32,200 nt of DNA from an uncultured Massilia sp. (GTDB lineage: Bacteria > Pseudomonadota > Gammaproteobacteria > Burkholderiales > Burkholderiaceae): contig CAMLMV010000062.1 in NCBI GenBank assembly GCA_946481275.1, positions 1-32,200 of the forward strand, read 5' to 3'. Numbering within the stretch: the first letter of the stretch is position 1; each line of letters begins with the position of its first letter. Below the pieces are notes generated by a model that worked only from the letters and a program-made list of their open reading frames with translations, was not told the DNA's origin and made no database searches. Both the position numbers and the translations under genes were made by a program. This document shows, in pieces, positions 1 through 32,200 of this stretch.

Positions 1-161
1 CTGTTAAGTAGAAAATTCTACTTCCAAACGCGCTCTTTTTGCGGGGGGATTACCGGCTACTGGCACAAATACGGCACAGTCAGTGTGCCAAAACGTGCAA
101 AACATTGCACTACATTGCAACACATCGCAGTGCCTAAGCCATTGAATTTTCGGAAGGAAGG
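1..161. other. Putative integrative-element attachment/leader region next to tRNA-Arg
   Basis: No convincing gene is visible. Reading leftward from the tRNA 3' end, the stretch is lower in GC than its neighbours and dense in short repeats: TGGCACA at 61-67 facing TGTGCCA at 84-90, a 10-bp tandem array at 102-131, and an inverted repeat with arms AAGTAGAA (6-13) and TTCTACTT (16-23). The segment around 133-150, read on the minus strand as AAAATTCAATGGCTTAGG, resembles the sequence often found between a tRNA 3' end and a P4-type tyrosine integrase gene. I infer that a leftward integrase gene may start just beyond base 1. No integrase codons are visible, so this rests on pattern only. Confidence 0.42.
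102..131. repeat. Three-copy 10-bp tandem repeat
   Basis: ACATTGCACT, ACATTGCAAC and ACATCGCAGT follow each other with an exact 10-bp period, so equivalent bases lie on the same face of the helix. This is the spacing expected of binding sites for a multimeric DNA-binding protein such as an integrase (arm sites), an excisionase or a small regulator. The array lies 31 bp beyond the tRNA 3' end. Confidence 0.6.
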
Positions 162-237
162 TGGCGCGGCTGGCGGGGATCGAACCCACGACCCTTGGCT
201 TCGGAGGCCAATACTCTATCCACTGAGCTACAGCCGC
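162..237 (-). tRNA. tRNA-Arg (anticodon CCG)
   Basis: The reverse complement folds as a complete 76-nt tRNA with encoded CCA. The acceptor stem is GCGGCTG with CAGCCGC, the D stem GCTC with GAGT, and the anticodon stem TTGGC with GCCAA around the loop CTCCGAA, giving anticodon CCG, which reads CGG arginine codons. The T stem is GTGGG with CCCGC around loop TTCGATC. The 3' end points left, toward the repeat-rich stretch at 1-161, the geometry expected if the tRNA 3' end serves as an integration site. Confidence 0.97.
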
Positions 238-316
238 GCTGGTCGAAGTGATGCGAAGGATACAGTCTTTCCCGTGCGTCGTCTATGGCAACCGGCCGCT
301 CCAGCGGGAAATTGCG

Positions 317-345
317 TTTCCACCAAGTGTCTTTGGGTCTATAAT
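317..345 (+). promoter_or_regulatory. Sigma-70-type promoter for the cytochrome c gene
   Basis: A perfect -10 hexamer TATAAT (340-345) is preceded, at a 17-bp spacer, by TTTCCA (317-322), a 4/6 match to the -35 consensus. Transcription would start near 352, leaving a leader of about 78 nt before the ATG at 430. Confidence 0.55.
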
Positions 346-429
346 CGCCCGGCGGCATTGCATATAAATAAGTATTCCACGTATTCCGCAGGGCAGAAGC
401 AGGTTTTTTTAATTTGTATTAAGGAAATC

Positions 430-1326
430 ATGAGCGACGCGCACAACGAACACCAATCCTTCATCCGGACCCCCAAGCAACTGATCATCGCAGTGGCTGG
501 TTTTTTCCTGGTCATCGTCATCGGCATCATCCTGCTGGTGATCTTTGCCACCAACAAGCCCCTGGGCGGCGCCGGGTCCGAGAGCCAGAGCGCGCAAGCC
601 GTCGCGACGCGCGTGCGCCCGGTGGCCGAGGAAGGGTTTGCGTTCAAGGATGCGAACGCGCCCAAGGTCCTGCAATCGGGCCAGGCCGTGTATAACGCCA
701 CCTGCGTCGCCTGCCACGGCTCGGGCGCAGCCGGTGCGCCGAAGGTCGGCGATGCAGCCGGCTGGGGCGCCCGCATCGCCCAGGGCTACGACACCCTCGT
801 CCAGCACGCCGTGCAAGGCATCCGCGCGATGCCGGCCAAGGGCGGCAATCCCGATCTCGACGATATCGAAGTCGCCCGCGCGGTGGTCTACATGGCCAAC
901 CAGTCGGGCGCCAAGTTCAAGGAGCCGGAAGCGCCGGCGGCAGGCGCGCAGGCACCGGCCCAGGCCGCAGCTGCACCGGCAGCGCCCGCCACGCCCGCAC
1001 CGGCCCAGCCGGCCGCGACGCCGGGTACGCCGCCCGTCGCAGGCGCGATCGCGACCCCGGCCGTGGCCGGCAACAACGAGGCCGGCAAGGCCCTGTTCAA
1101 TACGGCCTGCACCGCCTGCCACACCGCGGGCATCGCCGGCGCGCCCAAGATCGGCGACAAGGCCGCGTGGGCACCGCGCATCGCGCAAGGCACCAATACG
1201 CTGTACGAGCATGCCATCAAGGGCTTCCAGGGCAAGGCCGGCATGATGCCGCCGAAGGGCGGTTCCACGGCACCGGATGCCGACGTGAAAGCCGCCGTGG
1301 ACTACATGGTCGCGGCCGCGAAATAA
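430..1326 (+). CDS. Membrane-anchored dihaem c-type cytochrome (cytochrome c5-like)
   Basis: Predicted protein of 298 residues. The ATG at 430 is chosen because AAGGA lies five bases upstream; the frame is open further upstream, but that would read across the tRNA gene. A short cytoplasmic N-terminus is followed by one hydrophobic segment (about residues 18-40) that should act as an uncleaved anchor, placing the rest in the periplasm. Two cytochrome c domains follow. The first binds haem at C92-x2-C95-H96 with likely axial ligand M134; the second at C227-x2-C230-H231 with M272 or M273. An Ala/Pro-rich linker (about 167-210) separates them. The two domains resemble each other, pointing to internal duplication. 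Such proteins carry electrons in respiratory chains; the partner is not shown by the neighbours. Identity as a c-type cytochrome is firm, the subfamily less so. Confidence 0.9.
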   Translation: MSDAHNEHQSFIRTPKQLIIAVAGFFLVIVIGIILLVIFATNKPLGGAGSESQSAQAVATRVRPVAEEGFAFKDANAPKVLQSGQAVYNATCVACHGSGAAGAPKVGDAAGWGARIAQGYDTLVQHAVQGIRAMPAKGGNPDLDDIEVARAVVYMANQSGAKFKEPEAPAAGAQAPAQAAAAPAAPATPAPAQPAATPGTPPVAGAIATPAVAGNNEAGKALFNTACTACHTAGIAGAPKIGDKAAWAPRIAQGTNTLYEHAIKGFQGKAGMMPPKGGSTAPDADVKAAVDYMVAAAK

Positions 1327-1339
1327 GCTGAACAAGCCG

Positions 1340-1367
1340 AAAAAACCGTCCCGCGGGACGGTTTTTT
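1340..1367 (+). terminator. Rho-independent terminator after the cytochrome gene
   Basis: The stem ACCGTCCC with GGGACGGT has a two-base centre, is flanked by A5 on the left and T5 on the right, and lies 14 bp after the stop codon. It separates the cytochrome from the beta-helix gene starting at 1391, leaving only 23 bp between terminator and start codon. Confidence 0.88.
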
Positions 1368-1390
1368 CATGGATCAGAGAAGGAATCGAC

Positions 1391-2545
1391 GTGTCACCGT
1401 TGTACACCCCCGTTACCCGCAAACCGATATTCTCCCTTGCCCTCGCGACGGCGCTGCTGGCAGCCGGCAGCGCAGGCGCCGCCACGCTGTCGGTAGGGCC
1501 GGGCAAGACCTATGTCGCCCCATGCGCGGCCTTTGCGGCCGCAAAGGATGGCGACACCATCGAGATCGTCGGCGACTGGACGTACAACGGCGACACCTGC
1601 GCGATCGCCCGCAGCAACCTGACCATCCGCGGCGTGCAGGGCCGTCCGGTCATCGACGCGGCCGGACAGCAATTCGGCAACAAGGGCACCTGGGTCGTCA
1701 CGGGCAACAACATCACGGTCGAGAACGTCGAGATGCTGGGCGCGAAAGTCAGGGACCGCAATGGCGCGGCGCTCCGTCTCGAAGGTACGAATTTCACGCT
1801 GCGCCAGGCTTTCATCCACGATAACGAGAACGGCATCCTGAGCGGCGTGAACCGGAACAGCACGATCGTGATCGAGCACAGCGAGTTCGGCCACAATGGC
1901 GGCGGCGATGGCCAGACGCACAACCTGTACATCGGCAACGCCAAGAGCCTGACCTTCCGGTACAACTATTCGCACGACGCGGTGATCGGCCACAACCTCA
2001 AGTCGCGTGCCATGTTCAACATGATCGCGTACAACCGCTTCTCGAGCACGCCGCCCGGCCGGCCCGGCAGCACCGCCAGCGGCAAGCCGTCGTACGAGAT
2101 CGACCTGCCGAGCGCCGGTACGTCCTACCTCATCGGCAACGTGATCGAACAGCCGGCCATCAACGACAATCCCGCCATGGTGGCGTATGGCGAAGAAGGC
2201 GCGTCGAATCCTGGGCAGGATCTGTACGTCATCAATAATACGTTCGTGAACGACTTTACCAGCGGTACGTTCGTGTTCGTCAGCGGCAAGGTGTCGACGC
2301 CCGCCCTCATCCAGAACAACGTCTTTGCCGGTCCCGGTACCGTAAGCACGCAAGCCAGCGCCATCCAGAAAGACAACCGCCGCCTGGAAAAGCCGGGTTT
2401 CGTCGACCGCGCCGGCCTCACGTTGCGGCCGCTGGTCAATGAGATCGTCCTGAAGGCGGGTCCGGCAGCGGATCCGTGGACCAGCGGCGCCGGGTCGAAG
2501 GACGCCGCCGCCAAAGCCCGGCCGAGCGGTTACCCGCAGCACTGA
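1391..2545 (+). CDS. Secreted right-handed beta-helix protein, paralogue 1 (no C-terminal modules)
   Basis: Predicted protein of 384 residues starting at GTG, with AGAAGGAA about seven bases upstream. A signal peptide (basic start, hydrophobic core about 13-28, cleavage near SAGA-A) leads into the segment ATLSVGPGKTY shared by all three paralogues. The body consists of short repeated beta-strand turns (for example NLTIRGV, NITVENVEM, NFTLRQAFI, TIVIEHSEFGHN, SLTFRYNYSH) typical of parallel beta-helix (PbH1/pectate-lyase-like) proteins. The conserved segments HNLYIG and GHNLKSRA appear in all three. Unlike the other two it lacks the DIGAYE strand and every four-cysteine module, ending in an Ala/Gly-rich tail. 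It may bind or cleave a polysaccharide, but no catalytic site can be assigned. Its own promoter is not evident, and the GTTACA repeat found before its relatives is absent. Confidence 0.85.
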   Translation: MSPLYTPVTRKPIFSLALATALLAAGSAGAATLSVGPGKTYVAPCAAFAAAKDGDTIEIVGDWTYNGDTCAIARSNLTIRGVQGRPVIDAAGQQFGNKGTWVVTGNNITVENVEMLGAKVRDRNGAALRLEGTNFTLRQAFIHDNENGILSGVNRNSTIVIEHSEFGHNGGGDGQTHNLYIGNAKSLTFRYNYSHDAVIGHNLKSRAMFNMIAYNRFSSTPPGRPGSTASGKPSYEIDLPSAGTSYLIGNVIEQPAINDNPAMVAYGEEGASNPGQDLYVINNTFVNDFTSGTFVFVSGKVSTPALIQNNVFAGPGTVSTQASAIQKDNRRLEKPGFVDRAGLTLRPLVNEIVLKAGPAADPWTSGAGSKDAAAKARPSGYPQH

Positions 2546-2937
2546 CGCTTATACGCAACAGTTCGCGTCCATCAGCGCTTTTTCTGCTGATTTTCGTCAA
2601 AAAGTTGGATTTTGAGGTTTTATGCCTGAATGCTAAGACCTCTTGCAAATCTTTAACTATTGGTTTGTTGCTTCCAGAACTCGACGTTTCATAGGGAGAA
2701 TAAAAGTTGGGTTGCGGAAACACAAACGGCAGCGTTCCGAATAAAATGTGCAGGATGCCATCAAGATGGAATTTTTGGCATGAAGAATGGTGAACGAAGC
2801 GTCCATCGTTTTGTTTCAGGTCTTTTTAATTGAACAATCCCTGTTACATGCCGTTACAAAGCCAGGATGGGAAACCTCGTATTCTGCATCTTGCCCTTGG
2901 GAATTACTTCCCGCACAGAAACTTTACGAGGACTCTC
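2546..2937. other. AT-rich intergenic leader of beta-helix paralogue 2
   Basis: About 390 bp without a credible gene, much richer in A and T than the flanking genes. It contains an inverted repeat (ATGCCA at 2756-2761 facing TGGCAT about 15 bp later) and patches shared with the upstream region of paralogue 3, such as TTCCAG followed by CATAGGGA (2690-2697), which lies at nearly the same distance from the GTTACA repeat in both. Short open frames here have no ribosome binding site and atypical composition. Confidence 0.6.
2843..2887 (+). promoter_or_regulatory. Response-regulator-type promoter of paralogue 2 (GTTACA direct repeat plus -10)
   Basis: GTTACA occurs at 2843-2848 and 2853-2858 with an exact 10-bp period. 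After a fixed 17-bp gap comes CTCGTATTCTGCA (2876-2888), whose TATTCT (2880-2885) makes a plausible -10 element. No good -35 is present; the repeat sits where an activator would substitute for it. The repeat reads TACATGCCGTTACA, one mismatch from the E. coli RstA box TACATNTNGTTACA. The same arrangement with identical spacing precedes paralogue 3. Binding by an OmpR/RstA-family regulator is an inference. Confidence 0.62.
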
Positions 2938-4788
2938 ATGCACACCTTGCGTAACCAATCACTCCTGGCTGCCACCGTTCTGTTGGCCTGCGCAGGTGTG
3001 ACCTCCGCGTCCGCAGCCACGCTGTCGGTCGGCCCGGGCAAAACCTATGCCAAACCCTGCGCCGCCATCGCTGTCGCCAAGGACGGCGACGTCATCGAAA
3101 TCGCCGGCAACACCACTTACAGCGGCGACGTCTGCAGCATCAACCGCCACAACCTGACCATCCGCGGCGTCAACGGCCGCCCGAAGATCGACGCCGCCGG
3201 CAAGAGTGCCGCCGACAAGGGTATCTGGGTCGTCAACGGCAACAACCTGACGGTCGATAACGTCGAGATGTACGGCGCGAAGGTCTGGGACGTCAACGGC
3301 GCCGCGTTCCGCCTGCAGGGCACCGGTTTCACGCTGCGTAACTCGTTTATTCACGACAACGAAAACGGTATCCTGGCCAATGCCAACGTCAACAGCGACA
3401 TCCTGATCGAATACACCGAATTCGGCCACAACGGCGCAGGCGACGGCCAGTCGCACAACCTGTACATCGGTCACGTGAAGAGCCTCACGTTCCGCTACAA
3501 CTACTCGCACGATGCGAACATCGGCCACAATCTGAAGTCGCGCGCGGAGACGAACCTGATCGCCTACAACCGCTTCTCGAGCACTCCGCCGGGCGTGACG
3601 GGCAGCACCGCGGCCGGCCAGCCGTCGTACGAAATCAACCTGCCGAATGCCGGTACGTCCTACATCATCGGCAACATCATCGAGCAGCCGGCCACCAACC
3701 AGAACCCGACCATGGTGGCCTACGGTGAAGAAGGCGTGACCAACGCCGGCAGCGACCTGTACGTCATCAACAATACGTTCCTGAATAACTATTCTGACGG
3801 CACGTTCCTGTTTGTCAGCGGCAAGGTCCCGACTCCGGCGGTGATCCAGAACAATATCTTCGCCGGCATCGGTACCCTCAGCACGCAGGCCAGCTCGATC
3901 CTGAAGTCCAACTATCGTTCGGTGGCGCCCGGCTTCGCCGATCGCGACAAAGGGGACCTGCACCCGACCGGCAGTGCGCTCGTGATCAATGCCGCTACGA
4001 ATCCGGGCGTGTCGCCCAAGGGCGTCTCGCTGACCCCGGTCGCACAATACAAAGGCAACGCTTCCGGCGAAGCACGCCCGGTGGTCGGCCAGCTGGACAT
4101 CGGCGCGTACGAAGCGACGGGCGATGCGGCGAACGTTGCGCCCGTCACCTGGACGGCTTGCGCCAACGAACTTTCGACCTGCTCGTTCAGCGGTACCCGT
4201 GAGGTCCGCTACGGCGCCAACGGCGTCTATACGACGAAGTTCGTGACCGCCTCGACCCCGTGCACGAGCGCCGTGTTCGGCGATCCGATCCGCGGCGTCG
4301 CCAAGACGTGCAGCTATTCCAGCACGCTGTCGACCGCGAGTACGGCTGCGGCCCCGTCCTGGATTCCCTGCGCCGGCGAGAACTACCTCTGCACGTTCAC
4401 CGGCACCCGCGAAGTCCGTTTCGGCGCCGGTACCTCGTTCGTGACCAAGACGTTCACCGGTCCCGTCACCTGCTGGCCGAAGGCATTCGGCAGCGACCCG
4501 GCCCAGGGCGTGCTGAAGACCTGCAGCTACTCCAGCAACACGATCGCGACGTCGGGCTCGACGACCACGACGCCCACGGCACCGGCACCGGCACCGGCGC
4601 CGTCCGACAGCGGCTGGACGGCGTGTGCGGCCGAGGGCGGTATCTGCTCGGTGACGGGTACGCATCAGGTCCGCTATGGCGCCAACGGCATGTATGCAAC
4701 CAAGACCGTGACCGGTCCGGTGGCCTGCACGAATGCTGTCTTCGGTGATCCGGCCTACCGGGTCGTCAAGAGCTGCAGCTATAAATAA
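2938..4788 (+). CDS. Secreted right-handed beta-helix protein, paralogue 2, with three C-terminal four-cysteine modules
   Basis: Predicted protein of 616 residues. The ATG at 2938 follows ACGAGGA and directly begins a signal peptide (hydrophobic about 8-22, cleavage near SASA-A); an in-frame TTG 108 bases upstream would put extra residues before the signal and would overlap the promoter. Residues about 27-392 form the parallel beta-helix shared with paralogues 1 and 3 and close with DIGAYE (387-392). Three modules follow, about 405-460, 475-531 and 560-615. Each begins W-x2-CA and has four cysteines spaced C-x6-C-x26-C-x15/16-C (C408/415/442/458, C478/485/512/529, C563/570/597/613), with a central G-T-[RH]-[EQ]-V-R-[YF]-G and a late FG-x0/1-DP. 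The last two are joined by a Thr/Ala/Pro linker (540-556). Two disulfides per module are likely. Such modules suggest binding to polysaccharide or envelope, which is unproven. Confidence 0.87.
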   Translation: MHTLRNQSLLAATVLLACAGVTSASAATLSVGPGKTYAKPCAAIAVAKDGDVIEIAGNTTYSGDVCSINRHNLTIRGVNGRPKIDAAGKSAADKGIWVVNGNNLTVDNVEMYGAKVWDVNGAAFRLQGTGFTLRNSFIHDNENGILANANVNSDILIEYTEFGHNGAGDGQSHNLYIGHVKSLTFRYNYSHDANIGHNLKSRAETNLIAYNRFSSTPPGVTGSTAAGQPSYEINLPNAGTSYIIGNIIEQPATNQNPTMVAYGEEGVTNAGSDLYVINNTFLNNYSDGTFLFVSGKVPTPAVIQNNIFAGIGTLSTQASSILKSNYRSVAPGFADRDKGDLHPTGSALVINAATNPGVSPKGVSLTPVAQYKGNASGEARPVVGQLDIGAYEATGDAANVAPVTWTACANELSTCSFSGTREVRYGANGVYTTKFVTASTPCTSAVFGDPIRGVAKTCSYSSTLSTASTAAAPSWIPCAGENYLCTFTGTREVRFGAGTSFVTKTFTGPVTCWPKAFGSDPAQGVLKTCSYSSNTIATSGSTTTTPTAPAPAPAPSDSGWTACAAEGGICSVTGTHQVRYGANGMYATKTVTGPVACTNAVFGDPAYRVVKSCSYK

Positions 4789-4810
4789 TCCCCGGCGTTC
4801 CCGATCCGGC

Positions 4811-4840
4811 AAAAAACGCGGCCTCGTGCCGCGTTTTTTT
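4811..4840 (+). terminator. Rho-independent terminator after paralogue 2
   Basis: ACGCGGC pairs with GCCGCGT around CTCGT, preceded by an A run and followed by T7, starting 22 bp after the stop codon. Confidence 0.9.
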
Positions 4841-5310
4841 ATTTTCGGTTATCGGTTTGACGGGGTATTTTGTGGCGCTAAAGTCTCATTAATTGTCCGC
4901 AATTACTCCAGAAACAACCTTTTGTCAGAAAATAGTTTCCATACCTGAACTTTTTCTGTAAATTCCACGAACGTAGTGAAACTCGGCACAACGATCTTGC
5001 CCGAAAAAATGCGGCGTGAACGCAACATCGGCTTAATTTCAAAAAATTTTTTTTGAAGCCATTCAGATAACATGCCCCGACATTGGAATTGCCAGAAAGA
5101 CAGCCACGTTGTCATTCTAGCTTTGTCGATGAATTTTCCAGCGGAAATTAGATTCCATAGGGAAAAACCGTAAAAAACAGTTTCAGGCATCAATTTTTCT
5201 TGCGCTCAATGCTAGAAAGAGCAGCCACATAATGTTCTTTCGCTCTACTAAATAAGGCTAAAAGGAACATCAATTAGCCTCTTTTCAGGATTGCTGGTTC
5301 ATTATTTTCG
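4841..5310. other. Long AT-rich non-coding region upstream of paralogue 3
   Basis: About 470 bp with strikingly low GC for this genome. I see no credible gene: the longest open frame (minus strand, 4903-5193) starts at TTG without a good ribosome binding site and has no recognisable features. Visible elements are an A6T8 tract around 5041-5054 that may bend DNA, an imperfect direct repeat around 5091-5115 and 5213-5240 (both containing GAAAGA and CAGCCAC), and GGCTAA (5256-5261) facing TTAGCC (5274-5279). CATAGGGA at 5156-5163 matches a copy upstream of paralogue 2. It may be an extended regulatory region or the remains of an older insertion. Confidence 0.55.
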
Positions 5311-5356
5311 GTTACACTTCGTTACAGGCCCTCGATCTTAAAACTCGTATTCTGCA
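5311..5356 (+). promoter_or_regulatory. Response-regulator-type promoter of paralogue 3 (GTTACA direct repeat plus -10)
   Basis: GTTACA at 5311-5316 and 5321-5326 repeats the 10-bp period seen before paralogue 2, and CTCGTATTCTGCA follows at 5344-5356 after the same 17-bp gap. TATTCT (5348-5353) is the likely -10. The repeat reads TACACTTCGTTACA, one mismatch from the RstA-box consensus TACATNTNGTTACA. Surrounding bases differ between the two promoters, so the shared parts look conserved rather than merely recently copied. Confidence 0.62.
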
Positions 5357-5411
5357 ACTTTCCAGCAGGAACAACTGCTGACAGGCAATCTGCTTACGAG
5401 GATAAATCGAC

Positions 5412-7046
5412 ATGCAACAACTGCGTCAAACCGCATCGCGCAACACCCAATTCTCCGCTTCGCACCTGGCTGCTGCCGTCCTGATGGCGTTCGCAGGTGT
5501 GGCCACTGCATCCGCAGCGACGCTGTCGGTTGGCCCGGGCAAGACCTACGCCAAGCCGTGCGCTGCGATCGCCGCCGCCAAGGATGGCGACGTCATCGAA
5601 ATCACCGGCAACACCACGTATAGCGGCGACGTCTGCTACATCCCGCGTAACAACCTGACGATCCGCGGCGTCAACGGCCGTCCGAAGATCGACGCGGCCG
5701 GCAAGAACGCGGCCGGCAAAGGCATCTGGGTCGTCAGCGGCAGCAACCTGACCGTCGACAACGTCGAAATGTACGGCGCTAAAGTGCCGGACGCAAACGG
5801 TGCTGCGTTCCGCCTCGAAGGGGCCGGTTTCACGCTGCGCAACTCGTTCCTCCACGATAACCAGAACGGTATCCTGGCGAACGCCAACGTCAACAGCGAC
5901 ATCGTGATCGAGAACACCGAATTCGGCCACAACGGCGCAGGCGACGGCCAGTCGCACAACCTGTACATCGGTCACGTGAAGAGCCTGACCTTCCGCTACA
6001 ACTTCTCGCACGACGCCAACCTCGGCCACAACCTGAAGTCGCGCGCAGATACCAACCTGATCGCGTACAACCGCTTCTCGAGCCTGAACCCGGGCGAGAC
6101 GGGCAGCACCGCCGCCGGCAAGCCGTCGTACGAGATCGACCTGCCGAACGCCGGTACGTCCTACGTCATCGGCAACATCATCCAGCAACCGGCATCGAAC
6201 GCGAACGCGGCAATGCTGGCCTACGGTGAAGAAGGCGCGACCAACGCCGGCAGCGACCTGTACGTCATCAACAACACGTTCCTGAACGATATGGGCAGCG
6301 GCGGTACGTTCATGTTCGTCAGCGGCAAGGTGCCGACCCCGGCCATCGCCCAGAACAACATCTATGCCGGCGTCGGCACGTTCAGCACGCAGGCATCGAC
6401 GGTCGACAAGACGAACTACCGTTCGGCCTCGCCGAGCTTCGCGAACCGCGCCGCGTACGACCTGCATCCGACCGGCAGCGCGCTGGTGATCGATGCCGGC
6501 TCGGATCCGGGCGTGTCGGCCAAGGGCGTGTCGCTGAAGGCTATCGCGCAATACAAGCATGTCGCCGCCGGCGAAGCACGTCCGGTGGTCGGCCAGATCG
6601 ACATCGGCGCGTACGAATCGACGACCGCGCCGACCACGTCGACGACGTCCTGGACCGCTTGCGGCAACGAAGGCTCGACCTGCTCGTTCAGCGGCACCCG
6701 TGAAGTCCGCTTCGGCGCGAACGGTGTGTACACGTCGAAAACGATCACGGGCTCCACGCCGTGCACGACCGCCGTGTTCGGCGATCCGATCCGCGGCGTC
6801 GTCAAGTCGTGCAGCTACGCCAGCACGACCACGGCTGCGCCGGTGACCGCTACGCCGACGTTCACGGCCTGCGCCACCGAAAACGGCACCTGCTCGTTCA
6901 CCGGCAAGCGTGAAGTCCGCTACGGCACCAGCACGATCTACACCTCGAAGGTCGTGACCGGTCCGGTCAAGTGCACCAACGCCGTGTTCGGCGACCCGGC
7001 ACGCGGCCAGGTCAAGTCCTGCTCCTACTCGAGCGTGACGCAGTAA
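5412..7046 (+). CDS. Secreted right-handed beta-helix protein, paralogue 3, with two C-terminal four-cysteine modules
   Basis: Predicted protein of 544 residues. The ATG at 5412 is preceded by ACGAGGATAA. The signal peptide is longer than in paralogue 2 (hydrophobic about 18-33, cleavage near TASA-A). The beta-helix spans about 36-402, with HNLYIG (182-187), GHNLKSRA (205-212) and DIGAYE (397-402). Two modules follow, 414-469 (C417/424/451/467) and 484-539 (C487/494/521/537), keeping the C-x6-C-x26-C-x15-C spacing; the second starts with F instead of W. It is closest to paralogue 2: a 73-bp stretch (5914-5986 here, 3413-3485 there) is identical at DNA level. Export to periplasm or outside is likely. 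Function is unknown; a polysaccharide-directed role follows only from the fold. Confidence 0.87.
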   Translation: MQQLRQTASRNTQFSASHLAAAVLMAFAGVATASAATLSVGPGKTYAKPCAAIAAAKDGDVIEITGNTTYSGDVCYIPRNNLTIRGVNGRPKIDAAGKNAAGKGIWVVSGSNLTVDNVEMYGAKVPDANGAAFRLEGAGFTLRNSFLHDNQNGILANANVNSDIVIENTEFGHNGAGDGQSHNLYIGHVKSLTFRYNFSHDANLGHNLKSRADTNLIAYNRFSSLNPGETGSTAAGKPSYEIDLPNAGTSYVIGNIIQQPASNANAAMLAYGEEGATNAGSDLYVINNTFLNDMGSGGTFMFVSGKVPTPAIAQNNIYAGVGTFSTQASTVDKTNYRSASPSFANRAAYDLHPTGSALVIDAGSDPGVSAKGVSLKAIAQYKHVAAGEARPVVGQIDIGAYESTTAPTTSTTSWTACGNEGSTCSFSGTREVRFGANGVYTSKTITGSTPCTTAVFGDPIRGVVKSCSYASTTTAAPVTATPTFTACATENGTCSFTGKREVRYGTSTIYTSKVVTGPVKCTNAVFGDPARGQVKSCSYSSVTQ

Positions 7047-7065
7047 TCGCTTCACCCGCACCATG

Positions 7066-7094
7066 AAAAAAAGCCGCTTCGAGCGGCTTTTTTT
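7066..7094. terminator. Bidirectional terminator between paralogue 3 and the M13 peptidase genes
   Basis: AAGCCGCT pairs with AGCGGCTT around a three-base loop, with an A run on the left and a T run on the right, so it can end transcripts from both converging genes (stops at 7046 and 7114). Confidence 0.9.
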
Positions 7095-7113
7095 GCGTGC
7101 CGGCGTTACGCCA

Positions 7114-9183
7114 TTACCAGATGATCACGCGCTCCTGCGGCGCCAGGTACATCTTGTCGCCCTGCTTGACCTTGAAGGCGTCGTAGAAGCCCGGCTGGTT
7201 GCGCAGTGTGCCGTTGGCGCGGAACTGGCCCGGCGAGTGCGGGTCGGTCTTCACCTGGACGATCTGCTGCTGTTCGCGCATCTTGGTGCGCCACACCTGG
7301 GCCCAGCCCATGTACAGGCGCTGTTCGCCCGTCAGGCCGTCGATCACCGGCGCCTTCTTGCCCTTCAGCGAAATCTTGTAGGCTTTATAGGCGATCGCGA
7401 GACCCGAGTTGTCGGCGATGTTCTCGCCCAGCGTCAGTTCGCCGTTCACGTGGTAGCCCTTGATCGGCTCGAACTGGTTGTACTGCTTGACCAGCATCTT
7501 GGTCTTGGCCTCGAAGTTCTTGTGGTCGGCCGCGGTCCACCAGTCGCGCAGGTTGCCGTCGCCGTCGTACTGGGCGCCCTGGTCGTCGAAGCCGTGGCTG
7601 ATCTCGTGGCCGATCACGGCGCCGATGCCGCCGTAGTTGACCGCGTCATCCGCATTGGCGTCGAAGAACGGCGGCTGCAGGATCGCGGCCGGGAACACGA
7701 TCTCGTTCATCTCCGGGTTGTAGTACGCGTTGATGGTCTGCGGCGTCATGCCCCACTCGTCGCGGTCGATCGGCTTGCCCAGCTTGTTCAGCTCGCGGTT
7801 GTACTCGACGTCGCGCGAACGCATCACGTTGCCCACCAGGTCGTCACGCGACACGACCAGTGCCGAGTAATCCTTCCACTTGTTCGGGTAGCCGATCTTC
7901 GGCGTGAACTTGGCCAGCTTGGCCTGTGCTTCCTTCTTGGTGGCCGGCGACATCCAGTCCAGCTTGTCGATGCTCTGCTTGTAGGCGACCAGCAGGTTCT
8001 TGACCAGCGCTTCCATGCGCGCCTTGCGCTCCGGCGGGAAGTACTCGGCCACGTACAGCTTGCCCAGCGACTCGCCCTGCGAACGCTCGATCGCGGCCAC
8101 GCCACGCTTCCAGCGCGGTTCCATCTCCTTCACGCCCGACAGGGTCTTGCCGTAGAAGTCGAAGCGCTCGTCGACGAAGGCCTTGTTCAGGTAGCTCGCG
8201 TACGCGTCCACCAGGTGCATCGTCAGGTAGGCCTTCCAGGTGTCCAGCGAGGTCTTGTTGGAGATCTCGGCGAAGCCCTTCAGGTAGGTCGGCTGGCTGA
8301 CGATCACATAGGTCGCCTTGCCGGCGATACCCGTGGCCTGCAGGTAGCCGTTCCAGTCGTAGTCCGGCGCGACCTTGCCCATGTCGGCCAGCGGCACCTT
8401 GTTGTAGGCCTTGATCGGGTCGCGCAGTTCGACCTTGGTCCACTGCACCTTCGCCAGTTCCGTCTCGAAGTCGACGATGGCCTTCGCGTTGGCGGCGGCG
8501 TTCTTGTCGCCGGCCAGCGCCAGCGTCTTCTCGACGTGCGTCAGGTACTTGGCCTTCGCGTCGGCCAGCTTGGCGTCGTCCGCCTTCAGGTAGTAGTCGC
8601 GGTCCGGCATGCCGAGGCCACTTTGATAGATGTCGGCGACGTACTTGGTCGAATCCTTGTTGTCCTGGTGGATGCCGAAGTCGTACGGCACGTTCACGCC
8701 GATCTTGCCGAGGTGCGCCAGCAGCGCGGGCAGTTCGGACTTGTCCTTCAGCGCCGCGATCTTCGCCAGTTCGCCGTTCAGCGGGGTGATGCCCAGCTGC
8801 TCCAGCTTCGCTTCGTCCATGAAGCTGGCGTAGTAATCGCCGATGCGCTGGGCGTCGGTGCCCTTGGCCGGGCTGCCGGCGGCGGCTTTTTCGATGATGC
8901 CGCGCAGCTGCGGCAGCGTGTCGTCGCGCAGCTTGGCGAACGAACCCCAGCTCGATTTGTCGGCCGGGATCTCGACCGTCTTCATCCACTTGCCGTTCAG
9001 GTATTCATAGAAATCGTCCTGCGGGCGGACCGCCGGATCGATGTAGTCGGTGGCGATGCCGGCCGACAGGGTCTGGCCCTTCTTGATGGCCGTGTTCTTG
9101 GCGGCGGCGCCTTCCGCCGCATGGCCGGCGTTGGCAAGCAGCGCCAGGGTCAGGGCGCTCAACAGGGTGTGCTTCTTCATCAT
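7114..9183 (-). CDS. M13-family zinc metallopeptidase (neprilysin/PepO type), copy A
   Basis: Predicted protein of 689 residues, the usual size for bacterial M13 enzymes. A signal peptide (cleavage near GHA-A at about residue 22) indicates export. The peptidase N-terminal domain contains the family segment DDFYEYLNGKW; the catalytic domain has HEISH (H526, E527, H530) and GENIADNSG, whose E587 is the third zinc ligand and D591 supports catalysis. NAYYNPEMNEIVFPAAILQ is the usual substrate-binding edge strand, and the protein ends in the family-typical aromatic residue. The start at 9183 has GGGAG eight bases upstream; the adjacent ATG at 9180 is also possible. It lies 92 bp downstream of a close paralogue in the same direction and shares with it the terminator at 7066-7094. 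It should degrade small peptides in the periplasm. Confidence 0.93.
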   Translation of the reverse strand: MMKKHTLLSALTLALLANAGHAAEGAAAKNTAIKKGQTLSAGIATDYIDPAVRPQDDFYEYLNGKWMKTVEIPADKSSWGSFAKLRDDTLPQLRGIIEKAAAGSPAKGTDAQRIGDYYASFMDEAKLEQLGITPLNGELAKIAALKDKSELPALLAHLGKIGVNVPYDFGIHQDNKDSTKYVADIYQSGLGMPDRDYYLKADDAKLADAKAKYLTHVEKTLALAGDKNAAANAKAIVDFETELAKVQWTKVELRDPIKAYNKVPLADMGKVAPDYDWNGYLQATGIAGKATYVIVSQPTYLKGFAEISNKTSLDTWKAYLTMHLVDAYASYLNKAFVDERFDFYGKTLSGVKEMEPRWKRGVAAIERSQGESLGKLYVAEYFPPERKARMEALVKNLLVAYKQSIDKLDWMSPATKKEAQAKLAKFTPKIGYPNKWKDYSALVVSRDDLVGNVMRSRDVEYNRELNKLGKPIDRDEWGMTPQTINAYYNPEMNEIVFPAAILQPPFFDANADDAVNYGGIGAVIGHEISHGFDDQGAQYDGDGNLRDWWTAADHKNFEAKTKMLVKQYNQFEPIKGYHVNGELTLGENIADNSGLAIAYKAYKISLKGKKAPVIDGLTGEQRLYMGWAQVWRTKMREQQQIVQVKTDPHSPGQFRANGTLRNQPGFYDAFKVKQGDKMYLAPQERVIIW

Positions 9184-9275
9184 CTCTTCATCTCCCTTGG
9201 GTTGTTATGGGTGGGATGGTGGGGCCGGCGGGGGTACCGCCGCCCCTGATTATCGCTGATGGCGATCCGTTTTTG

Positions 9276-11297
9276 TTACCAAATGGTGACGCGCTGCTCC
9301 GGCGGCAGATACATCTTGTCGCCTTCCTTCACGCCGAACGCCTCGTAGAACGCGGCCTGGTTGCGCAAGGTGCCGTTGGCGCGGAACTGGCCCGGCGAGT
9401 GCGGGTCGGTTTTTACCTGCACGATCTGCTGCGCCTCGCGCATCTTCGAGCGCCACACCTGCGCCCAGCCCATGAAGAAGCGCTGGTCGCCCGTGAGGCC
9501 GTCGATGACGGGGGCCTGCTGGCCGTGCAGCGAGATTTTATAAGCCTTGTACGCGATGGCGAGGCCCGAGTTGTCGCCGATGTTCTCGCCCAGCGTGAGG
9601 GCGCCGTTGACGTGGTAGCCCGGGAGCGGTTCGAAAGCGTCGTACTGCTTCACCAGCATGTCGGTCTTGGCCTTGAAGCGCGCCTGGTCCTGTGCAGTCC
9701 ACCAGTTGCGCAAATTGCCCTCGCCGTCCGACTGGCTGCCCTTGTCGTCGAAGCCGTGGCCGATCTCGTGCCCGATCACGGCGCCGATGCCGCCGTAGTT
9801 CACGGCGTCGTCCGCGCTTGCATCGAAGAACGGCGGCTGCAGGATCGCGGCCGGGAACACGATCTCGTTCATGCGCGAGTTGTAGTAGGCGTTCACCGTC
9901 TGCGGCGTCATGCCCCACTCTTCGCGGTCGATCGGCTTGCCCAGCTTGTCGATGTTGCGGTTGTACGCGAACGTCGCGGCGCGCATCACGTTGCCGGCCA
10001 GGTCATCCTTCCTGATGCTCAGGCGCGAGTAGTCGCGCCACTTGTTCGGGTAGCCGATCTTCGGCGTGAACTTCGCCAGCTTGGCCTGGGCTTCCTTCTT
10101 GGTCTCCGGCCCCATCCAGTCGAGCTGGTCGATCGATTCCCGGTACGCGGCGAGGACGTTCTTCACGAGTTCCTCCATGCGCGCCTTGCGCTCCGGCGGG
10201 AAGTACCTGGCCACGTATTCGCGGCCCAGCGCCTCGCCCAGCGCGCCTTCGACGACGGACACGCCGATCTTCCAGCGCGGGCGGTTGACGTCCGCACCGG
10301 TCAGCGTCTTGCCGTAGAAATCGAAGTCCGCGTCGACGAACGCCTTCGACAGGTAGGGCGCGTATTCGCGCAGCAGCTGCCACTGGAAATACGCCTTGAC
10401 CGTCTCGAGATCGGTGTTCGCAAGCAGCTTGTCCAGGCCCTGCAGGTAGGTCGGCTGGCCGACGATCACGTAATCGACCTTGTTGCCCACGCCGGCGGCG
10501 CCCAGCGCCGTCTTCCAGTCGTACCCCGGCGTCAGCGCGGCGAGCTGCGCCACGTCCATCCTGTTGTAATTCTTGTTCGGGTCGCGCAGTTCGACCTTCG
10601 TCCACTGCACCTTCGCCAGTTCCGTCTCGAACGCGACGATCGCTTGCGCCTTCGCGTCCGCATCCTTGTCGCCGGAAAGCAGAAGGATCTTCGCGACATG
10701 CTGTTCGTACTTCGCCCTGGTCGCGGCCATCTTGGCGTCGTCCGCCTTCAGGTAGTAGTCGCGGTCCGGCATGCCGAGGCCGCCCTGGCGGATGTACGTG
10801 GCGTACTTCGTGGAGGCTTTCGCGTCCTGCGCGACGCCGATGCCGTACGGCGTCGCGACGCCGATCTTCGACAGGTGCGCGATCAGGTCCGGCACGCCCT
10901 TCTTGTCCTTCAGCCTGCGGATGCGTGCCAGCTCGCCCGTCAGCGGCTTGTAGCCCAGCGTCTCCAGCTTCTTCTCGTCCATGAAGCTCGTGTACAGGTC
11001 GGCGATCTTCTGCGCGTCGGTGCCGGCCTTCTTGTGCGGGTCCTTCTGGTCCGCTTCGATGATGCCGAGGAGCTGCGGCTGAGTGTCCTCGCGCAGCTTC
11101 ATGAAGGTGCCCCAGCTCGAACGGTCGGCGGGGATCTCGGTCGTCTTGAGCCACTTGCCGTTCAGGTAAGTGAAGAAATCGTCCTGCACGCGTACGCTCG
11201 GGTCGATGTATTGCGTGTCGATGCCGGCGCGGTCCGCCGCGGATGCGAAGGCGGCCAGCATGGAGAGGGTCAGGGTACTGAGAAGGTATCGTTTCAC
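9276..11297 (-). CDS. M13-family zinc metallopeptidase (neprilysin/PepO type), copy B
   Basis: Predicted protein of 673 residues beginning at GTG (11297), chosen because AAAGGA lies six bases upstream and the signal peptide (cleavage near ASA-A, about residue 20) starts immediately; longer readings would begin at TTG without a ribosome binding site. It has the same architecture as copy A: DDFFTYLNGKW near the N-terminus, zinc site HEIGH (H510, E511, H514), GENIGDNSG with E571, and the terminal W. The glycine in HEIGH replaces serine of copy A, which need not affect zinc binding. Both copies end in an almost identical 40-residue block and share long DNA identities, so they arose by tandem duplication. 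Probably cotranscribed with copy A. Confidence 0.93.
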   Translation of the reverse strand: MKRYLLSTLTLSMLAAFASAADRAGIDTQYIDPSVRVQDDFFTYLNGKWLKTTEIPADRSSWGTFMKLREDTQPQLLGIIEADQKDPHKKAGTDAQKIADLYTSFMDEKKLETLGYKPLTGELARIRRLKDKKGVPDLIAHLSKIGVATPYGIGVAQDAKASTKYATYIRQGGLGMPDRDYYLKADDAKMAATRAKYEQHVAKILLLSGDKDADAKAQAIVAFETELAKVQWTKVELRDPNKNYNRMDVAQLAALTPGYDWKTALGAAGVGNKVDYVIVGQPTYLQGLDKLLANTDLETVKAYFQWQLLREYAPYLSKAFVDADFDFYGKTLTGADVNRPRWKIGVSVVEGALGEALGREYVARYFPPERKARMEELVKNVLAAYRESIDQLDWMGPETKKEAQAKLAKFTPKIGYPNKWRDYSRLSIRKDDLAGNVMRAATFAYNRNIDKLGKPIDREEWGMTPQTVNAYYNSRMNEIVFPAAILQPPFFDASADDAVNYGGIGAVIGHEIGHGFDDKGSQSDGEGNLRNWWTAQDQARFKAKTDMLVKQYDAFEPLPGYHVNGALTLGENIGDNSGLAIAYKAYKISLHGQQAPVIDGLTGDQRFFMGWAQVWRSKMREAQQIVQVKTDPHSPGQFRANGTLRNQAAFYEAFGVKEGDKMYLPPEQRVTIW

Positions 11298-11348
11298 GAA
11301 AGGTCCTTTGTGCTGCAAATGCGGCTTGTGGCCATCGGCGAATGTAAC

Positions 11349-11378
11349 ACGGCCCGGTGTGCCGATACACCGGGCCGT
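11349..11378. repeat. 12-bp perfect hairpin without a T run
   Basis: ACGGCCCGGTGT (11349-11360) faces its exact complement ACACCGGGCCGT (11367-11378) across a 6-base loop. It lies between the Spy-like gene (stop at 11519) and the M13 copy B start (11297), both on the minus strand. No T tract follows in either direction, so it may be a weak terminator, an RNA-stabilising structure or a leader element of the peptidase transcript. Confidence 0.7.
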
Positions 11379-11518
11379 CGTGGCAGCGCTACATCGTCAT
11401 GTCATGACGGATGCAGGCAGTGCTGAGGTTGCGCAGCGGCACCAATTCTAGCGGGGAAGGATAGTCAAATCGGCGAAGCGCGGCGGATTTTTACTTAACG
11501 ATACATTGTATGTACGCC

Positions 11519-12091
11519 TCACCCGCCGAGATTGATCGACGCGCCGCCGGGCCCGCCCATGCCGCCGCGGCCGTGGCCACCCATGCCGCCCGGACGGCCG
11601 CCGCCACTGCGCTCATTGCCTCGTTCTCCACCACGCTCGCCGCCCGGACGCCCTTCCGGCACCACGCGCATCAACTGCTCGCCGATGAAGGTCGCGACCT
11701 GGGCGCGCTGCCTGTCGTCGAGCGCATCGTTCACTTCCAGCCACGCTTCGCGCAGCTGCTTGTCCTCGGTATTGGTCGCCACGGCTTCCGCCTCGACGGC
11801 CCGGTTCAGGTCGCGCAATTCGACTTCCGGCTTCGCCAGCAGCGTCTTCGCCTGTTCCTGCAAGGCCTCGCGACGGCGCTGGCGCTCGCGCAGGATCGAA
11901 CGCGAACGGCCTTCCATCTGGTTCCACAAGGTCTGCTGATTCGGGGTCAGGTTCAGGGATTTCCTTACGTCGGCGGACATGAACAGCAGGTCCTCGACGC
12001 GCATGTCCATCAGCGGGACGGCGAACGAAGGGACGGCGCTGCCGATGGCGAGCGCGCACAGGACAGCGCGGGCGAACCGGGTCGTGATCAT
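11519..12091 (-). CDS. Spy/CpxP-like periplasmic LTxxQ protein with Gly/Arg-rich tail
   Basis: Predicted protein of 190 residues. The ATG at 12091 is preferred because CTGGAG lies five bases upstream; an in-frame GTG at 12145 would read through a terminator hairpin. A signal peptide (about 1-24, cleavage near SFA-V) indicates the periplasm. The mature part is charged and helical, with the motif LTPNQ (48-52) and a second related helix LDDRQRAQ (about 124-131), as in Spy/CpxP, LTxxQ proteins that bind unfolded proteins or modulate envelope-stress sensing. The last 45 residues are almost entirely Gly, Arg, Pro and Met, which is not typical of Spy itself and may be disordered or bind metal or nucleic acid. 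No partner sensor kinase is next to it. Confidence 0.72.
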   Translation of the reverse strand: MITTRFARAVLCALAIGSAVPSFAVPLMDMRVEDLLFMSADVRKSLNLTPNQQTLWNQMEGRSRSILRERQRRREALQEQAKTLLAKPEVELRDLNRAVEAEAVATNTEDKQLREAWLEVNDALDDRQRAQVATFIGEQLMRVVPEGRPGGERGGERGNERSGGGRPGGMGGHGRGGMGGPGGASINLGG

Positions 12092-12106
12092 TTGGGCTCC
12101 AGGCAG

Positions 12107-12136
12107 AAAAAAGCCCACGGTGGGGGAACCGTGGGC
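12107..12136 (-). terminator. Terminator-like hairpin inside the leader of the Spy-like gene
   Basis: On the minus strand GCCCACGG and CCGTGGGC pair around eight bases, followed by T6, ending only 15 bases before the ATG at 12091. It lies over 140 bp downstream of the FAD monooxygenase stop (12280). It may end that transcript, or act as an attenuator for the Spy-like gene. Confidence 0.8.
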
Positions 12137-12279
12137 AAAGACCACTTCAAGAGTGGAGAGAGAGAGAAAAACTGATAAGAACTATATGCTCCACCCCTCC
12201 CCCTGTCCGGGCACTTTACAAATACTTACGCGGTGTTTGTCGGGGGATACAAGGATTAACAGGAACCCCGAAGTTGTAC

Positions 12280-13422
12280 TTACAGCGGCAGGTGCCGGCT
12301 CCAGCCATCCGCCATCGCCCGCGCGAGCGCCGCGTAGTCCGCATGCCGGCTGGCGCGGTCACGCTCGCGGCAAAACGTCTCGTCGCGGTTGAACAGCGAC
12401 GCCGCCAGGCCCCGGCCGGCCAGCGTGATCCCTGCCGTCTTCTGGAAGCGCAGCGCGGTGAAGGCGTCCAGGGCCTGGTCCACACGGCCCGGATGCGCCT
12501 CGACGCAGTTCGCCAGGTGCCACGCGTCTTCCAGCGCCTGGCACGCGCCCTGGCCGGACGTGGGCAGGGCCGCGTGGGCCGCGTCGCCGATCATGACCAG
12601 GTTGTCCCTGTGCCACGTCGGCACGGGGTCGTGGTCGTGCACGTAGATCTTGTTGATGCGCGCGGCGGGCGTGCCGGCGATGATCCTCCGTACCGGTGCC
12701 GGCCAGTCCGCGAAGATGCGCTGCAGCTCGTCCAGGTACGCGTCCGGATCGCGCGCACCGATCGTGGCCTGCGCCGCGCCGCCGGCCCAATACGCCTTGT
12801 CGCGTGCGACGGGCACGATGCCGAAGCGTTCGCCCGTGCCCCAATAGTCCGAGATCGTGTCCACGTCGAATTCCCCCTCGCAGACGCCGATCCAGTTGAT
12901 GAACCCCTGGTAGATGGGCGTATCGTCACCCGTGACGTAACGGCGGGCACATGACGCCATGCGGCCGTCGGCGCCGACGACGAGGTCCGCCGCCAAGGTC
13001 GTCCCGTCGTCGAAGTGGACAATCGCCCCCGGTTCGATACGCGCGACGTTGCGGCCATACCGGACGGCGACGCCCAGCGCCTGCAGCCGCGCCGACAGGA
13101 TGCGCTGGAAATCGCTTCTGAGGATGGACAGGCTGGGATAACCCATCCGCGCGTCGATCAGGCCGATGTCCAGCGCGCCGAGGTCCTCGCCGGCGCGCGA
13201 CAGGCGGCGCATGGCGCGCGGACGGCCCGCGACGGCCGCCATGTCGTCCAGGATGCCGAACTGCGCCAGCACGAACGCGGCATTCGGCCACACGACGATG
13301 CCCGCGCCGATGTTCGCATCGGCGTCGCGCCGTTCGTGGACGGTGACGTCGTGGCCTTTCAGCTTGAGAGCGATCGCGCTGGCGATACCTGCCACGCCGC
13401 CGCCGAGGATGGCTATGTTCAT
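12280..13422 (-). CDS. FAD-dependent aromatic-ring monooxygenase (PHBH/salicylate hydroxylase class)
   Basis: Predicted protein of 380 residues, a normal length for single-component flavin monooxygenases. The N-terminus is a Rossmann FAD site (GGGVAGIAS about residues 7-15, ending in the acidic residue of VHER), so the ATG at 13422 must be right or nearly so. Later come the DG motif GADGRMAS and the GD motif MIGDAAHAALPTSGQG that contacts the flavin ribityl and pyrophosphate. Enzymes of this class hydroxylate phenolic or related substrates with NAD(P)H and oxygen; the substrate cannot be told from sequence. There is no ribosome binding site of the usual kind, and a terminator ends a few bases upstream, so expression may be low or depend on read-through. 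Confidence 0.85.
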   Translation of the reverse strand: MNIAILGGGVAGIASAIALKLKGHDVTVHERRDADANIGAGIVVWPNAAFVLAQFGILDDMAAVAGRPRAMRRLSRAGEDLGALDIGLIDARMGYPSLSILRSDFQRILSARLQALGVAVRYGRNVARIEPGAIVHFDDGTTLAADLVVGADGRMASCARRYVTGDDTPIYQGFINWIGVCEGEFDVDTISDYWGTGERFGIVPVARDKAYWAGGAAQATIGARDPDAYLDELQRIFADWPAPVRRIIAGTPAARINKIYVHDHDPVPTWHRDNLVMIGDAAHAALPTSGQGACQALEDAWHLANCVEAHPGRVDQALDAFTALRFQKTAGITLAGRGLAASLFNRDETFCRERDRASRHADYAALARAMADGWSRHLPL

Positions 13423-13428
13423 TGGAAT

Positions 13429-13452
13429 AAAAAAGGCTGCCGCAGCAGCCTT
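13429..13452 (-). terminator. Terminator after the UDP-sugar operon, abutting the monooxygenase start
   Basis: On the minus strand AAGGCTGC pairs with GCAGCCTT around four bases and is followed by a T run. It lies 22 bp after the decarboxylase stop (13475) and ends only six bases before the monooxygenase ATG (13422). Confidence 0.88.
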
Positions 13453-13474
13453 TCCGAAAGGAGTCGAATGCAGA

Positions 13475-14515
13475 TCAGTTATTGAGCTGCTTCGCGTCGC
13501 CCAGCTTGTCCTTGTACGAATCGAAGATCTTGACCAGCGCGTCGCGCATCGAGACCTGCGGCTTCCAGCCCAGTTCCGAGACCGTGTTCTCGATCTTCGG
13601 CACGCGGTTCTGCACGTCCTGGTAGCCGGTGCCGTAGTAGGCGCCCGAGCTCGTTTCGACCAGTTTCACCTGCTTGGCCGTGTCGCGGTATTCCGGATAC
13701 TCGGCGGCCAGGTCCAGCATCATGCCGGCCAGTTCGCGGATCGAGTAGTTGTTGGTCGGGTTGCCCACGTTGAAGATCTTGCCGGTGGCCTTGCCGTCCT
13801 TGTTCTCGATGATGCGCATCAGCGCGTCGATGCCGTCGTCGACATAGGTGAACGAACGCTTCTGCTGGCCGCCGTCGACGAGCTGGATCGGTTCGCCGCG
13901 CACGATGTGGCCCAGGAACTGGGTCAGCACGCGCGAGGAGCCCTCTTTCGGCGTGTGGATCGAATCCAGGCCGGCGCCGATCCAGTTGAACGGACGGAAC
14001 AGCGTGAAGTTCAGGCCTTCCATGCCGTAGCCCCAGATCACGCGGTCCATCAGCTGCTTGGCGCAGGCATAGATCCAGCGCGGCTTGTTGATCGGACCGT
14101 AGACCAGTTCCGAGTTCTCCGGGTCGAATTCGGCGTCGCGGCTCATGCCGTAGACTTCCGACGTCGACGGGAAGATCAGGTGTTTCTTGTACTTGGCGGC
14201 CGAGCGGACGATCGGCAGGTTCGCCTCGAAGTCCAGTTCGAAGACGCGCAGCGGCTCCTTCACGTACGTCGACGGCGTCGCGATCGCCACCAGCGGGAGG
14301 ATCACGTCGCACTTCTTGACGTGGTACTCGACCCATTCCTTGTTGATGGTGATGTCGCCTTCAAAGAAGTGCATGCGGGGATTGTCGAGCAGGTGCGCGA
14401 TCCGCTCGGAGTTCATATCCATGCCATACACTTCCCAATCGGTCGTCTCCAGGATGCGCTTGGAGAGGTGGTGGCCGATAAAACCGTTGACGCCGAGGAT
14501 GAGGACTTTTTTCAT
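13475..14515 (-). CDS. UDP-glucuronate decarboxylase, ArnA C-terminal-domain type (UDP-4-keto-pentose/UDP-xylose synthase)
   Basis: Predicted protein of 346 residues matching the dehydrogenase/decarboxylase half of ArnA without the formyltransferase half. The NAD site is GVNGFIG (8-14); STSE (117-120) and Y149-x3-K153 form the extended-SDR catalytic set, and KRSFTYVDDG supplies the arginine used for decarboxylation in ArnA. Stand-alone enzymes of this type, such as the one characterised in Ralstonia solanacearum, convert UDP-glucuronate to UDP-4-keto-pentose and UDP-xylose. The start ATG overlaps the upstream epimerase stop as ATGA, so it is translationally coupled. Upstream genes make and use its substrate. 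No arnB or arnT homologue is in the window, so UDP-xylose or a surface-glycan role is more likely than lipid A modification. Confidence 0.88.
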   Translation of the reverse strand: MKKVLILGVNGFIGHHLSKRILETTDWEVYGMDMNSERIAHLLDNPRMHFFEGDITINKEWVEYHVKKCDVILPLVAIATPSTYVKEPLRVFELDFEANLPIVRSAAKYKKHLIFPSTSEVYGMSRDAEFDPENSELVYGPINKPRWIYACAKQLMDRVIWGYGMEGLNFTLFRPFNWIGAGLDSIHTPKEGSSRVLTQFLGHIVRGEPIQLVDGGQQKRSFTYVDDGIDALMRIIENKDGKATGKIFNVGNPTNNYSIRELAGMMLDLAAEYPEYRDTAKQVKLVETSSGAYYGTGYQDVQNRVPKIENTVSELGWKPQVSMRDALVKIFDSYKDKLGDAKQLNN

Positions 14516-15525
14516 TTCAGGTAGGAAACATTTTCACGTATCGCCCGATTATACCACCGCGCAAATTCACGCAAACCCGCCTCCAGTGACGTCGTGGGTT
14601 TGTAACCTACCCAGTCCTGCAGCCTGCTCGTATCGGCGTGCGTGGCCGGTACGTCGCCCGGCTGCATCGGCTGGAAGTCCAGTTGCGCCTTGACGTCGAA
14701 CGCGCCTTCCAGCGTACGGATGAAGTCCAGCACCTGCACCGGCGTCTGGTTGCCGATGTTGAAGATGGCGTGCGGCGGCTTGCCTTCCGGCTTCGTCGGC
14801 TTGAACAGCAGGCGCACGACGCCTTCGACGATATCGTCGATGTACGTGAAGTCGCGGTACAGCTTGCCTTCCGCGAACACGGGAATCGCCTCGTTCGCCA
14901 GCATCTTGCGCGCGAAGCTGAAGTACGCCATGTCCGGGCGGCCCCACGGTCCATACACCGTGAAGAAGCGCAGGCCCGTCGTCGGGATGCCGTACAGATG
15001 GCTGTACGAATGGGCCATCAGCTCGTTCGACTTCTTCGTCGCGGCGTACAGCGAGACCGGTGCGTCGGTGACGTCGTCCTCGCTGAACGGCGTCTTGGCG
15101 TTGGCGCCGTAGACGCTGCTGCTGCTGGCGTACAGCAGGTGCTCGACCTTGTGGTTGCGGCACGCTTCCAGCATGTGGCCGAACGCGACGAGGTTCGCCT
15201 GTACGTACGCGGCCGGATTCTTCAGCGAATACCGCACACCGGCCTGGGCGGCCAGGTGCACGACCAGCGCAGGCTTCACGCGCTCGAACAGCGCGGCCAC
15301 CTGCGCGCCGTCGCCCAGTTCGACGGTCTCGCACGGCACGCCTGCCGGTTTCAGCAACGCTTCGACGCGATGGTGCTTCAGCGCCGGGTCGTAGTAATCG
15401 TTGAAGTTGTCGCAGCCGACCACGGTGTGCCCCATGGCGGTCAGGCGCACCGCCACCGCGCTGCCGATGAAGCCGGCGGCGCCGGTGACGAGGATGGTTC
15501 CCTTGTTGCTCACTGCTTCCGTCAT
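14512..15525 (-). CDS. UDP-glucuronate 4-epimerase-like NAD-dependent sugar epimerase
   Basis: Predicted protein of 337 residues, an extended-SDR with NAD motif GAAGFIG (15-21), ASSSSVYG (133-140) and catalytic Y160-x3-K164. Segments such as [11 protein letters not shown] and [14 protein letters not shown] are characteristic of UDP-glucuronate 4-epimerases, which convert UDP-glucuronate into UDP-galacturonate. It overlaps the upstream dehydrogenase and the downstream decarboxylase, each by an ATGA junction, indicating a single transcript with coupled translation. UDP-glucose 4-epimerase is the alternative, but the product of the gene just upstream favours a uronic acid substrate. Confidence 0.86.
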
Positions 15526-16889
15526 TGCTCGACTTTCCCCGAACGGCGGCCGATGCCTTCGTAGACGAGGCCGGCGGCGCCGAAGGCGTCCGGATCGTAG
15601 ATGTTACGACCGTCGAACACGGCCTTCAGTTTCAGGTTCTCGGCCAGGAACGGCAGGTCCGGCGCGCGGAATTCCTTCCATTCCGTGACCAGCACGAGCA
15701 CGTCCGCGCCTTCGACGGCCTGTTTGGCCGACTCGACGATGCGCAGGCGGGTATTGCACAGCGCTTCGCCATGGTCGGCCACCAGGACACGCTTCGCTTC
15801 CGTGCTGGCGACCGGGTCGTACGCGACCACGTTGGCGCCCGCGTCGAACAGCGACTTGATCAGGATGCGGCTCGGCGCTTCGCGCATGTCGTCCGTGTTC
15901 GGCTTGAACGACAGGCCCCACAGGGCGATCGTCTTGCCGTTCAGGTTGCTCTCGCCGCCGAAGAAGCGCACCAGCTTCGTGAACAGCACGTTCTTCTGTT
16001 CCTCGTTGACCTTCTCGGTTGCGGTCAGCAGGTGCAGCTGCTTCTGGTGGTCGGATGCCGTCTTGATCAGCGCCTTGACGTCTTTCGGGAAGCAGGAACC
16101 GCCATAGCCCATGCCGGCGTACAAAAAGTCCGGGCCGATGCGCGGGTCCATGCCGATGCCCAGGCGCACGGCCTCGATGTCGGCGCCCAGCAGTTCGGAC
16201 AGGTTCGCCAGCTCGTTCATGAAGCTGATGCGGGTGGCCAGCATCGCGTTCGCCGCGTACTTCGTCAGCTCGGCGCTGCGGATGTCCATCTCGACGAATT
16301 TCTCGTGGTTGCGGCTGAACGGCGCGTACAGCTGGCGCATCTGCTTGCCGGCGTCGGCATCGTCGAAGCCGACCACGATGCGGTCCGGCTTCATGAAGTC
16401 GTCGATCGCGGCGCCTTCTTTCAGGAATTCGGGGTTGCTGACGACGTGGAACGCGACGTTCACACCGCGTTTCTCCAGTTCGCCCGCGATGGCGCGTTTC
16501 ACTTTTTCCGCGGTGCCGACGGGCACGGTCGACTTGTCGACGATCACGGCCGGCTTCGTCAGGCGCTCGCCGATGCTGCGCGCGGCCGACAGGATGTGCG
16601 TCAGGTCGGCGCTGCCGTCTTCGTCCGGCGGCGTACCGACGGCCAGGAAGATGATGTCGGCATGGCTGACGGCGTCGTCGTAGTTCGACGAGAACAGCAG
16701 GCGGCCGGCGGCCGCGTTGCGCTGGACGAGGCTGTCCAGGCCCGGTTCGTGGATCGGAATGATCCCGTCCTTCAACATCGTGATCTTGCGCGTATCGACG
16801 TCCAGGCACAGTACGGTATTACCGACGTCGGCGAAGCAGGCGCCAGACACCAGTCCGACGTAACCAGTCCCGATAACTGAAATTTTCAT
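15522..16889 (-). CDS. ugd: UDP-glucose 6-dehydrogenase
   Basis: Predicted protein of 455 residues, the common length for the enzyme that oxidises UDP-glucose twice with NAD to UDP-glucuronate. The N-terminal NAD site is GTGYVGLV (7-14). The catalytic cysteine is C266 in [21 protein letters not shown] binds substrate and K210 of [11 protein letters not shown] belongs to the active site. The C-terminal UDP-binding domain contains [16 protein letters not shown]. It heads the three-gene operon and overlaps the epimerase at an ATGA. The upstream 256 bp separate it from a divergent glycosyltransferase, so both promoters must lie there; I could not pick a good promoter for ugd. Confidence 0.96.
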
Positions 16890-17074
16890 GATCTTCTACA
16901 GATTGAGGTAAGGGACCATGGGACGCCCGGCGCTGCATGCCGGTTCGCCTCATGAGGGAGCGGGCCGGAGGACTTGCCGCCGGACTAATAACTAGACGAA
17001 TTTATCACAGATTTCTGACGAGCACGCTACACGTTTGCTTTTTTGCTATTAAACTGGCGCACGTTCCTCCGGAA

Positions 17075-17103
17075 CAGACAAGTATTGCAATCTATTACAT
17101 AAT
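17075..17103 (+). promoter_or_regulatory. Candidate sigma-70 promoter for the glycosyltransferase
   Basis: CATAAT (17098-17103, 5/6) is preceded by a 17-bp spacer and CAGACA (17075-17080, 4/6). It lies in the AT-rich part of the ugd/glycosyltransferase divergent region, about 43 bp before the ATG at 17146. Confidence 0.4.
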
Positions 17104-17145
17104 AGATGCTACGCTCTGCACCACTCCGCCTTGCGCACATCGTCG

Positions 17146-18351
17146 ATGAAGCTCCTTACATTCAGTTCCCTCTTCCCGAACACGGTCAAACCCAGCCACG
17201 GCATCTTTGTCGAGACCCGTTTGCGCTACCTGCTCGCCAGCGGCCAGGTCGAATCGAAGGTCGTCGCGCCCGTGCCCTGGTTCCCGTCGCAGCACCCGCG
17301 GTTCGGCGACTACGCGGCCTTTTCCAAGGTGCCGGCCACGGAAACCCGCTACGACATCGACGTCACGCACCCCCGCTACCTCGTCATTCCGAAAGTCGGG
17401 ATGACGGCGGCGCCGTGGCTGATGGCCCAGGCCTGCAAGAAAGAGATCGGGCGCATCATCGACGAGGGCTACGACTTCGACGTCATCGACGCACACTATT
17501 TTTATCCGGACGGCGTCGCCGCAGTGATGCTGGGCAAGTATTTCAACAAGCCCGTCGTCATCACGGCCCGCGGTACCGACATTAACCTGATTCCACAGTT
17601 CACGCTGCCGAGAAAGCAACTGATGTGGGCGGCAAACAACGCCGCCGGCATGATCACGGTGTGCCAGGCGCTGCGCGAAGAGATGATCGGCCTCGGCATT
17701 CCGGGCGACCGCATCGTGTCGCTGCGCAACGGCGTCGACCTGCAGCGCTTCGTCCCGATGGACCGCGCGGCCGCGCGCGCCCAGCTGGGCATCGACGGGT
17801 TCACGGTGATTTCCGTCGGCGTGCTCGACCCGCGCAAGGCGCACGATCTCACGATCGGCGCGCTGCCGATGTTGCCGGACGTGAAACTCCTCATTGCCGG
17901 CATCGGCCCGGAGCGCAAGAAGCTGGAAGCGCTGGCGGCCAGCCTGGGCGTGGCCGACCGCGTCAAATTCCTCGGCGCCGTGCCCCAAACCGAGCTCAAG
18001 CATTACTACAACGCGGCCGATGCGATGATCCTCGCGTCCAGCCGCGAAGGCTGGGCCAACGTGCTGCTGGAGTCCATGGCCTGCGGCACGCCGGTCGTCG
18101 CGTCGAACGTGTGGGGCACGCCGGAAGTCGTGGCCAGGCCGGAAGCGGGCGTGCTGATGAAGGAGCGCACGGCGAAAGGCATCGCGGAGGCGCTGACGGA
18201 ACTGCGCCGCAGCTACCCGGACCACGCCGCCACCCGCCGTTATGCCGAAGGTTTCAGCTGGGACGACACGACCAATGGCCAGCTGACGTTGTTTTCGCGC
18301 ATCATTAACAGCCGCGGCTCCTTGCCCGCGGGCAAGCGCGCCGTCGCCTGA
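17146..18351 (+). CDS. GT4-family glycosyltransferase
   Basis: Predicted protein of 401 residues. The ATG at 17146 is taken because the family N-terminus (MKLLTFSSLFPN) begins there, though no clear ribosome binding site is visible; a TTG five codons upstream is possible. The fold is GT-B: an N-terminal acceptor domain with a glycine-rich entry (NTVKPSHGIFVE) and ARGTDIN, then a C-terminal nucleotide-sugar domain from about residue 210. The retaining GT4 signature is E301-x7-E309 in SREGWANVLLESMACGTPVV. It is divergent from the UDP-sugar operon, so UDP-glucuronate, UDP-galacturonate or UDP-xylose are natural donor candidates, but the sequence does not fix donor or acceptor. It is cytoplasmic or membrane-peripheral; no transmembrane segment is evident. 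Confidence 0.87.
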   Translation: MKLLTFSSLFPNTVKPSHGIFVETRLRYLLASGQVESKVVAPVPWFPSQHPRFGDYAAFSKVPATETRYDIDVTHPRYLVIPKVGMTAAPWLMAQACKKEIGRIIDEGYDFDVIDAHYFYPDGVAAVMLGKYFNKPVVITARGTDINLIPQFTLPRKQLMWAANNAAGMITVCQALREEMIGLGIPGDRIVSLRNGVDLQRFVPMDRAAARAQLGIDGFTVISVGVLDPRKAHDLTIGALPMLPDVKLLIAGIGPERKKLEALAASLGVADRVKFLGAVPQTELKHYYNAADAMILASSREGWANVLLESMACGTPVVASNVWGTPEVVARPEAGVLMKERTAKGIAEALTELRRSYPDHAATRRYAEGFSWDDTTNGQLTLFSRIINSRGSLPAGKRAVA

Positions 18352-18432
18352 CGGCATTCCCGCGCGTTCGGGCGTCGCACCCCGGCCGCGGGACGGTTAT
18401 ACTGGACCGCAGTCCCCTTTCGCCCATCGCCC

Positions 18433-19860
18433 ATGCGCTCCAGCTTCAAGAACGTCGCCCTCGTCACACTCGGTGTGATCCTCGGGGTCGGCGTCACGAT
18501 GCAATACTCGGCCCTGGCCCACAAGCCGGTGGACGGCATGCCCATCGAGGGCCTGCACCAGCTGGCGCATGCCTACAACACGATCAAGGCCGATTACGTC
18601 GAGCCCGTGGAAGACCGCAAGCTCCTCACACAGGCCGTTTCCGGCATGGTGGGCGCGCTCGACCCGCACTCGGCCTACCTGGACCGCAAGGCCTACCGCG
18701 AACTGCGCGAAGGGACCGAAGGAAAATTCGTCGGCCTGGGCATCGAGATCAACCAGAGCGAGGAAGGCTATATCCGCATCGTCACCCCGATCGAGGATGC
18801 GCCGGCCGCCCGCGCCGGCATCCAGGCGGGCGATCTGATCACGCACATCGATGGCGCGGCGGTGAAGGACATGGACCTCGACGAGGCCATCAAGCGCATG
18901 CGCGGCGAGCCGCGCACGAAGGTCGTGCTCACGGTGCAGCGCAAGGATGCCGCGGCGCCGCTGTCGTTCACGATCGTGCGCGACGAGATCGTGCAAAAAA
19001 GCGTGAAAGGCAGGATCGTCGCGCCCGGCTACGCATGGGTGCGCGTATCGCAGTTCCAGGAACCGACCGTCGAGGATCTCGCCAATAAACTGGCCGCGCT
19101 GGCGCGCGAGGAGCCGGACCTGAAAGGCCTTGTGCTCGACCTGCGCAACGACCCGGGCGGCCTGCTGCAGGGCGCGATTGGCGTCTCCGCCGCGTTCCTG
19201 CCGAAGAATGCCGAGATCGTCTCGACGAATGGGCAGCTGGAGGATTCGAAGGCCCGCTTCTACGGCAGCCCCGAGTACTACCTGCTCAGCCGCGGCAACG
19301 ATCCACTCGACAAGGTGCCGGACCTGTATAAAACGATCCCGATGGTCGTGCTCGTGAACACGGGCTCGGCATCGGCGTCGGAAATCGTCGCGGGCGCCCT
19401 GCAGGACCACAAGCGTGCCGCCATCGTCGGCAGCCGGACGTTCGGCAAGGGGTCCGTGCAGACGATCCGCCCGCTGGCCGGCGACACCGCGGTGAAACTG
19501 ACGACGGCGCGCTACTACACGCCCAGCGGCCGCTCGATCCAGGCGCGCGGCATCGTGCCCGACATCCCCGTCGACGAGAACGCCGACGGCGACGGCCTGA
19601 ACGCCCTGCGCATGCGCGAAGCCGACCTGCGGCACCACCTCGAGAACGACACCAGCCGCGCGGCCGAGGATATGACGAACCACGACGACATCGAGGAACA
19701 GATGCGCATCCTCGCGCTCGCCCGCACCCGCAAGCCGCTCGAATTCGGCAGCGCCGACGATTTTCAATTGACCCAGGCGCTGCACCATTTGCAGGGTCTG
19801 CCGGTGCAGTTGTCCAAACGCGCGACACCCCCCGCCTCGCTCGCCCAACAGGCCCATTAA
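18433..19860 (+). CDS. S41-family C-terminal processing peptidase (CtpA/Prc type)
   Basis: Predicted protein of 475 residues. A hydrophobic N-terminal segment (about 7-28) gives export as a membrane anchor or signal. A PDZ domain follows (about 93-172, with GLGIEI and ARAGIQAGDLITHIDG). The protease core has LDLRNDPGGLL (235-245) and a Ser/Lys dyad, S314 in GSASASE and K339 in TFGKGSVQT, with the 25-residue separation of characterised family members. Such enzymes trim or degrade periplasmic proteins from the C-terminus. The tail after about residue 400 is charged and variable. It is 81 bp after the glycosyltransferase; TATACT at 18398-18403 may be its own -10, though the -35 is poor. Confidence 0.92.
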   Translation: MRSSFKNVALVTLGVILGVGVTMQYSALAHKPVDGMPIEGLHQLAHAYNTIKADYVEPVEDRKLLTQAVSGMVGALDPHSAYLDRKAYRELREGTEGKFVGLGIEINQSEEGYIRIVTPIEDAPAARAGIQAGDLITHIDGAAVKDMDLDEAIKRMRGEPRTKVVLTVQRKDAAAPLSFTIVRDEIVQKSVKGRIVAPGYAWVRVSQFQEPTVEDLANKLAALAREEPDLKGLVLDLRNDPGGLLQGAIGVSAAFLPKNAEIVSTNGQLEDSKARFYGSPEYYLLSRGNDPLDKVPDLYKTIPMVVLVNTGSASASEIVAGALQDHKRAAIVGSRTFGKGSVQTIRPLAGDTAVKLTTARYYTPSGRSIQARGIVPDIPVDENADGDGLNALRMREADLRHHLENDTSRAAEDMTNHDDIEEQMRILALARTRKPLEFGSADDFQLTQALHHLQGLPVQLSKRATPPASLAQQAH

Positions 19861-19885
19861 CGCCATCGGTACGATTGTGTAGAAT
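19857..19885 (+). promoter_or_regulatory. Candidate promoter for the KAS III-like gene
   Basis: TAGAAT (19880-19885, 5/6) follows TTAACG (19857-19862, 4/6) at a 17-bp spacer. The -35 overlaps the stop codon of the S41 peptidase gene; the predicted leader is about 42 nt. Confidence 0.42.
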
Positions 19886-19933
19886 CGCCTGCTTCGGCAG
19901 TGTTGCCACCGTTATTGTTCAAGAAAGTCAAGC

Positions 19934-21055
19934 ATGAAATCTGTCGTCATCAGCGGCACCGGCCTGTTCACGCCACCGAATTCCATTTCCAACGATGAGC
20001 TGGTGACGGCCTTCAACCAGTACGTCGAGCTGTTCAACGCGGAGCACGCGGATAAAATCGCGGCCGGCGAGATCACCGCGCTGGAACCGTCCAGCAGCGC
20101 CTTCATCGAAAAAGCGTCGGGCATCAAGTCGCGCCACGTGATGGAAAAGGAAGGCATTCTCGATCCGGCCCACATGACGCCGCGCATCAAGGAGCGCGCC
20201 GACGAGGAACTGTCGCTGCAGGCCGAGATCTGCGTGGCCGCCGCGCGCCAGGCCCTCGCCCGCGCGGGCCGCACGCCGGCCGACATCGACATGGTCCTCG
20301 TCGCCGCCAGCAACATGCAGCGCGCCTACCCGGCCATGGCCGTCGAGGTGCAGGACGCCCTCGGCATCGAGGGCTACGGTTTCGACATGAACGTGGCCTG
20401 CTCGTCCGCCACGTTCGCGATCCAGACCGCGGCCGCCGCCGTCCAGACGGGCCAGGCGCGCGCCGTGCTCGTGCTCGATCCGGAAATCACGAGCGCCCAC
20501 CTGAACTTCCGCGACCGCGACAGCCATTTCATCTTCGGCGACGCCTGCACCGCGATGGTCATCGAAGCGGCCGACACGGCCACGAGCGAACACCAGTTCG
20601 AGATCCTCGATTCGAAACTGAAGACGAAGTTCTCGAACAATATTCGCAACAACTTCGGCTTCATGAACCGCTTCGACGAAGACGGCGTCGGCCAGCCGGA
20701 CAAGCTGTTCCGCCAGCAGGGCCGCAAGGTGTTCAAGGAAGTGTGCCCGATGGCGGCCGCGATGATCCGCGACACGGTCGAAGGCGCGGGCCTCCAGATC
20801 GGGGACATCTCCCGCTTCTGGCTGCACCAGGCGAACCTGAGCATGAACCAGCTGATCGTGCGCACGCTGCTGGGCCGCGACGCCACGCCGGAAGAAGCCC
20901 CGGTGATCCTCGACCGTTACGCGAACACGTCGTCGGCCGGTTCGATCATCGCGTTCCACTCGCACCAGGACGACCTGCCCAGCGGTGCCAACGGCGTCAT
21001 CTGTTCATTCGGCGCCGGCTATTCGATCGGCTGCGTTGTCGTGCGTAAGAAATAG
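19934..21055 (+). CDS. 3-oxoacyl-ACP synthase III (FabH)-like condensing enzyme
   Basis: Predicted protein of 373 residues, longer than classical FabH (about 320). The thiolase-fold triad is complete: C156 in NVACSSATF, H298 in WLHQANLSMNQ and N331 in RYANTSSAGS. Instead of the first catalytic-loop spacing of FabH there is an insertion near residues 35-90. This length and the N-terminus (SGTGLFTPPNSISNDELV) recall the Pseudomonas PA3286-type enzymes reported to condense medium-chain acyl-CoA with malonyl-ACP. The acyl donor here is therefore uncertain. It does not lie in a fab cluster; the flanks are a protease gene and a small hydrophilic protein, so it is probably transcribed on its own. 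Confidence 0.87.
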   Translation: MKSVVISGTGLFTPPNSISNDELVTAFNQYVELFNAEHADKIAAGEITALEPSSSAFIEKASGIKSRHVMEKEGILDPAHMTPRIKERADEELSLQAEICVAAARQALARAGRTPADIDMVLVAASNMQRAYPAMAVEVQDALGIEGYGFDMNVACSSATFAIQTAAAAVQTGQARAVLVLDPEITSAHLNFRDRDSHFIFGDACTAMVIEAADTATSEHQFEILDSKLKTKFSNNIRNNFGFMNRFDEDGVGQPDKLFRQQGRKVFKEVCPMAAAMIRDTVEGAGLQIGDISRFWLHQANLSMNQLIVRTLLGRDATPEEAPVILDRYANTSSAGSIIAFHSHQDDLPSGANGVICSFGAGYSIGCVVVRKK

Positions 21056-21183
21056 AGGGGCATTCCGTGCCCACACGCAATGTGGTAGTTCCAGTCCTAC
21101 ACGGGTGCGCTCCCTCTTCCTCTGGAATAGCGCGTTCCCCGCGCGCATGATCTTCCTGTCAGCGCAGCTCACAGGAGGATCAA

Positions 21184-21660
21184 ATGTCGAAACAAAAAGG
21201 ACCGGACACCACGCATTCGCGCGGCATCGCCAAGGAAAAAAACGTTCCCGTCGCGGAAGGCAGCCAGCAGCCGCGCGCACCGGGCTGGGTGGCGCCGGGC
21301 GGGGCCAACGTCCAGTCGGCCAATATCGAACAGCAGGGCGCGTCGCTGCGCGCCCGCGGCTCGCTGCAAGGCAGTATCGATGAGAACCTGGGCAGCCAGC
21401 GCGGCGGCCCGGGCGCCCAGCAGGCCGGCTGGAGCGCCCGCCAGAGCGGCCAGCGCATGCAGGCACGGGGCGAGGAAGACCGCCTGAACGCGTCGCGCCA
21501 GTCGGGCTACGGCGGCATGGAACAGCAGCAGAAAGGCGGCTCGCTGGAATCCTCGACGGGGTCCCGGCAGAGCGACCTCAACACGCCGCGCCAGGGTGAC
21601 CAGGCGGCACAACCGGCGTCGGACTCCCGCAGCAGGAAGAGCAAGAAACGCGGCAGCTAG
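21184..21660 (+). CDS. Small hydrophilic low-complexity protein of unknown function
   Basis: Predicted protein of 158 residues with an exceptionally strong ribosome binding site (AGGAGG, six bases before the ATG). No signal peptide, membrane segment or known domain is visible. Composition is dominated by Gln, Gly, Ser, Arg and Ala, with hardly any hydrophobic residues and no Cys, so it should be disordered, in the cytoplasm, and very soluble. The C-terminus is basic (SRKSKKRGS). Features recall stress-induced hydrophilins or nucleoid-associated tails, but that is only resemblance. It sits between converging genes, 128 bp after the KAS III-like gene and 16 bp before the FadH stop. Confidence 0.75.
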   Translation: MSKQKGPDTTHSRGIAKEKNVPVAEGSQQPRAPGWVAPGGANVQSANIEQQGASLRARGSLQGSIDENLGSQRGGPGAQQAGWSARQSGQRMQARGEEDRLNASRQSGYGGMEQQQKGGSLESSTGSRQSDLNTPRQGDQAAQPASDSRSRKSKKRGS

Positions 21661-21676
21661 GTCCAGGCGGCTCGTC

Positions 21677-23779
<2,103 letters not shown>

Positions 23780-23792
23780 CTAATCGCAACGC

Positions 23793-24248
23793 TTACGCGG
23801 GATAACTCTCCGGCGTGCGCAGTTCCGCAAACTGCTCGATGCTGCCGATGCGCACCGTGATGGGATTCAGGCTCGTATGCGGCGCCAGCGAGCGCCACGC
23901 GAACTTCCACTCCTTTTCGCGCGCGTCGGAGATCGGACGGGAAAAGGCAGAGCCCAGGCGCGAGCGGATGCCGTATTCGACGGGACCGTCGATGCCGGCC
24001 CAGTTGGGCAAGGTGCGCTGGACGGCGCGGTGCAGGCGCTCGCCGAATTCTTCCGTGTTGTGGATGACGAGGCAGCTGTCGGCCGGGCCGAGGACGTCGA
24101 ACAGACCTTTGTTCCACGCCGTCGAGAACGACAAGGTCAGGAAGCCGTTCTCGGGGTGGAGCTTGAACTGGCCGGTGGACAGCGCCAGTTCCAGCTCGGC
24201 GCGCAGGCCATAGCGGTGCAGGGTGGGGGGACGTTGATAGTCGTTCAT
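23793..24248 (-). CDS. Conserved-looking protein of unknown function
   Basis: Predicted protein of 151 residues that I do not recognise. The ATG at 24248 is preceded by GAGACC. No signal peptide, membrane helix or metal motif is seen. The sequence alternates hydrophobic and charged residues as in a small globular alpha/beta protein and has several tryptophans (for example TAWNKGLFD and KEWKFAWRSL), so it looks like a real folded protein. It lies 21 bp downstream of the DUF2721 gene in the same direction, probably in one transcript, and 70 bp upstream of fadH. Confidence 0.68.
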   Translation of the reverse strand: MNDYQRPPTLHRYGLRAELELALSTGQFKLHPENGFLTLSFSTAWNKGLFDVLGPADSCLVIHNTEEFGERLHRAVQRTLPNWAGIDGPVEYGIRSRLGSAFSRPISDAREKEWKFAWRSLAPHTSLNPITVRIGSIEQFAELRTPESYPA

Positions 24249-24269
24249 GATGGTCTCGATTCGTAAAAA

Positions 24270-24716
24270 CTAGTCCGGCCGGACCGGAGCGTCGTGGCGG
24301 TGGATGCGCATGTAGCGGAACGAGACGGACACTTCGCGCAGCAGGAAAATGAAACTGGCAATCAGGGCGACCATGGCGACGACGAACATGCCGGCGATAT
24401 AGCGGTCCAGCGGCAGGTTGGTGGTATCGCCGAGGAACAGGCAGGCGATCACCACGCAGATCAGGAAGCCGCAGCCGGTGCTGGCCGTGATCGCATAATT
24501 GATCAGGCGCCAGCGCTGGTACAACACGTCGAGCTCCTCGCTGCAGTCCGGATCCGGTCCCTTGCGCAGTTCGATCTTGAGGTCGCGGGTACGGTCGATG
24601 ATGCGCGCGAGGCGGTTCATCAGTACCGTGAGCTTGGTCGCCACGCCCGTCAGCAGGAACACGGGCGCGATCGACAGCTGGATGACATGGCCGATGTCGT
24701 TGGTCTGGATATTCAT
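24270..24716 (-). CDS. DUF2721-family membrane protein
   Basis: Predicted protein of 148 residues. The N-terminal segment DIGHVIQLSIAPVFLLTGV followed by NRLARIIDRTRDL is typical of the DUF2721 family. Three hydrophobic stretches (about 9-30, 73-97 and 106-127) should cross the inner membrane, with a charged cytoplasmic or periplasmic loop (about 36-70) rich in Arg, Asp and Glu between the first and second. The family has no assigned function. The ATG at 24716 has only a weak ribosome binding site. Confidence 0.82.
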   Translation of the reverse strand: MNIQTNDIGHVIQLSIAPVFLLTGVATKLTVLMNRLARIIDRTRDLKIELRKGPDPDCSEELDVLYQRWRLINYAITASTGCGFLICVVIACLFLGDTTNLPLDRYIAGMFVVAMVALIASFIFLLREVSVSFRYMRIHRHDAPVRPD

Positions 24717-24792
24717 GCGGGTAGCTTGTCGTTATTGTAAGAAGCTGGGAACAGTGTAGCAGGCGGCGGCCTCTGTCCGGATTAACACCATT

Positions 24793-25749
24793 TCAATCGA
24801 AACGGCCGTGCCGCTTGAACTGTTCGGTGGCGGCGACGAGGGCGCGGGCAATGCCCGCTTCCAGCGCGCCGTGGCCGGCGTCCGGGATCATGCGCAGGCG
24901 CGACCCGGCCCAGGCCTGGTGCAGGCGGTACGCGGACAGCGGCGGGCAGATCACGTCGTAGCGGCCCTGCACGATCACGGCCGGCAGGTGGGAGATGCGG
25001 CCGACGTCGCGCAGCAGCTGGTCGGGCTCGAGGAAGCCGCCGTGCGCCATGTAGTGCGATTCGAGCCGGCCCACGCCCAGGTCGAGCGTGTCGGACGCGT
25101 GCTCTTCTTCCTGCGGCAGCAGGAACACGCGGCGGCCCTCGAAACGGCTCCACGCGCGCGCGGCGGGCCAGTACTGCTGCGGATCGTCGCACAGCAGGCG
25201 CTTCGTGTACGCGGTCAAGAGGTCGCCCCGTTCCTCGACGGGAATCGGCGCCACGAACTCGTCGTACAGTTCAGGATAGAACCACTGCACGCCGTACAGG
25301 AAGAATTCGATCTCGGCCGGCGTGCACAGGAAGATCCCGCGCAGGACGAAGCCGAGGCAGCGCTCGGGGTGCGCCTGCCCGTAGGCCAGCGCCAGCGTCG
25401 AGCCCCACGAGCCGCCGAACACGAGCCAGCGCTCGATGCCGAACATGGCGCGCAGGCGTTCGATGTCCTCGATGAGCAGCTGCGTCGTGTTGTTGCGCCA
25501 TTCGCCCAGCGGCGTCGACTTGCCGGCGCCGCGCTGGTCGAACAGGATCACGCGGTAGGTGGCCGGGTCGAAGAAGCGGCGGTGCTGCGGCGACAGGCCC
25601 GCGCCCGGCCCGCCGTGCAGGAACACGACGGGGATGCCGTTCGGGTTGCCCACCTCTTCCCAATAAATCGTGTGCAGGTCGTCCACGGCCAGCATGCCAT
25701 GACGGTTCGGGAGGATGGGCGGGAACAGCGACGGCGGGGTGGCGGGCAT
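24793..25749 (-). CDS. pip: Proline iminopeptidase (alpha/beta hydrolase, S33 family)
   Basis: Predicted protein of 318 residues, the standard length. The oxyanion motif HGGPGAG (45-51), nucleophile S114 in GGSWGS, acid D265 in GRYDVICPP and H293 in AGHGALE make a complete triad. Residues such as DQRGAGKSTP (71-80) and the cap-domain segment WFYPELYDEF are characteristic of prolyl aminopeptidases, which remove N-terminal proline from peptides in the cytoplasm. It stands alone, 76 bp from the DUF2721 gene and 51 bp from the PLP-enzyme gene, all on the same strand. Confidence 0.94.
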   Translation of the reverse strand: MPATPPSLFPPILPNRHGMLAVDDLHTIYWEEVGNPNGIPVVFLHGGPGAGLSPQHRRFFDPATYRVILFDQRGAGKSTPLGEWRNNTTQLLIEDIERLRAMFGIERWLVFGGSWGSTLALAYGQAHPERCLGFVLRGIFLCTPAEIEFFLYGVQWFYPELYDEFVAPIPVEERGDLLTAYTKRLLCDDPQQYWPAARAWSRFEGRRVFLLPQEEEHASDTLDLGVGRLESHYMAHGGFLEPDQLLRDVGRISHLPAVIVQGRYDVICPPLSAYRLHQAWAGSRLRMIPDAGHGALEAGIARALVAATEQFKRHGRFD

Positions 25750-25800
25750 GATCGGTCAGCGAAAAAACGACAACCGATTGTAGCGTACCGCCCGGCCATT

Positions 25801-27120
25801 CTAGAAGAAAGTGTTGAGCGCGAAGCGTACGGCGTAGTCGTCGTCCACGGCCAACAGCAGCGGCCAGCGGTCGAACGTCGTGCACGGATGCGAGATGCCG
25901 CAGCCGACCAGGTCCCCCACCGCGAGCATCTCGCGCACCGGGCCTTCCGGCAGGCGCAGGTACGCGTGCTGGTCGTTCATCTTGACGATCTCGCAGCCTT
26001 CCGGCAGCGCATGCGCGGCGCCGGGGCCGGGCCGGTGGTGCCACAGCGGCACCGGCAAGCCGGCGTCGTGCGACGCGTCGCGCTTGCCCATCGTGAGGAT
26101 CGCGAGTCCCGGTTCGGGGCGCGACTGCACGACGCTCCAGATCTCCAGCGCGGCCCGCAATCCCGCTTCCGGCTCGACGCCTTCGCGCGCGTCGAGTGCC
26201 GCGATGTGGCGCTGGTACATGCCGTGGTCGCTCGTCAGGTAGCAGCCGCTGCGCAGCACGGACACCAGTGGCCGCGACAGCCCATGCAGCTCCTGGAAGC
26301 CGCGCGCGACGAGGTCGAAGTACGACGAACCGCCCGCCGTCACGAGGATCTCGCGCGTACCGAACAGGCCTTCGTCGTCGGCCTCGCGCACGAGCGCACA
26401 CAGGCGCGCAACGAAGCTGGACACGGCGCGCAGGTCGGCATCGTGGTCGTCCGATACCAGCAAACCTTCATAGCCTTCGAAGCCGGCCAGCACGAGGCCC
26501 GGCGCGCGCTCGATGGCACGCGCCACCGTCAGCGCTTCCTCCGGCGTGCGGCAGCCGGCGCGCTTGCCCGACAGGCCCAGTTCGACCAGGACCGGCAAGG
26601 GCCGCGTGAGGGGATGCGCATCGACTTCTTCCGCCAGGCGCGCCACGCCCGCGAGCGAATCGGCCAGCACGACGCATTCGAAGCCCGGATCCTCGTGCAG
26701 CAGTTGCAGCACCATGCGCACGTCGCTGCGCGCGACGAGCTGGTTCGCGACGAGCACGCGGCGCACGCCGAAGCGGTGCGCCACCCGCACCTGCACGGCG
26801 TTCGCCAAGGTGATGCCCCAGGCGCCGTTCGCGAGCTGGGCGCCGAACAGCTGCGGGCACATCGTCGTCTTGCCGTGCGGCGCGATGCGCACGCCGTGGC
26901 GATCGCAGAAATCGCGCATCCATTCGAGGTTGTGGCGCAGCGCGGACGTTTTCAACACCGCGACGGGATAACTCGTATCGCCATGCAGCACGTTCCAGCC
27001 CTGCACGCCGATCGCGCCCTGGCGCAGCGGCGCCGTCAACGGCAAGCCCTTCACGCCGGGCTGCAGCATCTGTTCTTCCAGGCTGGACAAGGCCAGCGCG
27101 CCGTGCGGCAATGCGTTCAT
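25801..27120 (-). CDS. D-serine deaminase-like PLP enzyme (DSD1/alanine racemase fold)
   Basis: Predicted protein of 439 residues. Near the N-terminus TSALRHNLEWM leads into APHGKTTMCPQ, where K84 should form the Schiff base with PLP in a fold-type III barrel. The C-terminal beta domain carries SHPCTTFDRW with H411 and C413, the zinc-ligand pair of eukaryotic-type D-serine dehydratases. Family members deaminate or cleave D-hydroxy-amino acids such as D-serine or D-threonine; the exact substrate is not determined. It is translationally coupled to the upstream DUF2750 gene (ATGA overlap). Confidence 0.86.
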   Translation of the reverse strand: MNALPHGALALSSLEEQMLQPGVKGLPLTAPLRQGAIGVQGWNVLHGDTSYPVAVLKTSALRHNLEWMRDFCDRHGVRIAPHGKTTMCPQLFGAQLANGAWGITLANAVQVRVAHRFGVRRVLVANQLVARSDVRMVLQLLHEDPGFECVVLADSLAGVARLAEEVDAHPLTRPLPVLVELGLSGKRAGCRTPEEALTVARAIERAPGLVLAGFEGYEGLLVSDDHDADLRAVSSFVARLCALVREADDEGLFGTREILVTAGGSSYFDLVARGFQELHGLSRPLVSVLRSGCYLTSDHGMYQRHIAALDAREGVEPEAGLRAALEIWSVVQSRPEPGLAILTMGKRDASHDAGLPVPLWHHRPGPGAAHALPEGCEIVKMNDQHAYLRLPEGPVREMLAVGDLVGCGISHPCTTFDRWPLLLAVDDDYAVRFALNTFF

Positions 27121-27503
27121 GGTGTTTCCCTTCGCAATTCGTCCTCGAGGTCGACGCGCAGCAGGCCCGGCGTCGGCATCACGCCTTTCGAACCGGGCGT
27201 GCGGAAGATGCCGGGCAGGAGGCCGTCCTGCTGCAGCTGGGGCAGCAGCTCGGACAACAGCTCGTCCAGCGCAAACGCCTGCGGTTCATACCCTTCCCAC
27301 TCGAATTCCGCGCACAGCCGGGCGAATTCCTCGTCCGGCCACATCGCGAACACGAGCGTGCCGTCATCCTTCTTCGCCAGCGCCCAGCCGTTGCGGTACA
27401 GGCCCCAGACGGTACCCGACGCGGCGACCCGCTTGACGAAATATTCATAGCGCTGCGGCGCCGGCAGGCGCACCACGGCCTTCACTTGTTCAGCATCGAT
27501 CAT
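27117..27503 (-). CDS. DUF2750-family small protein
   Basis: Predicted protein of 128 residues. RYEYFVKRVAASGTVWGLY followed by NGWAL and a later WPDEEFARLC match the DUF2750 pattern as I know it. No signal or membrane segment. The stop overlaps the PLP-enzyme start, so the pair is one operon; the family function is unknown, and coupling to a D-amino-acid enzyme gives a weak hint only. Confidence 0.75.
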   Translation of the reverse strand: MIDAEQVKAVVRLPAPQRYEYFVKRVAASGTVWGLYRNGWALAKKDDGTLVFAMWPDEEFARLCAEFEWEGYEPQAFALDELLSELLPQLQQDGLLPGIFRTPGSKGVMPTPGLLRVDLEDELRRETP

Positions 27504-27580
27504 TCAATTTTCCCACGCGCGCCCGGCGGCGGCTGTCGGGACGAGCATACGACACATGGCCAGCGCACGGCGCGCAACCA

Positions 27581-27784
27581 AAATTCGGGGTCAGAGCACA
27601 TTTTCGGCAAAATTCGGGGTCAGAGCACTTTTTGGAAACATGGTCTTCGAGAAAGTCTGACGGCGTAACGCAGCTGATTCAATGTGACAGCCGCGCGATC
27701 GAGCCAACGTCGTCGCTTTCAAGCTCAGCGTGAAAATGTGCTCTGACCCCAAATTTCAGGAAAAATGTGCTCTGACCCCGAATT
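27581..27784. repeat. REP/MITE-like element: four copies of a GGGGTCAGAGCAC repeat in inverted pairs
   Basis: Two direct copies (about 27581-27604 and 27610-27632) face two inverted copies (about 27733-27756 and 27762-27784) across a spacer of about 100 bp. Each copy contains GGGGTCAGAGCAC flanked by A/T-rich ends; copies 1 and 4 match over 23 bp as inverted repeats. Similar GGGGTCAGAG units are known near REP-associated tyrosine transposases in proteobacteria, so a non-autonomous mobile element is likely. No transposase is present and I see no clear target-site duplication. It lies between the DUF2750 promoter and the 3' end of the ATPase gene. Confidence 0.82.
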
Positions 27785-27790
27785 GGAGAA

Positions 27791-28507
27791 CTAGTCGTCG
27801 AGCAGTTGTTCGAGGCGGCGCGGGTAATGGTTCAGGAAGTCACGCGTGACGGCGTAATGTTCCGTATCTTCGTAGCTGATCTCGGCGATGCCCGTGCCGT
27901 CGAAGCTGAGGATCTTCGCGCGCGGGTACGCGAGCAGGATCGGCGAATGCGTCGCGATGATGAATTGGGCGCCTTCCTTCACGAGCCGGTCGATGACGGC
28001 CAGCGCGGCCAGCTGGCGGTTCGGGGACAATGCCGCCTCCGGTTCATCCAGCAGGTACAGGCCGTCGCCGCGGAAGCCGAGCATCACGTCCATGAACGCC
28101 TCCCCGTGCGAGCGCAGGTGCAGCGACGGACCGCCGCCGGGCAGCTCGTCGAGGTAGGTGAACACGTTGAACAGGCTTTCCGCACGCAGGAAGTAACTGT
28201 TGCGCGGCCACCGCCAGCCTTTGACCACGCGCAGCAGACGATGCAGCGGCGACACGTCCTGCTGCTGGCGGTGCACGTTCTTCGTGCCGCCCTCCGCCGG
28301 CAGCCCCAGCGCCACCGCGATCGCTTCCAGCACGGTCGACTTGCCCGCGCCGTTCTCGCCGACGAAAAACGTGACGTCCGGATGCGGTTCGAGCACGCCC
28401 AGGTCGCGCACGGCGGGAATGGTGAACGGATAGCGGTCGAGGTCGATCTCCGCCTGCGGATCGATCTGGACGGAACGCAAATAAGGCTTGGCGGTGAGCG
28501 GCGGCAT
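27791..28507 (-). CDS. AAA-family ATPase (ABC-type nucleotide-binding fold)
   Basis: Predicted protein of 238 residues with the complete set of ABC/SMC-type ATPase motifs: Walker A GENGAGKS (50-57), a signature-like SHGEAF (133-138), Walker B LYLLDEPE (150-157) and a switch histidine H187 in IIATHSPIL. There are no membrane segments. Proteins like this are often described as AAA_15/AAA_21-type ATPases of unknown role, some within OLD/RecF-like defence systems; no partner nuclease or toxin lies next to it here, so a defence role is unsupported. The ATG at 28507 has CCGGAG seven bases upstream. The stop is just six bases from the REP-like repeat, which may form its transcript's 3' end. Confidence 0.87.
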   Translation of the reverse strand: MPPLTAKPYLRSVQIDPQAEIDLDRYPFTIPAVRDLGVLEPHPDVTFFVGENGAGKSTVLEAIAVALGLPAEGGTKNVHRQQQDVSPLHRLLRVVKGWRWPRNSYFLRAESLFNVFTYLDELPGGGPSLHLRSHGEAFMDVMLGFRGDGLYLLDEPEAALSPNRQLAALAVIDRLVKEGAQFIIATHSPILLAYPRAKILSFDGTGIAEISYEDTEHYAVTRDFLNHYPRRLEQLLDD

Positions 28508-28522
28508 GGTTGCTCCGGAACG

Positions 28523-28546
28523 AAAAACACCGCCCGGAGGCGGTGT
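28523..28546 (-). terminator. Terminator after phaB, just upstream of the ATPase start
   Basis: On the minus strand ACACCGCC pairs with GGCGGTGT around four bases and is followed by T5. It lies 24 bp after the phaB stop and ends 15 bp before the ATPase ATG. Confidence 0.85.
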
Positions 28547-28570
28547 CGCTGTACGGCAAGCGGTAACCGC

Positions 28571-29311
28571 TTACTGCATGTGCTGGCCGCCGTTGATGGC
28601 GATGTTGGCGCCGGTGACGAAGGCAGCCTCGTCCGACGACAGGTACGCGACCAGGCCGGCCACTTCTTCCGGCTTGCCCAGGCGGCCCATCGGGATCTGC
28701 GGCAGGATCTTCGATTCCAGCACTTCGGCCGGGATGTCGGTGACCATCTTGGTGCCGATGTAGCCCGGCGAGATGGTGTTCACGGTGACGCCCTTGCGCG
28801 CCACTTCCAGCGCCAGGGCCTTCGTGAAGCCGTGGATGCCGGCCTTGGCCGCCGAGTAGTTGGTCTGGCCGAACGCGCCCTTCTGGCCGTTGACGGACGA
28901 GATGTTGATGATGCGGCCCCAGCCGCGCTCGACCATGCCGTCGGCGACCGGCTTGGTCATGTTGAACACGGAATCCAGGTTGGTCTTCATGACCGCATCC
29001 CAATTGACCTTGTCCATCTTCTTGAAGGTCATGTCGCGCGTGATACCGGCGTTGTTGACCAGCACGTCGACGGGGCCGACTTCCTGTACGACCTTGGCCA
29101 CGCAGGCCTGGGCGGAGTCGTAATCGGACACGTCGCACTCATACGCCTTGAAGTCATGGCCCTGTTCGCGCATCGCGGCAAGCCAGCCTTCCGCTTTCTT
29201 GCTGCCCGGCGAGTACGTCGTCACGACCTTGTAGCCGAGCGCCGCCAGCTTGATGCAGATCGCTTCACCCAGGCCGCCCATGCCGCCGGTCACTAATGCC
29301 ACTCTTGCCAT
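28571..29311 (-). CDS. phaB: Acetoacetyl-CoA reductase (NADPH)
   Basis: Predicted protein of 246 residues, exactly the expected size. The cofactor site is TGGMGGLGEA (8-17) and the catalytic residues are S139, Y152 and K156 (NYSAAKAG), with the same spacing as Cupriavidus PhaB. The segment VNGQKGAFGQTNYSAAKAG is characteristic of the acetoacetyl-CoA reductase group. The enzyme converts acetoacetyl-CoA into (R)-3-hydroxybutyryl-CoA for polyhydroxybutyrate. A good ribosome binding site (TAGGAGAA) precedes the ATG. It follows phaA in the same direction with an 88-bp gap holding a hairpin. Confidence 0.95.
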   Translation of the reverse strand: MARVALVTGGMGGLGEAICIKLAALGYKVVTTYSPGSKKAEGWLAAMREQGHDFKAYECDVSDYDSAQACVAKVVQEVGPVDVLVNNAGITRDMTFKKMDKVNWDAVMKTNLDSVFNMTKPVADGMVERGWGRIINISSVNGQKGAFGQTNYSAAKAGIHGFTKALALEVARKGVTVNTISPGYIGTKMVTDIPAEVLESKILPQIPMGRLGKPEEVAGLVAYLSSDEAAFVTGANIAINGGQHMQ

Positions 29312-29363
29312 CGTCTTCTCCTAGTTTTTCACTTAAACCGCGTACACCTTGTTGATTACGAAC

Positions 29364-29389
29364 GCACGGCGCCCTCCGTGGCGCCGTGC
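29364..29389. repeat. Intercistronic 10-bp hairpin between phaA and phaB
   Basis: GCACGGCGCC (29364-29373) pairs with GGCGCCGTGC (29380-29389) around a six-base loop. No T run follows on the minus strand, so it is more likely an RNA-stability element or a partial attenuator setting the phaA:phaB ratio than a full terminator. Confidence 0.72.
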
Positions 29390-29399
29390 CGGATTACTT

Positions 29400-30575
29400 T
29401 CAGCGCTCGACCGCCAGGGCCACGCCCATGCCGCCGCCGATGCACAGCGCAGCCAGGCCTTTCTTGGCGTCGCGGCGGATCATTTCGTGCAGCAGGGTCA
29501 CCAGCACGCGCGCGCCCGAGGCGCCGATCGGGTGGCCCAGCGCGATCGCGCCGCCGTTGACGTTGATCTTCGACGTATCCCAGCCCATCTGCTTGTTGAC
29601 GGCGACGGCCTGGGCGGCGAAGGCTTCGTTGATTTCCATCAGGTCGACTTCTTCGTGCGTCCAGCCGGCGCGTTCCAGCGCCTGGCGGGCGGCATCGACG
29701 GGGCCCATGCCCATGATGGCCGGGTCCAGGCCGGCCGACGAATAGGCCTTGATGCGGGCGATCGGGGTCAGGCCCAGTTCCTTGGCCTTCGAGGCCGACA
29801 TCATGATCACGGCGGCGGCACCGTCGTTCAGGCCGGACGCGTTGCCGGCGGTGACGCTGCCCTCCTTGTTGAAGGCCGGACGCAGGCTGGCCAGGCCTTC
29901 CAGCGTGGCGCCGTGCTTCGGATACTCGTCGGTATCGAACACGGTGGTGCCCTTCTTGGAGGCGATCTCGATCGGGATGATCTCGTCCTTGAACTTGCCG
30001 GCCTTTTGCGCGGCTTCCGCCTTCAGCTGCGACTGCAGCGCGAATTCGTCCTGTTCCTGGCGCGAGATCTCGTACTTGCGCGCGACGTTCTCGGCCGTCA
30101 CGCCCATGTGGTACTGGTTGTAGACGTCCCACAGGCCGTCGACGATCATGGTGTCGGTCAGCTTGGCGTCGCCCATGCGGAAGCCGTCGCGCGAACCGTT
30201 CAGCACGTGCGGCGAAGCGCTCATGTTTTCCTGGCCGCCGGCGATCACGATCGACGCGTCGCCGCACTTGATGGCCTGGGCCGCGAGATGGGTGGCGCGC
30301 AGGCCGGAGCCGCATACCATGTTCAGGGTAAAGGCCGGGACCTTGTCCGGCAGGCCGCTCTTGATGACGGCCTGGCGCGCCGGGTTCTGGCCGACGCCGG
30401 CCGTGAGGACCTGACCCATGATGACTTCGCTGACCGCCGCCGGATCGATGCCGGTCTTCGTCAGCAGGTGCTTGATGACCTGGGCGCCTAGCTCGGCAGC
30501 CGGAATTTTTGAGAGCGTGCCACCGAACTTGCCGATTGCAGTACGGCCAGCGGCCACGATTACGACATCTTCCAT
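29400..30575 (-). CDS. phaA: Acetyl-CoA acetyltransferase (beta-ketothiolase)
   Basis: Predicted protein of 391 residues, a biosynthetic thiolase. The nucleophile is C88 in [10 protein letters not shown], and the base and second cysteine are H348 in GHPIGASG and C378 in [18 protein letters not shown] is the usual substrate-loop segment. It condenses two acetyl-CoA to acetoacetyl-CoA, the first step of polyhydroxybutyrate synthesis. The ATG is preceded by CCGGAGATTGAT. A GC hairpin (CCCGGCC at 30591-30597 with GGCCGGG at 30603-30609) lies just upstream of that ribosome binding site and may affect translation. No phaC synthase is in the window. A role in catabolic thiolysis cannot be excluded, but pairing with phaB supports synthesis. 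Confidence 0.93.
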
Positions 30576-30747
30576 ATCAATCTCCGGTATCCCGGCCCCA
30601 GCGGCCGGGGTTCAATGAGTGGACAGCCCTGCTGTCGGCCTTTTTCTGGCCAGGCCTGGAAGAATTCGAAAACCAGCACAACGCGCGCTTGAGGAATCAC
30701 AATCTCCGCTCAGGCTTGGACAGAAAGCCAACAATATTAGTGACCTC

Positions 30748-30826
30748 GCTTAAATCTTGTTTAAGCAAAATCAATCTTATCAGCTTATTCATCGGAAAAA
30801 ACAGCCTTTTTATTGATTTTGCTTAA
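30748..30826. repeat. Nested inverted repeats with a shared arm (possible alternative hairpins or operators)
   Basis: GCTTAAA (30748-30754) pairs with TTTAAGC (30760-30766) across five bases. The right arm overlaps TTAAGCAAAATCAAT (30761-30775), whose exact complement lies at 30812-30826 across a 36-base loop. The two hairpins cannot form together. Alternatively, three GCTTAA half-sites form dimeric operators. Confidence 0.75.
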
Positions 30827-30914
30827 GGCTGAGCATCTTTATCAGACATTATTTTTGTTCAGGAAACAGGAGTTTCCGGTCATCCAAACCCGGGCCAAAA
30901 CCCTTTTCCGTTGA

Positions 30915-30934
30915 GTGAAATTTCACAGTAGAAT
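30915..30934 (+). promoter_or_regulatory. 12-bp palindrome next to a candidate -10 for minC
   Basis: GTGAAATTTCAC (30915-30926) is a perfect palindrome, three bases left of TAGAAT (30929-30934, 5/6 to the -10 consensus). A protein bound there would cover the promoter spacer and -35 zone, so it is a candidate operator. No good -35 lies at the usual distance. Start codon of minC is 29 bp further. Confidence 0.4.
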
Positions 30935-30962
30935 GCACGGGCTAAGCCAACCACATTGATTT

Positions 30963-31745
30963 ATGCCCAAAAGCTCGAGCTCCCTGCCCATCGAAATCAA
31001 GATCTCCACGGTCGTGGCCATTTCGACCATCCTGCACTCGGCCGATCCGATCGCGATCGATGCCGCGCTGAAGCAGATGACCGGGGGTGTATCCGATTTC
31101 TTCGAGGATGAATTCGCCGTCATCGACGTCGCCGGCATCGCCGACGACGCCGCGCACATCGACTGGGAGGCGCTGGTCACGCTGCTCAAGAAGTACCGCC
31201 TGAACGCCGTCGCCGTGCGCGGCGCGCCGGCCGCGCTGCACGACGTGATCCGCGCCCACGACCTGTTCCTGGACGACGGCACCAGCGGACTGCAAACGAA
31301 CGCCGGCCGCGAACGGGAGATGCCCGCGGCGCCGGCCGAAACGGCAGAACCCGCACCGCCGCCCGCACCCGCGTCGGCCTCCGCCGCACCGGCACCGGTG
31401 CACGCGATGATCGTCGACACGCCGGTCCGTGCCGGCCAGCGCATCTACGCGCGCGGCACCGACCTGATCGTGACCGCCGTCGTGAACAATGGCGCCGAGC
31501 TCATCGCTGACGGCAGCATCCACGTCTACGCGCCGCTGCACGGCCGCGCGCTGGCGGGGGCGTCGGGCAATGCGGGCGCGCGCATCTTCGCGCTGCAGTT
31601 GCAGCCAGAACTGGTGTCGATCGCGGGCGTTTACCGGACGTTCGACGAAGGTTTCCCGGCAGAGGTCGCACGCCAGCCGGCACAAATCCGTTTGGTCGGC
31701 GACCGAATCGATATATCATCGCTGGGTTCGGCGACCCGCAGCTAA
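30963..31745 (+). CDS. minC: Septum site-determining protein MinC
   Basis: Predicted protein of 260 residues. The N-terminal domain (about 1-105) is the FtsZ-inhibiting half; an Ala/Pro-rich linker (about 118-147) is followed by the C-terminal beta-helical domain (about 148-260) that dimerises and binds MinD, recognisable from VRAGQRIYARGTDLIV and GAELIADGSIHVYAPLHGRA. MinC blocks Z-ring formation away from mid-cell. The ATG at 30963 has no obvious ribosome binding site. minD follows after 54 bp in the same direction, and minE is expected beyond the window. Confidence 0.95.
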   Translation: MPKSSSSLPIEIKISTVVAISTILHSADPIAIDAALKQMTGGVSDFFEDEFAVIDVAGIADDAAHIDWEALVTLLKKYRLNAVAVRGAPAALHDVIRAHDLFLDDGTSGLQTNAGREREMPAAPAETAEPAPPPAPASASAAPAPVHAMIVDTPVRAGQRIYARGTDLIVTAVVNNGAELIADGSIHVYAPLHGRALAGASGNAGARIFALQLQPELVSIAGVYRTFDEGFPAEVARQPAQIRLVGDRIDISSLGSATRS

Positions 31746-31799
31746 GGCGCGCCCCCTGTACCAGCACTGACCAGATACTGAAAAGGACACAATTTTTTC

Positions 31800-32200
31800 A
31801 TGGCAAGAATTATCGTTGTAACGTCCGGTAAGGGTGGTGTGGGCAAGACCACCTCGAGCGCTAGCTTCTCGACCGGCCTCGCGCTGCGCGGCCACAAGAC
31901 CGTCGTCATCGACTTCGACGTCGGCCTGCGCAACCTCGACCTGATCATGGGTTGCGAACGCCGCGTCGTGTACGACCTGATCAACGTCATCAACGGCGAA
32001 GCGAGCCTGACCCAGGCCCTGATCAAGGACAAGCACTGCGACAACCTGTTCATCCTGCCGGCATCGCAGACGCGCGACAAGGATGCGCTGTCGGAAGAGG
32101 GCGTGGAAAACGTCTTGAACGAGCTGATCAAGATGGACTTCGAGTTCATCATCTGCGACTCCCCGGCCGGCATCGAGCACGGCGCCCTGATGGCGCTGAC
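31800..32200 (+). CDS. minD: Septum site-determining ATPase MinD (5' part, cut by the window edge)
   Basis: 133 full codons are visible, open to the right edge. The ATG at 31800 has AAAGGACA upstream. The deviant Walker A SGKGGVGKTT (about 9-18) with its signature lysine, DFDVGLRNLDLIMG as switch region and ICDSPAGIEHGA as the Walker B/switch II part are diagnostic for MinD. MinD binds the inner membrane as an ATP dimer, recruits MinC and is displaced by MinE. The C-terminal membrane-targeting helix lies outside the window. Confidence 0.97.
   Translation, partial: MARIIVVTSGKGGVGKTTSSASFSTGLALRGHKTVVIDFDVGLRNLDLIMGCERRVVYDLINVINGEASLTQALIKDKHCDNLFILPASQTRDKDALSEEGVENVLNELIKMDFEFIICDSPAGIEHGALMAL

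Follow-up and report, generated by a model that had tools for sequence, protein, structure and literature searches.

Two neighbouring genes for paralogous beta-helix proteins (genes 2 and 3) in the analysed window, i.e., the whole 32.2-kb stretch of Massilia DNA, whose nearest named record is M. kyonggiensis, are probably driven by OmpR/RisA-activated class II promoters that do without a −35 element. Each gene would be transcribed from a sigma-70 promoter with the −10 hexamer TATTCT and without a −35. The two GTTACA half-sites at −49 to −34 would be occupied by a head-to-tail dimer of a response regulator from the OmpR family, most probably the OmpR of the genus itself (RisA in Bordetella). 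As the bound regulator would contact RNA polymerase from these positions, it would take over the role of the −35. Through this tandem GTTACA pair, which is widely conserved across the genus, both genes can most probably be switched on by a regulator of the OmpR type, and the case for a new example of an already known promoter type is well supported. The features of the locus are as follows.

1391-2545, + strand: gene 1, third paralogue, 384 aa, no box; situated after a cytochrome c gene and a terminator-like hairpin
2687-2698, + strand: second conserved upstream block of gene 2, TTTCATAGGGAG
2843-2858, + strand: tandem OmpR-type box of gene 2, GTTACA-N4-GTTACA, half-sites 2843-2848 and 2853-2858 (direct reading)
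2880-2885, + strand: −10 hexamer TATTCT of gene 2, 21 bp past the box, within CTCGTATTCTGCA (2876-2888)
2892, + strand: putative transcription start of gene 2, 7 bp past the −10
2899-2912, + strand: possible leader hairpin of gene 2, GGGAATTACTTCCC
2938-4788, + strand: gene 2, beta-helix protein of 616 aa with a signal-peptide-like start and three C-terminal repeats (secretion and repeats judged by eye)
5153-5164, + strand: second conserved upstream block of gene 3, TTCCATAGGGAA
5311-5326, + strand: tandem OmpR-type box of gene 3, GTTACA-N4-GTTACA, half-sites 5311-5316 and 5321-5326 (direct reading)
5348-5353, + strand: −10 hexamer TATTCT of gene 3, 21 bp past the box, within CTCGTATTCTGCA (5344-5356)
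5360, + strand: putative transcription start of gene 3
5363-5380, + strand: possible leader hairpin of gene 3, CAGCAG-GAACAA-CTGCTG
5412-7046, + strand: gene 3, paralogous to gene 2, product of 544 aa with two C-terminal repeats

Both boxes lie where the first-pass annotation had placed them, with 0 mismatches, and are the only exact copies of GTTACA-N4-GTTACA in the window. A third site with 2 mismatches is present on the − strand (31817-31832); in 100 shuffles the mean number of matches at ≤2 mismatches was 0.57, and three were reached in 2/100. The same 17 bp separate box and CTCGTATTCTGCA in both genes (2859-2875 and 5327-5343), as had been reported, and gene 1 is indeed devoid of a box: in the 260 bp upstream of it, no sequence comes closer than 4-5 mismatches in 12, either in the window or in eight orthologous loci. 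The earlier statement that the bases between are not conserved has to be softened, since the spacer is not random. Eight of its 17 bases are the same in the two paralogues, and 6/17 (gene 2) and 10/17 (gene 3) are invariant among orthologues. By the same count, which excluded L007 as a near duplicate, all 13 bases of the gene 3 −10 block are invariant, and the 150 bp upstream of the box are partly conserved (90/150 invariant bases for gene 2 and 58/150 for gene 3).

No sigma-70 promoter above the scan threshold was found in 2540-2960, and a weak promoter-like site at 4857-4884 is distant from the gene 3 box. At 16-18 bp ahead of the −10, the closest approach to TTGACA differs from it at 3-5 of 6 positions in 28/28 diverged homologues. 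With transcription starts at 2892 and 5360, the box would be centred at −41.5. Class II activator-dependent sigma-70 promoters have the activator centred near −41.5, a good −10 and no −35; the Massilia promoter shares the activator position, the −10 and the missing −35, and differs from this class in no known respect.

The arrangement recurs for both genes in upstream alignments of their orthologues, with both half-sites invariant in 7 aligned loci for gene 2 and in 10 for gene 3. We have also compared 45 diverged homologues from other congeners (56-75% identity), where the box occurs at ≤2 mismatches in 31 (shuffle mean 0.56, maximum 3 in 200 rounds). Half-site gaps other than 4 were seen in 0-2/45 homologues, save for a gap of 8 (10/45), and nine of these ten cases consist of the box's own first half-site and a half-site-like sequence 14 bp upstream. 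The pattern TAnnCT, picked after viewing the sequences, follows the box in 28 of the 31 boxed homologues, 25 times at exactly 21 bp and three times at 22 bp, compared with a mean of 0.34 and a maximum of 4 in 2000 rounds of shuffling; the relatives compared are not independent of one another. An activator site would thus replace the −35 at a fixed distance from the −10. Among the remaining 14/45 homologues, two have a weaker box, four have none and eight retain the first half-site only, together with TATTCT at 21-22 bp. Minus-strand boxes in 5/45 upstream regions exceed the plus-strand shuffle expectation, perhaps because some half-sites are near-palindromic. In 12 other loci, box and −10 were found together only in L016 and L017, both also among the 45, and L015 has the box without TAnnCT. 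The retention of motif and spacing in most homologues of the genus supports TATTCT as the −10 and bears out the earlier proposal of a real promoter under selection.

Random occurrence of the motif throughout the genome, named beforehand as an outcome that would speak against the promoter, was not seen. The nearest genome examined (G001, 6.8 Mb) contains the exact tandem three times, two of them at this locus, and the control pattern read backwards 0 times. The motif with its spacing was found at 17 sites in 10/62 congeneric genomes (control 0), and at 31 sites across the 62 genomes (control 0). It is near-confined to the beta-helix gene family, which 29 of the 31 sites precede; the other two lie at locus ends, where the downstream gene is not judgeable. 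The idea that the shared block is a leftover of a recent tandem duplication, or chance, deserves almost no credence and was rejected, in part on the strength of these 31 spaced sites versus 0. Genes 2 and 3 are paralogous and their flanking sequence is partly conserved among orthologues, as a duplication would leave them; however, upstream of the box the paralogues agree ungapped at just 70/200 bases, with a best blastn match of 9 bp, and motif and spacing persist at 56-75% identity at rates far over those of shuffles.

A relaxed search for box-N21-TATNNT at ≤2 mismatches gave 18 exact sites and 10 others in 10 genomes (control 4). The 10 non-exact sites have 2 mismatches each; inspected by eye for a wider regulon, they offered no clear target gene, and none had the relaxed family pattern. 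The proposed genome scan for downstream genes therefore yielded sites, but no clear further targets with the strict architecture. Two groups recur among the 10, one in the metH region of four genomes and another with GTTTCA-N4-GTTACG and TATTGT in two genomes. Among the matches listed, a literature search on Massilia, beta-helix and OmpR retrieved no account of this promoter.

As to the regulator, Bordetella belongs to the same order as Massilia. GTTACA is the ChIP-seq motif of RisA, an OmpR-family protein of Bordetella, and is found in 391/430 peaks (PMC11019879). The tandem also matches exactly the OmpR motif GTTACAnnnnGTTACA quoted by PMC7315122. Of the 23 OmpR-type regulators of G001, L062 alone passes the NCBIfam OmpR cut-off (421 versus 331 bits), and in its DNA-binding domain it is closely similar to the solved structure of E. 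coli OmpR, 1odd (RSLDVQISRLR versus RSIDVQISRLR). The OmpR equivalog exceeds the NF007005 cut-off in 62/62 congeneric genomes, including the 9/52 in which no homologue was found, so that co-occurrence is uninformative. The other 22 OmpR-type regulators of G001 may read similar sites.

The first-pass annotation had invoked control by the OmpR/RstA family at the −35 position. The OmpR-family tandem site holds up, whereas RstA itself is less likely: each copy is one base off the RstA box TACATNTNGTTACA, as had been noted (C for T at box position 7 in the 2843 copy and at position 5 in the 5311 copy), while it fits the OmpR motif exactly. None of the 23 G001 regulators passes the RstA cut-off of 330 bits, and L066 comes nearest to it. 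Activation through the same promoter mechanism by another OmpR-family regulator, e.g., the RstA-like L066, is unlikely. Among the NCBIfam models, L066 fits RstA best; it has relatives in 60/62 genomes, and imperfect RstA boxes are reported to occur (PMC4117788). On the other hand, L066 reaches only 222 bits, the OmpR and RisA motifs fit the box with 0 mismatches, and in one genome with a box (G007, locus L087) no relative of L066 was found at E 1e-60, in an assembly just 83% complete.

An OmpR-family protein at −49 to −34 might instead obstruct RNA polymerase, which would turn the box into a repressor site. The site extends into the −35 region, and the authors of PMC11019879 suggest that RisA represses some Bordetella promoters. 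We regard repression as improbable, since a good −35 is absent in 28/28 diverged cases and a conserved −10 with conserved spacing but no −35 is what activation requires. Even less probable is that CTCGTATTCTGCA is part of a transcribed leader, with CTCGTA pairing with TACGAGGA around the ribosome-binding site and the start further upstream. Both leaders contain CTCGTA and its complement TACGAG, with fold z-scores of −2.7 (from 2876) and −2.3 (from 5344). However, CTCG is missing in other clades where TAnnCT still lies 21-22 bp from the box, L009 has CACGAG in both genes, which weakens the pairing without compensation, and an upstream −10 common to both genes was not seen by eye. Activation rather than repression, the transcription starts and the identity of the regulator are all inferred here.

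In a search for leader RNAs, Rfam gave two matches only for 2500-5500, both far below cut-offs; with RNAalifold, 11 second-clade leaders yielded no consensus fold and the gene 2 leader no pair changed on both sides. No structure is proposed for the stem of AAATGTKTC with GACACATTT: it pairs in 81.8% of cells versus 25-52% when slid, yet 185/500 column shuffles equal it.

The OmpR/RisA-activated promoter proposed here resembles several known systems. E. coli OmpR promoters (PMC7315122) share the identical tandem motif, the 10-bp repeat period and a site reaching into the −35 region, and the genus has an OmpR equivalog; they serve other target genes, and their sites are described as quite degenerate, whereas the putative binding site in Massilia is a perfect tandem at an apparently fixed −41.5. 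The Bordetella pertussis RisA regulon (PMC11019879, PMC5020355) likewise combines GTTACA with an OmpR-family regulator, but comprises 430 sites whose motifs are spaced 5 to 180 bp apart, in contrast to the single fixed tandem of Massilia, which is almost restricted to one gene family. This near-private arrangement would be odd if OmpR/RisA acts globally, as it does in Bordetella. The RstA box of E. coli and Klebsiella (PMC4117788) has tandem TACA units with a 10-bp period and a head-to-tail dimer; the mismatch in each Massilia copy and the RstA scores set it apart.

By analogy, the signal might be osmotic or envelope stress, or linked to c-di-GMP. A broader reading, possible though doubtful, is that the genus keeps a near-private OmpR/RisA promoter, a high-affinity tandem at one position, for a secreted beta-helix family whose fold resembles polysaccharide lyases and for almost nothing else. 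Coupled with the TTCCATAGGGAA-type element and the conserved leader, this would make the beta-helix proteins a dedicated envelope-stress or c-di-GMP-linked output, serving, e.g., matrix remodelling. With this promoter, Massilia offers a very clean candidate for an OmpR/RisA target, which might also be usable as a reporter of OmpR/RisA activity; the same geometry across many species makes a position rule for OmpR-type activation directly testable.

Pfam domains were not found in the three paralogues. The predicted model of the gene 2 product is moderate (mean pLDDT 75, pTM 0.61), and lyases at Foldseek ranks 1-4 have low TM-scores (0.24-0.36 by query length); we therefore describe the protein only as ‘beta-helix, lyase-like’. 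Its large uncharacterised family, for which the promoter provides a concrete regulator-to-target hypothesis, counts 2721 relatives at E 0.001 or better among 7995 candidates scored.

Three tandem beta-helix paralogues occupy the left part of the window, and a tandem GTTACA-N4-GTTACA repeat (the box) precedes two of the three:

1391-2545: gene 1, tandem paralogue without box
2938-4788: gene 2, tandem paralogue with box (2843-2858)
5412-7046: gene 3, tandem paralogue with box (5311-5326)

The window sequence bears out the first-pass annotation in that both boxes stand 17 bp before CTCGTATTCTGCA (2876-2888 and 5344-5356), which contains a -10-like TATTCT (2880-2885, 5348-5353), and that gene 1 has none: the best upstream match differs at 4-5 of 12 positions in nine loci. 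Directly upstream of gene 1 lie a terminator-like hairpin and the gene for a cytochrome c. Alignment of orthologous upstream regions, also proposed at that stage, demonstrated that box, spacing and -10 are kept at seven gene 2 loci (the window, L007, L008, L009, L010, L018 and L023; the -10 reads TATCCT in L018) and ten gene 3 loci (these seven, L012, L013 and L005 of genome G022), which are not independent, the window and L007 being near-identical and several species close. Both half-sites are invariant among the aligned loci; N4 and the spacer vary (L007 left out). Twelve further loci, a set without the partial-query matches L027 and L028, were inspected: L016 and L017 carry the box with one mismatch and TATGCT or TATCCT at 21 bp, in L015 the box has two mismatches and TAnnCT is missing at 21-22 bp, and no box was found in L011, L014, L019-L022 and L024-L026 (best, 3-6 mismatches).

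Across 62 congeneric genomes, the pattern box-N14-20-CGTATTCT occurred at 17 sites in ten genomes (control, 0). A homologue is encoded by 43 of the 52 genomes without such a site, at 46 places, 45 of which form the diverged set (a short fragment in G017 was left out; two members are identical in sequence to L016 and L017). The box, at up to two mismatches, was recovered upstream of 31 of the 45, against a mean of 0.56 and a maximum of 3 in 200 rounds of shuffling, with 5/45 on the minus strand and 2/45 for the reversed pattern. Half-site gaps other than 4 gave 0-2/45, except gap 8 (10/45); nine of these ten matches combine the first half-site of the box with a half-site-like sequence, often weak, 14 bp upstream. 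A clear RTTACA at this position, perhaps a further half-site, accompanies 5 of the 31 boxes (L081, L084, L095, L097 and L099). TAnnCT, a hexamer picked after data inspection, follows the box at 21 bp in 25/31 cases and at 22 bp in three (shuffles: mean 0.34, maximum 4, 2000 rounds).

The other 14 diverged homologues fall into three classes. In L088 and L101 the box is weaker, with three mismatches, and a TA-hexamer lies at 22 bp; eight retain a first half-site and TATTCT at 21-22 bp, although their second half-site is poor; the remaining four (L093, L106, L121, L124) showed no convincing box. In the clade L115-L120, L122 and L123, GTAACA (or GTGACA) and TATTCT are present and an ATGTCC-like sequence replaces the second half-site, followed in most members by the palindrome GGAATTAATTCC.

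The relaxed pattern STTACA-N4-STTACR-N21-TANNCT yielded 31 occurrences in 22/62 genomes (control, 0). As it was derived from family genes, recovering the family is no test; the absence of other genes is. A family member lies downstream of 29/31 sites (28 of the 30 with their own locus, the 31st via L045), and for the remaining two the locus stops no more than 130 bp from the box. The genome scan suggested by the first-pass annotation placed box and -10, at fixed distance, before family genes, and showed no clear further target with this strict architecture in the 62 genomes. A looser scan of ten genomes added ten sites with two mismatches vs four control matches.

Several box-like sequences were seen elsewhere. 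The third exact GTTACA-N4-GTTACA of G001, the nearest genome used (6.8 Mb), is intergenic (L001, around 1500-1516, minus strand), precedes a regulator-like gene and has no -10 at 21 bp. Mid-locus in four Massilia genomes (L051, L052, L055, L056), GATACA-N4-GTTACA with a nearby inverted copy adjoins, by eye, a methionine-synthase-like gene and may be the site of a related regulator. GTTTCA-N4-GTTACG, then TATTGT, is conserved mid-locus in two genomes (L046, L050), near an oppositely oriented gene that by eye is outer-membrane-like.

Transcription would start at 2892 (gene 2) and 5360 (gene 3), 7 bp past the -10, which would put one half-site at -49 to -44 and the other at -39 to -34, with the centre at -41.5. 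In 28/28 diverged cases the -35 is poor: 16-18 bp upstream of the -10, even the closest hexamer differs from TTGACA at 3-5 of 6 positions. In a simple scan, 2540-2960 gave no sigma-70 promoter, and the one site that looked promoter-like, at 4857-4884, was weak and distant. Judged from sequence, both promoters are built like class II activated promoters; the kind is known, and the comparative evidence for it here is unusually strong.

The first-pass annotation had proposed co-regulation by an OmpR/RstA-family regulator and named the RstA box. This interpretation is good in kind; OmpR/RisA is preferred to RstA. All 23 G001 proteins with an OmpR-type DNA-binding domain were scanned against NCBIfam (8 + 8 + 7, strong matches only for the last 15). 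Among the matches listed, L062 alone passed the OmpR cut-off (421 vs 331 bits), and none reached that of RstA (330 bits), the RstA-like L066 coming closest with 222. The DNA-binding domain of L062 aligns closely with solved OmpR. OmpR is above cut-off in 62/62 genomes and L066 relatives occur in 60/62 (E 1e-60); G007, an assembly only 83% complete, has the box and lacks an L066 relative. The OmpR and RstA motifs are quoted as GTTACAnnnnGTTACA and TACAtntngtTACA, respectively, in PMC7315122. For RisA, an OmpR-family regulator whose gene adjoins risS (PMC5020355), GTTACA is given as the motif in 391/430 ChIP-seq peaks (PMC11019879). L062 is a putative RisA orthologue.

A second conserved block, possibly the site of another regulator, lies further upstream:

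2687-2698: TTTCATAGGGAG, gene 2, 156 bp upstream of box start
5153-5164: TTCCATAGGGAA, gene 3, 158 bp upstream of box start

A TTCCATAGGGAA-like block, in either orientation, was present upstream of 17/45 diverged homologues (at most one mismatch to a by-eye variant set, without shuffle control). The inverted repeat ATGTTCTTT...AAAGGAACAT (5232-5270) upstream of gene 3 is kept, by eye, in most of ten aligned loci. Hairpins are visible in the leaders, where convincing covariation was not found. In both genes, CTCGTA in the -10 block and TACGAG at the ribosome-binding site are complementary (2876-2881/2925-2930, 5344-5349/5395-5400), and this pairing may matter after all.

None of the three products has a Pfam domain. 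A search yielded 2721 relatives at E 0.001 or better among 7995 scored candidates. PF13229 is present in two of the 120 listed, whose names, where given, are mostly 'hypothetical protein' and once 'right-handed parallel beta-helix repeat-containing protein'. The gene 2 product is modelled (mean pLDDT 75) as a beta-helix with repeats at its C-terminal end; structurally it comes closest, at low TM-scores, to the polysaccharide lyases RbmB (Vibrio cholerae), PL6 and Pel9A. The nearest named record, from Massilia kyonggiensis, encodes the beta-helix part of gene 2 at 99% identity, which places the window in Massilia. Cysteine-bearing repeats of ~55 residues, without Pfam match, number three at the C-terminus of gene 2 (about 4143-4788) and two in gene 3 (about 6650-7046), and are absent from gene 1. 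Matches of L023 to genes 2 and 3 are broken around 6606 and 9208. Downstream of gene 3, two similar adjoining minus-strand ORFs (7114-9183 and 9276-11318) are apparently paralogues of each other and, by eye only, metallopeptidase-like.
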